Source of the DNA: Ottowia sp. oral taxon 894
GTDB taxonomy: Bacteria > Pseudomonadota > Gammaproteobacteria > Burkholderiales > Burkholderiaceae_C
Direction: 5' to 3'
Assembly: GCF_001262075.1 (NCBI RefSeq)
Contig: NZ_CP012073.1
Span: forward strand, 992,001 to 1,056,000
DNA length: 64,000 nt
Part shown: piece after piece, positions 1 through 64,000 of the stretch
Layout: the number at the start of each line of letters is the position of its first letter
Position numbering within the stretch: the stretch's first letter is position 1
The notes under the pieces: model-generated
Databases searched by the model: none
What the model saw: only the letters and a program-made list of their open reading frames with translations
What the model was told of the DNA's origin: nothing
Made by a program: the position numbers and the translations under genes

Positions 1-799
1 CGAGCATGGCCAGCGCCCGGCGGGCCATTTCTTGCGTGATGCGGCCCTGCCCTTTCACGTCGGCATAGTCGCGCACGCGGCGCAGCAGGCGGTTGGCAAT
101 GCGCGGCGTGCCCCGGCTGCGGCGGGCGATTTCCATGGCGCCGTCGGCGTCGGCCGGCACATTCAGCAGCGCCGCCGAGCGCGTGACGATGCGCGCCAGC
201 TCGTCAGGCGTGTAGAACTCCAGCCGCGCCACGATGCCGAAACGGTCGCGCAAGGGGTTGGTGAGCATGCCCGCGCGCGTGGTGGCGCCCACCAGGGTGA
301 AGGGCTGCAAGTCGAGCTTGATGCTGCGCGCGGCCGGCCCTTCGCCAATCATGATGTCGATCTGGTAGTCCTCCAGCGCGGGGTAGAGGATTTCTTCCAC
401 CACGGGGCTTAAGCGGTGGATTTCGTCGATGAAAAGCACATCGTTGCGCTCCAGGTTGGTGAGCAGCGCCGCCAGGTCTTTGGGCTTTTCCAGCACCGGC
501 CCGCTGGTTTGGCGCAGTTGCACGCCCAGCTCGTGCGCGATGATGTGGCTGAGCGTGGTTTTGCCCAGCCCGGGCGGGCCAAAAAGCAGCACGTGATCGA
601 GCGCTTCCTGGCGCTTGCGGGCCGCGCCGATGAAGATTTCAAGCTGCTCGCGCGCCTTGGCCTGGCCCACGTATTCGTCCAGCAGCTTCGGGCGCAAGGC
701 GCGCTCCAGCGCTTCTTCGTTGGGCGAGGCGGGCGCGGCTGAAACCACGCGCCGCGCAGCGCCAGCGGCCGGGGCGAAATCGTCTGTATGAATGCTCAT
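1..799 (-). CDS. ruvB: Holliday junction branch-migration helicase RuvB (3' end outside window)
   Basis: AAA+ motor of the RuvAB complex, which drives branch migration of Holliday junctions during recombination and repair. The start codon is the ATG complementary to 797-799, and 266 codons run to the window edge; RuvB is usually about 340-350 residues, so roughly the last quarter is missing. Seen in the translation: an N-terminal segment [10 protein letters not shown], Walker [10 protein letters not shown], Walker B FIDEIHRL, the family segment [20 protein letters not shown] and the sensor/arginine-finger region [18 protein letters not shown]. It is divergent from apt, with about 126 bp between the two starts. 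No strong Shine-Dalgarno sequence is visible. The family assignment is secure. Confidence 0.95.
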
Positions 800-925
800 G
801 AGGCGCGCAAGTATGCCTGCGGGGGCAGGCCTGCCGGCGCGCCGCCGCGAAAGACTGGCCGCGAGCGGAAAACCGCGTTTGCACAGCGCAAAATAAAGCG
901 TTCCACACACTTTGAAACAGACGCC

Positions 926-1498
926 ATGCTTTCCGCCTCTGCCTCGCCGCCCGCCGCCATCACGGAATACCTGCGCAGCCACATCCGCACCGTGCCCGAC
1001 TGGCCCGCGCCGGGCGTGCAGTTTCGCGACATCACGCCGCTGCTGCAAAACCCGCGCGTTTTCCGCGTGCTGATTGACGCCTTCGTGCACCGCTACATGA
1101 CGCCCGCCCTGCGCCCGGACGTGGTGGCGGGGCTGGACGCGCGCGGCTTCATCCTGGGCAGCGTGGTGGCCTACGAGCTGAACGTGGGCTTTGTGCCCAT
1201 CCGCAAAAAGGGCAAGCTGCCCTTCACCACGGTGGAAGAAACCTACGAGCTGGAATACGGCAGCGCCACGGTGGAGCTGCACGCCGATGCCGTCAAGCCA
1301 GGCGACCGCGTGCTGCTGATTGACGACCTGATTGCCACCGGCGGCACCATGATGGCGGGCCGCCGCCTGCTGGAGCGCCTGGGCGCCGAAGTCACCGAAG
1401 GCGCGGCCATCGTCGATTTGCCGGAGCTGGGCGGCTCCGCGCGCCTGCGCGAAAGCGGCCTGCCGCTGTTCACGCTGGTGGAATTTGACGGGCGCTGA
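926..1498 (+). CDS. apt: Adenine phosphoribosyltransferase
   Basis: Purine salvage enzyme converting adenine and PRPP to AMP in the cytoplasm. The product is 190 residues. The PRPP-binding loop [13 protein letters not shown] lies near residues 129-141, and the N-terminal segment has the family pattern [17 protein letters not shown]. The reading frame stays open back to an ATG at 788, but the 46 extra residues are Arg-rich and unlike the family, so the ATG at 926 is chosen. It is the first gene of a close co-directional series with aroQ (36 bp gap) and the cobalamin adenosyltransferase gene. These neighbours share no pathway, so the cluster looks like a chance transcription unit. Confidence 0.95.
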
Positions 1499-1534
1499 AA
1501 GGCGCCCTTCCCTGCTTTTTTTGGAGACCGCACC

Positions 1535-1987
1535 ATGCACATCCTCGCCTTGCACGGCATCAATCTGAACATGCTCGGCCAGCGCGACCCGGCCCACTAC
1601 GGCACGGTCACGCTGGCCGATATTGACGCCGCCATGCAGCGCCTGGCTGACGAGCTGGGCGTGCGGCTGACCTGCTTTCAAACCAACCACGAAGGCCAGA
1701 TGTGCGAGCGCATTCACCAGGCGCACCGCGAAGGCGTGGACGCCGTGCTCATCAACGCCGGCGCGTGGTCGCACACCAGCGTGGCCATCAGCGACGCGCT
1801 GGCCATCCTGCGCTGCCCCGTGGTGGAAGTGCACCTGTCCAACATCCATGCCCGCGAGCCGTTCCGGCACCACTCGCACATTGCCCACGTCGCGCGTGGG
1901 CAAATCTGCGGCTTCGGCGCGGATTCGTACCTGCTGGCGCTGCGCGCGGCGGCCGCCTTCGGCCCCTGTGCCCGGCATCCACGCTGA
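1535..1987 (+). CDS. aroQ: Type II 3-dehydroquinate dehydratase
   Basis: Third step of the shikimate pathway, converting 3-dehydroquinate to 3-dehydroshikimate. The product is 150 residues, normal for the small dodecameric type II enzyme. Visible motifs are the N-terminal [14 protein letters not shown] with the flexible-loop Tyr in HYGTVTL, the segment [25 protein letters not shown], and [18 protein letters not shown] carrying the catalytic His. A Shine-Dalgarno-like TTGGAG precedes the ATG. The pathway link to aroG, 12 kb away, is functional only. The C-terminal tail after about residue 140 is Pro/Arg-rich and probably disordered. Confidence 0.96.
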
Positions 1988-2016
1988 CCATCCCGCAACC
2001 TGAAAGGAGACAAGCC

Positions 2017-2592
2017 ATGGGCAAACGCCTCACCCAGATCGCCACCCGCACCGGCGACGACGGCACCACCGGCCTGGGCAACAACACCCGCGTGTCCAAA
2101 AACAGCCTGCGCCCGCACGCCATGGGCGATGTGGACGAACTCAACAGCCATATCGGCCTGCTGCTGTGCGAAGACCTGCCCGCCGACGTGCGCGAGCTGC
2201 TCATCGACATCCAGCACCAGCTCTTCAACCTGGGCGGCGAAATCTCCATTCCGGGCTTTGAGCTGCTCAAGGACGACGCGCTGGCGCAGCTGGACGCCGC
2301 CCTTGAGCGCTACAACGCCGCGCTGCCGCGCCTTCAGGAATTCATCCTGCCCGCCGGCACGCGCGCCGCCGCGCAATCGCACGTGTGCCGCACCGTGGCG
2401 CGCCGCGCCGAACGCGCCGTCGTGGCCGTCTGCGAAGCCGAAAACCTGCGCCCCGCCCCGCGCCAGTACCTCAACCGCCTCTCTGACCTGATGTTCGTGC
2501 TCGCCCGCGTGCTCAACCGCCACCGCCCCGACGGCAGCGCGGGCGACGACGTGTACTGGAAAAGCGAGCGGCTGGAGCAAAGCGGCGCATGA
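2017..2592 (+). CDS. ATP:cob(I)alamin adenosyltransferase, PduO type
   Basis: Transfers the adenosyl group of ATP to cob(I)alamin to form coenzyme B12. The product is 191 residues, typical for the PduO/MMAB trimeric family. The N-terminal motif [17 protein letters not shown] is the ATP-binding signature; C-terminal [21 protein letters not shown] and the preceding CRTVARR complete the pattern. A clear AAGGAGA ribosome-binding site at 2003-2009 supports the ATG at 2017 over the upstream reading through aroQ in another frame. The stop codon overlaps the start of the next short ORF by 4 bp (ATGA). Confidence 0.93.
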
Positions 2593-2753
2593 ACCCACCC
2601 GCCGCGCCCCACAAGCTGGCCGTCCTGATCGACGCCGACAACGCATCGGCCGCCGCCGCAGCCGGGCTGTTCGCGGAAATCGCCAAATACGGCATCGCCA
2701 GCGTCAAGCGCATTGACGGCGACTGGAGCCGGCCGGCGCCGCAAGGCCAATGA
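2589..2753 (+). pseudogene. Truncated NYN/DUF88-type gene (54 codons)
   Basis: Translationally coupled to the cobalamin adenosyltransferase gene by an ATGA overlap. The 54-residue product begins with KLAVLIDADNAS and continues to IAKYGIASVKRIDGDWS, which matches the start of NYN (PIN-like, LabA/DUF88) proteins: first beta strand, catalytic Asp of LIDADN, then the second strand with the usual KRxYGDW. It stops at a TGA soon after, whereas family members are commonly 200 residues or more. Nothing resembling the rest of the domain follows; a copy of repeat A begins 66 bp downstream. I read it as a decayed remnant. A functional micropeptide is possible but unsupported. Confidence 0.7.
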
Positions 2754-2818
2754 GCCGCCCCGTGCCGCACCGCCCCGCCCATGCGCCCGGCCCCTGCCCG
2801 TCCGCGCCCGGAAGCATC

Positions 2819-2908
2819 AGAAACAGGAGCGGATTCAAGGGGGTCAAAAGTGGCTTTCGCGCACTTTCCACTAGGACATCATGCTATGGATACCGTAGCG
2901 AAATAAGC
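2819..2908 (+). repeat. Interspersed repeat A, copy 1
   Basis: About 90 bp between the NYN remnant and the MBOAT gene. It starts ACAGGAGCGGATTCAAGG, has GCGCA-N2-TTCCACTAGGAC in the centre, and ends ATGCTATGGATA followed by GTAGCGAAAT. The two ends carry direct, not inverted, GAGC(A/G)AAT-like motifs. This is one of about 16 copies in the window; no transposase is associated. Confidence 0.9.
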
Positions 2909-2961
2909 CTTCCAGCCGGCCCCACCAGCGGCTGGCCGCTGGCGTCAGGCGTCTGCGCGGC

Positions 2962-4404
2962 ATGAGCCTGCTGTCCATCGAGTTCGCGGCGTTTTTCATG
3001 CTGCTGTTTCCGGCCTACTGGGCGCTGCGCCCGTGGCCGGGGGCGCAAAACGCGCTGCTGCTGGCGGCCAGCCTGTTCATGCTGTGGCTGGCCAATCCGT
3101 ATTTCGCAGCGGCGCTGCTGGTTTTTGCCACGGGCGTTTTCGGCGTGGCGCGCGGCATTGCCCAATCCCGCCATGAAAAGGCAAAAAAGCGCTGGCTGGG
3201 CGCAGGCGCGGCCCTGATTGCGGCCAATCTGGGTTTTTTCAAATATCACGATTTTTTCGCGGCCCATTTTCCCGCGCCTTTGCAAGAGCCGGTGGCGGCG
3301 CTGATTTTTCCGCTGGGGCTTTCGTGGTATTCATTTCAGGCCATTGCGTATCTGGACTGGCTGCGCCAGCGCCCGGCCAGTCTGGCGCTGAAATGGCATG
3401 AGCTGGTTTTGCACCTGGGCTTTTTCCCCACGGTGACCAGCGGCCCCATTTTCCGCGCGGGGCTGCAAAAAAGCGTGGAGGGGCTGCACGCGGGCGCGGC
3501 CATTCAGATTCAGACGCGGCGGCCGCGCCGCCTGCTGAACCCGGCGCTGGCGGTGTGCCTGATTTTGCTGGGCATTACCAAAAAATGGTTTCTGGCCGGC
3601 GCGCTGGCCGAACAATTGGTGGACCCGGTTTTTGACAATCCCATGCAGCACGCGCCGCTGACGGTATTGACGGCCATTTACGGCTATACGGCGCAGCTTT
3701 TTTTTGATTTTTCGGGTTATTCTGATTTGGTGATTGGCCTGGCCATGCTGCTGGGTTTTCATATTCCGCTCAATTTCATGCAGCCGCTGGCGGCGCACAA
3801 TTTGCGCGAATTCTGGAACCGCTGGCATATCAGCCTTTCCACCTGGATACGCGATTACATCTATATCCCGCTGGGCGGCAGCCGCCACGGTTTTGCGCGC
3901 ACGCAGCTGAATTTGCTGCTGGCGCTGGGGCTGTCGGGCGCGTGGCACGGGCAAGGCTGGAATTTTTTGCTCTGGGGGCTGGCGCACGGCGCGGGCCTTG
4001 TGCTGCTGAATGCGGGCGATGCGCTGGCCGGGCGGCGCAACGCGCTGGCGGGCACGGCGGCGGGGCGCTTTGCGGGGCGGCTGGCCACGGCGCATTTCGT
4101 GTGCCTGGCCTTCGTGGTGTTTCGCGTGACCGATGCGGAAAGCCTGGCCGCCGTGTGGCAGGCGCTGGCCGCGCCCGATACGCCCTGGGCCACGCTGCCG
4201 CCGCCGCGCGCGCTGGCCTGGCTGGCGCTGCTGGCCGCCGCCTGGCTGCTGTGCCGCCCGCTGGCCGCCGCCTTTGCCGCCTGCGTGGCGCTGATGCAGC
4301 GCCTGCCCGTGCTGGCGTGGGCGCTGCCCGCCAGTGCGCTCATGGGCTTGCTCATCATCGTGGCGCCGCCGGGTGTGCCGGGGTTCATTTATGCGGGGTT
4401 CTGA
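2962..4404 (+). CDS. MBOAT-family membrane O-acyltransferase (PatA/AlgI-like)
   Basis: Polytopic inner-membrane protein of 480 residues, expected to move acyl groups across the membrane to an extracytoplasmic partner. The MBOAT core is visible: FFPTVTSGPIFRA, FFDFSGYSDLVIGLAMLLGFHIPLNF, then FWNRWHISLSTWIRDYIYIPLGG, and the putative catalytic His in SGAWHGQGWNFLLWG near residue 328. Many hydrophobic helices alternate with short loops. It is followed after 7 bp by an SGNH/DUF459 gene, the arrangement of PatA-PatB peptidoglycan O-acetylation and alginate acetylation systems. No alginate genes are present, so peptidoglycan or another cell-wall glycan is the more likely acceptor; this is inference. 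Its middle is somewhat less GC-rich than its neighbours. Confidence 0.9.
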   Translation: MSLLSIEFAAFFMLLFPAYWALRPWPGAQNALLLAASLFMLWLANPYFAAALLVFATGVFGVARGIAQSRHEKAKKRWLGAGAALIAANLGFFKYHDFFAAHFPAPLQEPVAALIFPLGLSWYSFQAIAYLDWLRQRPASLALKWHELVLHLGFFPTVTSGPIFRAGLQKSVEGLHAGAAIQIQTRRPRRLLNPALAVCLILLGITKKWFLAGALAEQLVDPVFDNPMQHAPLTVLTAIYGYTAQLFFDFSGYSDLVIGLAMLLGFHIPLNFMQPLAAHNLREFWNRWHISLSTWIRDYIYIPLGGSRHGFARTQLNLLLALGLSGAWHGQGWNFLLWGLAHGAGLVLLNAGDALAGRRNALAGTAAGRFAGRLATAHFVCLAFVVFRVTDAESLAAVWQALAAPDTPWATLPPPRALAWLALLAAAWLLCRPLAAAFAACVALMQRLPVLAWALPASALMGLLIIVAPPGVPGFIYAGF

Positions 4405-4411
4405 AGGGGCG

Positions 4412-5506
4412 ATGAACGCGCACGCGGGCCGGCGCGTGGGCGCGGCAGGGCTGTTTGCGGCGCTGGCGCTCACCGGCGCGCTCACGCTGTGGTTCGGGCA
4501 AGACTCATTCAACGCCTGGTGGCTGCAAACCTGGCATCAGCGCAGCCCGCTGGAGCGCCTGAACGCCTGGCCGCAGTGGCGCAGCGCAGCGGCCCTGCGC
4601 GCCCGCCTGCAAGCCTGGCATGACGGCCCCGCTTCTATGGAACAAGCCGTGGCGGCGGGCCTGGCCGCTGATAGCGCGGCAAATGAAGTCTCGCCCGAAG
4701 CGCCCGGCATCCCTGAATTGCCGCCCGTGCCGCCCGCGCCTGAAGCGCCTCAGACACCTGATGCGCCGCAAGAAAACGCCGCGCCGCCCGTCATACGCCT
4801 GGCTGCGGCAGACAAAGTGCTGTTCGTGGGCGACTCCATGATGCAAAGCATCGCCCCTTTGCTCCAGCGGACGCTGCTGCGCGAAGGCGGCATCCGCTCC
4901 ATCAACCTGAGCCGCCACAGCACGGGCCTGACCAACGCCGCCTACTTCAACTGGCCACAGGCGGTGGAAGCGGCCTTGCGCCAGCACCCGGACACGCGCC
5001 TGGTCGTCGTGTTTCTGGGCGCGAACGACCCTTGGGATTTTTTTGAAAGCCGCAGCCGCAAACGCTTTGGCACGCCCGAGTGGGATGAAGCCTACGCCGC
5101 GCGCGCCTTGCGCATCACCCGCGCCGCGCGCCAGGCGGGCGCGTCCGTCATCTGGATTGGCCTGCCGCTGATGCGCGCCAATGACTACGGACAGCGCATC
5201 CGCCGCCTGAACGCCGTGCTGGCGCAAAACCTGGACGCCGCCGCGCTCTGGCTGCCCACCGAAGAGCTGCTGGGCGACGGCACGCCAAGCTACGCCGACA
5301 GCATCCGCCTGGAAGGCAAGCTCACCCGCGTGCGCCACGCCGACGGCATCCACCTGGCCCTGCCCGGCCAGAGGCGGCTGGCCAGCCACGTGCGCCAGTT
5401 CATCGAATACGCGCCCGCCGCCGCGCCCAAAGCAGACGCAAAAACCAGCGCAGAGGCGGCGGCCCGCCCGCCTGCCATGCCGCCCAATCCGGCTCCAGCC
5501 CTTTGA
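4412..5506 (+). CDS. SGNH/DUF459 O-acetyltransferase-type partner of the MBOAT protein
   Basis: A 364-residue protein with one N-terminal membrane anchor (hydrophobic residues about 10-30), a Pro/Glu/Ala-rich linker (about residues 95-130), and an SGNH domain. The nucleophile block is FVGDSMMQS near residue 140, the third block is LGANDPWDF, and the catalytic dyad block is DGIHLALPGQRRLA near residue 310. The ATG at 4412 is used because it follows the MBOAT stop by 7 bp with GAAGGGG upstream; the longer frame overlaps the MBOAT gene. Together they resemble PatA-PatB, in which the MBOAT protein supplies acetyl groups and the periplasmic SGNH protein transfers them. The acceptor cannot be read from sequence. 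Confidence 0.85.
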   Translation: MNAHAGRRVGAAGLFAALALTGALTLWFGQDSFNAWWLQTWHQRSPLERLNAWPQWRSAAALRARLQAWHDGPASMEQAVAAGLAADSAANEVSPEAPGIPELPPVPPAPEAPQTPDAPQENAAPPVIRLAAADKVLFVGDSMMQSIAPLLQRTLLREGGIRSINLSRHSTGLTNAAYFNWPQAVEAALRQHPDTRLVVVFLGANDPWDFFESRSRKRFGTPEWDEAYAARALRITRAARQAGASVIWIGLPLMRANDYGQRIRRLNAVLAQNLDAAALWLPTEELLGDGTPSYADSIRLEGKLTRVRHADGIHLALPGQRRLASHVRQFIEYAPAAAPKADAKTSAEAAARPPAMPPNPAPAL

Positions 5507-5554
5507 ATACGGGCGCTGGCCACTATCAGAACAAGAGCAATGCGCGGCTCTGAG

Positions 5555-5593
5555 CCTGTTCAAAACCTCTCGCGAAGACAGATTTTGAACAGG
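5555..5593. repeat. Inverted repeat between convergent genes
   Basis: Perfect 11-bp arms CCTGTTCAAAA (5555-5565) and TTTTGAACAGG (5583-5593) with a 17-bp loop, lying between the convergent SGNH gene and mlaB. It could act as a two-way transcript end, although there is no long T-run. Similar CCTGTTCAAA strings recur at about 12,191 and 18,722, so it may be part of a dispersed element. Confidence 0.6.
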
Positions 5594-5596
5594 TTC

Positions 5597-5872
5597 TCAG
5601 GCGGCGGCGGGCGGCAACAGGGCGGCCACGCCGTACAGGCGGGCCAGCTCGGCCAGGCGGGCGGGCATGCCGTGGACGGCGAAGCGCTTGCCTTCCAGCA
5701 GGCAGCTGCGGCGGCATTCGAGCAGCACGGCCAGGGCTGAAGAGTCAAACTGCGTGAGGGCTGAGGCGTCGGCCACCACGGTCTGCTCACCAGCGGTGTG
5801 GGTGGCCTGGCGCAGCATCACAAGGCAGGCGGCGGCCTGCTTGTGGGTGAGTTCGGCGGGCAGCACCAGCAT
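5597..5872 (-). CDS. mlaB: MlaB-like STAS-domain protein
   Basis: Small cytoplasmic STAS protein that stabilises the MlaFE ABC transporter in the maintenance-of-lipid-asymmetry system. The 91 residues fit MlaB. The STAS pattern shows as VVADASALTQFDSSALAVLLECRRSC, with the FDSSALAVL loop contacting the ATPase in characterised homologues. The ATG complementary to 5870-5872 is used; an in-frame GTG at 5884 would overlap the mlaC stop codon (GTGA) and is a reasonable alternative. It is the last gene of the mla cluster. Confidence 0.88.
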   Translation of the reverse strand: MLVLPAELTHKQAAACLVMLRQATHTAGEQTVVADASALTQFDSSALAVLLECRRSCLLEGKRFAVHGMPARLAELARLYGVAALLPPAAA

Positions 5873-5880
5873 GTCAGCGC

Positions 5881-6549
5881 TCACTTGGCGGCGTTGCTCT
5901 TGTTGCGCTCGACGAGCGAGGCGATCAGGCCGTCGATGCCGCTTTGATTGACCTGCTGCGAGAACTGGGGCCGGTAGTTGGCGATGAGCCATACGCCCAT
6001 GATGTTGAGGTCGTAAATCTTCCAGCCGGAGCTGCTGCCGGGGGCCTTTTCAAGGCGGTAGTCCAGCTGCACTGGCTCGCTGCCGCCGCTGCTTTGGATC
6101 AGGGTGCGCACGGTGATTTCATCGTCTCCCGCAGCCTTGGAGGGCATGGGGCGGATGTCGAAGGTCTGGTCCTTCACCTTCTTGAGCGCGCCCGCGTAGG
6201 TGCGCACCAGCAGCATCTTGAATTCCTGCTCCAGCCGCTTGCGCTGCGCCTCGCTGGCCTGCCGCCAGCCGGGGCCGACGGCAGAAGCCGTCATGCGGCG
6301 GAAGTTGATGTTGGGCATGATTTTTTCGTCCACCAGCTGCATGAGACGGTCTATGTCGCCTGCCTGCATGGCCTTGTCGGCCTTGATGGTTTGCAGCACT
6401 TCCTGCGAGAGGCGGCCAATCCAGGCATCCGGCGTTTCGCCAGCGGCGCGGGCGGCGGGCAGGCCCAGCGCCAGCGTGGCGGCCAGGGCGGGCGCGCCCA
6501 GCAGCAGGGCGCGGCGCGGCAGGGCGGAGAGCGGGGTGTTGTTTTGCAT
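5881..6549 (-). CDS. mlaC: Periplasmic phospholipid shuttle MlaC (Ttg2D family)
   Basis: Carries phospholipid across the periplasm between the MlaA outer-membrane complex and the MlaFEDB inner-membrane transporter. The product has 222 residues. The N-terminus has twin arginine-like PRRALLLGAPALAATLALGLPAARA, an evident signal peptide. The mature part has the MlaC pattern DKIMPNINFRRMTASAVGPGW-like segment and LVRTYAGAL, then YDLNIMGVWLIANYRPQF near the C-terminus. It sits between mlaA and mlaB but is separated from mlaA by about 500 bp, unlike the other tightly packed mla genes. Confidence 0.93.
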   Translation of the reverse strand: MQNNTPLSALPRRALLLGAPALAATLALGLPAARAAGETPDAWIGRLSQEVLQTIKADKAMQAGDIDRLMQLVDEKIMPNINFRRMTASAVGPGWRQASEAQRKRLEQEFKMLLVRTYAGALKKVKDQTFDIRPMPSKAAGDDEITVRTLIQSSGGSEPVQLDYRLEKAPGSSSGWKIYDLNIMGVWLIANYRPQFSQQVNQSGIDGLIASLVERNKSNAAK

Positions 6550-7055
6550 GAGGGTTCCCTTCGTTTCATGGTGCGCCGCCAGAAGGGCGGCGGGCAGGGG
6601 GCGTATTGGAATGCAGATTGGCGGCGCGCGCTGGCGCAGCCGGTTACAAAGTGTCTGCGAAAGAAGTGGCCGGCAGCCGCCAGGAGCCGCGCGGGCGTCA
6701 TGGCTTCAGAACAGCCATCCGGATCGCAGACGGACGCGGGCGCAACGCTTGTTTGCCGTCGGCCGCAAGGGGCGGCGAATCGGGACGGGCAGCATGGCCC
6801 AAGACCACCCGGCTCTCCGCACTTTCGCGCCTGCGAACAGGCTGCAAGCAGGTTCTCTGGCAAGGGATACGAAGGTGCGGGGGCTTATCAAAAAAGGAGC
6901 AAATTCAGGCAGGCGAAAAACAGTGGTTGCGCAAGCTTTTCTAGGACCTAATGCTATTGATTAAGGAGCGAAATCTGCCGCTTTCTGCCGTCTTTTCGCT
7001 GGCCTCTTGCAGACGCGGACAGGGTGGTTTGGGGCGGCTCCATCCAGCAGCCGGT
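6550..7055. other. 506-bp gap inside the mla operon
   Basis: No convincing gene is seen on either strand. The gap contains one copy of repeat A (6889-6974, antisense to the operon) and, just before it, a degraded stretch around 6815-6865 resembling repeat C on the minus strand. The region is GC-rich and partly low-complexity. It separates mlaA from mlaC, which in most mla operons are close. Confidence 0.6.
6889..6974 (+). repeat. Interspersed repeat A, copy 2
   Basis: Starts AAAAGGAGCAAATTCAGG, has a TTGCGCA centre followed by TTTTCTAGGACC, then ATGCTATTGATTA and AGGAGCGAAAT. It lies inside the mla operon, opposite in direction to the genes. Confidence 0.88.
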
Positions 7056-7862
7056 TTACGGCGCGCCGCCATCCGCCTGGCTGGCTGGGGCGGCATCGGG
7101 CTGGGCTGCGGGGGTAGCGTCAGGGTTGTCGTAGTCGGGGTAGCCGTCATCCTGGCCCGGTTCGGCGGGCGGGTTGCCGTCGTACACGTCGTTGCGGCGC
7201 TTTTGCAGCCAGGCGTCGCGAGTGAAGGCGTAGTCGTCAATGGATGCGCCGCTGAGCACGTCTTCCACGCCGAGCAGGCGCGAGCGCGCATCCACGAAGC
7301 TCAGCGCAGCCAGGCTGTTGCGCAAGCGGATGCTGTGGACGTGGGTGCGCGGGTTGCCGTAGTAGTCGGCGGGCATGCTGAGCGCGTCGCGCAGGGTGGA
7401 GGGGCCAAGCAGCGGCACCACGAAGTAGGGGCCGGGCGGCACGCCCCACCAGGCCAGGGTCTGTCCGAAGTCTTCGCGGTAGCGGCGGATGCGCATTTCG
7501 CTGGCGGGGTCGAGCACGCCGCCCAGGCCGATGGTGGTATTGACGATGACGCGCCGGAAGGAGTGCAGCGCCCGCTCCGGCTTGGCTTGCAGCACGTTAT
7601 TGACGAAGGACCAGACGTCGGAGAGGTTGTCGAAGAAGTTGCCAACCCCGGTGCGCACGGGCTGCGGCATGGCCTTCTGGTAGGCCGTGGTCACGGGGCG
7701 CATGACGGCATCGTCCACAGCGGTGTTAAAGCGCGTCATGGAGCGGTTGTAGTTTTCCCAGGGATCGTGCGGGTTGCCGCCGGGGGCGCTGGCGCAGGCC
7801 GACAAGGCCAGGGCCACGCTGGCTGCGGCCAGCTTGCACAGGGTGCGGGCGTGGGTCTTCAT
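7056..7862 (-). CDS. mlaA: Outer-membrane lipoprotein MlaA (VacJ)
   Basis: Outer-membrane component that removes mislocalised phospholipids from the outer leaflet. The 268-residue product starts MKTHARTLCK with a lipobox ALSAC, so Cys about 22 is the predicted lipidation site; an upstream in-frame ATG would break the signal peptide. The MlaA core is clear: HDPWENYNRSMTRFN, NFFDNLSDVWSFVNNVLQ, and FGQTLAWWGVPPGPYFVVPLLGPST. The C-terminal tail is Pro/Ala/Asp-rich and probably disordered. Embedding mlaA between mlaD and mlaC is a known betaproteobacterial arrangement. Confidence 0.95.
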   Translation of the reverse strand: MKTHARTLCKLAAASVALALSACASAPGGNPHDPWENYNRSMTRFNTAVDDAVMRPVTTAYQKAMPQPVRTGVGNFFDNLSDVWSFVNNVLQAKPERALHSFRRVIVNTTIGLGGVLDPASEMRIRRYREDFGQTLAWWGVPPGPYFVVPLLGPSTLRDALSMPADYYGNPRTHVHSIRLRNSLAALSFVDARSRLLGVEDVLSGASIDDYAFTRDAWLQKRRNDVYDGNPPAEPGQDDGYPDYDNPDATPAAQPDAAPASQADGGAP

Positions 7863-7869
7863 GGGCGTT

Positions 7870-8340
7870 TTACTTTTTGTCGCCGCCGTCGGCGGCGCTG
7901 TTGTAGAGGAACTGGCTGATGACGTTTTCAAGCACGACGGCGCTTTGGGTGGACTTGACCACGTCGCCCGCTGCCAGGTTTTCTTCCGAAGCGCCCGCTT
8001 CCACGCCGATGTATTGCTCGCCCAGCAGGCCGCTGGTGAGCACTTTCAGCGAGCTGTCTTTGGGAAAGTGGTAGCGCGTGTCCATCTCCAGCGTGACTTG
8101 CGCCTGAAAGCGCTGGTCGTCAAAGCGGATGTCGGCCACGCGGCCCACGAGCACGCCCGCGCTGCGCACGGCGGCCTTGGGTTTGAGGCCGCCGATGTTG
8201 TCAAACAGCGCGGTGACGCGGTAGGTGGGCTGCCAGTTCAGGCTCAGCAAATTGGCCGATTGCAGGGCCAGAAAGACGAGGGCGGCCGCGCCGATGAGCA
8301 CGAACAGGCCCACCCAGACATCGTTTTTGGAGCGCTCCAT
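7870..8340 (-). CDS. mlaD: MCE-domain phospholipid-binding protein MlaD
   Basis: Membrane-anchored hexameric MCE protein that forms the periplasmic channel on MlaFE. The 156-residue product begins MERSKNDVWVGLFVLIG with one transmembrane helix, followed by the MCE domain: TALFDNIGGLKPKAAVRSAGV and VGRVADIRFD, and a short C-terminal helix containing NVISQFLYN. The start is the ATG complementary to 8338-8340; a longer open frame extends upstream into mlaE and is not used. It is 7 bp from mlaA. Confidence 0.95.
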   Translation of the reverse strand: MERSKNDVWVGLFVLIGAAALVFLALQSANLLSLNWQPTYRVTALFDNIGGLKPKAAVRSAGVLVGRVADIRFDDQRFQAQVTLEMDTRYHFPKDSSLKVLTSGLLGEQYIGVEAGASEENLAAGDVVKSTQSAVVLENVISQFLYNSAADGGDKK

Positions 8341-8360
8341 GAGGCGTTTTTCCTTTTTTC

Positions 8361-9143
8361 TCAAAGACTGAACATGAATGCGGTGAGCACGAAGTCCAGC
8401 CCCAGCACCAGCAGCGAGGCCATGACGACGGTGCGCGTGGTGGCGCGGGCCACGCCTTCGGCCGTGGGGCGGGCGGCGTAGCCTTGCAGCAGGGCCACGA
8501 AGGTGACGGTCACGCCGAATACCACGCTTTTGACGATGCCGTTGCCCAGGTCCGCCCACACGCTCACGCCGCCTTGCATCTGGCTCCAGAACATGCCGGG
8601 GTCCACGCCAATCATGGGCACGCTCACCACCCAGCCGCCCAGAATGCCGACGGCATTGAACACGGCCGCCAGCAGCGGCATGACGATGACGCCCGCCCAA
8701 AAGCGCGGCGCGAGGATGCGGCGCACGGGGTCAATGGCCATCATCTCCATCGCCGAAAGCTGCTCGCCCGCCTTCATCAGCCCGATTTCTGCCGTGAGCG
8801 AGGTGCCCGCGCGCCCGGCAAACAGCAGCGCCGTCACCACCGGCCCCAGTTCGCGCACAAGCGACAGCGCCACCATCAGCCCCACGGCCTCTGCCGAGCC
8901 GTAGCGCTGGAGGATGTTGTAGCCCTGAAGCGCCAGCACAAAGCCCACGAACAGGCCCGAGACGGCGATGATGGCCAGCGAGTGGTTGCCCAGAAAGTGA
9001 ATCTGGTCGCGCACCAGCGCGAAGCGCCGCAGCGCCGGCCCGGCCAGCGCTAGCAGCCGCCAAAACAGGCGCGCCGCACGGCCCAGATCGGCCAGCAGGC
9101 GGCGCGCGGCGTAGCCCACGCGGGCGGGATGCAGCCCCTTCAT
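8361..9143 (-). CDS. mlaE: ABC transporter permease MlaE
   Basis: Inner-membrane permease of the Mla lipid transporter. The 260 residues fit the family. Visible segments are the N-terminal amphipathic helix region with RDQIHFLGNHSLAIIA, several hydrophobic helices, and the conserved cytoplasmic coupling motif AGRAGTSLTAEIGLM followed by EQLSAMEMMAIDP. Its start overlaps the mlaF stop by 4 bp (ATGA), indicating translational coupling. Confidence 0.95.
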   Translation of the reverse strand: MKGLHPARVGYAARRLLADLGRAARLFWRLLALAGPALRRFALVRDQIHFLGNHSLAIIAVSGLFVGFVLALQGYNILQRYGSAEAVGLMVALSLVRELGPVVTALLFAGRAGTSLTAEIGLMKAGEQLSAMEMMAIDPVRRILAPRFWAGVIVMPLLAAVFNAVGILGGWVVSVPMIGVDPGMFWSQMQGGVSVWADLGNGIVKSVVFGVTVTFVALLQGYAARPTAEGVARATTRTVVMASLLVLGLDFVLTAFMFSL

Positions 9144-9970
9144 GCCAGCGCTCCGTAGTCTTGCTCGGCGCTGGGGCCGGGGTAGTGAAAATGCACAGGG
9201 CCATCAGGCTCAGCGCGGATGAACTGGCGCACCAGCGGATCGGCGCTGCCGCGCACTTCATCGGGCGTGCCTTCGGCGGCCACGCGGCCATTGGCCAGAA
9301 TGAGCACGCGGTCGGCAATGCGAAAGGTTTCGTCCACATCGTGCGAGACGACGAGGCTGGTGATGCCCAGCGCGTCATTGAGCTGGCGAATCAGGCGCGC
9401 TGCCGTGCCCAGCGAGATCGGGTCCAGCCCGGCAAACGGCTCGTCATACATCACCAGCTCCGGGTCCAGCGCGATGGCGCGCGCCAGCGCCACGCGCCGC
9501 GCCATGCCGCCGGAAATTTCGGCGGGCATCAAATCGCGCGCGCCGCGCAGGCCCACGGCATCCAGCTTCATCAGCACGATGTCGCGAATCAGCGCGGGCG
9601 GCAAATCGGTGTGCTCGCGCAAGGGGAAGGCCACGTTTTCAAACACCGACAAATCCGTGAACAGCGCCCCGAACTGAAACAGCATGCCCATGCGCCGCCG
9701 CGTGGCGTAAAGCCGCGCCTGGCCCATGCCGCCCACATCGCGCCCATCAAACAGCACCTGGCCCGACTGCGCGCGCTGCTGCCCGCCAATCAGGCGCAGC
9801 ACCGTCGTCTTGCCGCCGCCGGAAGCGCCCATGAGCGCCGTTACCTTGCCGCGCGGCACGGTCAGCGACATGCCGTCGAGCACCACGCGCTGGCCATAAC
9901 CGAACACCACATCGCGCAGCTCCACCAGCGCGCCGCTGGCGGCCTGGGGCGTTTCAGAGGTTTCTGGCAT
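9140..9970 (-). CDS. mlaF: ABC transporter ATPase MlaF
   Basis: ATPase powering phospholipid transport by MlaFEDB. From the chosen ATG the protein is 276 residues: Walker A GASGGGKTT at about 48-56, a Q-loop in MLFQFGALF, the ABC signature ISGGMARRVALARA, Walker B LVMYDEPFAGLDP and a switch His in VVSHDVDE. A longer frame starts at 10,027, but its added residues are Cys/Phe-rich and unlike the family. This is the first gene of the operon; its promoter must lie in the roughly 670-bp divergent gap shared with purB. Confidence 0.94.
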   Translation of the reverse strand: MPETSETPQAASGALVELRDVVFGYGQRVVLDGMSLTVPRGKVTALMGASGGGKTTVLRLIGGQQRAQSGQVLFDGRDVGGMGQARLYATRRRMGMLFQFGALFTDLSVFENVAFPLREHTDLPPALIRDIVLMKLDAVGLRGARDLMPAEISGGMARRVALARAIALDPELVMYDEPFAGLDPISLGTAARLIRQLNDALGITSLVVSHDVDETFRIADRVLILANGRVAAEGTPDEVRGSADPLVRQFIRAEPDGPVHFHYPGPSAEQDYGALA

Positions 9971-10168
9971 GGGCAGGTGAAGGCGAGAGACAGGGAAAGG
10001 GCGAAAAAGGCATTCCGCGCAAGGCATGAGGAATGCCGCCTGGCAAAGAGCCAGAAAGCCTGCGGGCGAAAGCAGCGGCCAGCCGGCCCCAAAAAATCGA
10101 GGCCGGGCATGATACGAGATTTTCCCTTGGGCGCCTGCTGCGAAAAAGAGCGGCTTTTCGAGGCATTG

Positions 10169-10248
10169 AAACGCTTGCGGCAGGCGTTTGCATAAATGCC
10201 GTCATGCCAAATAAACCGGCCCAAACAGCCGGGCCGGATGGCATTTTT
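10169..10248 (+). promoter_or_regulatory. Two hairpins, the second terminator-like, in the mlaF-purB gap
   Basis: A near-perfect dyad AAACGCTTGC-G-GCAGGCGTTT spans 10,169-10,189. Shortly after, ATGCC (10,204-10,208) and CCGGCCC (10,216-10,222) pair with GGGCCGG (10,231-10,237) and GGCAT (10,240-10,244), followed by a T5 run ending at 10,248. On the plus strand this looks like an intrinsic terminator, yet no plus-strand gene ends here. It could close a small RNA or act as a leader terminator for purB, whose start is about 390 bp downstream. No riboswitch class was recognised. The rest of the 670-bp gap (9,971-10,639) holds a short duplicated CTTTTGCTTCGC motif near 10,410-10,435 and no gene. 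Confidence 0.45.
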
Positions 10249-10390
10249 GCGTGAATATGAATGGCGCTCATATAAACGCCAGGCTGCAAATTGCCTTCTG
10301 CATAAAGCATTGAGCCGTTTACTCTTTCTCACGCCCGCGCCGCTTTTTGGGCCGATACTCGCGGGTCTGGATGGCGTGGACAAATCCTGA

Positions 10391-12022
<1,632 letters not shown>

Positions 12023-12102
12023 ACGCGCCGCCGCACAGACCGCAGCCGTCATGGGCGCCCGGCTCTGGCTGACCAGAGCAGCGCCACCTGAAAAAGCGTT
12101 TA

Positions 12103-12184
12103 TCTTGCTCCTCGATTCGTAGCATGAAGTCCCGGCGGAATGGGCGCTGGAGCCGTTTTCAGGCCATTGAATCCGCTCCTGTTT
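12103..12184 (-). repeat. Interspersed repeat A, copy 3 (diverged)
   Basis: Read on the minus strand it starts ACAGGAGCGGATTCAATGG, has a diverged centre (ATTCCGCCGGGACTTC) and ends ATGCTACGAATCGAGGAGCAA. Together with copy 4 it occupies the gap after purB. Confidence 0.8.
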
Positions 12185-12377
12185 TCGAGAGCCTGTTCAA
12201 AATCTGGCCGCAAGAGCACGCCATGCGCGGCGCCAGCGCTGTTCCAAAGAGGCTGTCCCTCCCTTTTCCCGAGCTTCTCCCGCAGGGGAAAAGCGGCCAG
12301 AGAAAGCCAAAAGCGAAAGCCTGAAGCGCCCGCAAGCCAGCGCGCCCGCGCAGGCCCGGAAAAGGAAGGGTAAAAGG
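12185..12377. other. Spacer between two A repeats
   Basis: No gene is seen between repeat copies 3 and 4. It begins with GAGCCTGTTCAAAATCTGG, the same string as one arm of the inverted repeat at 5,552, and continues as GC-rich, codon-poor sequence. It is probably repeat-associated debris. Confidence 0.5.
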
Positions 12378-12468
12378 CTTGAATCTGCTACCGAACCAAT
12401 AGCACGAGGTCCTAGTGGAATCTGCGCAAACGCCGTTTGGAAGCCCTCTAAATTCGCTCCTTTTTCTG
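12378..12468 (-). repeat. Interspersed repeat A, copy 4
   Basis: On the minus strand: AAAAAGGAGCGAATTTAGAGG, then TTTGCGCAGATTCCACTAGG, GACCTCGTGCTATTGG and a diverged end GTAGCAGATTCAAG. It lies about 57 bp upstream of the flavoprotein gene, antisense to it. Confidence 0.88.
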
Positions 12469-12524
12469 ATGAAAACCACTCGCCCGCAACCCCCTCGCCA
12501 TCGCCATGAAAGTGAAAACCGCCC

Positions 12525-13946
12525 ATGACCGGCGCGCCTGACGCCGCCGCGCCCGCCGCCCGCGTGACCGCCGCCATCATCGGCGCCGGCCCGGCGGGGC
12601 TGATGGCGGCGCAAGTGCTGTCGCAGGCGGGCGTGCCTGTGGACGTGTTTGACGCCATGCCCTCCGCTGGCCGCAAATTCCTGCTGGCGGGCAAAGGCGG
12701 GCTGAACCTCACGCACAGCGAGCCGCTGCCCGCCTTCATCCGCCGCTACGGCGCGCGGCAGGCCGAAGCAGCCGCCTGGCTGCAAGCCTTCGGCCCGCAG
12801 GCCGTGCGCGAGTGGGCGGCGGCGCTGGGCGTGGCCACCTTCGTGGGCACATCGGGCCGCGTTTTTCCGCAAGAGATGAAAGCCGCCCCCCTGCTGCGCG
12901 CCTGGCTGCGCCGCCTGCGCCAGCCCGCCAGCGGCGGCGCGCCCGTGCGCCTGCACATGCGCCACCGCTGCGTGGGCGCGCGGCCCGCCGCGCCGGAAGC
13001 GCCTGGCCAGGCGGGCGCGGGCGTCATCTTCCGCCTGGAAACGCCAGAGGGCGCGCGCTGCGTGCAAGCCAGCGCGGGCCTGCTGGCGCTGGGCGGCGCG
13101 AGCTGGCCGCGCCTGGGATCGGACGGCGCGTGGACACGCTGGCTGGCCATGCCCGGCGTGACGGATCTCATCGCCCCCCTGCGCCCGGCCAACTGCGGAT
13201 TTGACGCGGCAGGCCCCGGCGGCTCCGGCTGGTCGCCCTATTTCGCGCAGCGCTTTGCGGGCCAGCCGCTCAAATCCGTGGCCCTGCGCGTCACGGCCCC
13301 CGGCGCAGGCCCGCAAGGCGCGGCGCTGTTTGAGCGTCAGGGCGAATTCGTGGTCACTGCCACCGGCGTGGAAGGCAGCCTCATCTACGCCGCCAGCGCC
13401 CTGCTGCGCGAAACCATCGCCGCCCACGGCCACGCCGTCTTCTGGCTGGATCTGCTGCCCGCCCGCAGCGCCGCCCAGGTGCAGGCTGCCCTGCTCGCGC
13501 CGCGCGGCAGCCAGAGCCTGGCCAGCCACCTGCGCAAAAAACTCCGGCTGGACGCCATCAAAACCGCCTTGCTGCACGAGCTGCTGCCCCGCGCCGCCCT
13601 GCGGACGGGCAGCGAAAGCGAAGCCGCCGGGCTGGCCGCCGCCATCAAGGCCCTGCCCGTGCGCCTGACCGCCCCCCGCCCCGTGCAGGAAGCCATCAGC
13701 ACCGCTGGCGGCGTGCGGCTGGAGCACCTGACAGACGGCCTCATGCTGCGCCGCTGGCCGGGCCTTTTCTGCGCGGGCGAAATGCTGGACTGGGAAGCGC
13801 CCACCGGCGGCTACCTGCTCACCGCCTGCCTGGCCAGCGGCCACGTGGCCGGACAGGCCATGCGCCGCTGGCTGCAAGCGGGGCCGGGAGCGGATTTCAC
13901 CAGCCAGACAGCGACGAAAACAGGAGCAAATTCAGGTGGGCTTTAA
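12525..13946 (+). CDS. NAD(P)/FAD-dependent oxidoreductase, HI0933/YhiN-like
   Basis: Flavoprotein of unknown physiological role. The 473-residue product has an N-terminal Rossmann dinucleotide fold AAIIGAGPAGLMAAQVL (about residues 14-30), followed by the family hallmark GRKFLLAGKGGLNLTHSE, then FVGTSGRVFPQEMKA. The C-terminal FAD motif is GLFCAGEMLDWEAPTGGYLLTACLASG. The last residues (TKTGANSGGL) are encoded by the beginning of repeat A copy 5, which also supplies the stop codon. The native C-terminus therefore may have been replaced or lengthened by the repeat. Family assignment is good; substrate unknown. Confidence 0.9.
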   Translation: MTGAPDAAAPAARVTAAIIGAGPAGLMAAQVLSQAGVPVDVFDAMPSAGRKFLLAGKGGLNLTHSEPLPAFIRRYGARQAEAAAWLQAFGPQAVREWAAALGVATFVGTSGRVFPQEMKAAPLLRAWLRRLRQPASGGAPVRLHMRHRCVGARPAAPEAPGQAGAGVIFRLETPEGARCVQASAGLLALGGASWPRLGSDGAWTRWLAMPGVTDLIAPLRPANCGFDAAGPGGSGWSPYFAQRFAGQPLKSVALRVTAPGAGPQGAALFERQGEFVVTATGVEGSLIYAASALLRETIAAHGHAVFWLDLLPARSAAQVQAALLAPRGSQSLASHLRKKLRLDAIKTALLHELLPRAALRTGSESEAAGLAAAIKALPVRLTAPRPVQEAISTAGGVRLEHLTDGLMLRRWPGLFCAGEMLDWEAPTGGYLLTACLASGHVAGQAMRRWLQAGPGADFTSQTATKTGANSGGL

Positions 13947-14003
13947 ACCTGCCTCGCGCACATTCCTGTAGGACCTCATGCTATGGATACAGGAGCGAAT
14001 CGA
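13914..14003 (+). repeat. Interspersed repeat A, copy 5, overlapping a gene end
   Basis: Starts AACAGGAGCAAATTCAGG inside the flavoprotein ORF, continues with CTCGCGCACATTCCTGTAGG, ACCTCATGCTATGGATAC and ends AGGAGCGAAT. The ORF stop codon (13,944-13,946) lies about 30 bp inside the repeat. Confidence 0.9.
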
Positions 14004-14164
14004 GGCCATCCAGCGGGCCATGCCCGCTACTGCCTGACGCTTTGCTGGGCGCGCCAGAGTGCAGCGTAGCGGCCATCTTTTGAGCCGTCTTGCCGCAGCA
14101 GCTTCCGTGCGCGTCCGGGGCTGCACTTTTCAAACCTCACGGACAGCGGCCGCAAACAAAGCCC

Positions 14165-15277
14165 TCAGGCCCGCGCGCGCCGCGCCTGCACGGCTTCGGC
14201 CAGCACGTTGATGAGCGCCTCGGAATCGTCCCAGCCCAGGCAGGCGTCGGTGATGCTCTGGCCGTATTCGAGGGTGGCGGGGTCGTCCTGGCCGGGAATG
14301 AATTTCTGCGCGCCGGCGCGCAGGTTGCTTTCCAGCATCACGCCGCTGATGCGGCGCGAGCCTGCGCTGATCTGGCGGGCCAGGTCGTGCGCCACATCCA
14401 GCTGCTTTTCGTACTGCTTGCTGCTGTTGGCGTGGCTGCAATCGACCATGAGCGTTTCGGGCAGGCCGGCGGCGGCCAGCTGCTGGCAGGCGGCCTGCAC
14501 GCTGGCGTCGTCGTAGTTGGGCTGCTTGCCGCCGCGCAGGATGAGGTGGCAGTCGGGGTTGCCCTGGGTGTGCACGATGGCGACCTGCCCGCTCTTGCCT
14601 ACGGAGAGAAAGTGGTGCCCGCGCGAGGCGGCCTGCACGGCGTCGATGGCGATTTTCACGTTGCCGTCAGTGCCGTTCTTGAAGCCGATGGGCGCCGAAA
14701 GGCCGCTGGCCAGCTCGCGGTGCACCTGGCTTTCGGTGGTGCGCGCGCCAATGGCGCCCCAGCTGATGAGATCGCCAATGTATTGCGGCGAAATCACGTC
14801 CAGGAACTCGCTGGCGGCGGGCATGCCCAGGCGGTTGATGTCCAGCAGCAGCTGGCGCGCAATGCGCAGGCCCTCGTCGATGCGGCAGCTCTCGTCCAGA
14901 TACGGGTCGTTGATCAGCCCTTTCCAGCCGACGGTGGTGCGCGGCTTTTCAAAGTACACGCGCATCACGATTTCCAGCGCGCCAGCGTGGCGCTCGCGCA
15001 GCGGCTGGAGGCGGCGGGCGTAGTCCAGCGCGGCGGCGGGGTCGTGAATGGAGCAGGGGCCGATGACCACGAGCAGCCGGTCATCCGCGCCCCGCATGAT
15101 GCGGCTCGTGCGCTCGCGCGTAGCGGCCACCAGGGTTTCGGCGTGCGTGCCGTTGATGGGGAAAAAGCGGATCAGGTGTTCGGGCGGGGGCAGCATGGCA
15201 ATGTCCTTGATGCGTTCGTCGTCAGTCGGGCCGGTTTTCTCGTAGGGCAAACGCCAGGACGGGGCATTGCGGGGCAT
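14165..15277 (-). CDS. aroG: 3-deoxy-7-phosphoheptulonate (DAHP) synthase, type I
   Basis: First step of aromatic amino-acid synthesis, joining PEP and erythrose 4-phosphate. The 370-residue protein has the class I motifs VVIGPCSIHDPAAAL, MRVYFEKPRTTVGWKGL, SWGAIGARTTESQ with FKNGTDGNVK, VDCSHANSSK and IMGVMLES-like SGVMLESNL. The ATG complementary to 15,275-15,277 is preceded by AAGGAGAACCACG, an excellent ribosome-binding site, and decides the start against a longer frame opening at 15,487. The leader upstream has a Phe/Trp-rich peptide ORF and a terminator (separate entries), suggesting attenuation by charged tRNA-Phe and/or tRNA-Trp. Which amino acid inhibits the enzyme cannot be read safely from the sequence. 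Confidence 0.95.
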   Translation of the reverse strand: MPRNAPSWRLPYEKTGPTDDERIKDIAMLPPPEHLIRFFPINGTHAETLVAATRERTSRIMRGADDRLLVVIGPCSIHDPAAALDYARRLQPLRERHAGALEIVMRVYFEKPRTTVGWKGLINDPYLDESCRIDEGLRIARQLLLDINRLGMPAASEFLDVISPQYIGDLISWGAIGARTTESQVHRELASGLSAPIGFKNGTDGNVKIAIDAVQAASRGHHFLSVGKSGQVAIVHTQGNPDCHLILRGGKQPNYDDASVQAACQQLAAAGLPETLMVDCSHANSSKQYEKQLDVAHDLARQISAGSRRISGVMLESNLRAGAQKFIPGQDDPATLEYGQSITDACLGWDDSEALINVLAEAVQARRARA

Positions 15278-15319
15278 CGTGGTTCTCCTTGCAAAACGTG
15301 AATGGATGAAATGGACATG

Positions 15320-15351
15320 AAAAAACCGCCGGGCTTGTGAGGCTCCGGCGG
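15320..15351 (-). terminator. Leader terminator (attenuator) upstream of aroG
   Basis: On the minus strand CCGCCGG (from 15,345-15,351) pairs with CCGGCGG (from 15,326-15,332) around a 12-nt loop, followed directly by a T6 run (15,320-15,325). It lies 43 bp upstream of the aroG start codon and 39 bp after the stop of the FWFWFWF leader ORF, so it would end transcription before aroG. A second CCGGCGG inside the leader ORF (about 15,413-15,419) could pair with the terminator's 5' arm to form an antiterminator. Confidence 0.85.
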
Positions 15352-15390
15352 TTTCGGGTGAATGTGATCGGGAAGCTTTGCGGCGCGCTT

Positions 15391-15468
15391 TCAGCAACAG
15401 GCCAGCCTCTCGTCCGCCGGGGACAGAGAAAACCAGAACCAAAACCAGAAAGCGCGGCTGAAAGTCAT
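15391..15468 (-). CDS. Phe/Trp leader peptide of aroG (25 codons)
   Basis: An ORF starting at the ATG complementary to 15,466-15,468 reads MTFSRA, then FWFWFWF, then SLSPADERLACC and a TGA. The seven consecutive codons are TTC TGG TTT TGG TTC TGG TTT. Trp codons are rare, so three of them alternating with four Phe codons in a 25-codon ORF directly before an intrinsic terminator and an aromatic-pathway gene is very unlikely by chance. Ribosome stalling in this run would leave the downstream CCGGCGG free to pair with the terminator arm; a ribosome reaching the stop would cover it. The initiation site is only moderate, with GAGTCCGCCGCCT upstream. The attenuation role is inference. Confidence 0.82.
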   Translation of the reverse strand: MTFSRAFWFWFWFSLSPADERLACC

Positions 15469-15581
15469 AGGCGGCGGACTCTAGCACACCGGCGGCAGCC
15501 CCCTGCCCTGCTCATGGCCAGACGCTGAACAGGGGCCGGGATGCAAAGAGCCAAGGGCTGGCAGAAGAGAAGGACCGGGTC

Positions 15582-15672
15582 GAATTCGCTCTTGTATCCA
15601 TAGCATCAGGTCCTAGTGGAATGAGCGCAGGTGCCTATTTTCGGGCTGCTCAATTTGCTCTCTTTTTCTGCA
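15582..15672 (-). repeat. Interspersed repeat A, copy 6
   Basis: On the minus strand: AAAAGAGAGCAAATTGAGC, then CTGCGCTCATTCCACTAGG, ACCTGATGCTATGGATACA and AGAGCGAATTC. It is directly followed (in plus coordinates) by a copy of repeat C. Confidence 0.88.
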
Positions 15673-15677
15673 TTGAT

Positions 15678-15735
15678 TCGAAGCGCCCGAAGCAGCGCTT
15701 TTCGCGCCCACGGACGGACTTTGAGCAAGCTCTTG
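15678..15735 (-). repeat. Interspersed repeat C, copy 1
   Basis: The minus-strand core CCGTGGGCGCGAAAAGCGC-TGCTTCGGGCG (within 15,683-15,713) matches the copy at 61,287-61,317 at 28 of 31 positions. It lies about 5 bp from repeat A copy 6, with the same C-then-A order (read on one strand) as at 34.9-35.2 kb. Confidence 0.75.
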
Positions 15736-15746
15736 CGCGCCGCAAG

Positions 15747-16379
15747 TCAGCGGAACAGCCCTTCCACCCTGGGATCGGTCTGCACGTCGATTTCTTCGGA
15801 GAGCATGAGGGTGTAGGACGCCTCGTCCATGAGCTTTTGCGAGGTTTTGGCGGAGCCTTCCAGGTTCACGGCCACCACCATCACGCGTGTGCCCAAGCCG
15901 TTGAGCTTGCGAATGAGCGGCACGAAGTCCGAATCGCCCGAGACGAGCACCACCACATCCAGGTTCTTGTGCGCGGCCAGGTCATAGGCTTCCAGCGCCA
16001 TCCAGACGTCGATGCCTTTTTCTTCGGGCGGATCCAGCGCCTCGTTCATGGGGTGATAGTGCGCCACGATGCTGGAGTGCATCAGGATCTGGTCCTGAAA
16101 GCGGTCCACTTCCAGTTGCTTGACCGGGTCTTTCATGGCCTGCACGGATTTGAGCGAAAAGCGGCCCCTGAAAAAGTGTGCTTCGGTGATTTTGCAAAGG
16201 TCGGCGTTGCCGTCCGTTTCCAGCCTAGCCACGCGCGCGCGAATGAAGTCGTGCAGTCCGTCTATCGAAAGGTAGCTGCTGCGCTCGTGGCGGTGTTTGT
16301 AATGGTTGCTGATGCGCCAGAAAAAGGTGCCGTCGTAAAAAATGCCAATACGGATCATGGAGCTTGGTTTGGTTTTCAT
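15747..16379 (-). CDS. NYN (PIN-like) domain protein
   Basis: A 210-residue protein of the NYN/LabA/DUF88 group, which includes metal-dependent ribonucleases. The start RIGIFYDGTFFW carries the first catalytic Asp, IDVWMALEAYDLA the middle acidic motif, and VVLVSGDSDFVPLIRKLNGLGTRV the canonical SGDSDF block. An in-frame ATG at 16,358 is an alternative start. It lies downstream of guaB, separated by a strong terminator, so it is likely expressed independently. Target RNA unknown. Confidence 0.88.
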   Translation of the reverse strand: MKTKPSSMIRIGIFYDGTFFWRISNHYKHRHERSSYLSIDGLHDFIRARVARLETDGNADLCKITEAHFFRGRFSLKSVQAMKDPVKQLEVDRFQDQILMHSSIVAHYHPMNEALDPPEEKGIDVWMALEAYDLAAHKNLDVVVLVSGDSDFVPLIRKLNGLGTRVMVVAVNLEGSAKTSQKLMDEASYTLMLSEEIDVQTDPRVEGLFR

Positions 16380-16422
16380 CTCTTTTGGGGATTTGCCGGG
16401 TTTATGGTTTGGAATGAGCCAG

Positions 16423-16459
16423 AAAAACCAAGGCCGGGAAATTCACATTCCCGGCCTTG
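16423..16459 (-). terminator. Intrinsic terminator of guaB
   Basis: On the minus strand CAAGGCCGGGAA and TTCCCGGCCTTG form a 12-bp stem around a short loop (16,429-16,459), followed by G and a T5 run. It begins about 22 bp after the guaB stop codon. Confidence 0.93.
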
Positions 16460-16480
16460 AATGAATATTTTCCCTGCGGA

Positions 16481-17977
<1,497 letters not shown>

Positions 17978-18151
17978 CTACTTGCGGCCTCCAAGCACAC
18001 GCATACAGCACACGCATGCAGCACGCGCATGCCGCCAGATTCAGCCCGTTTCTGAGCATTACGGCACATTTGCCCCGCCAAACGGGCATTGGCGCGCGGC
18101 CAGGCGCGACGCACAATAAGCGCCTTCATTGACCCAGAGCCTTGCAGCCCC

Positions 18152-18700
18152 ATGAAACTCACCGTCCGCGCCCTTGCCGCCGCCTCCTTCGCTGCCCTTG
18201 CCGTGGCGGCCAGCCTTCCGGCCCATGCCCAATACCAGTGGATTGACGGCAGCGGCCGCCGCGTTTTCAGCGACCAGCCGCCGCCGCCCGGCACGCCGCA
18301 GAAAAACATACTCAAGCAGCCCGCCGCCCGCCCCGCTGCGCCCGCCCCGGCGGCGGACGAAGCCGAAAGCAGCGCCGCCGACAGCACGGCCGCCCCAGCC
18401 GCTGCGCCCCAGGCATCCACACCCCAGGCCGCTGCGCCAACAGCGCAAGACAAGGCGCTACAGGAAAAGCTGAAAAAAGCCGAAGCCGAAGAAGCCGCCA
18501 AGAAGAAGGCGGAAGCCGACCGGCTGGCCGCCCAGAAGGCCGAAAACTGCAAGCGCGCCATCTCGGCCAAAGCCCTGCTGGATTCAGGCCAGCGCATCAT
18601 GCAATCAGACGGAAAAGGCGGGCGCTCCTTCATGAGTCCCGAACAGCGCGCCGCCGAAACCAAGCGCATCGAAGAAGTCATGCGCAACGACTGCAATTGA
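18152..18700 (+). CDS. DUF4124-domain exported protein
   Basis: A 182-residue protein of unknown function. Residues 1-25 are a signal peptide ending AHAQ. The following YQWIDGSGRRVFSDQPPPPGTP is the DUF4124 pattern found in many proteobacterial envelope proteins. A long Ala/Pro/Ser linker and a charged Lys/Glu/Ala helical stretch (about residues 108-135) follow. The C-terminus contains two Cys (ENCKRAI, MRNDCN), which could form a disulfide in the periplasm. The ATG at 18,152 is chosen because the signal peptide starts there; the open frame extends to 18,089. Confidence 0.8.
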   Translation: MKLTVRALAAASFAALAVAASLPAHAQYQWIDGSGRRVFSDQPPPPGTPQKNILKQPAARPAAPAPAADEAESSAADSTAAPAAAPQASTPQAAAPTAQDKALQEKLKKAEAEEAAKKKAEADRLAAQKAENCKRAISAKALLDSGQRIMQSDGKGGRSFMSPEQRAAETKRIEEVMRNDCN

Positions 18701-18743
18701 GCGCCTGTTCAGCACCTGTTCAAAGCGCCCGCGCTTGCATGCC

Positions 18744-18771
18744 AACCGCCTCTCGCAGGCGGTTTGTTTTT
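18744..18771 (+). terminator. Intrinsic terminator of the DUF4124 gene
   Basis: AACCGCC (18,744-18,750) and GGCGGTT (18,758-18,764) pair around a 7-nt loop, followed by TGTTTTT. It lies 44 bp after the stop codon. Confidence 0.88.
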
Positions 18772-18827
18772 GCAGATGACGGCTGCCTGTGCGGCAGATG
18801 AGCGGAGCAAACGAAGCAGAATTTATT

Positions 18828-18925
18828 TGCCTTTTTGCTTCTTGATCAATAGCAATATCTCGGCGCAGATAAAGCGCAATCCCCATTTTTGGCTGCCTGA
18901 ATTTGCTTCCTGTTTAATAGCAAGC
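18828..18925 (-). repeat. Interspersed repeat A, copy 7 (diverged)
   Basis: On the minus strand the left end is well kept (ACAGGAAGCAAATTCAGGC, then CAAAAATGGGGATTGCGC). The CACTAGGAC core is replaced by CTGCGCCGAGATATT, followed by GCTATTGATCAAGAAGC. This is the most diverged near-full-length copy. Confidence 0.7.
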
Positions 18926-18969
18926 CAGCTTTGAAGAGGCCGTCCCGCCTCCCTCAGACAATCCCCCGC

Positions 18970-20373
18970 ATGAAAAACCCAGAACTGCTGCTGCCCGCCG
19001 GCAGCCTTGAAAAAATGCGCGCCGCCTATGACTTTGGCGCCGACGCCGTTTATGCCGGCCAGCCGCGCTACAGCTTGCGCGCACGCAACAACGAATTCCG
19101 GCTGGAACAGCTGGCCCAGGGCATCGCCGAGGCGCACGCGCGCGGCAAAAAATTCTTTGTCACCAGCAACCTTTATGCGCACAACGACAAGGTGCGCAGC
19201 TACCTGCGCGATCTGGAGCCTGTGATTGCGCTGGGGCCGGACGCGCTCATCATGGCCGACCCCGGCCTGATCATGCAGGTGCGCGAAAAGTGGCCGCACG
19301 TGCCCATCCATTTGAGCGTGCAGGCCAACACCACCAACTGGGCCGCCGTGCGCTTTTGGCAAAGCGTGGGCGTGGCGCGCATCATCCTCTCGCGCGAACT
19401 CAGCCTGAAAGAAGTGGAGCAGATTCGCCAGGCCTGCCCCGACATGGAGCTGGAAGTGTTTGTGCACGGCGCGCTGTGCATGGCCTACTCGGGCCGCTGC
19501 CTGCTTTCGGGCTACTTCAACCGGCGCGACCCCAACCAGGGCACCTGCACCAACGCCTGCCGCTGGAACTACGCCACGCACGAGGCCGACGTGGACCCCA
19601 ACACCGGCGAAGCCCTGGCGCAAGGCGCGCGCCTGGCGGATTTCAGCTTCGCCAGCGAGCAAGAGCGCGCCGAAAAAGCTGCGCATGAAGCCGTGCATGA
19701 CGGCGCCATGCCAAGCGCCACCGGCCAGCAGCGCCATCCCAAAGCCGACAAGGTCTATCTCATCGAAGAAGAAGGCCGCCCCGGCCAGCTCATGCCCATC
19801 ATGGAAGACGAGCACGGTACCTACATCATGAACAGCAAGGACTTGCGCGCGGTTGAACTGGTAGAGCGCCTGTGCCGCATTGGCGTGGACTCGCTCAAGA
19901 TCGAAGGCCGCACCAAAAGCCTGTATTACGTGGCCCGCACCGCGCAGGTGTACCGCCGCGCCATTGACGACGCCGTGGCGGGCCGCCCCTTCAACCCCGC
20001 CCTCATCACCGAGCTGGAGGGCCTGGCCAACCGGGGCTACACCAGCGGCTTTCTGGAGCGCCACCCCATTCAGAGCTACCAGAACTACGAAACCGGCCAC
20101 TCCACCTCTACCCGCAGCCAGTTCGTGGGCGAAGTGCGCGCCTGCGCGGACGGCTGGGCCGAAGTGGAAACCAAAAACCGCTTCGCCGTGGGCGACCTGA
20201 TCGAAATCATCCACCCCGCCGGCAACCGCATCTGCCGCCTGGCGGCCATGAAAAACGCCGAAGGCCAGAGCCTGCAAGTGGCCAGCGGCAACCCCTTGCG
20301 CGTGTGGATTCCGATGGACGGCCCGGCCGATGGCGCGCTGATTGCCCGCGTATTCGAGCCGCAGGCCGCGTGA
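18970..20373 (+). CDS. trhP: U32-family tRNA hydroxylation protein (TrhP/YegQ-like)
   Basis: Member of the peptidase U32 family; the E. coli YegQ/TrhP homologue takes part in prephenate-dependent 5-hydroxyuridine formation at tRNA position 34. The 467-residue product has PELLLPAGSLEKMRAAYDFGADAVYAG at the N-terminus, the central VHGALCMAYSGRCLLSGYF with its conserved Cys cluster, NQGTCTNACRWNY, and DSLKIEGRTKSLYYVA with the U32 signature. The ATG at 18,970 is used; the frame opens at 18,931. The TrhP subgroup is favoured over YhbU/RlhA by the length and the GTCTNACRW motif. Confidence 0.88.
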   Translation: MKNPELLLPAGSLEKMRAAYDFGADAVYAGQPRYSLRARNNEFRLEQLAQGIAEAHARGKKFFVTSNLYAHNDKVRSYLRDLEPVIALGPDALIMADPGLIMQVREKWPHVPIHLSVQANTTNWAAVRFWQSVGVARIILSRELSLKEVEQIRQACPDMELEVFVHGALCMAYSGRCLLSGYFNRRDPNQGTCTNACRWNYATHEADVDPNTGEALAQGARLADFSFASEQERAEKAAHEAVHDGAMPSATGQQRHPKADKVYLIEEEGRPGQLMPIMEDEHGTYIMNSKDLRAVELVERLCRIGVDSLKIEGRTKSLYYVARTAQVYRRAIDDAVAGRPFNPALITELEGLANRGYTSGFLERHPIQSYQNYETGHSTSTRSQFVGEVRACADGWAEVETKNRFAVGDLIEIIHPAGNRICRLAAMKNAEGQSLQVASGNPLRVWIPMDGPADGALIARVFEPQAA

Positions 20374-20519
20374 ATCCGGTTGTGGCTGATGGGCATTGCG
20401 ATGCCTTCAGATGCCGTCCGCTATCTGGCCGTGAGAGGCGAAAGCGCAGAAATCGGAATGGGGCAGCAAAGCGCAAACTGAAAACGGAGCTTGCGGCCCG
20501 CTGAGAACTTGCAAGGCCC

Positions 20520-20572
20520 ACGAGTACCCGAGTCCGCGCTTTTGTGCCCCCGGGCAGAGGGCAAACAGGTTC
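20520..20572 (-). repeat. Interspersed repeat C, copy 2 (diverged)
   Basis: On the minus strand, GGAACCTGTTTGCCCTCTGC leads into CCCGGGGGCACAAAAGCGC and GGACTCGGG, clearly related to the cores at 15.7, 34.9 and 61.3 kb. It lies 31 bp from repeat A copy 8. Confidence 0.65.
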
Positions 20573-20602
20573 CAGACGGCTCCCGCCCGTCAGATCACAT
20601 CA

Positions 20603-20688
20603 AAAAAAAGAGCAAATCTGGAGGGTGAAAAGTGCCGCCTGGCGCAGTTTCCACTAGGACATCATGCTATGAATAAAGGAGCAAAATG
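20603..20688 (+). repeat. Interspersed repeat A, copy 8
   Basis: Starts AAAAGAGCAAATCTGGAGGG, has TGGCGCAGTTTCCACTAGG, ACATCATGCTATGAATAAA and ends GGAGCAAAATG. It lies between convergent genes. Confidence 0.9.
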
Positions 20689-20766
20689 ACGCAGAGCGCT
20701 GAACCCTGCGAAGCGCCCATTCCGGCCAGCTTTTTTGCGCCTTGCTGGCGGAGACCAAACAGGTTT

Positions 20767-22533
20767 TCAGTCCTGCCGGGGTGAAACGCGGGCGACTTCG
20801 GGAATGCCGACCACGCCAAAAAACAGGGCGATCAGGCGGTTGAGGTTGGTGAAGGCAACTTTTTTTTCCTGTGCCTGAAGATCGGCCGCCCAGTTGAGCA
20901 GCATGCCGGCGGCGGCGAAATCCACGCGCAGCACGAAGCGGCAGTTCAGCTCGACGTAGCGGGCATCGCCGAGGCGCTCGCGGATGGGGGCGAGGATGGC
21001 CGTGGGGTCGTCCAGGATTTCGCCGCTGAGCTGGGCGCGCAGGTGGCCTTCGATGAGCTGCACGTCTTCTTGCGGGGCGTGCGTGTCCTGCGCGGCTGCG
21101 GCAGGTTCTCCGCCCAGCTCGGCCAGGATGGTTTCGCCTTCGGGCGTCATGGCCGTGTAGTGGCAGCGAGGGGCTTGCCAGGCAGGCGGGGAGACTTCGT
21201 AGGTAACGCAGTAATTGAGCGCCACAAGGTCGAATTCATCCATTTCGCCCATCAGGCGCAGCAGAGCCAGGCGCGCTGTCCACCACTGCGTGTCGGTGTT
21301 GCGGTCTTCGTTGGGGGTTTTTTCGGCCAGGATGTCCAGCAGTGCTTCCGCGCCGAGGAATTTGATGCGGTCGCCGCTGTCGGCCCAGCGGTGCAGCTGC
21401 TCTGTCAGGGCTGGCAGGGCATCAGGGTTGATGCTTTTGAGCGAGCGCCAGTCGATGCGCCAAGGCGGCGTGTTGCGCTTGATGACGCCTGCCAGCGCGG
21501 CCATGGATTGCACGCTGAGCGTGGCGGGCGCGGCCCATTGGGCCAGCGCCGCGCGCGCGTTTTTCGGACTGGCGGCATGGCGGGCCATTTGCGCCAGCTT
21601 TTCAGGCGTGAGCATGCCCCACTGCGGGGCCGAGCGGCCAAAGCGGCTGGCAAATTCAATGGCGGTTTCGTCGAATTTGGCTTGCTGCGCCGTGGCGCGG
21701 TAGAGGTCGAACAGGCATAGCCAAGTGTCTTCATGATCCTGACGTGGGCCGCCTTCGGCAATCAGCGCGCGCAGGCTTTCTTCGGCTCCGGCGGCGTCAC
21801 CATTGGCGAAGCGGATGGCGCTTTCTTCCAGCTCCGCGTCTTGCGGCATCTCGGCGGAGACTTCCACGTTGAAGTCGCCCATGATGCCGAAGGTGTAGGC
21901 GTCGCGATCTTCTCCTGTGGCGTGCGGAACGTGCTCGTGAGGAGCGTCGGCATGGGTGGGCGGCTCTTCCGCTTTGGTGGCGGGGGCGTCCACCAGGGTG
22001 TCGTGCTCATCTTCCATTGAAGGTGGAACCACTTCGACCACGCCTTCCGGCAAATGGGACATGGGCATGGTGGCGGCGAAAGCCGTGTTTTCGACGGCGG
22101 GCGGAGCATGGGGCGCGGGTTCGGGAGGAGGCGCCTGGGGTTCGGGCGCAGCGTCGTTGCGGGGTTTCTTGAACCAGGCCTGCGCCATCTGTTCTTCGAT
22201 CTGGTCGATCTTTCTTTCCAGCGTGCGGGCGCGGTGAGGCCGGACGGCGTCAGGAGGAGCGCTGTTCAGGTAGCTGGATGGGCCTGCGTCTGAACTGGAG
22301 CTCTTGTTTTTGGCCACTTCGCCACGGCGGATTTTGCGCAGCGTTTCGAACTCGTCGCGGCGCGAGGCGTCGTTGCGGCGCTTGCGCTCGATCATGTCCT
22401 TGAGCGCCTGCCGCGTGTCGGACGCATCTTGCCGGGAATCCAGCTGGTCCAGATCTGACCAGCCGGTGGCCGAGTTCTTGACGAACTTGGCCATCCGCGA
22501 GAGCAGGCCGCTGGGAGAGGTGTTCTTGCTCAT
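20767..22533 (-). CDS. TPR-like/STAS-like protein of unknown function
   Basis: A 588-residue cytoplasmic-looking protein without a signal peptide. Residues 1-75 are basic and charged (ERKRRNDASRR). A Pro/Ala-rich linker follows to about residue 195. Around 225-300 the segment RFANGDAAGAEESLRALIAEGG and LYRATAQQAKFDETAIEFA look like TPR helices as in the C-terminal region of FimV-type proteins. The last 100 residues (VELNCRFVLRVDFAAAGMLLNWAADLQAQEKKVAFTNLN... region) have the shape of a STAS domain. It follows dksA by about 45 bp, probably in one operon with cobW. The domain reading is by eye, and the role is unknown. Confidence 0.6.
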   Translation of the reverse strand: MSKNTSPSGLLSRMAKFVKNSATGWSDLDQLDSRQDASDTRQALKDMIERKRRNDASRRDEFETLRKIRRGEVAKNKSSSSDAGPSSYLNSAPPDAVRPHRARTLERKIDQIEEQMAQAWFKKPRNDAAPEPQAPPPEPAPHAPPAVENTAFAATMPMSHLPEGVVEVVPPSMEDEHDTLVDAPATKAEEPPTHADAPHEHVPHATGEDRDAYTFGIMGDFNVEVSAEMPQDAELEESAIRFANGDAAGAEESLRALIAEGGPRQDHEDTWLCLFDLYRATAQQAKFDETAIEFASRFGRSAPQWGMLTPEKLAQMARHAASPKNARAALAQWAAPATLSVQSMAALAGVIKRNTPPWRIDWRSLKSINPDALPALTEQLHRWADSGDRIKFLGAEALLDILAEKTPNEDRNTDTQWWTARLALLRLMGEMDEFDLVALNYCVTYEVSPPAWQAPRCHYTAMTPEGETILAELGGEPAAAAQDTHAPQEDVQLIEGHLRAQLSGEILDDPTAILAPIRERLGDARYVELNCRFVLRVDFAAAGMLLNWAADLQAQEKKVAFTNLNRLIALFFGVVGIPEVARVSPRQD

Positions 22534-22578
22534 GGGCGCATTATGCGAACGGGCACAGGCGGGCGGCCAGCCGGACGC

Positions 22579-23190
22579 TTACTCGCCAAACATTTTTTGC
22601 TTGAGTTCGCGCCGCTGCTGCGCTTCCAGTGAGAGTGTGGCCGTGGGGCGCGCCAACAGGCGGCCCACGCCGATAGGCTCGCCGGTTTCATCGCAATAAC
22701 CGTATTCGCCCATGTCAATGCGGGCAATGGACTGCTCGATTTTTTTGAGCAGCTTGCGCTCGCGGTCGCGCGTGCGCAGCTCCAGGGCGTGTTCTTCCTC
22801 GATGGTGGCCCGATCGGCCGGGTCGGGCACAACAATGGTGTCTTCGCGCAGGTGCTCAGTGGTTTCGTCGGCGTTTTCCAGGATGCCGTTTCTCAAGCCA
22901 ACAAGCTTGTGGCGGAAAAAGGCCATCTGCGCTTCGTTCATGTACTCGTCATCGGGCATGGCAAGCACCTCGGCGTCGGTCAGCTCTTGAGCGGGCTTGT
23001 TTTTCCAGTTGTCGGCCAGGCGCGGATCTTTCTTGATCAGGGCCGCGGCGGCAGGTTTGGCAGCGGGGGGAGGCAATGTCTTTTTGTGGGCCGTGGACGT
23101 TTTGGCCCTGGACTTGACCGTTGCCTGCGCGGGCGGCGTTTGCCGGGTGCTGGCGGTCTTGGAAGCAGTTTTTCCAGCCGTGGTTCTCAT
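22579..23190 (-). CDS. dksA: DksA-family RNA polymerase-binding factor lacking the four-Cys zinc finger
   Basis: Secondary-channel regulator acting with ppGpp. The 203-residue product has an N-terminal Lys/Ala/Thr-rich extension (about residues 1-65), then the DksA core. The coiled-coil tip DPADRATIEEEHALELR keeps the DxxDxA motif. The C-terminal globule reads GYCDETGEPIGVGRLLARPTATL: only one of the four zinc-ligand cysteines of E. coli DksA remains, so zinc binding in the usual way is impossible. Cys-poor DksA forms are known in alpha- and betaproteobacteria and as Pseudomonas DksA2. The start follows CCAAGGGAGAAGTGCCTC, a good ribosome-binding site. It is 95 bp downstream of a COG0523 zinc-chaperone-like GTPase gene. 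Confidence 0.9.
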   Translation of the reverse strand: MRTTAGKTASKTASTRQTPPAQATVKSRAKTSTAHKKTLPPPAAKPAAAALIKKDPRLADNWKNKPAQELTDAEVLAMPDDEYMNEAQMAFFRHKLVGLRNGILENADETTEHLREDTIVVPDPADRATIEEEHALELRTRDRERKLLKKIEQSIARIDMGEYGYCDETGEPIGVGRLLARPTATLSLEAQQRRELKQKMFGE

Positions 23191-23285
23191 GAGGCACTTC
23201 TCCCTTGGTTGGAGCCTGGCGCAGGGGCCGGGCGAAAAAAATAGGCGGGCGATTGTATAGAGCGTGTCTGGCCCCGAAGCCGGGT

Positions 23286-24359
23286 TCAGACCAGGCATTG
23301 CGACAGCCCTTGTTCAAAGATGTCGCGCGGCAGGTCAATGCCGATGAACACCATCTTGCTGACGCGCTTTTCGCCTTCAGCCCAGGCCGGACCCAGGTCG
23401 CTGCCCATGAGCTGGTGCACGCCCTGGAAGATGACTTTGCGCTGCACGTCCTTCATCCACAGCACGCCCTTGTAGCGCAGCATCTTGGGGCCGTAGATAT
23501 TGACGATGGCGCCCAGAAAGTCTTCCAGCCGGGCCGGGTCAAAGGCGCGTTCGGTGCGGAAGACGAAGCTTTTCACGTCGTCGTCATGCGCGTGGTGGTG
23601 GCTGTGATGCCCGTGCTGGCAGTGGCCATGCGCGTGGTCGCAGCCCTCGTGACCATGGTCATGGTGGCCGTGACCGTGTTCATGGGCGTGGCCGTGCTCT
23701 TCTTCCTTGAGAAAGTCCGGGTCAATGTCCAGCCGCGCGTTCAGGTTGAAGCCGCGCAGATCCAGCACGCTTTTAAGCGGCGCCTGCCCGAAGTGCGTGA
23801 CGTGCTGCCCCGCGCGCGGATTCATGTGCGCCAGACGGTGTTGCAGCGCAGCCAGCTCGTCGCCGGACACCAGATCGGCCTTGCTGATGAAGATCTGGTC
23901 GGCAAAGCCCACCTGGCGGCGCGCTTCCTGGCGCTCATCGAGCTGCTGCATGGCATGCTTGGCATCGACCAGAGTCACGATGGCGTCCAGCAGATATTGC
24001 TCGGCCACTTCGTCGTCCATGAAAAAAGTCTGCGCCACGGGGCCAGGGTCGGCCAGGCCGGTGGTTTCGATGATCACGCGTTCGAAGTCGAGCGCGCCGC
24101 TGCGCTTGCGGGCGGCCAGATCGGCCAGGGTGGCGCGCAAGTCTTCGCGGATGGTGCAGCACACGCAGCCGTTGTTCATTTGCACGATCTGCTCTTTGTC
24201 GTCGCTCACCAGAATGTCGTTGTCGATGTTCTCCTCGCCAAACTCGTTTTCGATGACGGCAATCTTCTGCCCGTGCGCCTCGGTCAGCACGCGCCGCAGC
24301 AGCGTGGTTTTGCCGGAGCCGAGAAAGCCGGTGAGGATGGTGGCGGGGATGAGGGACAT
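23286..24359 (-). CDS. COG0523/CobW-family GTPase with His-rich zinc-binding insert
   Basis: A 357-residue metallochaperone-type GTPase. Walker A is TGFLGSGKTTLL near residues 10-20, the metal-binding CxCC motif is NGCVCCTIREDL, and the G-domain base motif is ISKADLV. A striking His-rich stretch (HGHAHEHGHGHHDHGHEGC and on) occupies about residues 213-255, followed by the CobW C-terminal domain. Such features mark zinc-handling members (ZigA/YeiR/YjiA type) rather than the cobalt CobW of B12 synthesis, and no cob operon is present. It leads into dksA and the STAS/TPR gene. No convincing Zur box was found upstream. The start at 24,359 follows the usual M-x-IPATILTGF pattern. Confidence 0.9.
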   Translation of the reverse strand: MSLIPATILTGFLGSGKTTLLRRVLTEAHGQKIAVIENEFGEENIDNDILVSDDKEQIVQMNNGCVCCTIREDLRATLADLAARKRSGALDFERVIIETTGLADPGPVAQTFFMDDEVAEQYLLDAIVTLVDAKHAMQQLDERQEARRQVGFADQIFISKADLVSGDELAALQHRLAHMNPRAGQHVTHFGQAPLKSVLDLRGFNLNARLDIDPDFLKEEEHGHAHEHGHGHHDHGHEGCDHAHGHCQHGHHSHHHAHDDDVKSFVFRTERAFDPARLEDFLGAIVNIYGPKMLRYKGVLWMKDVQRKVIFQGVHQLMGSDLGPAWAEGEKRVSKMVFIGIDLPRDIFEQGLSQCLV

Positions 24360-24617
24360 TGGATGCACAAGGGCCGGTTTGAAAGGGCGCGGAGTGTACC
24401 GCCGCATTCGCGGGCCTGCCTGGCGGTTCGGCATGCCTTGAAACCATGTTTGCAAACGGTTAATACGGCGGCAGGGTTTCTATTGTTTCGATAGCAACGA
24501 ATCCAGCAACCACGGGCGCAAGCGGCGAATCGGATTTCTGGCATTGACGAAACGCAACAAGAAGAAATCTGGTTTGCAATACCATTCACAGCTCATCTCT
24601 TATAGAGGAGTTGCAAG

Positions 24618-25043
24618 ATGAAACCTTTTCAGACCATTGCCCAATCCATCGGCCTGGCGGCTCTGCTGGCTTTCGGCGCAGCCGCGCAAGCGGCGGATGT
24701 GGCGCTCACCCCGAATGAAATGGCGTTCAAGGACGGCCGCGCCGTGCTGGACGACAACAGCGAATTCACCACCAAAACCATCCGCGTCACCATCGAGCCG
24801 AACAAGAAGCTGGAGCCGCACGGACCGAAAGAAGGCTATTTCTTCGTGACCGTCATCAGCGGCACGCTGGAGCTGGGCTTTGGCAAGACGTATGACGAGG
24901 CCAAGCTCAAAACCCTGCCGCCCGGCAGCATCTTCACCCACCCGGCCGGGCAGCTGCACTTCGCCAAAACGGGCAAAGACCCCGTGGTGCTGCAAATCAC
25001 CGTGATCAAGCCCAAGGGCAGCGCCGACAAGAGCGAGCACTGA
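24618..25043 (+). CDS. Periplasmic cupin-domain protein
   Basis: A 141-residue exported single cupin. Residues 1-25 form a signal peptide ending AQAAD. The barrel motifs are weak: KKLEPHGPKEGYFFVTVISGTLELGFG and the second block LPPGSIFTHPAGQLHFAK. At most two or three His are available for a metal. The ribosome-binding site AGAGGAG lies just before the ATG. It is terminated by a hairpin and followed by a copper-receptor-type TonB gene; a link to metal handling is only positional inference. Confidence 0.8.
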   Translation: MKPFQTIAQSIGLAALLAFGAAAQAADVALTPNEMAFKDGRAVLDDNSEFTTKTIRVTIEPNKKLEPHGPKEGYFFVTVISGTLELGFGKTYDEAKLKTLPPGSIFTHPAGQLHFAKTGKDPVVLQITVIKPKGSADKSEH

Positions 25044-25102
25044 GCCAGCAGGCGCATTTCCCGCTGTTTCACACGCCATTCGTTTCTTCCTTTCGTTCTT
25101 CC

Positions 25103-25137
25103 GGCTGCCCTCCTTATCAGGACGGGCGGCCTTTTTT
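25103..25137 (+). terminator. Intrinsic terminator of the cupin gene
   Basis: GGCTGCCCTCC pairs with GGACGGGCGGCC across a TTATCA loop, followed by T6. It lies about 60 bp after the stop codon and just before the TonB receptor gene, which therefore probably has its own promoter in the remaining short gap or depends on readthrough. Confidence 0.85.
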
Positions 25138-25165
25138 CCGCCCAATAGCTGTCATGAGAGCTGTC

Positions 25166-27187
25166 ATGAAACCTTTCATCCCACACCCGCACGCCTTGGC
25201 TGCCGCCTCGGCGCTGGCCCTGGCCGCGCTGTGCACCAGCGCCGCCGCGCAAACATCCGCTTCCAGCGCGCCCAAGAAAGACAAGGCAGACCCCGCGCTG
25301 CCAGCCGTGCTCGTCACGGACAAGCAGGAGACCATCGCCGGCCAGGTCAGCGTGGACACGCGCGCTCCCGCCGTGGCCCCGCGCATGACCGATGGCGCTT
25401 CGCTGCTCAAGGAAATTCCCAACATGAGCGTGGTGCGCAAGGGCCAGCAGGCGGGCGATCCGGTCTTTCGCGGCCTGGGCGGCTCGCGCCTAGCCATCAC
25501 CGCCAATGACCAGTTCCTCTACGGCGGCTGCGGCATCCGCATGGATACGCCCACTTCCTACATCAACCCGCAGGCGTATGACGAACTCGTCGTCACCAAA
25601 GGCCCGCAAACCGTGCTCAAAGGCCCCGGCCTGGTGGCTGGCGCGGTGGAATTCGTGCGCCACCCGCGCGTGTACGACAAATTCAGCACCGAGTTCGACG
25701 GCGCCCTGTCGCTGGGCAGCTTTGGCTATGTAGACGCTTTTGGCGACTTCGCTGCAGGCAACCCCCTCGTTTCCCTGCGCGCCATCGCCACGCGGGGCAG
25801 AAGCGACGACTACAAAGACGGCGACGGCAACGAAGTGCGCTCCTGGTACACGCGCAAGAGCGGCTCGCTCAACCTGGCCGTCACGCCCACCCGCCATTTG
25901 CGCTTTGAACTCTTTGCAGACGCCAACCGCAGCAAGGCCAAATTCGCCAGCCTGCAACTGGACTCGGGCAAAACCGACCGCAACTCCTACGGCGCCAAAG
26001 CCGAAATCAGCGACATCAACCCCCTGCTGCAAAAGCTCAGTTTCGAAACCGGCTACAGCCACCAGGACATCATCATGGGCCGCCAGTTCCGGGGCCTGCT
26101 GGCGGGCGGCAATCCGGACCGCATCACCCGCAACGCCAAGGCCAGCGCCGAACTCGCCTGGGGCGCCAACCGCACCACGACCGGCCTGGACTGGTACGCC
26201 GACGAGCACCGCGCCCGCCGCGCCTACACCAACCTGGCCCGCAGCCGCAGCGAAACCTCCAGCAACATCGGCGTCTTCCTTGAAAACCGCATGAACCTGG
26301 GCGAAGACCGCGCCTGGGTCGCCGGCCTGCGCCGCGACCGCACCCGCGCCACCACCTACCCCGGCTTCTGGTACGGGCCAAACGCCAAACAGCGCAAAAA
26401 CCGCTACAACCTCACGGCCGCCTTCACCCGCTTTGAATTCGGCCCGCGCCCCTGGCATCACTACGTGGGCCTGGGCTACACCCAGCGCGCCCCCGACTTC
26501 TGGGAACGCAACCGCAACCGCGACATCAAGCCCGAGAAAAGCCTCCAGCTTGATGTGGGCACCCGCTATACCGAAGGCAACTTGCGCCTGAGCGGCTCGG
26601 CCTTCATCAACCGCATCAACGACTACATCCTCATCTACAAGAACAACCCGCGCCTCAACGACCTGGCGGCCAATTCCTTTGCACGCAACATCAGCGCCAT
26701 GCGCTACGGCTTTGAAGCCAGCGCCGACTACGCGCTGCCCGCCAACTTCAAAGTGGGCGGCGACCTGGCCTGGACCTGGGGCCGCAACCAGACCGACCAC
26801 CGCCCCCTGGGGCAAATCCCCCCGCTGGAGCTGCGCCTGCGCGCCGGCTACGAAACCCAGCAGGCATCGCTCATCGGCGTGATGCGCGCCGCCGCACGGC
26901 AAAACCGCGTCAGCGTGGGCGACGGCAACGTCAATGGCGTGGACATCGCTCCCACCCCCGGCTTTGCCGTCTTTGGCGTGCACGGCCACTGGCGTTTCAA
27001 CCAGCACGCCCGGCTGAACTTCGGCATCGACAACATCTTTGACCGCACCTACGCCGAGCACCTCACCAAAGCCGTGCAAACGCCCGAGTTCTACAACGGC
27101 CTGGGCCTGAACCCCAACGCCGGCTCCACCACCCGCATCAACGAACCCGGCCGCTCCTTCTGGGTGCGGCTGGACATCAAGTTCTGA
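25166..27187 (+). CDS. oprC: TonB-dependent copper receptor (OprC/NosA type)
   Basis: Outer-membrane beta-barrel receptor of 673 residues. The signal peptide runs MKPFIPHPHALAAASALALA to AAAQ. The plug contains RGLGGSRLAITANDQFLYGG and then CGIRMDTPTSYINP: the CxxxM pattern in this loop matches the copper-binding site of Pseudomonas OprC. The TonB-family segment VVTKGPQTVLKGPGLVAGAVEF follows. The C-terminus ends in the typical Phe (WVRLDIKF). An ATG at 25,154, four codons upstream, is an alternative start. The close match of the plug motif makes copper import the favoured role over siderophores. Confidence 0.85.
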   Translation: MKPFIPHPHALAAASALALAALCTSAAAQTSASSAPKKDKADPALPAVLVTDKQETIAGQVSVDTRAPAVAPRMTDGASLLKEIPNMSVVRKGQQAGDPVFRGLGGSRLAITANDQFLYGGCGIRMDTPTSYINPQAYDELVVTKGPQTVLKGPGLVAGAVEFVRHPRVYDKFSTEFDGALSLGSFGYVDAFGDFAAGNPLVSLRAIATRGRSDDYKDGDGNEVRSWYTRKSGSLNLAVTPTRHLRFELFADANRSKAKFASLQLDSGKTDRNSYGAKAEISDINPLLQKLSFETGYSHQDIIMGRQFRGLLAGGNPDRITRNAKASAELAWGANRTTTGLDWYADEHRARRAYTNLARSRSETSSNIGVFLENRMNLGEDRAWVAGLRRDRTRATTYPGFWYGPNAKQRKNRYNLTAAFTRFEFGPRPWHHYVGLGYTQRAPDFWERNRNRDIKPEKSLQLDVGTRYTEGNLRLSGSAFINRINDYILIYKNNPRLNDLAANSFARNISAMRYGFEASADYALPANFKVGGDLAWTWGRNQTDHRPLGQIPPLELRLRAGYETQQASLIGVMRAAARQNRVSVGDGNVNGVDIAPTPGFAVFGVHGHWRFNQHARLNFGIDNIFDRTYAEHLTKAVQTPEFYNGLGLNPNAGSTTRINEPGRSFWVRLDIKF

Positions 27188-27213
27188 ACCCGCAGGCGGC
27201 GAAAAATCAAGGG

Positions 27214-27245
27214 GCAGAATTTGCTCCTTGATTCATAGCAAACTT
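27214..27245 (-). repeat. Fragment of repeat A
   Basis: On the minus strand GCTATGAATCAAGGAGCAAAT matches only the right-hand end of repeat A; the CACTAGGAC core and left end are absent. Confidence 0.6.
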
Positions 27246-27263
27246 TCCCGTAAATGCTGCGAC

Positions 27264-27288
27264 AAGGCCCGTTTGAAGGGCCTTTTTT
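27264..27288 (+). terminator. Intrinsic terminator of the copper receptor gene
   Basis: AAGGCCC (27,264-27,270) and GGGCCTT (27,278-27,284) form a perfect stem with a GTTTGAA loop and a T6 run overlapping the end. It lies 77 bp after the stop codon. Confidence 0.92.
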
Positions 27289-27646
27289 CTGCTCCTCTTT
27301 CTGTAGATTCTCTGCAATCAGTCTCTCATCACCGGCAATCCTGAATCTGGCGCCGGCCAGCCTGCCTGGAAATGGTGTGCAATGCTTTATGGTGCGAAAC
27401 GGACAAGGCCGAACTTGGACGATGCCCTGGATTTTTGTTCACACGACAGAGAAAATACCGGAGAAGCCCATTTTTTTGATGACGAAAAGGCCATAGCAGA
27501 AAGCACCAATATTGCCTCCAATATCAACCAGAAAATAATCCGTGCAGCGGTTGAAAATAGCCGCCAACCGTGAAGGCCAGAGCTTTACGATTATGGGCAG
27601 GACTTGGCGGGCAATATCAACGGAGCGAAGAAAACAGGACGGACAG

Positions 27647-28129
27647 ATGACAACCAGAAGATGCATGGTCATGGCTTTCTGCCTTATGGGGTTGCATGGC
27701 TGTGACATGACGAATATGGAAACCAATCCTGGAAGCGCCGAAATAAAAGCGGCAAAAACCGGCGATGGAAAGGTTCGAAATGAGCTTACCCCCATCGCCG
27801 CGCGTTTTCCCATGCTGAAAAACGCAAAATCCATCCAATGGACAAGCGGGGTAATGGGAGATCCGGCCATGCCGGGGCCATCCCTTTACTGGATAGATGC
27901 AGTGATCCGGCCAGACGCTGGATTGCTTGAAAAAATCGGCCAACTGGAAGGCCTTGCCCATGCACAGCCGCCGGGTGATACGCACCCGGCCATCCAGCGC
28001 CTGATCCCTGAAGGGCGCTATCAGACATCGCCGGAGCTTGACGGACTTTTCACACATGGAACATGGCTGTGCAAAGCCTATTTCGAGACGTCACAAAACC
28101 TTGTGCTGCTGCTTGCCAAGGGGCCATAG
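27647..28129 (+). CDS. Putative lipoprotein of unknown function
   Basis: A 160-residue product starting MTTRRCMVMAFCLMGLHGCD with a lipobox ending in Cys about 19. The body has no family I recognise: it contains ARFPMLKNAKSIQWTSGVMG, PSLYWIDAVIRPD and a C-terminal LVLLLAKGP. Two further Cys are possible ligands or disulfide partners (LCKAYF region and the leader). The open frame extends to 27,542, but the ATG at 27,647 gives the signal peptide. The codon use is less GC-rich than in neighbouring genes, consistent with acquisition from outside. It is co-directional with oprC and prmC but separated from both by gaps. Confidence 0.6.
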   Translation: MTTRRCMVMAFCLMGLHGCDMTNMETNPGSAEIKAAKTGDGKVRNELTPIAARFPMLKNAKSIQWTSGVMGDPAMPGPSLYWIDAVIRPDAGLLEKIGQLEGLAHAQPPGDTHPAIQRLIPEGRYQTSPELDGLFTHGTWLCKAYFETSQNLVLLLAKGP

Positions 28130-28327
28130 CAGAGCAAAAGCAGAGCCAGTGTGCAGAGCAAGAATCGAAACCATGAAACGGACTGACTTGGGCTGATCCT
28201 CCTGAGCAAGCGCACGCGTTGGATGCCGTGCTGATTGCCGCGCCGGGTTCGGCCAAGAACAATCGCTCCGCAAACCATGCGGCGGCTGGCGAGTACAGCG
28301 GGCCGCCCCACCGCATCATCCACGCCC

Positions 28328-29212
28328 ATGCCCACTCCACCTCCCGCCACACTGGCCCAGGCCCTGGCCCAAGCCGCCGCCAGCGGCCTGCCGCGCCTGG
28401 AAGCGCACATGCTGCTGCTGCACGCGCTGGGCCGCCCCGCGCACGAGCGCGCCTGGCTGCTGGCGCACGACAGTGACGCGCTGCCCGCAGAGCAGGCCCG
28501 CCGCTTCGCCAGCCTGTGCCAGCGCCGCGCGGCGGGCGAGCCAGTGGCCTACCTCACGGGCCGCAAAGCGTTCTACGGGCTTGAGCTGCAAGTGGACGCA
28601 CGCGTTCTCGACCCGCGTGACGACACCGAAACGCTGGTGGACTGGGCGCTTTCGCTCCTGCCAGCCCAAGCCCCTTCCCGCCCCTTGCGCGCGCTGGACC
28701 TGGGCACGGGCAGCGGCGCCATCGCCCTGGCCCTGGCCAGCCAGCGCCCGCAAGCCGACATCTGGGCCAGCGACGCCAGCGCTGACGCTTTGGCCGTGGC
28801 CGCCGCCAACGCCCAGCGCCTGGCCCTGCGCCTGAACCTGCGGCAAGGCGACTGGCTGCGCGCCGTGGCCGACGCGCCCGCGTTTGACCTCATCGTCAGC
28901 AACCCCCCCTACATCGCCGAGGGCGACGCCCACCTGCCCGCGCTGGCGCACGAGCCGCGCCTGGCCCTGACCAGCGGCGCGGATGGGCTGGACGCCATCC
29001 GCGCCATCATCCACGCCATCGCCCGCGCCGCGCCCGCGCGCGCCCATCTGCGCCCCGGCGGCTGGCTGCTGCTGGAGCACGGCCACAACCAGGCCCCCGC
29101 CGTGCGCGCGCTGCTGGCCGCCGCAGGCTTTGCCCGCGTGCAATCGCGCCGCGACCTGGCAGGCATCGAGCGATGCAGCGGCGGGCAATGGCCAGGCAAC
29201 AAGCCGTCATGA
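28328..29212 (+). CDS. prmC: Release-factor glutamine methyltransferase
   Basis: Methylates the Gln of the GGQ motif in release factors 1 and 2. The 294-residue product has the N-terminal PrmC domain (RRAAGEPVAYLTGRKAFYGLEL and RDDTETLVDWAL), the SAM-binding motif ALDLGTGSGAIALALA and the catalytic SNPPYIAEGD near residue 190. prmC usually follows prfA, but no prfA is present here; the upstream neighbour is the unrelated lipoprotein gene. The ATG at 28,328 is the closest start to the family N-terminus. Confidence 0.93.
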   Translation: MPTPPPATLAQALAQAAASGLPRLEAHMLLLHALGRPAHERAWLLAHDSDALPAEQARRFASLCQRRAAGEPVAYLTGRKAFYGLELQVDARVLDPRDDTETLVDWALSLLPAQAPSRPLRALDLGTGSGAIALALASQRPQADIWASDASADALAVAAANAQRLALRLNLRQGDWLRAVADAPAFDLIVSNPPYIAEGDAHLPALAHEPRLALTSGADGLDAIRAIIHAIARAAPARAHLRPGGWLLLEHGHNQAPAVRALLAAAGFARVQSRRDLAGIERCSGGQWPGNKPS

Positions 29213-29821
29213 GCGCGAAACGCAGCGGGCGGCTGATTGCCGCCAGGCGCGGGCCGGACGGCTCAAACAAGTCTTTCAGCTGAGCAAAGCCTGCCCGGCT
29301 GCCTCAAAAACAGGAGCAAATTCAAGCAGTCAGAATACCTGCTCTGCGCTTATTTCACTAGGACAGTGCGCTATGAATAAAAGAGCTATAGAAGCCTCTC
29401 CTCGCCGCTTATTCAATGCAGCACCTCTCACTGCCTGCTCTTTCTCTTTCCACGGCCCCAAACTGCAGGAAATGCGGCACAGCGGCAACCCGTGTTCGCA
29501 CTCTTTGCGCCAAGGCTTGGGGCGATGATGGGATATGGGACGGAATTCCAGAAACGGCAGCAACCGCAAAAACCGCGTCAGACCCCGGCTTCGGAAAGCG
29601 ATGCGCGCAGCGGTTTGCTGTTGCAGCGCCCATCCCGCAAAAGCGCAGTCTCGGGCGTTCGTGGGCGTTGCAATCCTTGAAAGGCCCATTTCGGTCGGCG
29701 CCATGCCTGAAAACTGAAAATCCGGAATAGCCGCGCCGAAAATCTGCCATTCATCCGTCGTTATTTATCCGCCGCTATTTATCCGCCGCTTTCGGGCTGC
29801 CGCTCACGCGGCCCCATTGGC
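29213..29821. other. Long intergenic region before the haem-type receptor
   Basis: Roughly 600 bp. Repeat A copy 10 lies at 29,307-29,393. The rest, about 29,400-29,740, has open frames on both strands but none with recognisable composition or start, so I leave it unannotated. Near 29,757-29,795 a 14-bp unit GCCGCTATTTATCC is imperfectly repeated in tandem. Confidence 0.5.
29307..29393 (+). repeat. Interspersed repeat A, copy 10
   Basis: Starts AAACAGGAGCAAATTCAAGC, has CTGCGCTTATTTCACTAGG, then ACAGTGCGCTATGAATAAA and AGAGCTATAG in place of the usual GAGCGAAAT end. Confidence 0.85.
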
Positions 29822-29862
29822 TTGATGTTTATCAATCCGGCTGCGAGGCAATTCTTTACAAT
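29822..29862 (+). promoter_or_regulatory. FNR/Anr-type site and -10 box upstream of the TonB receptor
   Basis: TTGATGTTTATCAA at 29,822-29,835 is a perfect match to the FNR consensus TTGAT-N4-ATCAA. A -10-like TACAAT lies at 29,857-29,862, giving a predicted start near 29,869. The FNR-site centre is then about -40.5, the position of a class II FNR-activated promoter. The receptor ATG follows at 29,959. The match and spacing are direct observations; activation under oxygen limitation is inference. Confidence 0.7.
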
Positions 29863-29865
29863 TGC
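29848..29865. promoter_or_regulatory. Dyad overlapping the predicted -10 box
   Basis: GCAATT (29,848-29,853) and AATTGC (29,860-29,865) are inverted around CTTTAC and overlap the -10 region of the FNR-type promoter. It could be a repressor operator for iron or haem control, but it does not match the Fur consensus well. Confidence 0.4.
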
Positions 29866-29958
29866 GTCAAAAAGCTGCCAGCCGAGCGGCCGTCCACGAT
29901 GAAAACCGCGTCAGGCCCCTGCGTTTCATGGGGCCGTTTTTTCATTGGTGGATTTCTG

Positions 29959-32106
29959 ATGCGTTCCCTCCATTCTCCTTTCTGGCGTTTTTCCGCCCTA
30001 GCCTGCGGCATTTTTCTTTTGTTGGGCCAGGCTGCTGCGCAGCAGGCGCAGCGGGCGCAGGAAAAAGACAAAGAAAAAGTCCCGAACCTGCCTGAAGTCA
30101 CCGTCACGGGCACCAGCATGGCGACGGATTTGCAGACTTATCCCGGTTCCGTTTCCGTCGTGACGCCGCAGCAATTAAGCACGTCCAGCACAGTAATCAG
30201 CGTTCTGCGCAATATGCCGGGCGTTTCCGTTGGCAATGACATGGGGCGTGGTCTGGGTGAATCTTTTTATATTCGCGGCTTTGGCTACCAGTCGGAAAGC
30301 CGCATCATCATCATGCAAGACGGCGTGCGGCGCTCGCTGAGCATGTATTCCAACCATATTTCCTCTTTCCGCTCCGATCCTGATTTGCTCAAGCGCGTGG
30401 AAGTGGTTAAAGGCGCTTCGTCCATTCAATATGGCGGCGGCGCGATTGGCGGCGTGGTGGACATGGGCATGAAAACCGCCGAAGATTTTGTGCAGGAAGG
30501 CAAGGACAGGGGTTTTGCCGCCAAGTTGCGTTATGAGCACAACAATTACCGCGAGGGCTATTTGGCCGGAGCTTTCGCGCCCAAGGACCAGCCTTTTGAA
30601 TTCATGGCCTATGGCAAGAAAGGCAGGCGCGGCGATCAGGAAATGTCGCGTGTTTGGGGCCATATCAACGGTCAGCCCGCCCGCAAGGTGCCCACGGACG
30701 AAGACACAACGGTGGCCTATCTGCAAGGCGGCTTCAAAATCACGCCGGAGCAGAAAATTTCGCTTTCCTATTTTGATTACGGAATGGATGTAGAAACCGT
30801 CTGGCAAAACCTGTATCACACCAGTCCGAACAGCACGACTGGCCCGGTGATCGGGAAGCTCAAACAGCAGGACTGGATAGCGAAATACACATTCAAGCCC
30901 GCCGCCAACCCGTGGATTGATTTGACAGCTACGGCCTTTCATTCCAGGGGCAGCTATGACCGGCATTTCACCATCACCCCCAGCCGCTACAAAAATGAAG
31001 ACCAGCGTCATGGATTTCGCTTCAAGAACATCTCCCATTTCGAGACCGGCCGCGTCGGGCATCGCCTGCTGCTGGGCGTGGATTATGAAAAACGCAATGA
31101 GAATGCCCTTTTCGTGCGCAATGGCGTGACGGATGAGTTCGGTTCCATGCCCAATACTTATATTGATTCGGGCATCTACGGGCATCTTGAATCTTCATTC
31201 ATGAATGGCGGCTTGACCTTGCAAGTGGGCGGGCGTTATGACCGCTATGAACGCAAGGTAGACAAATACGACTATTCGGCCAAGAAATCACATTTTTCTC
31301 CGCGCGTGGGTCTGAGCGTGCGCGTGGCTGATGGACTGTATTTGCTGGGCAACTGGTCTGAAGCTTTTCGCGCGCCTACGCCGCATGAAACGCACTCGGC
31401 CGGGGCCATTAATCCGCATCATTACCTTATTCCCAACACCGGACTGAAGCCGGAAACCGCGCGCGAAACCGAAATCGGTTTTTCATGGACGAAAAATGGC
31501 CTTTGGGCGGCAAATGATTCGCTGGAAACCAAGCTGATGCTGTTCAGCGGCCGCGTCAAGAACCTGATTTCGCTGGAACTCGTGCGCCCGAATGAAAAGC
31601 CGCCGGAAAGCGAGTCGTATGCCATGTATCTGAATACAGACAGCGTCAAGCGACACGGCCTTGAATGGACAGGCACATATCAACAAGCCTGGGGCAATGT
31701 GGGGCTGGGCTATTCGCGCATCCGCCAGACCGACCGCGCCACGGGGCGCAACGTGCCTGGCACTTTCGCTGACAAGCTCAACCTGCACGGCCACTGGCAG
31801 GCGGCGCCGGGCCTGCTGCTGGGCCTGAATGTGAACCATTGGTTCAAGCCCAAGCAGAACCCGGAATCCTTCGTGTCGCAAGGCCGGCGCTACTGGTATG
31901 TGCGCAAGGCGTTCACCGTTGTCGATCTGGATGCGCGCTGGCAGCCGCGCCCCTGGGCAAGCGGCCCCTTCGGGCGCGACATGGAAGTGACGTTCGGCAT
32001 CAAGAACGTGTTTGATGCTTCCTACATGAACGCCTTTGTTGCTGAAACATCCCAGCGCGTGGGCAAGGGCCGCAATATCTATGTGGGCTTGAGCACCCGC
32101 TTCTGA
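29959..32106 (+). CDS. TonB-dependent receptor, haem/haemoglobin type
   Basis: Outer-membrane receptor of 715 residues. The signal peptide runs from MRSLHSPFWRFSALACG to GQAAAQQ, followed by an Arg/Lys/Glu segment and the TonB box-like LPEVTVTGT. The plug has the haem-receptor-like SFYIRGFGYQSESRIIIMQDGVRR. The barrel contains NWSEAFRAPTPHETHSAG and NPHHYLIPNTGLKPETARETEIGF, which correspond to the FRAP and NPxL motifs of haem and haemoglobin receptors, with His residues between. It ends in VGLSTRF. The ATG at 29,959 is used because the signal peptide starts there; the frame opens at 29,899. GC content is lower than the window average. No haem ABC transporter or tonB is nearby, and the ligand assignment is tentative. 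Confidence 0.82.
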   Translation: MRSLHSPFWRFSALACGIFLLLGQAAAQQAQRAQEKDKEKVPNLPEVTVTGTSMATDLQTYPGSVSVVTPQQLSTSSTVISVLRNMPGVSVGNDMGRGLGESFYIRGFGYQSESRIIIMQDGVRRSLSMYSNHISSFRSDPDLLKRVEVVKGASSIQYGGGAIGGVVDMGMKTAEDFVQEGKDRGFAAKLRYEHNNYREGYLAGAFAPKDQPFEFMAYGKKGRRGDQEMSRVWGHINGQPARKVPTDEDTTVAYLQGGFKITPEQKISLSYFDYGMDVETVWQNLYHTSPNSTTGPVIGKLKQQDWIAKYTFKPAANPWIDLTATAFHSRGSYDRHFTITPSRYKNEDQRHGFRFKNISHFETGRVGHRLLLGVDYEKRNENALFVRNGVTDEFGSMPNTYIDSGIYGHLESSFMNGGLTLQVGGRYDRYERKVDKYDYSAKKSHFSPRVGLSVRVADGLYLLGNWSEAFRAPTPHETHSAGAINPHHYLIPNTGLKPETARETEIGFSWTKNGLWAANDSLETKLMLFSGRVKNLISLELVRPNEKPPESESYAMYLNTDSVKRHGLEWTGTYQQAWGNVGLGYSRIRQTDRATGRNVPGTFADKLNLHGHWQAAPGLLLGLNVNHWFKPKQNPESFVSQGRRYWYVRKAFTVVDLDARWQPRPWASGPFGRDMEVTFGIKNVFDASYMNAFVAETSQRVGKGRNIYVGLSTRF

Positions 32107-32126
32107 CGCGCAGCCCGGCTGCTTTG

Positions 32127-32170
32127 CAGGCCGTCCGGCGCTCCCTATTCAGGCTGCCGGGCGGCCTGTT
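32127..32170 (+). terminator. Probable terminator of the haem-type receptor gene
   Basis: CAGGCCGTCCGGC and GCCGGGCGGCCTG form a 13-bp stem (one wobble pair) around a 16-nt loop, followed by TTTCTGCTTC. It lies 20 bp after the stop codon. Confidence 0.75.
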
Positions 32171-32171
32171 T

Positions 32172-32252
32172 CTGCTTCTATAAAAAGAGCAGCCTTTCAA
32201 GACTCTGTCAGGACATCAGCTGATTTGAGCGCCTTGAATCCGCTCCTGTTTC
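32172..32252 (-). repeat. Diverged repeat A, copy 11
   Basis: On the minus strand the left end is intact (AACAGGAGCGGATTCAAGGC), with a weak centre (GATGTCCTGAC) and no clear right end. It is placed between the receptor terminator and the HAD gene; an upstream frame of the HAD gene would read through it. Confidence 0.6.
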
Positions 32253-32320
32253 AGAAGCAATCTGCGCCCATTTACACGCTGGCGATATGCTGCGCGCCTT
32301 TTGCCGCCTGGCCCTTGCCC

Positions 32321-33115
32321 ATGATGATTGCCCTGAACCAGCTGCCCCCCGGCGCGTGGCGCCACGTGCGGGGCGTGCTGACCGATATTGACGACACGCT
32401 GACGACCGATGGCGCCATCACGCCCGATGCGCTGGCTGCGCTTGAGGCGCTGCGTGCGGCGGGGCTGCCGGTCATCGCCATCACGGGCCGCCCGGCGGGC
32501 TGGAGCGAGCCGTTCGCGCGCACGTGGCCGCTGAGCGCCATCGTGGCGGAAAACGGCGCGGTGGCGCTGGCGCGGCAGGGCGGCGCACTGCGCAAGTGGT
32601 ATTTCGAGCCGGATGCCGCGCGCCGCCAGGCCAACTATGCGCGCCTGCAAGCGGTGGCCGCGCGCGTGCTGCGCGAAGTGCCGCTGGCGCGGCTGGCGCA
32701 AGACAGCGCGGGGCGCGAGACGGACATTGCCATTGACCACGGCGAGTTCACGCATCTGCCGCCCGCCGCCATTGAGCAGGCCGCCGCGCTGATGCGGGCC
32801 GAGGGGCTGACGGCCACGGTCAGCAGCATTCACATCAATGGCTGGATTGGCGGGCATGACAAGCTGGCCGGGGCGCACTGGATCGTGCAGCTGCTGCTGG
32901 GCCGCCGCCTGGCGGATGAAATGGCGCACTGGGTGTACGTGGGCGATTCCACGAACGACCAGCGCATGTTCCAGCACTTTCCCAACAGCGTGGGCGTGGC
33001 CAACGTGGCGCGCTTTGCGCCGCACATGGAGCACTTGCCGCGCTACGTGGCGCAGGGCGAGCGCGGCGCGGGCTTCGCGCAGGCGGCGCAGGCGGTGCTG
33101 CAAGGGCGCGGCTGA
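32321..33115 (+). CDS. HAD-superfamily (IIB) hydrolase
   Basis: A 264-residue phosphatase of the Cof/SPP/MPGP group. Motif I is VLTDIDDTLTTDG near the N-terminus with the nucleophile Asp, motif II ITGRPAGW, and motif IV VGDSTNDQRMF. The cap region between is of the IIB type. The start is one of two adjacent ATGs (32,321 or 32,324); the longer frame back to 32,225 is encoded by repeat sequence and is rejected. The natural substrate cannot be told; sugar phosphates are typical. Confidence 0.85.
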   Translation: MMIALNQLPPGAWRHVRGVLTDIDDTLTTDGAITPDALAALEALRAAGLPVIAITGRPAGWSEPFARTWPLSAIVAENGAVALARQGGALRKWYFEPDAARRQANYARLQAVAARVLREVPLARLAQDSAGRETDIAIDHGEFTHLPPAAIEQAAALMRAEGLTATVSSIHINGWIGGHDKLAGAHWIVQLLLGRRLADEMAHWVYVGDSTNDQRMFQHFPNSVGVANVARFAPHMEHLPRYVAQGERGAGFAQAAQAVLQGRG

Positions 33116-33212
33116 CCATGCCGGAGGCGGCGGGCAGGCTCCATGCGCATGCAAGATGCCCAGATGCACGCGCAAGAGCGGGCCGCCCGGCTCTTTTCAT
33201 GTGCGCTGACAC

Positions 33213-33233
33213 GGTTTTATGTGCTGTAAAACC
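33213..33233. other. Perfect hairpin between the HAD and M23 genes
   Basis: GGTTTTA and TAAAACC flank TGTGCTG. It is 97 bp after the HAD stop codon and 95 bp before the peptidase ATG. There is no T-run, so it may be an operator or weak terminator. Confidence 0.4.
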
Positions 33234-33327
33234 ATTTGTCACACAAGGTACACTTGGCCGCTTGCGACCAGGAATTGATTGCGGATTGCCATGAAGGCGG
33301 GCAATCCATTGTTGAACGTTACAGGCC

Positions 33328-34314
33328 ATGACTCATCGCTCCACGGTTCTCATCGTCACCCCCGAGCAGACGCGCTCGGTGGAAGTCAATACGCGCCTGC
33401 TGCTGTCCATGCGTCCGCTGCTGATGGGGCTGGGCGCCGTCATCGTGGCCTTGCTGGGCGCGCTGGCCGCCATCGGCTGGGGCTACTGGGGCCAGCGGCA
33501 GGCGCAAAGCGAGCGCCATCAGCAGGCGCAGGTTGAACATCAGCAGTTGCTGGAAGAACGCGCCCGCGAAATCGAGGCGCTGCGCCAGCAGCTGGAGCAG
33601 GCGCGGGACACCCAGTCCGCCGAAATGGCCGCCAAGGCCGCCGAGGTGGACGCCAAGCTGGCCGAGCTGAAAAAGTCCGAGCACATGCTGGCCGAACTGC
33701 GCGAATACCTGAAAGCGCGCGGCGTGAACGTCAAGCCCGTCTCCGTCGAGCCGCCCAGGGGCAAGCCCAACAAGGCGGCGGGCGGCCCCGTTTCAAGCCG
33801 CGAAGTGCGCCAGGCCCCTGGCCGCCAGGCGGCGGTGGAAGACGCGGGCGACTTGCTGCAAGTGCTGCAATCCGTGCCGCTGGGCATGCCGCACAACGGC
33901 CCCATCAGCTCGCGTTTCGGCAACCGCTCCAACCCTTTCACGGGAAAAGGCAGCGAATTCCACGGCGGGCTGGACCTGAAGGGCAGCACGGGCCAGCCCA
34001 TCCGCGTCACGGCCAAAGGCAAGGTCCACTTCGCGGGCGTGCAGTCCGGCTACGGCAATGTCGTGATGGTGGACCATGCGCACGGCTACAGCACGGTTTA
34101 TGCCCACCTTTCCAAAATCGGCGTGAAAGCCGGGCAGCACGTGGAAGCGGGCAGCGTCATCGGCCAGCTGGGTTCCACAGGCCGCTCCACCGGCCCGCAC
34201 CTGCATTACGAGGTGCAGAGCAAGGGCCAGCGCATTGACCCGGAGCAGTTCCTCTCGCTCAACGCGCCCGTCAGAAAGCAGCTTGAAAAGCCCGCCTCCG
34301 AGGCCGTGCCCTGA
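33328..34314 (+). CDS. M23-family (LytM) cell-wall peptidase with membrane anchor
   Basis: A 328-residue inner-membrane protein with a periplasmic LytM domain. Residues about 30-52 form a transmembrane helix, about 55-125 are a Gln/Glu/Ala coiled coil, and the C-terminal domain has the zinc ligands in FHGGLDLKG (HxxxD, near residue 212) and GPHLHYEV (HxH, near 291). The core GYGNVVMVDHAHGYSTVYAHL is typical. All ligands are present, so it could be an active endopeptidase. It is followed by a bactofilin gene, a pairing seen in other bacteria in which a bactofilin positions an M23 enzyme for cell-shape control. Confidence 0.92.
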   Translation: MTHRSTVLIVTPEQTRSVEVNTRLLLSMRPLLMGLGAVIVALLGALAAIGWGYWGQRQAQSERHQQAQVEHQQLLEERAREIEALRQQLEQARDTQSAEMAAKAAEVDAKLAELKKSEHMLAELREYLKARGVNVKPVSVEPPRGKPNKAAGGPVSSREVRQAPGRQAAVEDAGDLLQVLQSVPLGMPHNGPISSRFGNRSNPFTGKGSEFHGGLDLKGSTGQPIRVTAKGKVHFAGVQSGYGNVVMVDHAHGYSTVYAHLSKIGVKAGQHVEAGSVIGQLGSTGRSTGPHLHYEVQSKGQRIDPEQFLSLNAPVRKQLEKPASEAVP

Positions 34315-34401
34315 AGCGGCGGCCCCGCCTTTTTCCAGCCGCTCATCCCAGTCTGTTTTTCCCGCCCTTTCCTTTTTTCTCCCAAGCAAGGCAGCAGCAT
34401 C

Positions 34402-34824
34402 ATGTTCGGTTCCGGCAAAGACAAAAACACCCCCGCGCCTTTCAGCGCCAGCAAGCAGATTGACACCGTGATTGCCGAGCAGTGCACGCTCGAAGGCGAT
34501 CTCACGGCGCAAAACTCCATCAAGCTCGATGGCCGCATCCACGGCACGCTGCGCTGCGAGGGCAGCGCCGTCATTGGCGAGACGGGGCTGGTCAAAGGCG
34601 ATGTCTATGCCTCCGATCTGCTGGTGCTGGGCCGGCTCGAAGGCAACGTTCACGCAGGCCGCCTGCATTTGCAGTCCACCGCGCAAATTCAGGGCAACAT
34701 CGAAGCCGAAACCCTGCAAGTGGACCCGGGCGCGCGCTACCAGGGCAGCGTCACCATGCGCGTTCCCAACGCTGCCTCCACGCCCCTGCTGCCTGGCAGC
34801 GAGAGCGCCACGGCCAAGGCGTGA
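34402..34824 (+). CDS. Bactofilin
   Basis: A 140-residue cytoskeletal polymer protein. The central beta-helical repeats are visible as AQNSIKLDGRIHGTLRCEGSAV, VKGDVYASDLLVLGRLEGNVHAG and LQSTAQIQGNIEAETLQVDPGA, with hydrophobic/glycine spacing of about 17 residues. Short disordered tails flank the core. It is 87 bp downstream of the M23 peptidase gene and probably works with it at the membrane. A terminator follows. Confidence 0.92.
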   Translation: MFGSGKDKNTPAPFSASKQIDTVIAEQCTLEGDLTAQNSIKLDGRIHGTLRCEGSAVIGETGLVKGDVYASDLLVLGRLEGNVHAGRLHLQSTAQIQGNIEAETLQVDPGARYQGSVTMRVPNAASTPLLPGSESATAKA

Positions 34825-34845
34825 GCGGCCGCCGCATTCTTCGCC

Positions 34846-34867
34846 AGCGCCCTCCGGGGCGCTTTTT
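34846..34867 (+). terminator. Intrinsic terminator of the bactofilin gene
   Basis: AGCGCCC (34,846-34,852) pairs with GGGCGCT (34,857-34,863) over a TCCG tetraloop, followed by a T-run. Confidence 0.9.
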
Positions 34868-34931
34868 CATGCCCGCCGCCTGCCAAGCTGCCCGCAGGGG
34901 CCTCTCGCGCAAGACGGGCGCAAGGAATAAG

Positions 34932-34979
34932 AACCGGCTCGAAGCCTGCCCGTGAGTGCAAAAAGCGCGGCTCCGGGCG
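34932..34979 (+). repeat. Repeat C, left arm of a 48-bp inverted repeat
   Basis: The 37 bp from 34,943 to 34,979 (beginning AGCCTGCCCGTGAGTGC, ending GGCTCCGGGCG) are a perfect inverted copy of 35,188-35,224. Extending the match outward gives 48 bp with two mismatches. The core GCAAAAAGCGCGGCTCCGGG relates it to the other repeat C copies. Confidence 0.85.
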
Positions 34980-35071
34980 CTTTGCCGCGTTTCAGCCCCA
35001 AAGGTTTCAGCTCCGGCTCCGGCGGCCCGCTCTGGCGCGCCCGCGCGACAGGAAGGAGCCTGCCAGGCCAT

Positions 35072-35161
35072 ATCAAAACAGGAGCAAATTCAGGCCGCCA
35101 GAAATGCCGTCTTGCGCAGATTCCACTAGGACCTCATGCTATGAATAAAAGAGCGAAATAA
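35072..35161 (+). repeat. Interspersed repeat A, copy 12
   Basis: A model copy: AAACAGGAGCAAATTCAGG, then CTTGCGCAGATTCCACTAGG, ACCTCATGCTATGAATAAA and AGAGCGAAATAAG. It sits between the two inverted arms of repeat C. Confidence 0.92.
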
Positions 35162-35187
35162 GGCCGCACAGGCTGCAAGGCGCAGGC

Positions 35188-35235
35188 CGCCCGGAGCCGC
35201 GCTTTTTGCACTCACGGGCAGGCTTTGGGCCGGTT
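35188..35235 (-). repeat. Repeat C, right arm of the 48-bp inverted repeat
   Basis: Inverted partner of 34,932-34,979, with about 208 bp between the inner ends. Its outer edge abuts the rpe stop codon (rpe ends at 35,237). Confidence 0.85.
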
Positions 35236-35236
35236 T

Positions 35237-35920
35237 TCAGGCCAGTGCCTGGCGCATGGCGGCGATGGTTTGGGCGTAGTCGCTCTGGCCGAAGATGGCG
35301 CTGCCGGCCACGAAGGTGTCGGCCCCGGCGTCGGCCACACGGCGGATGTTGGCGGGCTTGATGCCGCCATCGACTTGCAGGCGGATGTCGCGGCCTGATT
35401 GCTCGATGCGGCGGCGCGCCTGTTCGGTTTTGCGCAGGGCGCTGTCGATGAAGCTCTGGCCGCCAAAGCCGGGATTGACGCTCATGATGAGGATGAGGTC
35501 GATGTCGTCAATCAGCCAGTCGAGCACGTCCAGCGGGGTGGCGGGGTTGAAGGCCAGGCCGGGGCGGCAGCCTGCGGCGCGGATGGCCTGCACGCTGCGG
35601 TGCGGGTGGGCGCTGGCTTCGGGGTGGAAGCTGATGGTGGCCGCGCCCGCCCGGGCAAAGGCGGCGGCCAGCGCGTCCACGGGCTGCACCATCAGATGCA
35701 CGTCGATGGGGGCGCTTTGGCCGTCTGGCAGGCGGGCGTGGGGGCGCAGGGCTTCGCAGATCATGGGGCCGAAGGTGAGATTGGGCACGTAGTGGTTGTC
35801 CATGACGTCGAAGTGAATCCAGTCGGCGCCGGCGGCCAGCACGTTGCGCACTTCTTCGCCCAGGCGGGCGAAGTCGGCGGAGAGGATGGAAGGGGCGATG
35901 AAGTGGCGGGGCGCGGTCAT
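35237..35920 (-). CDS. rpe: Ribulose-phosphate 3-epimerase
   Basis: Interconverts ribulose 5-phosphate and xylulose 5-phosphate in the pentose phosphate pathway. The 227-residue TIM barrel shows [57 protein letters not shown] and [12 protein letters not shown], including the metal-binding His/Asp residues. The ATG complementary to 35,918-35,920 is used although the frame is open much further back. It is divergent from the Gcr-like gene. Its stop is only a base or two from the inverted repeat C. Confidence 0.96.
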
Positions 35921-36056
35921 GCGAAGCAGGGCGGGTTGCGGAAGCGGCGGATGAGGCTGCGGGTGAAACCGTGGCCGAAAGGGCCAGTGAAAGGGGCGCA
36001 TTGTCGCGCCGCTACCATCGTTGCCCATGGCAAAAAATGAATTGGCGGGGGGATGA

Positions 36057-38174
36057 ATGGCCCGTTCGCAGCTTGAACTGGTGCGGCATCTGGAAGCGCT
36101 GGATGCCAGCGCGCCGCGCGTGGAGCGGCATTTGTGGTTGATTGGCCTGCTGGACTGGGTGCGCGGCAGCGCCGACTGGCAAAACCCCAGCGAAGACGAG
36201 GTGCAGGCCGTGCTCACGCGCGTGCGTTCGCTGCTGGACGCGGTGGCGGTGCGCCCGCACTGGCGGCAGCGCTGGCGGCGCTGGTGGGCGGTGTTCATCA
36301 CCACCACGGATGAGACGCCGCTGCTGGCGGATTTGGGCTTTGCGCCGCGCGCGGCTTTCTTGAGCGAGCTGGCGCGCCGCCTGCGCAAGAAGCTGCTGCC
36401 GGTCACGCCCGATTCGACCAACCAGGCCGATCTGATTTACCTGCTGTTTCCGGGCGAGCTGGATGCGCGCTGGCTGCGCGCGCTGGACAAGGAAACGGCC
36501 CGCCGCATGGGCGAGCTGCTGTTTGACGAGGAGCCGCCTGGCCCCGGCAGCGCCGTGCAATACGACTACGCCGAGCGCGCGCTGCTGGACGCGCTCACCT
36601 ACGCCGTCAGCCAGATCAGCGCCATTGGCCTGTCGCCCGGCATTCGCAGCCGCATGTCGATGGAGGCGCGCCAGGCGCGGCGCTTTCATGATTTGCCCGC
36701 AATGTTCGAGGCCCTGCGCACGGCCGTGCAGACGCAGGGGCGCTTGTCGCCCGGCGCGCAGCAGGCCATTGCGGCGTTTCGTGAGCATCTGGACGCCTGC
36801 CGCGCCAGCGCCAACACGGTGTACGCGCATTTGCAGGAGCACGGCATCTCGGTGAACATCGAGTTCCAGATTCAGCAAATGCGCCAGCGCATCTTGCGCG
36901 TCAAGGGTCTGCTGCTGTGCCTGGAGACGGCCGAGCCGGTGCTGGCGGCGGCGCAAATGCTCTCGCATCTGGTGCGCGTCAGCCGCGACACGCTCAGCGT
37001 GCGTGCGCTCATTCGCAGCAACACGCAGCTGCTGGCCGCCAAGGTGACCGAGCGCAATGCCGAAAGCGGCGAGCACTACATCACGCGCAACGGCAAGGAG
37101 TACCGCCAGATGCTGCGCGCCGCAGCGGGCGGCGGCGCGGTGATGGCGCTGGCCACCTGGGGCAAGCTGTTTCTGTACACGCTGGGGCTGTCGGCCTTCT
37201 GGGGCGGTCTGGCGGCGGGCATCAACTACTCGCTGGCTTTCGTGCTGGTGATGCTGCTGCACTGGACGATTGCCACCAAGCAGCCCGCGATGACGGCGCC
37301 AGCCCTGGCCGCCAAGCTGCGCAGCCTGAACGCGCCGGGCGCCATAGACGGCTTCGTGACCGAGGTGATGTTTCTGCTGCGCTCGCAATTTGCCGCCATC
37401 GCCGGCAATCTCGTCCTGGTGGTCCCGCTGGCCTGGCTGCTGGGCCTGGCATTCGCGGCCCTGGGCGACACCCGCATGATGACGGCCGGACACGCGCGCC
37501 ACGTCATCGCCAACCACCATTTGTTTGGCCCCACGCCGCTTTTTGCCGCCATCACGGGCGTGCTGCTGTTTGCCTCCAGCGTGGTGGCCGGGTGGGTGGA
37601 AAACTGGTTTGTCTTTCACAAGCTCGATTCGGCCATTGCCTACAACCCGCGCAGCACGCGCTGGCTGGGCAAAGAACGCGCGCGGCGCTGGGGCAGCTAC
37701 TGGCGCGAACACATCTCCGGCTATGCCGCCAATATCTCGCTGGGGCTGATGCTGGGGCTGGCGCCGCCCGTGCTCCAGTTCTTCGGCATCCACTTTGAAG
37801 TGCGGCACGTCACCCTCGTGGCGGGCCAGATGGCTGCCGCCGCGCATCGGCTCGGCCCGGCCGTGCTGCACGAGAGCGCTTTCTGGTGGGCCGTGGCCGG
37901 AGCGCTGCTCACAGGGCTGATGAACGTGGCGTTCAGCTTTCATTTCGCCTTTCGCCTGGCGCTGACGGCGCACAACATCTCCAACGTGGAGCGGCACCGC
38001 ATCTACCGCGCCGTCTGGCGGCGCATGTGGCGCCACCCTCTGGGCTTCATCCTGCCGCGCAAGTCCGACGCGCGCCTGGTAGCCGAAATGGAAACAGCCG
38101 CCGCCGCTGACGGTGAAAACGCGGCCCCGGACAGCCCGGCTTCTCCCAAAGAGCCGCCAGCGCGGCAAGACTGA
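36057..38174 (+). CDS. Membrane protein annotated as site-specific recombinase (Gcr/PF10136 family)
   Basis: A 705-residue protein of the betaproteobacterial PF10136 family, named after a Neisseria protein linked to pilin recombination. The N-terminal half is soluble and helical, rich in charged residues; the C-terminal half has several hydrophobic helices (about residues 355-420, 440-475, 490-525, 560-585 and 600-640). No tyrosine- or serine-recombinase motif is visible, so the recombinase label should be treated with caution. A GGGGGAT motif lies before the ATG. The C-terminal tail is Ala/Pro-rich. It is conserved in the group but its function is uncertain. Confidence 0.8.
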
Positions 38175-38270
38175 AAGCCGTGATTTGCGCGGCGCGCGGA
38201 TTTGCGTTCAGCAGATGGGTTCCGTATCAATGGCCGGTTATCTTTTTGTATTTTCATTTGGAGTTTTGGA

Positions 38271-39650
38271 ATGAATCCAGTCGTTTTTGCCGTGTGCCTG
38301 ATGCTGGCGCTGTCGCTGGCGCGCGTGCATGTGGTTTTCAGCCTGATCATCAGCGCCTTTGCGGGCGGGCTGATGGCGGATATTCCGGCCGCCACCATTT
38401 TGGCCGCCTTGCCGCCCGATGCCGTTGCGGGCGTGACTGAACCGGGCTTGGTGCTGAAATTGAAGTATCTGGTCAAGGTTTTTGAGGAAGGCATTACGGC
38501 GGGCACCACCACGGCGCTGTCTTACGCGGTATTGGGCGCTTTTGCCGTGGCCATTTCCTATTCGGGGCTGTCGCAGGCCATGGCCAATGTCATTGTCAGG
38601 CGCGCCACGCAAGGCAGCGGCCATTATGTGAAATGGCTGCTGATAGCGGCGCTTTTGCTGATGAGCATCATGAGCCAAAACCTCATCCCCATCCACATCG
38701 CCTTCATTCCGCTGGTGGTGCCGCCGCTGCTGGTGGTGATGAACCGCCTTCAGCTGGACCGCCGCATGCTCGCCTGCGTGATCACCTTCGGGCTGGTTTG
38801 CACCTACATGTTCGTGCCTTATGGTTTTGGCGACATTTTCCTGAACAAAATCCTGCTCGGCAATATCAGCAAATTCGGCATGGATGTATCCGGCGTCAAT
38901 ATCTACCACGCCATGTTCATTCCTGCGCTGGGCATGCTGGCGGGGCTGGCGGCGGCCATTTTCTTCAGCTACCGCAAGCCGCGCCATTATCAGGATTTGC
39001 CGGTTGAAGGGGCGGCGGAGCAGGTGGCGGTCAAACGGGAAAATATTATTGTCGCGGTGATTGCCGTGAGCATTGCCTTTCTGGCGCAGAAATATACCGG
39101 CTCATTGATTCTTGCGGGCCTGCTGGGTTTTGCCATTTTCATGGTTTCGCGCGTGATTCACTGGCAGCAGGCCGATACGGTTTTCAATAGCGGCATTCGC
39201 ATGATGAGCATGGTCGCTTTCATCATGATTGCCGCCAATGGTTTTGCCGCCGTGATGAATGCCACGGGCGGCATCGAGCCGCTGGTGCGTGACAGCGTGG
39301 CTTTTTTCGGCAACAGCAAGGCGCTGGTTTCGCTGGCCATGCTGCTGGTGGGGCTGCTGGTGACGATGGGCATTGGCAGCTCGTTTTCCACGCTGCCGAT
39401 CATTGCCGCCATTTACGTGCCGATTTGCGTGCACATGGGGTTTTCTCCGCTGGCCACGGTGGCCATCATCGGCACGGCCGGGGCGCTGGGCGATGCCGGC
39501 TCGCCCGCGTCGGACTCCACCCTCGGCCCGACAATGGGCTTCAATGCCGACGGCCAGCACAACCACGTCAAAGACAGCGTCATTCCCACTTTCATTCACT
39601 ACAACATTCCGCTGCTGCTGGCGGGCTGGGTTGCGGCGCTGGTGCTGTAA
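38271..39650 (+). CDS. NhaC/YuiF-type Na+/H+ antiporter family permease
   Basis: A 459-residue polytopic inner-membrane transporter. Starting at the ATG at 38,271 (TTGGAG ribosome-binding site) there are about 11-12 hydrophobic helices. Family-like segments are EEGITAGTTTALSYAVLGAFAVAI, SQNLIPIHIAFIPLVVPPLL, and GIGSSFSTLPIIAAIYVPIC followed by GALGDAGSPASDSTLGPT. The last motif, with conserved Gly, Asp and Ser, is a mark of the NhaC/ArsB-like group. The substrate may be Na+/H+ or an amino acid, as suggested for YuiF homologues. Part of the gene is less GC-rich than average. Confidence 0.85.
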   Translation: MNPVVFAVCLMLALSLARVHVVFSLIISAFAGGLMADIPAATILAALPPDAVAGVTEPGLVLKLKYLVKVFEEGITAGTTTALSYAVLGAFAVAISYSGLSQAMANVIVRRATQGSGHYVKWLLIAALLLMSIMSQNLIPIHIAFIPLVVPPLLVVMNRLQLDRRMLACVITFGLVCTYMFVPYGFGDIFLNKILLGNISKFGMDVSGVNIYHAMFIPALGMLAGLAAAIFFSYRKPRHYQDLPVEGAAEQVAVKRENIIVAVIAVSIAFLAQKYTGSLILAGLLGFAIFMVSRVIHWQQADTVFNSGIRMMSMVAFIMIAANGFAAVMNATGGIEPLVRDSVAFFGNSKALVSLAMLLVGLLVTMGIGSSFSTLPIIAAIYVPICVHMGFSPLATVAIIGTAGALGDAGSPASDSTLGPTMGFNADGQHNHVKDSVIPTFIHYNIPLLLAGWVAALVL

Positions 39651-39778
39651 GCGCCCGCCTGCGGCCAGGCGGCGCAAGAGGGTCGCGCGGGCCGCTGCCT
39701 GCCGGGGTTCTAAACTCGGGCGCGATTTTTTCCCCGCCCTTTTCTTCTTTTCCCCTTTTTTCTGGAAAGACCTGACAC

Positions 39779-40705
39779 ATGAAGACTTCCTGGTTCTCCC
39801 GCGCCGCCGCCGTGGCGCTGGTGGCGGCGGCCAGCCTGCTGGCCGCTTGCGGCTCCGGCTCCACCGTGCAGCAGCTCACGCCCACGCGTTTCATGGCCGT
39901 GGGCGACGGCATGATTGATCTGGGCCACGACGGCAAGCGCTACACCATCAACGACGGCTCCATGCTGTGGACGCAGCAGCTGGCCTCCCATTTCGGCCTG
40001 ACCCTGGCTGACAGCTCCACGGGCGGCCTGAGCTACGCGCGCGGCAATGCCCGCATCATCGCCGCCGATCCCACGGGCGGCGGCGCGCCCAGCCTGTCCG
40101 CGCAGGTGGACGCGCTGCTGGCCAGGCTGAACAACAAGTTTGAAGACAGCGACGTGATCATCCTCTCCGGCGGCCACACCGACATCGTGACCGCCGTGAA
40201 CGAAACCGGCATTTCCGCCACGACCACGGCCACGGTCAAGGCCGCCGGCACGGCGCTGGGCGATCTGGCCAAGCGCCTGTCCGAGGCGGGGGCCAAGCAC
40301 GTGGTGGTTTCGGGCGTGTACAACCTGGGCCTGTCGCCCTGGGCGCGCGCCCAGGGCGAAGCCAAGGCCAACGCCATCCGCGATCTGTCCGTGGCTTTCA
40401 ACGACGCCATGCTGCTGTCGCTGGCGGACACGAAATGGGGCCGCACCGTCCTGGCCATCAACCCCGGCCTGTTCTACAACCTGATTGCGAACGAAACGAA
40501 GGATCCGCTTTTCGCCAACGCGAAAGACCCCGTGTGCACCACGCCCGATGCCACCACCTGCACCAACAACACGCTGGTCAGCGGCGCCAAGGTGGAGCAG
40601 TACCTGTTTGCCGACAAGCTGTATTTCACCCCCCTGGCCAACCGCCTGTACGGCAGCAGCAGCTACGGCAACAACGCCTATTCGAGCCTGCGCGACCACT
40701 GGTGA
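39779..40705 (+). CDS. SGNH-hydrolase-like lipoprotein with degenerate catalytic motifs
   Basis: A 308-residue lipoprotein (lipobox LLAAC, Cys about 24). The fold follows the GDSL/SGNH esterases: block I is FMAVGDGMIDLG, block III ILSGGHTDIV, and block V ADKLYFTPLANRLYG. In active relatives block I is GDS and block V carries the catalytic His (DxLHLTP-like). Here the nucleophile Ser is Gly and the His is replaced by Tyr/Phe, so hydrolase activity is doubtful. Two Cys close together (VCTTPDATTC) probably form a disulfide. It may be a binding protein or a pseudoenzyme. Confidence 0.75.
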   Translation: MKTSWFSRAAAVALVAAASLLAACGSGSTVQQLTPTRFMAVGDGMIDLGHDGKRYTINDGSMLWTQQLASHFGLTLADSSTGGLSYARGNARIIAADPTGGGAPSLSAQVDALLARLNNKFEDSDVIILSGGHTDIVTAVNETGISATTTATVKAAGTALGDLAKRLSEAGAKHVVVSGVYNLGLSPWARAQGEAKANAIRDLSVAFNDAMLLSLADTKWGRTVLAINPGLFYNLIANETKDPLFANAKDPVCTTPDATTCTNNTLVSGAKVEQYLFADKLYFTPLANRLYGSSSYGNNAYSSLRDHW

Positions 40706-40752
40706 GCGCCTGAGCGCTGGCGGGCGGCGCCCCAGGCAAAGCAGCGTTTTTC

Positions 40753-40836
40753 GCTATTGGATCAATAGCGTGTGCTCCTGGTGGAAACTGCGCAAAGCGC
40801 CTTTTTGATGCCCTGAATTTGCTCCTGTCAATGAAG
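40753..40836 (-). repeat. Interspersed repeat A, copy 13
   Basis: On the minus strand: GACAGGAGCAAATTCAGGGC, then TTTGCGCAGTTTCCACCAGG, AGCACACGCTATTGATCC and AATAGCGAAA. It lies between the SGNH-like gene and trpD. Confidence 0.88.
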
Positions 40837-40862
40837 CAATCCAGCCTTCAGGCAAGGCGCAG

Positions 40863-40899
40863 GGCCGCCTGACGCGAAGGGGCGACAGGCGGCCTTTTT
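40863..40899 (+). terminator. Intrinsic terminator between the SGNH-like gene and trpD
   Basis: GGCCGCCTG (40,863-40,871) and CAGGCGGCC (40,886-40,894) form a perfect stem, followed by T5. It lies 77 bp upstream of the trpD start and 158 bp after the SGNH-like stop, so it could end the upstream transcript or act as a trpDC leader terminator. No Trp-rich leader peptide with a plausible start was found. Confidence 0.85.
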
Positions 40900-40975
40900 C
40901 ATTGGCCTGCCCGCCTCCGCCTCCTTGAGTTTCCGAATCCCTGAATTCCCGAGTTCTCCCCGAAAGACCTGAAAC

Positions 40976-42001
40976 ATGCCGATCACCCCGCAAGAGGCGC
41001 TGCTGCGCGCCATTGAGCACCGCGAAATCTTTCAGGACGAAATGCTGCACCTGATGCGGCTGATCATGCGCGGCGAGATTTCGCCGCTGATGGTGGCGGC
41101 CATCACCGCCGCGCTGCGCGTGAAAAAGGAAACTGTGGGCGAAATCACCGCCGCCGCGCAAGTCATGCGCGAATTCGCCACGCCCGTGCCCATTGCCGAC
41201 AAAACGCATTTGGTCGATGTGGTAGGCACCGGCGGCGACGGCGCGCGCACCTTCAACATCAGCACCTGCGCCATGTTCGTGGCCGCCGCCGCCGGCGCGC
41301 GCGTGGCCAAACACGGCGGGCGCAGCGTCTCCAGCCAGTCGGGCAGCGCCGATGCCGTGGAGGCGCTGGGCATCCAGCTGAACCTCACGCCGCAGCAAAT
41401 CGCCCAATGCGTGGCCGAAACCGGCGTGGGCTTCATGTTCGCGCCCAACCACCACCCGGCCATGAAAAACGTGGCCGCCATCCGCAAGGAAATGGGCGTG
41501 AGAACCCTGTTCAACCTGCTCGGCCCCCTGACCAACCCGGCTGACGCGCCCAACATCCTCATGGGCGTGTTCCACCCGGATCTGGTCGGCATCCAGGCGC
41601 GCGTGCTGCAAGCCCTGGGCGCGCGGCACGCCCTCGTGGTGCACGGGCTGGACGGCATGGACGAAATCAGCCTGGGCGCGCCCACCCTCGTGGCCGAGCT
41701 GCAAAACGGCCAAATCCGCGAATACGAAATCCGCCCCGAAGACTTCGGCCTCGACACCCAGCCGCCGCAAGGCATCCGCGTGGCCACGCCCGCCGAATCG
41801 GTCGCCATCGTGCGCGCCGTGCTCGCAGGCCAGCCGGGCCAGGCGCAAGACATCGTGGCCCTGAACGCGGGCGGCGCGCTCTACGTCGCCGGCGTGGCCG
41901 CCAGCCTGGCCGAAGGCGTGCAGCAGGCGCGCGCCGCCATTGCCAGCGGCGCGGCGCAAGCCAAGCTGGAGCAGGTGCAAGCCTTCAGCCGCGCTGCCTG
42001 A
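40976..42001 (+). CDS. trpD: Anthranilate phosphoribosyltransferase
   Basis: Second step of tryptophan synthesis, joining anthranilate and PRPP. The 341-residue product has the PRPP loop [17 protein letters not shown] near residue 83, [21 protein letters not shown], and [30 protein letters not shown]. The upstream trpE-trpG pair usual for this operon in related bacteria is absent; an unrelated gene, repeat A and a terminator lie there instead. It continues into a small membrane-protein gene and trpC. Confidence 0.96.
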
Positions 42002-42062
42002 AGCCGCACGAAACACGCAAGGCCACCCCGGCAGCCCACACGCAAGAAAAGGAGCGCGCCCC

Positions 42063-42368
42063 ATGTTCCACCACGACATGCCCACCACGGCGGAGCTGTT
42101 CAAAATCTTCGGCACCCTCGCCATCGTCATCGTCATCGCCGCTTTGATGACCTACTTCATGCTCATCAAAACCATCCGCAACCTGCGGCGCGGCATTCAT
42201 GAAGAAAGCGGCGAGACGGGCAGCAAGACAGAAAGCGCGGCAGGCGGCGCGCCCGGAAATGCGCCAAACAGCGCGCCAAACAGCGCACAGAACGACACGC
42301 CCAACAGCACACCAGGCGGCGCGCCCGCTGCCGCACAAAGCGCCGCTGAAACCGCCCGCCAGCCATGA
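42063..42368 (+). CDS. Small single-pass membrane protein between trpD and trpC
   Basis: A 101-residue product. Residues 1-15 are short and polar ([15 protein letters not shown]), about 16-38 form a hydrophobic helix ([20 protein letters not shown]), and the rest is a low-complexity Ala/Pro/Asn/Ser tail with imperfect [13 protein letters not shown] repeats. No family is recognised. The ATG follows an AAAAGGAGCG ribosome-binding site, and the stop overlaps the trpC start by 4 bp (ATGA), so it is translated within the trpDC operon. A role in tryptophan synthesis is not expected. Confidence 0.75.
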
Positions 42369-43168
42369 ACGACATCCTGCAAAAAATCATCGCCGTCAAG
42401 CGCGAGGAAATCGCCGCCGGCCAGAAAAAAATTCCCCTGCCCGCCATGCGCGCCGACGCCGAAAGCCGCGTGCTCACGCGCGACTTCACCGCCGCCATGC
42501 GCGCCAAAGTGGCCGCCGGGCAGGCCGCCGTCATCGCCGAAGTCAAGAAAGCCAGCCCCAGCAAGGGCGTCATCCGCGCCGACTTCGCGCCCGCCGACAT
42601 CGCCCAAAGCTATGCCCAGGGCGACGGCGCTACCCGCGCCGCCTGCCTTTCCGTGCTCACCGACCGGCAGTTCTTCCAGGGCTGCCCCGACTACCTCAAG
42701 CAAGCGCGCGCCAGCTGCGGCCTGCCCGTGCTGCGCAAAGACTTCATCATCGATCCCTGGCAGGTTTACGAAGCCCGCGCAATGGGCGCCGACGCCATCT
42801 TGCTCATCGCCGCCTGCCTGCAAGACGCGCAAATGGCCGAGCTGGAAGCCCTGGCCCACAGCCTGGACATGGCCGTGCTGGCCGAAGTGCACGACGCCGC
42901 CGAGCTGGAGCGCGCGCTGCGCCTGAAAACCCCGCTCATCGGCATCAACAACCGCAACTTGCGCACCTTCGCCACCACGCTGCAAACCACGCTCGATCTG
43001 CTGCCCGCCCTGCCTGCCGGCCGCCTGCCCGTGGCTGAAAGCGGCATCGCCACCCGCGCTGACGTGCAGCGCCTGCGCCAGGCAGGCGTGCACGCCTTCC
43101 TCGTGGGCGAAACCTTCATGCGCGCCAGCGAGCCAGGCCGCGCGCTGGCCGAGCTGTTTGGCGGCTGA
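42365..43168 (+). CDS. trpC: Indole-3-glycerol-phosphate synthase
   Basis: Converts CdRP to indole-3-glycerol phosphate in tryptophan synthesis. The 267-residue monofunctional TIM barrel begins [16 protein letters not shown] and has [70 protein letters not shown] and [12 protein letters not shown]. It is translationally coupled to the upstream small ORF. Repeat A copy 14 begins 4 bp after the stop, which probably marks the end of the operon. Confidence 0.96.
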
Positions 43169-43171
43169 AGA

Positions 43172-43262
43172 GCAAAAAAGAGGAGCGAAATTCAGGGGCC
43201 TGAAAATGGCATCTGCGCTTATTCATCCAGGAGGTATTGCTATGGAACAAGGAGCAGAAATA
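43172..43262 (+). repeat. Interspersed repeat A, copy 14
   Basis: Starts AAAAGAGGAGCGAAATTCAGG, has TCTGCGCTTATTCATCCAGG, then AGGTATTGCTATGGAACA and ends AGGAGCAGAAAT. The core TTCCACTAGGAC is diverged to TTCATCCAGGAG. Confidence 0.82.
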
Positions 43263-43330
43263 GCGCCTGCCTTCCCGCCCCGGCATGCGCCGGAGCGCCG
43301 CGCTTTTCAGCCGCCAGAAGGAGTCCATCC

Positions 43331-43762
43331 ATGACCGATGCCGAATTCATCTACGCCCGCTGGCACGAAGCCGCCCGCAGCCGCGACGTGCCCGCGCTGC
43401 TGGCGCTCTACGCCGAAGACGCCGAGCTGGAGTCGCCCCTTGTGCCCGTCATCCTGAACCGCGCCAGCGGCGTGCTGCGCGGGCACGCGCAAATCCGTGA
43501 ATTCCTCGAAGAAGGCACGCGCCGCCGCCCCAACGAACTCGTGCGCTGGCACCGCGACGGGCGTTTTCTGAGCGCAGGCGGCCTGCTCGTGTGGGAATAC
43601 CCCCGCGCCACGCCGCAGGGCGAGCAAATCGACATTCTCGAATTCATGGAGCTGCAAGGCCGCCTCATCCAGCGCCACCGCATCTACTGGGGCTGGTTTG
43701 GCACGCAAACGCTCATTGCCTCGGCGCTGCGCAAGCAGGCCCAGGCTCCGTCTGAACACTGA
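43331..43762 (+). CDS. SnoaL/NTF2-like protein
   Basis: A 143-residue single-domain protein. The N-terminal ARWHEAARSRDVPALLALYAEDAELESPL is the typical SnoaL-like start, followed by GVLRGHAQIREFLEEGTRR and a C-terminal EFMELQGRLIQRHRIYWGWFG. Such proteins bind or turn over small molecules. The AGAAGGAG before the ATG is a good ribosome-binding site. It may be the first gene of a run with tsaB, rimI and udg (gap 21 bp). Function unknown. Confidence 0.85.
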   Translation: MTDAEFIYARWHEAARSRDVPALLALYAEDAELESPLVPVILNRASGVLRGHAQIREFLEEGTRRRPNELVRWHRDGRFLSAGGLLVWEYPRATPQGEQIDILEFMELQGRLIQRHRIYWGWFGTQTLIASALRKQAQAPSEH

Positions 43763-43783
43763 AACCCAAGACGCGCCCGCGCC

Positions 43784-44536
43784 ATGAATCTTCTGGCCTT
43801 TGACACCAGCACCGAAACGCTCTCCATCGCCGTGCAGCGCGGCCCGCAGGTGTTCGCGCACGAGGCGGCCGGCGGCGCGCAAGCCTCCGCCACGCTCATT
43901 GAGCAGGCGCTGGCGCTGCTGGAGCAGGCGCAGCTGGCCGTGGCCGGCCTGCACGCCATCGCCTTCGGGCGCGGCCCCGGCGCTTTCACCGGCCTGCGCA
44001 CCGCCTGCGCCGTGGCCCAGGGGCTGGCCTGGGGCGCGGGCGTGCCCGTGCTGCCCATCGACACCCTGCTGGCCGTGGCCGAAAACGCCCGCCAGCGCCA
44101 CGGCCTCACGCGCGCGCTTGCCTGGCTGGACGCCCGCATGGGCGAGGTTTATGCCGCCCCTTTCATCTGGCAGGCAGATGCCTGGCGCGCCCTGGACGCC
44201 GCGCGCGTGTGCGCGCCCGAGGAGCTGGCCCTGCCCGCTGGTGAGTCCGCCGCTGGCTGGGCCTTGGCGGGCAACGCCGCCAGCGCCTGCGGCAGCCGCC
44301 TGCCGCCCGCGCTGGACAGCCTGCCCCGCCTGCCCGCCCAGCCCGCTGCCACGGCCTTGCTCGCGCTGGCCGCGCCCATGCTGGCCGCCGGGCAGGGCCT
44401 GCCCGCCGAGCAGGCGCTGCCCCTGTACATCCGCGACAAAGTGGCGCAAACCACCGCCGAGCGGCTGGCCGCCCGCGCGGCGGAAGCAGCGAAGCAGAAG
44501 CGGGCGGAGCAAGGCCGGACGGAGGGCCGCGCGTGA
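43784..44536 (+). CDS. tsaB: tRNA threonylcarbamoyladenosine synthesis protein TsaB
   Basis: Partner of TsaD and TsaE in making t6A37 in ANN-decoding tRNAs. The 250-residue product starts [17 protein letters not shown] and has [26 protein letters not shown] and [13 protein letters not shown], the usual TsaB landmarks. The C-terminal tail is Arg/Ala-rich. Its stop overlaps the GTG start of rimI by 4 bp (GTGA), a common tsaB-rimI arrangement. Confidence 0.93.
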
Positions 44537-44988
44537 CAGCCCCCGCGCCGCGTCTGCAGGCCCTGACGGCGTCGCATCTGGACGCCGTGCTGGCCATTGA
44601 GCAAGCCGCGCAGGCCCATCCGTGGACGCGCGGGCACTTTGCCAGCGCGCTGGCCGCAGGCAACTGCCTGCTGGGCCTGATGGCCGGAGAGCGGCTGCTG
44701 GGCTACCTTGTGGCCATGCCCGGCGTGCAGGAAGCGCACTTGCTCAACCTGGCCGTGGCGCCCGAAAGCCAGGGCCAGGGCCTGGCCGGCGTGCTGCTGC
44801 GGGCGCTTGCGCTCTGGGCGCGCGGGCAGGGCGCGGCGTGCGTCTGGCTGGAAGCGCGCGCCAGCAACGAGCGCGCCTTGCGCGCGTACCGCCGATGCGG
44901 CTTCGCGCAAGCGGGCCTGCGGCGCGGCTACTACCCGGGCGCCAACAATCAGCGCGAAGACGCCATCGTCATGCGCCTGGATCTCTGA
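44533..44988 (+). CDS. rimI: Ribosomal-protein-alanine N-acetyltransferase RimI
   Basis: GNAT-fold enzyme that acetylates the N-terminus of ribosomal protein S18. The 151-residue product starts at a GTG that overlaps the tsaB stop. GNAT motifs are PWTRGHFASAL, LLNLAVAPESQGQGLAGVLL (acetyl-CoA loop, QGQGLA) and ARASNERALRAYRRCGF followed by RRGYYP. Its coupling to tsaB and udg supports the RimI assignment over other acetyltransferases. Confidence 0.92.
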   Translation: MTAPAPRLQALTASHLDAVLAIEQAAQAHPWTRGHFASALAAGNCLLGLMAGERLLGYLVAMPGVQEAHLLNLAVAPESQGQGLAGVLLRALALWARGQGAACVWLEARASNERALRAYRRCGFAQAGLRRGYYPGANNQREDAIVMRLDL

Positions 44989-45009
44989 CCCTGCCCCAAA
45001 GCCGCCGAA

Positions 45010-45990
45010 ATGGACACCTTGAGGGACACCCTGAGCGAGCGCCAGCGCGCCATGCTGGCCGAAATGGGCATCCGCACCCACTGGCTGCCCCGCGCCAAGG
45101 CCCGCCTCGCCAAAGAAAAAGGGCCGTGCCAGCCCGATGCGGCAGCGCCTGAAGCGCGGGCCGCCGCGCCTGTTTTGCCGCCGCCAGCTGCCGCGCGGGC
45201 AGAAGCGGCGCCTGCGGGGCCAAAGGCTCCGGCCAGAACGCCCGGAACGCCCGAAGCACCCGGAACGCCCGAAGCACCCGGAACGCCCGAAGCACCCAAA
45301 GCGCCTGCCCGGCCCGAAGCGCCCGCCGCCAGCGCCCAGGCCGTCGCGGACATGGACTGGCCTGCGCTGCAAACCGCCGTCGCCCAGTGCCAGGCTTGCG
45401 GCTTGTGCGAAACCCGCCGCCAGACCGTGTTTGGCGCGGGCGCGCGCCAGGCCCGCTGGATGGTGGTTGGCGAAGCCCCCGGCGAGCAGGAAGACCGGCA
45501 GGGCCAGCCTTTCGTCGGCCCGGCGGGCAAGCTGCTCGATGCCATGCTGGCGGCCATGGGCCTGTCGCGCCACGCGGACGACGCCATCGACGCGCTGGAA
45601 AAACGCGCGGGCCAGGCGGGCCAGGGAGGCCAGGCCGGCGGCCCGCCTGCCGAGGGCGTGTACATCGCCAACGTGCTCAAGTGCCGCCCTCCCGCCAACC
45701 GCAACCCGCAGCCGGACGAAGTGGCCCGCTGCGAGCCTTACCTGCGCCGCCAGGTGGCGCTGGTGCAGCCGCAAGTCATTCTGGCGATGGGGCGCTTTGC
45801 CGTGCAGTCGCTGCTGCAAACCAGCGAGCCGATTGGCCGCCTGCGCGGGCGCGCGCACCAGTACGCAGGCGTGCCCGTCATCGTCACCTACCACCCGTCC
45901 TACCTGCTGCGCAACCCGCCCGACAAGGCCCGCGCCTGGCAGGACTTGTGCCTGGCCCTGCAAGTGATGCGGGAGCAAACGCAGCCCTGA
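45010..45990 (+). CDS. Uracil-DNA glycosylase, family 4 (Fe-S type)
   Basis: Removes uracil from DNA. The 326-residue product has a short N-terminal helix (RQRAMLAEMGIRTHWLPR) and a long Ala/Pro linker (about residues 40-115), then the domain: CQACGLCETRRQTVFG with the first Fe-S cysteines, VVGEAPGEQEDRQGQPFVGPAG, and IANVLKCRPPANRNPQPDE with more Cys, ending RLRGRAHQYAGVPVIVTYHPSYLL (HPS loop). The linker contains an 18-bp DNA repeat three times (separate entry). A linker this long is more than the family minimum and is likely disordered. Confidence 0.9.
   Translation: MDTLRDTLSERQRAMLAEMGIRTHWLPRAKARLAKEKGPCQPDAAAPEARAAAPVLPPPAAARAEAAPAGPKAPARTPGTPEAPGTPEAPGTPEAPKAPARPEAPAASAQAVADMDWPALQTAVAQCQACGLCETRRQTVFGAGARQARWMVVGEAPGEQEDRQGQPFVGPAGKLLDAMLAAMGLSRHADDAIDALEKRAGQAGQGGQAGGPPAEGVYIANVLKCRPPANRNPQPDEVARCEPYLRRQVALVQPQVILAMGRFAVQSLLQTSEPIGRLRGRAHQYAGVPVIVTYHPSYLLRNPPDKARAWQDLCLALQVMREQTQP
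45244..45297 (+). repeat. Three tandem 18-bp units in the udg linker
   Basis: GGAACGCCCGAAGCACCC occurs three times exactly in succession (45,244-45,261, 45,262-45,279, 45,280-45,297), encoding GTPEAP each time. Since the unit is a multiple of 3, copy-number change would keep the frame and alter linker length. Confidence 0.95.
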
Positions 45991-45998
45991 ATGCACAC

Positions 45999-46087
45999 CA
46001 GAAAAAGGAGCAAATCCAGGGCCATCAAAAGCGGCTTCAGCGCCCGTCCCACTAGGATCTCATGCTATTGATACAGGAGCGAATTGA
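45999..46087 (+). repeat. Interspersed repeat A, copy 15
   Basis: AAAAAGGAGCAAATCCAGGG, then TTCAGCGCCCGTCCCACTAG, GATCTCATGCTATTGATAC and AGGAGCGAATTG. It lies between convergent udg and the TSUP gene. Confidence 0.88.
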
Positions 46088-46155
46088 TCCTGCTTCTGAT
46101 GCTTGCGGCCTGCTGGCAGGGAGCGCAAGAAGCGGCATCAGGCGCTTATGCGCCT

Positions 46156-46917
46156 TTACTTGAAGAAAGCGTCGTAGCCCGTTTTCAGAATCAGCGCGCT
46201 GACCACCAGAATGAACGCGCCGCGCACAAAGCCCGCGCCGTGCCTGAGCGCCAGCCGCGTGCCGATCAGGCTGCCGGCCACATTGGCAGCGGCCATGACC
46301 AGGCCCGCCTGCCACCACACATGCTCCTTGGCGGCGAACAGGGCGATGGCGGCCACATTGGTGGCCACGTTCAGCAGTTTGGCGGCCGCCGAGGCGTTGA
46401 GAAAGTCATAGCCCAGCAGCCGCACGAACAGAAAGATGAAGAAGCTGCCCGTGCCGGGGCCGAAAAAGCCGTCGTACCAGCCGATGCCCAGCCCGATGAG
46501 CGAGGCGGCCAGCTGCTCGCCGCGCAGGGCGTAGCGCGGCGCGTGGATGCGGCCCAGGTCTTTGCGGGCCAGCGTGTAGGCCAGCACGGCGATCAGGATG
46601 AGGGGCAGCAGGCGGCGCAAAAAGTCTGGCTCGACTTGCGTGACCGTCCACGCGCCGCCCAGCGAACCCAGCAGCGCAGCGGCGGCGGCCGGCAGCAGCA
46701 CGGGCCAGCGCATGGGCGCCTGGCGGCTGTACTGCACGGCGGCGATGAACGTGCCCCATACCGAGGCGCTTTTGTTGGTGCCCAGCAAGGTGGCCGGAGG
46801 CATGGCGGGGTAGGCGGCAAACAGCGTGGGCACCAGCACCAGGCCGCCGCCGCCGACGATGGCGTCAATCAGCCCCGCCAGCAGCGAGGCGCAAGAGACG
46901 ATGAGCAGATCGAGCAT
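46156..46917 (-). CDS. TauE/SafE (TSUP) family membrane transporter
   Basis: A 253-residue permease with about 8 hydrophobic helices. The N-terminal motif LLAGLIDAIVGGGGLVLVPTLF and the internal GIGWYDGFFGPGTGSFFIFLFV are the two repeated family motifs; NATVLLGTNK-like PATLLGTNKSASVWGT follows the first. TSUP proteins export sulfite or other small organic sulfonates and acids. The neighbours (udg, argG) give no hint of substrate. Confidence 0.9.
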   Translation of the reverse strand: MLDLLIVSCASLLAGLIDAIVGGGGLVLVPTLFAAYPAMPPATLLGTNKSASVWGTFIAAVQYSRQAPMRWPVLLPAAAAALLGSLGGAWTVTQVEPDFLRRLLPLILIAVLAYTLARKDLGRIHAPRYALRGEQLAASLIGLGIGWYDGFFGPGTGSFFIFLFVRLLGYDFLNASAAAKLLNVATNVAAIALFAAKEHVWWQAGLVMAAANVAGSLIGTRLALRHGAGFVRGAFILVVSALILKTGYDAFFK

Positions 46918-46993
46918 GCGGCCTGTCCGTGAGTGGTGAATGCAAGGCGCGGCGCAAGGCTTGCGCCCGGGGCGGATGAGAAGAAAGGGCCAA

Positions 46994-47020
46994 GAAAAAC
47001 GGGCATCTTGCGATGCCCGT
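46994..47020 (-). terminator. Intrinsic terminator on the minus strand
   Basis: ACGGGCATC and GATGCCCGT (46,999-47,007 and 47,012-47,020) form a 9-bp perfect stem with a TTGC loop; read on the minus strand a T5 run follows. It could end the argG transcript, about 350 nt downstream of its stop codon, or an unannotated short transcript between them. Confidence 0.8.
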
Positions 47021-47369
47021 AAAAACCCGGCGTGCGGGTCGCTTCATGCAACTGGCGCGGCCTGTTTGTGTTTTTGTGCCTCTTGCGGAGGCTGGCCTTG
47101 GCGGTTTGTCTCCTTCGGTCCCCTCGCGGCAGCTCGCCTGGCCAGGCCCTGCGGCGCTGCGATGGAGGGAACTGTATGCGCGGAAAAGCCGCTTGCCTAT
47201 TGGGATTTGCCCGATTGCGCGGCGGCCCGTATTGCTGTCACGCCCCGGGAGCCGGCGGAGCCTGCTGGCCATCTGCCTGCGGCTTCGGGCCGTCTTGCGC
47301 CTTGCAGTCCGGCCCGATCCGCCCTCCTGATCCGCCTGTTTCCCCTTCGGCCAGACGCTGGGCAGGCGC
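47021..47369. other. Gap between argG and its likely terminator
   Basis: About 350 bp with no recognised gene, repeat or RNA. Several open frames on both strands are Arg/Pro/Ala-rich shadows without a plausible start. It would form a long 3' untranslated region of argG if the terminator at 46,994 is used. Confidence 0.45.
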
Positions 47370-49113
<1,744 letters not shown>

Positions 49114-49953
49114 TCAGGGCGCTTGCAGGCCAAGGGCGCGCCACTGCTGCGCCGCTTCGGGCGACTGCATGGCCTGCGCCAGTTGGCGGGCGGCTTCAGA
49201 AGCCTTGAGCCGCCAGGTCAGGGTGTAGGGCAGGCCCGTGTCCAGCGCGGCGGGCAGCGGGGTGATGCCCAGGGCGGTGGAGGCCGCGTCTGCGCCCGCG
49301 CCGATGCAGCCCTGCACGGCGGCATCAATGCGGCCCTGCATCAGCTCTTCGCGCAGGGGCTGGCCGCCGGAGAGCACATGAACTTTGGCGGTGAGTGTGG
49401 CATGCGCGCCGGACTGGAGCTGGTCGGCGCGGTCCACCAATTGCCAGAACGCATCGCCCAGCGGCTCGGCGCCGGGCTGATAGGCGCCCACGCGCACATC
49501 GGCGCGCAGCAGCGCGCCCAGCGCCGTGGCAGGCGCCACGGTCAGGCGCGGCGCGGTCATCAGGCACAGGCTGTCTTTGGCAATGACGGCAGGCGGCTGC
49601 CATTGCCCGCCAGATGCCAGCTGCTGCGGCTGGGTGGAGCCGGCGGCCACGAAAACGTCGGCTTCCTGCCCCTGGCTGATGCGCTGGCGCAAGGCGGCGG
49701 AAGGGCCGAAGGTGAGCGCCACGGGCTGGCCCGTGCGCGCTTCGTGGCGGCTGGCAATGGCCTGCACGGCAGGGCGCAAGGCGCTGTCGGCCCAGAGGCG
49801 GATTGCGCCAGGCGCGGGCGCGCCGCCGGAAGCGGCCTGCCCCGTGTCTTGCCCGGCTGAAGGCGCGCTCTCGCGTGTGGGCGTGCAGCCGGGCAGGCAG
49901 GCAGCCAGCGCCAGCAGGCAGGCGGATAGCCAGGCGGCTCGTGTCACTTGCAT
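49114..49953 (-). CDS. Molybdate-type ABC transporter substrate-binding lipoprotein
   Basis: A 279-residue ModA-family protein. The signal peptide MQVTRAAWLSACLLALAACLPGC suggests a lipobox with Cys about 23, followed by a linker and the binding protein: GAIRLWADSALRPAVQAIASRHE, LTFGPSAALRQRISQGQEADVFVAAG, and GDAFWQLVDRADQL with the hinge. No modB or modC is nearby, so the substrate (molybdate, tungstate or another oxyanion) and the partner transporter are unknown. It follows metK by 24 bp on the same strand. Confidence 0.82.
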   Translation of the reverse strand: MQVTRAAWLSACLLALAACLPGCTPTRESAPSAGQDTGQAASGGAPAPGAIRLWADSALRPAVQAIASRHEARTGQPVALTFGPSAALRQRISQGQEADVFVAAGSTQPQQLASGGQWQPPAVIAKDSLCLMTAPRLTVAPATALGALLRADVRVGAYQPGAEPLGDAFWQLVDRADQLQSGAHATLTAKVHVLSGGQPLREELMQGRIDAAVQGCIGAGADAASTALGITPLPAALDTGLPYTLTWRLKASEAARQLAQAMQSPEAAQQWRALGLQAP

Positions 49954-49977
49954 GGCCCGTGATCGCTGCGGCGTGCC

Positions 49978-51159
<1,182 letters not shown>

Positions 51160-51198
51160 GATGTGAATAAACTCCTTGGGTTGCGCGTCGCCGCCGCG

Positions 51199-51219
51199 TT
51201 TGCAAAACCGTTTTGCAAA
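51199..51219. promoter_or_regulatory. 21-bp dyad upstream of metK
   Basis: TTTGCAAAAC (51,199-51,208) and GTTTTGCAAA (51,210-51,219) are perfectly inverted around a single C, 40 bp from the metK ATG. It may be an operator for a dimeric repressor of methionine metabolism or an RNA hairpin. Further upstream, on the same strand as metK, TGTCGCC and GGCGACA also pair around a 22-nt loop. I matched neither to a known SAM or SAH riboswitch. Confidence 0.5.
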
Positions 51220-51329
51220 GCAACCGGAAGGAGCCTGGCGAACGCTTTAGCAGTATTTTTTTAATGTCGCCCTGCAAGTTGCCCGGTTAACTCGGCGACA
51301 AGTTGCGCATTCTACCTATTTGCGTTTTC

Positions 51330-52160
51330 ATGCTTTTGCTGTATCGCCTTGTATCCGGATGGCCGTTGGGGTTGTTGCACGGCGTGGGTGCGGCGCTGGG
51401 CTGGCTGATCTGGCTGCTTTCTCCCACCTATCGCAGGCGCTTTGCGCAAAACGCCGCACAGGCGGGCTACGCCTTCGGGCAGGTGCGCGCCGCCGTGGCG
51501 CACGCGGGCCGCATGGCGTGCGAGACGCCGCGCCTGTGGTTCGGCCCGCCCGTGCCCGTGCAGTGGCAGGGGCGGGAAGCGGCCGATGCCGCCTACGCGG
51601 CAGGCAGGGGCATCGTGTTTCTCACGCCGCATCTGGGCTGCTTCGAGATCACCGCGCAGGGACTGGCCGCGCGCTACTCGGCGCAATACGGGCCGCTGAC
51701 GGTGCTCTACCGCCCCGCGCGCCAGAAGGCGCTGGCCGAAGTGGTGCAAACCGCCCGCCGCCGTGAGGGGCTGGAAACCGCGCCCACCACGCTGGCGGGC
51801 GTGCGGCAAATGCTCAAGGCCCTGCGCGCGGGCCATGCCGTGGGCCTGCTGCCCGATCAGGTGCCGCCCGAAGGGCTGGGCGAGTGGACGCCTTTTTTCG
51901 GCAAGCCCGCCTACACCATGACGCTGGCGGCGCGCCTGGCGCTGCAAACGGGCGCCACGCCGCTGCTGGTGTGGGGCGAGCGCCTGCCCGCCGCGCGGGG
52001 CTTTTGCCTGCACGTGCAGCCGCTGTCAAGCCCGCTGCCGCAAGAGCTGTCCGCCGCCGTGGCGCACATCAACGCCGAGATGGAGCGCCTCATCCGCCAG
52101 TGCCCGCAGCAATACCTCTGGGGCTACGGGCGCTACAAGCACCCGCGCCCGCAAGGCTGA
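51330..52160 (+). CDS. LpxL/HtrB-family lipid A acyltransferase 1
   Basis: A 276-residue inner-membrane acyltransferase from the ATG at 51,330 (a TTG 27 bp upstream is an alternative). The first 25 residues are a membrane helix. The catalytic motif HLGCFE (HX4E) lies near residue 103, followed by LYRPARQKALAEVV, VGLLPDQVPPEGLGEWTPFFGKPAYT and a C-terminal QQYLWGYGRYK. It adds a secondary acyl chain to lipid A. It is followed at once by a second related gene, so the two probably act in sequence. Confidence 0.9.
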   Translation: MLLLYRLVSGWPLGLLHGVGAALGWLIWLLSPTYRRRFAQNAAQAGYAFGQVRAAVAHAGRMACETPRLWFGPPVPVQWQGREAADAAYAAGRGIVFLTPHLGCFEITAQGLAARYSAQYGPLTVLYRPARQKALAEVVQTARRREGLETAPTTLAGVRQMLKALRAGHAVGLLPDQVPPEGLGEWTPFFGKPAYTMTLAARLALQTGATPLLVWGERLPAARGFCLHVQPLSSPLPQELSAAVAHINAEMERLIRQCPQQYLWGYGRYKHPRPQG

Positions 52161-52165
52161 AGGCC

Positions 52166-53086
52166 ATGGGCGAATCTCCTTGCGCCCAAGCGGCAAAAGC
52201 AGATCCGGCGCGGGGCCGCTGGACGGGCCGCCTGGTCGTGCGCCTCATGCGCCTGATCGCCCCGCTGCCGCTGCCCGTGCTGCGCGGCGCGGGCTGGCTG
52301 CTGGGCAGCCTGTGCTGGCCGCTGGCGCGCGGCCGCCGCCACGTGGCCCTGGTCAATTTGCGCCTGTGCTTTCCGCAGTGGAGCGAAAAGCGCCGCCGGC
52401 AGGTGGCGCGCCAGAGCTTCATCTGCTTTTTTCAGGCTTTTCTGGACCGCGCCTGGGTCTGGCACGGCGCGCCCCGCCTGCTGCTGGAGCGCGTGCGCAT
52501 CACCGGCCAGGCCGATGAGCTGCGCCGCCCCGAAGCCGCCGTGCTCTTCGCCCCGCACTTTTACGGCATGGACGCGGGCGGCTCGGCCATCATGCAGCGG
52601 CTCATCCAGCGCGGCTGCACCATCTACACCATCCAGCGCGATGCGGCGCTGGACGCCTGGATGCGCCAGGGCCGCCAGCGTTTTGGCGACGTGCAGCCGC
52701 TCAACCGGGAAGACGGCGTCAAGCCCGTCATCAAGGCCCTGCGCGGCGGCCGCTATCTCTATTTGCTGCCTGACATGAACTTCGGCCCGCAAGAGTCCAT
52801 CTTCGTGCCCTTTTACGGCGTGCCCGCCGCCACCGTGCCTTCGCTGCCGCGCTTTGCCCGGCTGGGGCGCGCGCGCGTCATCCCTGTCATCACCCGCATG
52901 ACCGCCGCTGGCTACGAAGTGCAGGTGCACGCCCCCTGGCAGGGCTATCCCACGGACGACGTGCAGGCCGACACGGCCCTCATGAACGAGCGCCTGCAAG
53001 AGTGGATCAACGCCATGCCCGAGCAGTACTACTGGGTGCACAAGCGCTTCAAAACCCGGCCCGAAGGCGAGCCGCCGGTGTACTGA
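52166..53086 (+). CDS. LpxL/HtrB-family lipid A acyltransferase 2
   Basis: A 306-residue paralogue of the preceding gene, with a start 5 bp after its stop. The catalytic HX4D motif is HFYGMD, the substrate-binding segment is LLPDMNFGPQESIFVPFYGVPAATVPSLPRFARL, and the C-terminus is EQYYWVHKRFKTRPEG. Tandem LpxL-type genes are common in betaproteobacteria and make late hexa- or penta-acylation steps. Which chain each adds is not decided by sequence. Confidence 0.92.
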   Translation: MGESPCAQAAKADPARGRWTGRLVVRLMRLIAPLPLPVLRGAGWLLGSLCWPLARGRRHVALVNLRLCFPQWSEKRRRQVARQSFICFFQAFLDRAWVWHGAPRLLLERVRITGQADELRRPEAAVLFAPHFYGMDAGGSAIMQRLIQRGCTIYTIQRDAALDAWMRQGRQRFGDVQPLNREDGVKPVIKALRGGRYLYLLPDMNFGPQESIFVPFYGVPAATVPSLPRFARLGRARVIPVITRMTAAGYEVQVHAPWQGYPTDDVQADTALMNERLQEWINAMPEQYYWVHKRFKTRPEGEPPVY

Positions 53087-53176
53087 AAAGCCTTTGGCGC
53101 GGCTTCGCGCGCGGCGCGCCTTGCGGCAGCGCCTGGGCTGCTTGAAAACCTGCTGCTGGCGGGCATCTGTGCGGGC

Positions 53177-56100
53177 ATGCCAAAAAAGAAAACCGCTGCT
53201 TGCACGCCTGCCCCCGTTTCCGCATCCGTTCCTGATTCCGCGCCTGATCCGGCTGCTGCCCGCGCCGCCGCGCCGCTGATTCGCCTGCGCGGCGCGCGCC
53301 AGCACAACCTGAAAAACCTGGACGTGGACATTCGCACGGGCGAGATGACGGTGGTGACGGGGCCGAGCGGCTCGGGCAAGTCCAGCCTGGTGTTTGACAC
53401 GCTGTATGCCGAAGGGCAGCGGCGCTATGTGGAAACCTTCAGCGCCTACGCGCGGCAGTTTCTCGACCGCATGGACAAACCGGCGGTGGACCGCGTGGAA
53501 GGCGTGCCGCCCGCGATTGCGATTGACCAGACCAATCCGGTGCGCTCTTCGCGCTCCACCGTGGGCACGATGACGGAGCTGAACGACCACATCAAGCTGC
53601 TGTTTGCGCGCGCCGGGCAGCTTTTTGACGCGCAAACGGCGCTGCCGGTGCGCCATGACAGCGCCGAAAGCATTTACGCCGAGCTGCTGCGCCGCGCCCA
53701 AGCGGCGGGCGATCCGCGCGTGGCACTCACGTTTGCCGTGGAGCTGCCCGCCAGCGCCAGTGCCGACGAGGTGCAGCAGTGGCTATCGGCCAGCGGCTTC
53801 ACGCGGGTGCAGGCCGAGCGGCAAGAGGGCGGGCGCAAGGTGCTGGATGTGGTGGCCGACCGCTTCCGCCTGGGGCGCGCCGAGCGCGCGCGGGCGCTGG
53901 AGGCCATTGAAGTGGCGCTGCGGCGCGGCGGCGGGCAGATGGCGGCGTATGTGCTGGCGGATGAGGGCGAGAAAGAAGGCTTGAGCGGCCAAGACAGCGG
54001 CGAAAACAGCGGCGGGCCGCTGCTCTGGCGCTTTTCCACGGGGCTGCATTGCCCGGAGAGCGGGCGGCGCTATCACGAGCCGTCGCCGTCGATGTTTTCC
54101 TTCAACTCGCCAGTGGGCGCGTGCGAGGCGTGCCGGGGCTTCGGGCGGGTGATTGGCGTGGACTGGGGGCTGGTCGTGCCTGATGCGCGGCTGAGCTTGC
54201 GCGCCGGGGCCATCAAGCCGATTCAGACGCCCGCGTGGAAGGAGTGCCAGCAAGATTTGATGCGCCACGCCGCAGCGGCGGGCATTCCGCGCGACACGCC
54301 CTGGGCGCAGCTCACGCCGCAGCAGCGGCAATGGGTGATTGAAGGCGCGCCGAATTTCCGCGAGGGCAACTGGAGCCGGCAGTGGTACGGCATGCGGCGC
54401 TTTTTCCAGTATCTGGAAAGCAAGGCCTACAAGATGCACATCCGCGTGCTGCTGTCCAAATACCGCAGCTACACCCCGTGCGAGGCGTGCGGCGGCGCGC
54501 GCCTCAAAGACGAATCGCTCTTGTGGCGCGTGGGCAGCAAGGCCGACGCCGATGCCGTGCTGGCGCCCGCGCAGCGCTTCATGCCGCACGGCGTGGCCTG
54601 GACGCGCGAGCAGCTTGAAAGCCTGCCGGGCCTGAGCCTGCATGACGTGATGCAGCTGCCCATCGAGCGCCTGCGCGTGTTCGCAGACCGGCTGGCGGGG
54701 CCTGAAATCACTACCAAAAAGATAGCTGCCAGCGCAGATTCCACTAGGACAAACGGCCGGTTTGATGCCGAAACTGAAGCTGAAACCGGCGCTCGCGCTG
54801 ATGCGGCGGATGCCGCCGCGTCATCGGCCGCCAGCGCCGATGCGCAGGCGCGCAAGCTCATCCTGGACGAAATCCGCGCGCGCCTGCAATACCTGACGGA
54901 CGTGGGGCTGGACTACCTCACGCTGGACCGGCAAAGCCGCACCTTGAGCGGCGGCGAAGTGCAGCGCATCAACCTCACCACGGCGCTGGGCACTTCGCTG
55001 GTGAACACGCTGTTTGTGCTGGACGAGCCGAGCATTGGCCTGCACCCGCGCGACATGGCGCGCATCAACCGCGCCATGCAGCGCCTCAAGCGCGTGGGCA
55101 ACACGCTGGTGGTGGTGGAGCACGACCCGGCCGTGATGCTGGCCGCCGACCGCGTGCTGGACTTTGGCCCCGGCCCCGGCGCGGCAGGCGGGCGCATCGT
55201 GTTTGACGGCACGCCCGCCCAATTGCGGCAGGCCGATACGCTCACCGGCCAGTATCTGGGCGGGCGCAAGCGCATCAGCGCCGGGCAGGCGCGGCCCGTG
55301 CAGGACAGCACGCCCCGGCTCATTCTGGAAGGCGCGCGCGAGCACAACCTCAAAGGGCTGGATGTGGCCTTCCCCCTGCAACGGCTGGTGACGGTGACGG
55401 GCGTGAGCGGCTCGGGCAAATCCACGCTGATTCAAAACGTGCTGGCCCCGGCGCTGCTGCGCCACTTTGGCCAGGCCACCGAAGCGCCCGGCGCGCACGA
55501 GCGCCTGCTGGGCGCCGAACAGCTGGCGGGCGTGGTGTTCGTCGATCAATCGCCCATCGGCAAAACGGCGCGCTCCAACCCGGCCAGCTACGTGGGCGCG
55601 TGGGACGCCATCCGCAAGCTCTTTGCCGCCGCGCCGCTGGCGCGCCAGCGCGGCTACACCGCCGCCAAATTCAGCTTCAACAGCGGCGACGGCCGCTGCC
55701 CCACCTGCGGCGGCAGCGGCTTCGAGCACGTGGAAATGCAGTTTCTGAGCGACGTGTATCTGCGCTGCCCCGACTGCAACGGCCGCCGCTGGCGGCCCGA
55801 AGTGCTGGAAGTGACGATAGAGCGCCCCGCGCGCAGCCTGGCCACGGATGCCGACCTGGACGCCGCCGCCGAACGCCTGGCCGAAGTGGCCAGCGGCAGG
55901 CCCGACCCTGCCCCCGCCGCCCGCGCGCTGAACGTGGCCGACGTGCTGGAACTCACCGTGGCCGAAGCCGCGCAGCTTTTTGCGCAAGACCGCGACGTTA
56001 TCCGCGCCCTGCAACCGCTGATGGATGTGGGGCTGGACTACGTGAAGCTGGGCCAGCCCGTGCCCACGCTCAGCGGCGGCGAGGCGCAGCGCCTGAAACT

Positions 56101-59100
56101 GGCGGGCCACCTGGCCGAAGCTGCGCAAACAGCCAGCCGGTCGCGCCAGCCCGTGGCCACAAAAGGCACGCTGTTTCTGTTTGACGAGCCAACCAGCGGC
56201 CTGCACTTTGACGACATCGCCAAGCTCATGCGCGCGCTGCGCAAGCTGCTGCAAGCGGGGCACTCCATCATCGTCATCGAACACAACCTGGACATGATGC
56301 GCGCCAGCGACTGGCTGATTGACCTCGGCCCCGAAGGCGGCGAGGCGGGCGGGCGCATCGTGGCGCAAGGCGCGCCCGCCGAAGTGGCGGCCTGCCCGCA
56401 TTCGCACACCGGCGCGGCGCTGCGCGAATACGAGCGCGCGCTGGCGGCGGGCATGGCGCAAGCGGCTGAAGCCGCCGATCAAGCCGCCGCTGAAGTGACT
56501 GAAGTCGCTGAAGCGCGCGCCGCCTATGCCGCGCCCGCTGCGCCTGCCGCACCCGCCCCGGCCGAGATTGAAATCGTCCACGCCCGCGAGCACAACCTGA
56601 AGAACCTGAGCGTTTGCATTCCGCGCGGCAAATTCAGCGTCATCACCGGCGTGAGCGGCAGCGGCAAATCCACGCTGGCCTTCGACATCCTCTTTGGCGA
56701 AGGCCAGCGCCGCTATCTGGAAAGCCTGAACGCCTACGCCCGCAGCATCGTGCAGCCCGCCGGCCGCCCGGATGTGGACGCCGTGCACGGCATACCGCCC
56801 ACCGTCGCCATCGAGCAGCGCCTCTCGCGCGGCGGGCGCAAATCCACCGTGGGCACCATCACCGAGGTCTGGCACTTTCTGCGCCTGCTCTACGTGAAGC
56901 TGGGCGTGCAGCACTGCGTGCACGACGGCGCGCCCGTGCAGCCGCAAACGCCCGAACGCATCGCCGCGCAGCTGCTCACCCGCTACCGGGGCCAAACCAT
57001 CTGCCTGATGGCCCCGCTGGTGGTGGGCCGCAAAGGCGTTTACACCGAACTGGCCGAATGGGCGCGCCCGCGCGGCTACGCCCACTTGCGCGTGGATGGC
57101 GAATTTCTGCCCACCAGCGCCTTCCCGCGCATCGACCGCTTCAAGGAACACACCATCGAGCTGCCCGTGCTGACCTTGCCCGTGACGCCCGGCAACGAAG
57201 CCGCCTTGCGCAGCGGCCTGGTGCGCGCGCTGGAGCACGGCAAAGGCATCGTTCACGTGCTGCACGGCGCCAGCGGCCTGCCAGCCGCGCTGCAAGCGGG
57301 CCAGCCCACGGCTGGCATGGGGCAGGTGGCCGTCTTTTCCACCCGCCGCGCCTGCCCCGTGTGCGACACCAGCTACGCCGAGCCAGACCCGCGCCTGTTT
57401 TCCTACAACAGCAAACACGGCTGGTGCCCCGAATGCGTGGGCACCGGCTTGCTGCTCACACGCGAGCAGCGCCAGGCGCTGGATGACTCCGTGCTGGCGG
57501 GCGACCCAAAAGGCCGCGAGCAAAGCTTTGCTGAAGCCGATGTGGAGGGGCTGACGGGCCAACCCTGCCCCGCCTGCCACGGCACGCGCCTGAACCCCGT
57601 GGCGCGGCACGTGCTACTGCCAGCGGAATGGAGCGGCGCGCCTTCTGGCAAGCCCTCTGATTCAGAGCCAAATCGGCCTGAGGTCCTAGTGAAATCAGCG
57701 CGGGCAGCTACTAAAAAAGGAGCGGAAAAGAGCCTTGAAAGCCCCGGAAGCCACGACGGCATCGCCATCACCGAACTGGCCCGCATGAGCGTCAGCCAGC
57801 TGCGCCAGTGGTTTGCCGCGCTGCGCCTGCAAGGGCGCGAAGCGGAGATTGCGCGCGATTTGCTGCCCGAAATCAGCAGCCGCCTTGAATTTCTGGAGCA
57901 AGTGGGCCTGGGCTACCTCACGCTGGACCGGGGCGCGCCCACGCTCAGCGGCGGCGAAGCCCAGCGCATCCGCCTGGCCGCCCAGCTGGGCAGCAACCTG
58001 CAAGGCGTGTGCTACGTGCTCGACGAACCCACCATCGGCCTGCATGCGCGCGACAACCACATCCTGCTGGACGCGCTGCACCAGCTCTCGGCCAAAGGCA
58101 ACACGCTGGTCGTGGTGGAGCACGACGAAGACACCATCCGCCGCGCCGAGCACCTGATCGACATCGGCCCCGGCGCGGGCGTGCGCGGCGGCCGCCTCAT
58201 CGCCCAGGGCAGCGTGGCCGACCTGGCCGCCGCGCCCGAATCCGCCACGGGCCGCTACCTGCGCCAGGCCATGCGCCACCCCCTGCACCCGCGCCGCGAA
58301 GTGAACTGGCCCGCCAGCGTTCAAGAAGCCAGCCAGGCCATCCGCAGCGGCGCCGGCAAAGGCCAGCCGCCTGCCGCCGCCCGCATGGCCCAGGCCCTGC
58401 AAACGCTGGGCGACTTTCCCGTCAGCAGCGAACCCGGCTGGCTCTGGCTGCAAAACGCCAGCCTGCACAACCTGCGCCACATCAACGCGGCCCTGCCCCT
58501 CAAGCGCCTGGTCGCCGTCACCGGCGTGAGCGGCAGCGGCAAATCCACCTTCGCCCGCGACGTGCTCCTGAGCAGCGTGCAGCGCCTGCTTGCCAGCAAG
58601 GCAGCCGCCGGAACAACGGCCAAAACCCGCTCCAGCGCACGCCAATCAAGCGCGGGCAGCTATCAAAACAGTAGCGCAGGCAGCGCCACGGGCTGCGCCG
58701 ACCTCAAAGGCTTTGGCGGCATCGACCGCGTGCTCGAAGTCGATCAAACCCCCATCGGCAAAACCCCGCGCTCGTGCCCCGCCACCTACATTGGCTTTTG
58801 GGACAGCGTGCGCAAACTCTTTGCCGACACCCTGGAAGCGCGCGCGCGCGGCTGGGGCCCCGGGCGCTTTTCCTTCAACACCGGCGAAGGCCGCTGCCCC
58901 GCCTGCGAAGGCCAGGGCATGCGCACCATCGAAATGGCCTTCCTGCCCGACGTGAAAGTGCCCTGCGAAACCTGCCACGGCGCGCGCTTTTCGCCCGAAA
59001 CCCTGGCCGTCACCTGGCGCGGCAAAAACATCGGCGAAGTGCTGCAAATGGAAGTGGACGAAGCCGTCGAATTCTTCGCCAGCATGCCCGCCATCAGCCA

Positions 59101-59542
59101 CCCGCTGCACCTGCTGCGCGACGTGGGCCTGGGCTACCTCACCCTCGGCCAGCCCAGCCCCACCTTGAGCGGCGGCGAAGCCCAGCGCATCAAGCTCGTT
59201 GCCGAACTGAGCAAAGTGCGCGACGACCTCACCCGCCGGGGCCGCAAAGCCCCGCACACCCTCTACGTACTCGACGAACCCACCGTCGGCCTGCACATGC
59301 AAGACGTGGAAAAACTCATCCACGTCCTGCACCGCCTGGTCGACGCCGGCCACAGCGTCATCGTCATCGAACACGACCTGGACCTCATCGCCGAAGCCGA
59401 CTGGATCATCGACCTAGGCCCCGAAGGCGGCGACGCCGGCGGCCAGCTGGTCGCCGCCGGCACGCCGGAAGATGTGGTGAAGGCAGGCACGCACACGGGG
59501 CAGGCGGTGGAAAAGCTTTTGAAATCCCGAAAAGGAAATTGA
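53177..59542 (+). CDS. uvrA: Double-length UvrA (two fused UvrA halves)
   Basis: DNA-damage recognition ATPase of nucleotide-excision repair, 2121 residues, about twice the usual 940-1000. There are four P-loops: GPSGSGKSS (about residue 62), GVSGSGKST (about 741), GVSGSGKST (about 1157) and GVSGSGKST (about 1781). Four ABC signatures LSGGE(V/A)QR lie near 592, 965, 1592 and 1998; Walker B is D-E-P each time. Zinc-finger Cys pairs occur in both halves ([49 protein letters not shown]). A Glu/Ala-rich linker near 1090-1130 joins the halves. Low-complexity inserts at about residues 510-545, 1495-1520 and 1822-1838 contain repeat-derived DNA (separate entries). No ordinary uvrA is in the window, so whether this is the main or an extra copy is unknown. 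Confidence 0.92.
54706..54757 (+). repeat. Repeat core embedded in frame in uvrA, site 1
   Basis: The sequence around ATAGCTGCCAGCGCAGATTC and CACTAGGACAAACGG shares the TTCCACTAGGAC core with repeat A but not its outer ends; the left part TAGCTGCC is instead shared with sites 2 and 3. It is in frame, encoding a stretch [13 protein letters not shown], followed by a low-complexity Ala/Asp/Glu run. Confidence 0.85.
57660..57730 (-). repeat. Repeat core embedded in frame in uvrA, site 2
   Basis: On the minus strand: TTTTTTAGTAGCTGCCCGCGC then TGATTTCACTAGGACCTCAG, and GGCCGATTTGGC. It is antisense to uvrA and in frame, giving the segment [20 protein letters not shown], foreign to the usual UvrA fold. 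Confidence 0.85.
58640..58680 (-). repeat. Partial repeat core embedded in uvrA, site 3
   Basis: On the minus strand: CTGTTTTGATAGCTGCCCGC then GCTTGATTGGCG. It has the TAGCTGCCCGCGC part of sites 1 and 2 but lacks CACTAGGAC. It lies in a Ser/Ala/Gly-rich insert just after the fourth P-loop. Confidence 0.7.
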
Positions 59543-59725
59543 TATGAAAAAATCATTTCTCCGTAAATTCCGTATATGGAAATGAATAACGAAAATCAAT
59601 TTTCATGAATCGTCTTGGACGATTTGAATTTGGTATTTATAAAAACCGATTTGTACTTTCACACCCCCGGGCGGACTCTGAACAGGCCCTACCATCGCCC
59701 CCTTTCACCAACAAAAGGAAGCAAT
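59543..59725. promoter_or_regulatory. AT-rich promoter region of alsT with a dyad
   Basis: From about 59,540 to 59,655 the sequence is very AT-rich compared with everything around it. It contains AATCGTC-TTG-GACGATT (59,608-59,624), a 7-bp perfect dyad, and -10-like TATTTAT/TATAAA strings around 59,633-59,643. A short ORF at 59,544 (MKKSFLRKFRIWK) is too small to support. This is a plausible control region for alsT. Confidence 0.5.
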
Positions 59726-61255
59726 ATGGCTGACGTGACCGGGGCCTTTGAGCAGTGCATGGCGTCCAGTCCGCATGGGGGCGGCGCGCTGGATGCGCTG
59801 CAATGCGGCATCAATCTGGGCAATGATTTTTTGTGGACCTGGCTGGTTTACATGCTGCTGGGCGTGGGGGTGCTGTTCACGCTGGGCACGGGGTTTGTGC
59901 AGTTGCGGCTGCTGGGGCGCAGCGTGCGCGAGATGCTGGGCAGCCGCAGCGATGGCGATGATGCGCACGGGCACGGCATCACGCCCTTTCAGGCGTTCGT
60001 GACGGGGCTGGCCAGCCGCGTGGGCACGGGCAACATCGCCGGGGTGGCCATTGCCATTTCCACGGGCGGGCCGGGCGCGGTGTTCTGGATGTGGATGACG
60101 GCGCTGCTGGGCATGAGTTCGGCGTTTGCCGAGTCGTCGCTGGCGCAGCTTTTCAAGGTGCGCGACCACGGCAACCGCCAGTTTCGCGGCGGGCCGGCGT
60201 ACTACATCACGCATGGCCTGCGCCAGCGCTGGCTGGGCACGGTGTTTGCGCTCAGCATGATTTTGTGTTTTGGCTTTGTGTTCAACGCCATTCAGTCCAA
60301 CACGATCATCGAGGCGGTGAAATCGGCGGCGGGCTGCGCCAGCGGCAGCGGCGCTTGTGAGCAAGACTGGCAGGTGTACCGCCACGCGCTGGGCGCGGTG
60401 CTCATCATCATCACCGCGCCCATCATTTTTGGCGGCATTCGCCGCGTGTCGCGCATTTCAGAGGCGCTGGTGCCCATCATGGCGACGGCCTATTTGCTGA
60501 TGGCGCTGTATGTGATTGCCATGAATCTGGACAGGGTGCCGCAGATGTTCGCCCTGATTTTTGACAACGCGTTCGACTTCCGCTCCGCCGCAGGCGGGCT
60601 GGCAGGCAGCGCAGCGGCCAAGGCCATGCAGCTGGGCATCAAGCGCGGGCTGTTTTCCAACGAGGCGGGCATGGGTTCGGCGCCCAATGCGGCAGCGGCA
60701 GCGGATGTCAAGCACCCGGTCTCGCAAGGAATGATTCAGATGCTGGGCGTGTTCGTGGACACCATCGTGGTGTGCTCATGCACGGCCTTCATCGTGCTGC
60801 TGTCTGACATGCCTGCCGGTGGCGCGCTCACGGGCATTCAGCTCACGCAATCGGCGCTGGAAAGCCAGGTGGGGGGCTTCGGGCAGTATTTCCTGGCGGT
60901 GGTGCTGTTCATGTTTGCGTTTTCTTCGGTGATTGGCAACTACGCCTACGCCGAGTCCAACGTGCAGTACCTGCACAGCCATCGCCTGACGCTGGCCATC
61001 TTCCGCATGGCGGTGCTGGCCTTCGTGTACTTCGGCGCGGTGGCCAAAGTGGGGCTGGTGTGGGACATGGGCGATTTGTCGATGGGCATCATGTCCTTCA
61101 TCAACCTGGTGGCCATCGTGCTGCTGTGCCCGCTGGTGTTCATGCTGCTCAAAGACTATTCGGCGCAGTTGCGCGCCGGCTCGAAAGAGCCGGTTTTCCG
61201 GCTGGCGGCCCACCCGCAGCTCAAAGGCCGCGTGCCGCAGGCCGATATCTGGTAA
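59726..61255 (+). CDS. alsT: Sodium:alanine symporter (AGCS family)
   Basis: Na+-coupled uptake of alanine or glycine. The 509-residue inner-membrane protein has about 11 helices. Family motifs are LASRVGTGNIAGVAIAISTGGPGAVFWMW, FAESSLAQLFKVRDHGNRQFRGGPAYYI and IKRGLFSNEAGMGSAPNAAAAAD. The ATG at 59,726 is preceded by AAAAGGAAGC, a good ribosome-binding site; the frame opens at 59,615. The upstream AT-rich control region is unusual for this chromosome. Confidence 0.95.
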   Translation: MADVTGAFEQCMASSPHGGGALDALQCGINLGNDFLWTWLVYMLLGVGVLFTLGTGFVQLRLLGRSVREMLGSRSDGDDAHGHGITPFQAFVTGLASRVGTGNIAGVAIAISTGGPGAVFWMWMTALLGMSSAFAESSLAQLFKVRDHGNRQFRGGPAYYITHGLRQRWLGTVFALSMILCFGFVFNAIQSNTIIEAVKSAAGCASGSGACEQDWQVYRHALGAVLIIITAPIIFGGIRRVSRISEALVPIMATAYLLMALYVIAMNLDRVPQMFALIFDNAFDFRSAAGGLAGSAAAKAMQLGIKRGLFSNEAGMGSAPNAAAAADVKHPVSQGMIQMLGVFVDTIVVCSCTAFIVLLSDMPAGGALTGIQLTQSALESQVGGFGQYFLAVVLFMFAFSSVIGNYAYAESNVQYLHSHRLTLAIFRMAVLAFVYFGAVAKVGLVWDMGDLSMGIMSFINLVAIVLLCPLVFMLLKDYSAQLRAGSKEPVFRLAAHPQLKGRVPQADIW

Positions 61256-61267
61256 TGGCAGCCTGAG

Positions 61268-61317
61268 AGCCTGTGCCAAGCCACGCCCGTGGGCGCGAAA
61301 AGCGCGGCCTCGGGCGA
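61268..61317 (+). repeat. Interspersed repeat C, copy 5
   Basis: Core CCGTGGGCGCGAAAAGCGC then GGCCTCGGGCGA at 61,287-61,317. It lies between alsT and the broken membrane-protein gene, with repeat A copy 17 on the other side of that gene. Confidence 0.75.
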
Positions 61318-61409
61318 TCTTGGGCGTTGCAAACGTTTTGTCGGGCGCAAGCGGGCAGCAAGGCCCATCTGCGGATTGAAAAGTTTCCAAAAATAAAAGC
61401 AGGGGTTTG

Positions 61410-61850
61410 ATGAAAAAACACCTGCATCTTGTTTGGCTTTGGCTGGGAGTTACCAACGCCGTTTATTTGTTGTTGCTGTTTTATAAACAGTCCGGACTGA
61501 GCCGTTTTTCAAACGGCCTGACTTTGCCCGATATGCTGCCGTGCAATTAAGGCAGCGTTTATCTGCAAACCTATTTGGGTAACTTGGGGGCAGAGGGCAG
61601 GCGGTTTTATCTGTACCGCCAGATGGCCGCCGACATGGTTTATCCCGCGCTGTTCGGCTATACCTATCTTCGTCTGACCGGCCTGCTGTTGGCGGGAACG
61701 CCTTCAGGCCATATTGAAAAAACGGCTGCTGCCGCTGCCCGTTGTTTCGGCGGTATTGGATTATCTGGAAGAGTTTTGCCTGATTGCCGTGGTTTCTGCC
61801 TGCCCCGAAGCACTGCAAATTGACGCCGCCGCTCCATTTTTTTACCGTTG
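61410..61850 (+). pseudogene. Broken small membrane-protein gene
   Basis: The frame starts MKKHLHLVWLWLGVTNAVYLLLLFYKQ, stops at an in-frame TAA (61,548-61,550) after 46 codons, and goes on in the same frame with GSVYLQTYLGNLGAEGRRF and DMVYPALFGYTYLRLTGLLLAG. Near an A6 run at about 61,717 the coding potential shifts to the next frame, continuing LPLPVVSAVLDYLEEFCLIAVVSA. So there is at least one stop and one frameshift. Composition is less GC-rich than in its neighbours. It resembles a multi-helix membrane protein of unknown family; both lesions make function unlikely. Confidence 0.75.
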
Positions 61851-61922
61851 TCAAATCTGCGGCGGCCTGGGCGCGAGCGGCGGCTTCAGGTGCACCTGCG
61901 TTTTGCGCCGCACCTGCATCTC

Positions 61923-62014
61923 TTGTCAAAAACAAGAGCAAATTTCAGGGGTAAAAAATACCGCTCTGCGCGCTTTCCACTAGGACGTCACGCTATTGAT
62001 AAAGGAGCAAAATA
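61923..62014 (+). repeat. Interspersed repeat A, copy 17
   Basis: AAAACAAGAGCAAATTTCAGG, then CTCTGCGCGCTTTCCACTAGG, ACGTCACGCTATTGATAAA and GGAGCAAAATAAC. It ends 12 bp from the ispG stop codon. Confidence 0.9.
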
Positions 62015-62026
62015 ACGCCCTTCGCT

Positions 62027-63316
62027 TCAGGCAGCTTTTGCCGCAGCGGGGTTGCCATTGCCGAAGCGGGCGGCGATGTAGTCTTCCACGATGCGCTGGA
62101 AGTCTTGCGCGATGTGATCGCCGCGCAGGGTCATGGCTTTTTCGCCGTCAATGAAGACGGGGGCGGCGGGCGATTCGCCGTTGCCGGGCAGGCTGATGCC
62201 GATGTCGGCGTGTTTGCTTTCGCCGGGGCCATTGACGATGCAGCCCATGACGGCGACTTTCAGGCGCTCGACGCCCGGGTACAGGTCGCGCCAGACGGGC
62301 ATTTGGGCGCGCAGGTAGTCGTCAATGTCTTTGGCCAGCTCCTGGAAGGTGGTGCTGGTGGTGCGGCCGCAGCCGGGGCAGGCGCTGACGCTGGGCACGA
62401 AGGCGCGCAGGCCCATGGCTTGCAGGATTTCGCTGGCGACCAGCACTTCTTGCGTGCGCGCTTCGCCGGGCTGGGGGGTGAGGCTGACGCGGATGGTGTC
62501 GCCGATGCCTTCTTGCAGCAGGATGGACAGGGCGGCCGCCGAGGCGACGGTGCCTTTGGCGCCCATGCCCGCTTCGGTCAGGCCCAGGTGCAGGGGGTAG
62601 CGGCAGCGGCGGGCCAGTTCGCGATAGACGGCGATGAGGTCTTGCACGCCGCTGACTTTGCAGCTGAGGATGACTTGCCCGGGCGCCATGCCCAGGCGCA
62701 CGGCCAGATCGGCCGATTCGATGGCGGAGGTGACGAGCGCCTCGTACATGACCTGGCGCGCTTCCCACGGCTGGGCGCGGCGGTTGTTGGCGTCCATCAG
62801 GCCGGCCAGCAGGTCTTGATCGAGGCTGCCCCAGTTCACGCCAATGCGCACGGGCTTGTCCCACTTGAGGGCGGCTTCGATCATCTGGCCGAATTGCTTG
62901 TCTTTTTTGTCGCCTTTGCCGACGTTGCCGGGGTTGATGCGGTATTTGGACAGGGCCTGGGCGCAGCCCGGAAATTCGGTGAGCAGGCGGTGGCCGTTGT
63001 AGTGGAAGTCGCCAATGAGCGGCACGTCGATGCCCATGCGGTCGAGCTGTTCGCGGATGTGGGGCACTTCGGCGGCGGCCTCGGGGGTATTGACCGTCAG
63101 GCGCACCATTTCGCTGCCGGCTTGCGCGAGTTCCTTGACCTGGATGGCGGTGCCAATGGCATCCACGGTGTCGGTGTTGGTCATGGATTGCACGCGCACG
63201 GGCGCATCGCCGCCGACAGTGACGACGCGCGCGCCCCAGCAAACGCGCGCCTGGCGCGAGCGGCGCGCGGCGGGCTGGACGATGGCAATGGGTTGGGCGA
63301 AGGCGGTTTCAGGCAT
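62027..63316 (-). CDS. ispG: 4-hydroxy-3-methylbut-2-enyl-diphosphate synthase (GcpE)
   Basis: Fe-S enzyme of the MEP isoprenoid pathway. The 429-residue product has [30 protein letters not shown] and RINPGNVG in the barrel, and the Fe-S cysteines in [10 protein letters not shown] and in [18 protein letters not shown]. The ATG complementary to 63,314-63,316 is used; the frame opens at 63,367. It is 58 bp downstream of rodZ, the common arrangement in betaproteobacteria (rodZ-ispG-hisS). Confidence 0.96.
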
Positions 63317-63374
63317 CGTGGAAATCCGGCCTGGCGGCAGTGCGCTTCTGGCCGGTGAAAGCGGCAAAAGGGCC

Positions 63375-64000
63375 TTATTTCACTTCAAAGCGGGCCACAC
63401 TGCCGCGAGCCAGGGCTTTGGCGTCAAACGGCTCGCCGCGCACGGTGACGCTGACGCCATCAACCTTGCCGATCTTCACGGCCAGCGGCAGCTCGCCTTC
63501 GGTCACGCTGGCCTGCTCGCCCGCCTTGAGGGTGCGGTCCAGCAGGTTTTTGCCTTTGGCGTCGCGCACGCTCACCCAGGTGGACTGCGTGGCGGCGAAG
63601 GCGATGAATGGGGCGGCGGGCTGGGGCGCAACCGGCGCGGCTTCTGCGGCGGCGGGCGTGGCTTCTGGCGCTGCGGCAGGCGCGAGAAGAGCGGGCGTTG
63701 AAGAAGCCGGCGGCTCCGGCTGGAGAGGCGGCTGGGCCGCCAGCGGCGAGGCAGAGTGTTCGCTGACGGCTTCCACCACCATGCCGGGCGCGGGGGCGTG
63801 AGCGCCGTCTTCGCGCGCGCCGTCCTGCGTGGTTTCCGCCGGGGCGTTGAGCCGGATGGGCAGCGTGGGCAGCAAAGACAGCGCCGCCGCGCCCAGCGCC
63901 AGCAGCGCCAGGATGATCAGCACCGGGCGGCTGAACAAGTGCGACAGCAGCGATGCGGGCCGGTCGCTGGCGCGGTGAAACGGCGCATAGCCCGCGTTGC
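63375..64000 (-). CDS. rodZ: Cytoskeletal protein RodZ (5' part outside window)
   Basis: Inner-membrane partner of MreB in cell-shape control. The visible 208 residues are the C-terminal part: [20 protein letters not shown] before the membrane helix [20 protein letters not shown], a Pro/Ala-rich periplasmic linker, and the C-terminal DUF4115 domain with [27 protein letters not shown] and [21 protein letters not shown]. The N-terminal helix-turn-helix domain lies beyond the window. The position immediately upstream of ispG supports the assignment. Confidence 0.9.

Follow-up and report, generated by a model that had tools for sequence, protein, structure and literature searches.

A candidate aromatic-codon attenuator ahead of the DAHP synthase gene aroG in Ottowia sp. 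oral taxon 894 and related bacteria

DAHP synthase controls the entry of carbon into aromatic synthesis. In the pheL-pheA and trpL-trpE leaders of Enterobacteria, the RNA can form alternative pairings (1:2, 2:3 and 3:4), and the regulatory codons are placed before segment 2. The aroG leader described here shares this pairing scheme, but pheL-pheA and trpL-trpE respond to one amino acid each and have other target genes. No match to any Rfam family, Phe_leader and Trp_leader included, was obtained at the curated score in the window, i.e., the whole 64,000-nucleotide stretch of contig NZ_CP012073.1 that was analysed, and a relaxed Rfam search of the window region and seven relatives yielded weak matches only, with Phe_leader appearing once (E 0.49), in a relative and not in the window. 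The closest precedent is the aroR-aroF system of C. glutamicum, in which the DAHP synthase gene aroF is reported to lie behind the aromatic leader peptide aroR (Phe-Tyr-Phe), ribosome stalling to raise transcription, and the operon to respond to limitation of Phe and not of Tyr (work of Neshat et al. 2014; PMC11802643, PMC4046766). It differs in belonging to an Actinobacterium and in that only Phe-Tyr-Phe, and no Trp, is mentioned for it; the likeness is one of description and not of RNA comparison.

Attenuators have likewise been proposed for DAHP synthase operons of gamma-proteobacteria, which are likened here by description only. In the operon listing for Vibrio, aroA-I is presumably DAHP synthase. 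An attenuator that senses Tyr-tRNA is listed for Shewanella aroF (PMC2659441), and work on tyrA names putative attenuators ahead of a DAHP synthase-tyrA operon of Vibrio (PMC1173090). A leaderless leader ORF like that predicted below is found in Sinorhizobium meliloti, where the trpL transcript is stated to begin at the trpL ATG (PMC7298713). That leader is a Trp sensor of trpE(G), and its start is known, whereas the start of the aroG leader is only predicted. An earlier description of an aromatic aroG leader family in Burkholderiales was not found in the open-access literature searched; a comparative study of proteobacterial attenuators from 2004 may hold a prior mention of it. Here we describe the aroG leader of the window and its relatives, which comprise natural variants (with or without Trp codons, without Tyr codons, with a stop codon inside segment 2, or with the leader lost) suited to tests of multi-amino-acid sensing, codon tuning and leaderless initiation; removal of the switch could matter for the overproduction of aromatic compounds.

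All features of the locus lie on the minus strand of the window. The initial annotation had described a 25-codon ORF containing the codon run FWFWFWF, a 7-bp GC stem followed by T6 that starts 39 bp past the stop codon of this ORF, and a CCGGCGG segment 9 bp past the last Phe codon that is able to pair with the 5' arm of the terminator; all three are present as described. The leader peptide ORF (MTFSRAFWFWFWFSLSPADERLACC; 15391-15468), an aromatic ORF conserved among relatives, has 25 codons, and the sensor codons F-W-F-W-F-W-F, read from the sequence, occupy 15430-15450. Across all six reading frames the window has no other run of seven consecutive aromatic codons, and none was seen in 30 locally shuffled windows. 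Segment 2 (CCGGCGG, 15420-15414), which would form the 5' arm of the antiterminator, starts 9 nt past the last Phe codon. Segment 3 (CCGCCGG, 15351-15345), which starts 39 nt past the leader stop codon, is common to the antiterminator, in which it would pair with 15420-15414, and to the intrinsic terminator (15320-15351), in which it pairs with CCGGCGG at 15332-15326 in a mismatch-free 7-bp stem that closes a 12-nt loop and is followed by T6 at 15325-15320. Two further hairpins are predicted: a P2 protector (segment 1:2; TTTCTC-GTCC / GGAC-GAGAGG; 15406-15431), which was taken from a fold and starts within the last Phe codon, and P1, in which a 5' arm overlapping the first Phe codon (CGCGCTTTC; 15456-15448) can form 9 bp with a 3' arm overlapping the leader stop codon (GAAAGCGCG; 15392-15384).

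Downstream of the terminator, the Shine-Dalgarno motif AAGGAG of aroG (15285-15290) was read from the sequence, and the aroG ATG (15277) lies 42 nt past the T run, which confirms the order of terminator and gene given in the initial annotation and corrects its spacing of 43 nt. The gene (14165-15277) encodes a type I DAHP synthase of 370 aa that matches PF00793, one of three such matches in the 2.93 Mb one-contig genome; the closest solved relatives of the protein include a Phe-sensitive DAHP synthase (5cks, 1kfl), which we take to be the E. coli enzyme. Ahead of the aroG ATG the same reading frame runs without a stop codon across the leader as far as a GTG at 15487 (440-aa ORF), so that automatic annotation may add a false N-terminal extension of 70 residues (15487-15277, minus strand). 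A standard promoter and terminator scan of the window reported neither a promoter nor the terminator of the aroG leader, the latter being overlooked because the scan permits loops of at most 8 nt. Folding of the leader had been proposed as a check, but plain minimum-energy folding found no unusual structure (z -0.97) and was uninformative; the evidence for an attenuator comes from comparison.

The comparison was based on the best 80 of at least 588 contig-scan matches together with loci from 29 same-genus genomes. Of 113 loci 99 were kept: L003 gave no match, and a further 13 were excluded for identity below 60%, for want of upstream DNA or, in the case of L002, as a copy of L084; the start of L093 was shifted to an upstream ATG, and that of L089, which has no ATG, was set by hand. 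An aromatic short ORF and a terminator were found at 82 of the 99 listed aroG loci (at least 60% identity, with upstream DNA). At 80 of them the script recognised a leader with a CCGCC-type terminator (79 distinct, L064 being identical to L056). Among five loci with an aromatic ORF but without a CCGCC-type terminator (L072, L077, L051, L060 and L069), the first two, whose terminator is variant or cut, were counted by inspection, and the remaining three were not counted. No leader was recognised at 17 of the 99 orthologous loci, namely three of Polynucleobacter, two of Cupriavidus, several of Rhodocyclaceae, other distant loci, and L100 of the window's own genus. At L100, which belongs to a 2.0-Mb genome, and at L031 and L037 of Polynucleobacter, the preceding gene ends shortly before aroG and no leader is left. 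Such a leader is absent from nine paralogous loci of 55-60% identity (own genome included); two of these hold only a chance-level ORF with 4/9 residues aromatic. On a tree of 108 DAHP synthases, where L024 was scored as leaderless only because its contig ends, leader presence requires 10 changes, compared with a mean of 24 for shuffled labels, so that inheritance appears to account for most of the leader's distribution, together with its loss or gain on several occasions. The protein tree groups the window with the leaderless L100 at moderate support (96/68, not starred).

Codon composition was determined for the 149 of 156 leaders that have a script-recognised terminator (the seven without one and four duplicate loci were left out); eight peptide sequences are repeated among the 149, and some species occur twice. 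Phe codons are present in all 149 leaders, Tyr codons in 146 and Trp codons in 107. The three occur together in 106 leaders, 40 have Phe and Tyr, two have Phe only, and a single leader, that of the window, combines Phe and Trp without Tyr. Typical leaders are MKTRVAFGFYFWFSVLGGREANV for the same genus, MSAKFYFYFFWHLRPLADREG for Burkholderiaceae and MTCFFFTGYFYFSNSNPKAVE for Oxalobacteraceae. Over the 149 leaders, the 7-codon block ending with the last aromatic codon contains 909 T-initial codons, of which 894 encode Phe, Tyr or Trp (the others being 11 Ser, 3 Cys and 1 Leu), a count that is biased upward since the block was chosen by aromatic density. Codon counts were relied on because mean entropies at the three codon positions (0.79, 1.53 and 1.36) do not make the third position the most variable, Phe, Tyr and Trp codons differing at position 2. 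In the alignment the window has 2 extra nt after the last Trp codon, and the PGGREA-type tail of its relatives therefore lies in another frame.

The initial annotation had suggested looking for a conserved FW-rich ORF in relatives, and had named as contrary evidence that no relative keeps the run along with the terminator. Relatives do keep an aromatic run together with the terminator; the literal FWFWFWF, however, occurs in none of the other 148 leaders. Its proposal of a dual Phe/Trp sensor describes the codons of the window's leader correctly but does not extend to the relatives, all but two of which carry Phe and Tyr, mostly with Trp. Judged by the codon composition of the 149 leaders, the predicted sensor of the leader family is Phe plus Tyr, usually with Trp, and the FW alternation of the window is a local variant of this broader aromatic sensor. 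Loss of the Tyr codons through an inability to make Tyr was considered and rejected, because the host genome carries a prephenate dehydrogenase gene. Another departure is seen in the leader at L015:817-939 (MRTTVRYHFWHFHIQHLTGAGVANA), in which several His codons are interspersed with the aromatic codons and a GGCGG segment 2 is lacking; it may be a decaying or a retuned sensor.

Pairings were counted in the 138 leaders with recognisable segments 2 and 3 (11 of the 149 lack either). The core of segment 2, GGCGG, starts 8-17 nt past the last aromatic codon in 136 of them, which is about the reach of a ribosome positioned on that codon. At the variable position beside the core, segments 2-3-4 read C-G-C in 63 leaders, U-A-U in 32, A-U-A in 2, U-G-C in 8 and U-A-C in 2. 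The variable position is paired between segments 2 and 3 in 107 of the 138 leaders (mean of 5000 shuffles 84, maximum 96) and unpaired in 31. The initial annotation had proposed a search for co-varying antiterminator and terminator stems in relatives, and it is in this joint change of segments 2, 3 and 4 that they are found. Hairpin stabilities were compared with those obtained when arms were exchanged between species, in statistics that ignore the tree and include some species or identical peptides twice. Mean values were -17.9 (native) vs -16.3 kcal/mol (permuted) for the antiterminator (n = 138), -9.1 vs -8.1 kcal/mol for P2 (n = 138) and -12.4 vs -10.8 kcal/mol for P1 (n = 65 clade members), and in each case none of 5000 permutations reached the native value. 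In an earlier set of 75 leaders, this was so for the antiterminator both overall and within families (0/5000), while P2 was reached in 2/5000 permutations overall and in 17/5000 within families. By this comparison, the predicted arms of the antiterminator, P2 and P1 fit each other better within species than between species. RNAalifold, applied to the clade alignment A1, returned only the nearly invariant terminator stem, in which seven of eight predicted pairs never vary; the terminator thus contributes no co-variation within the window's clade, and co-variation was for this reason scripted across families.

A putative promoter was found close to the leader start. In the window, an extended -10 element (TG-C-TAGAGT, 15478-15486) lies 9 nt upstream of the leader ATG. 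Of 56 leaders of the window's clade (Comamonadaceae and Sphaerotilaceae type), 54 have a TGnTAnnnT that ends 6-10 nt ahead of the leader start, compared with 6 of 1176 control windows, and a Shine-Dalgarno-like motif precedes the leader start in none of the 56. The extended -10 element is also present at 11 of 12 further loci, a few of which may repeat species. In other families 14 of 57 leaders show a -10 element of that kind; the near element is absent from all 19 Burkholderiaceae- and Oxalobacteraceae-type loci, 16 of which have TATAA or TATAG 25-39 nt upstream. The conserved near element places the predicted transcription start on the leader ATG or no more than a few nucleotides away from it, and the leader ORF of the window's clade is probably leaderless. 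A segment upstream of the ATG (GTCCGCCG), considered as a partner of segment 2, was discarded, as transcription is predicted to begin only after it.

The effect of ribosome position was explored with a simple thermodynamic model in which transcripts end before segment 4 and the ribosome masks 12 nt from the start of its A site. For the window, the model gives the antiterminator a probability of 0.93-0.99 with the ribosome on any one of the seven aromatic codons and of 0.18 with it on the Ser codon that follows; on all remaining codons, on the stop codon and with no ribosome the probability is 0.00. Averaged over the 138 leaders, it falls from 0.93 on the last aromatic codon to 0.50 one codon further on, 0.06 three codons further on and 0.00 on the stop codon. 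A strict rule, by which every codon of the aromatic block lies above 0.5 and every codon from +3 onwards below it, holds for 89, 104, 106, 105 and 65 of the 138 leaders when +9, +11, +12, +13 and +15 nt are masked. For the window, the first Phe codon is lost and the next Ser gained at +9 or +11 nt, and the last Phe codon is lost and the preceding Ala gained at +15 nt. Under this model the spacing suits a ribosome that frees segment 2 while on the regulatory codons and covers it once beyond them. The antiterminator forms without a ribosome in 46% of the 138 leaders, so that in some lineages the switch may be on when the leader is untranslated; that of the window is then off.

The conserved layout and the fit of the pairings within species strongly support the proposal of the initial annotation, and the leader is very probably a ribosome-mediated transcription attenuator of aroG. 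RNA polymerase would start at or beside the leader AUG, and a ribosome would load at the 5' end and follow it. With charged tRNA-Phe and tRNA-Trp plentiful (and tRNA-Tyr in most relatives), the ribosome would clear the aromatic codons, and segment 2 would be either covered by the ribosome or held by P1 and P2; segment 3 would then pair with segment 4, and the terminator would halt transcription before aroG. If one of these tRNAs were uncharged, the ribosome would stall on the aromatic run and mask segment 1 and the P1 arm, leaving segment 2 free to form the 2:3 antiterminator, and aroG would be transcribed. A study of Ralstonia solanacearum, in whose text neither 'attenuat-' nor 'leader' appears, reports that deletion of aroG1 or aroG2 brings expression of the other gene to 10-20-fold (PMC6379268). 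By analogy, such a rise would fit an attenuator.

Other explanations of the leader are far less probable. Nascent peptides can themselves be sensors, as TnaC is for Trp, and the C-terminal part of the peptide looks conserved in many leaders (PGGREA, PLADREG), which could point to an arrest peptide that senses free aromatic amino acids and not tRNA charging. The reading frame across the segment behind this tail differs, however, among the 65 clade leaders (50, 14 and 1), so that segment 2 is kept as RNA while the frame shifts, and conservation of the tail at the peptide level was rejected on this ground. In five leaders (L009, L028, L030, L036 and L128) a UGA stop inside segment 2 (GGCGGATGA) ends the peptide within the tail segment; a terminating ribosome would there sit on the antiterminator arm itself. 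As the aromatic residues also vary in order and kind, an arrest peptide is very unlikely.

A constitutive terminator next to a chance or vestigial ORF, with aroG expressed by read-through or from another promoter, would agree with the lack of an Rfam match and with the fact that the case for regulation by attenuation is built from sequence. It is hard to reconcile with an ORF, a spacing, a promoter element and a co-varying antiterminator that are kept over many families, and we give it hardly any weight. Equally improbable is an attenuator that works chiefly in trans, through its terminated leader RNA or its peptide, as reported for rnTrpL and peTrpL of Sinorhizobium meliloti. The compact leaderless layout does resemble that of trpL, whose products are reported to act in trans (PMC7298713), but the tail of the aroG leader is not conserved as a peptide. 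A ribosome-mediated attenuator of aroG is accordingly the reading preferred here.

The distribution of the leader was surveyed with a model (R1) built from 56 leaders of one clade. R1 matches the window, which is part of the training set, at E 9e-22 and finds full-length leaders of Burkholderiaceae and Oxalobacteraceae at E 2e-20 to 2e-7; weak minus-strand echoes were seen at several leader loci. Weak matches confined to roughly model positions 90-130 represent bare terminators and were excluded from the leader counts. At the paralogs and leaderless orthologs searched, R1 found no full-length leader, the match at L082 being a bare terminator. The own genome holds one strong full-length copy, the next listed matches being weaker and mostly partial, and no DAHP synthase lies near seven of these weaker loci (L115-L121). 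Among 399 sampled genomes of the order, 183 have an R1 match at E <=0.01, many of them bare terminators, whereas 99 genomes, spread over 14 families and counting the own genome, have a full-length match at E <=1.3e-7, four more full-length matches (E 8e-6 to 1.3e-4) being left out of this count. Outside the order, full-length matches (E <=1e-5) were found in 2 of 274 genomes of the class sample and in 7 of 299 genomes of the phylum sample, the latter comprising five of the same class and two of other classes, with two common to the class sample. Two terminator-only matches outside the order (L193 and L194) have no DAHP synthase nearby. In the flanks of 76 distinct full-length matches, a DAHP synthase lies downstream in all 76 (own included; 57-78% identical, own excluded), and the leader ATG is in every case 89-241 nt upstream of the extrapolated DAHP synthase start.

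It is more likely than not that the leaders form an old and uncatalogued attenuator family, often on a leaderless transcript, that senses jointly whether tRNA-Phe, tRNA-Tyr and tRNA-Trp are charged and gates the first aromatic step across Burkholderiales and some other Pseudomonadota; lineages would retune it by codon swaps, with the leader of the window having dropped Tyr and gained Trp. Full-length leaders before a DAHP synthase were also observed on a contig labelled Devosia (L066) and in two genomes outside the window's class (L198 and L201), where they may reflect deep ancestry or transfer.
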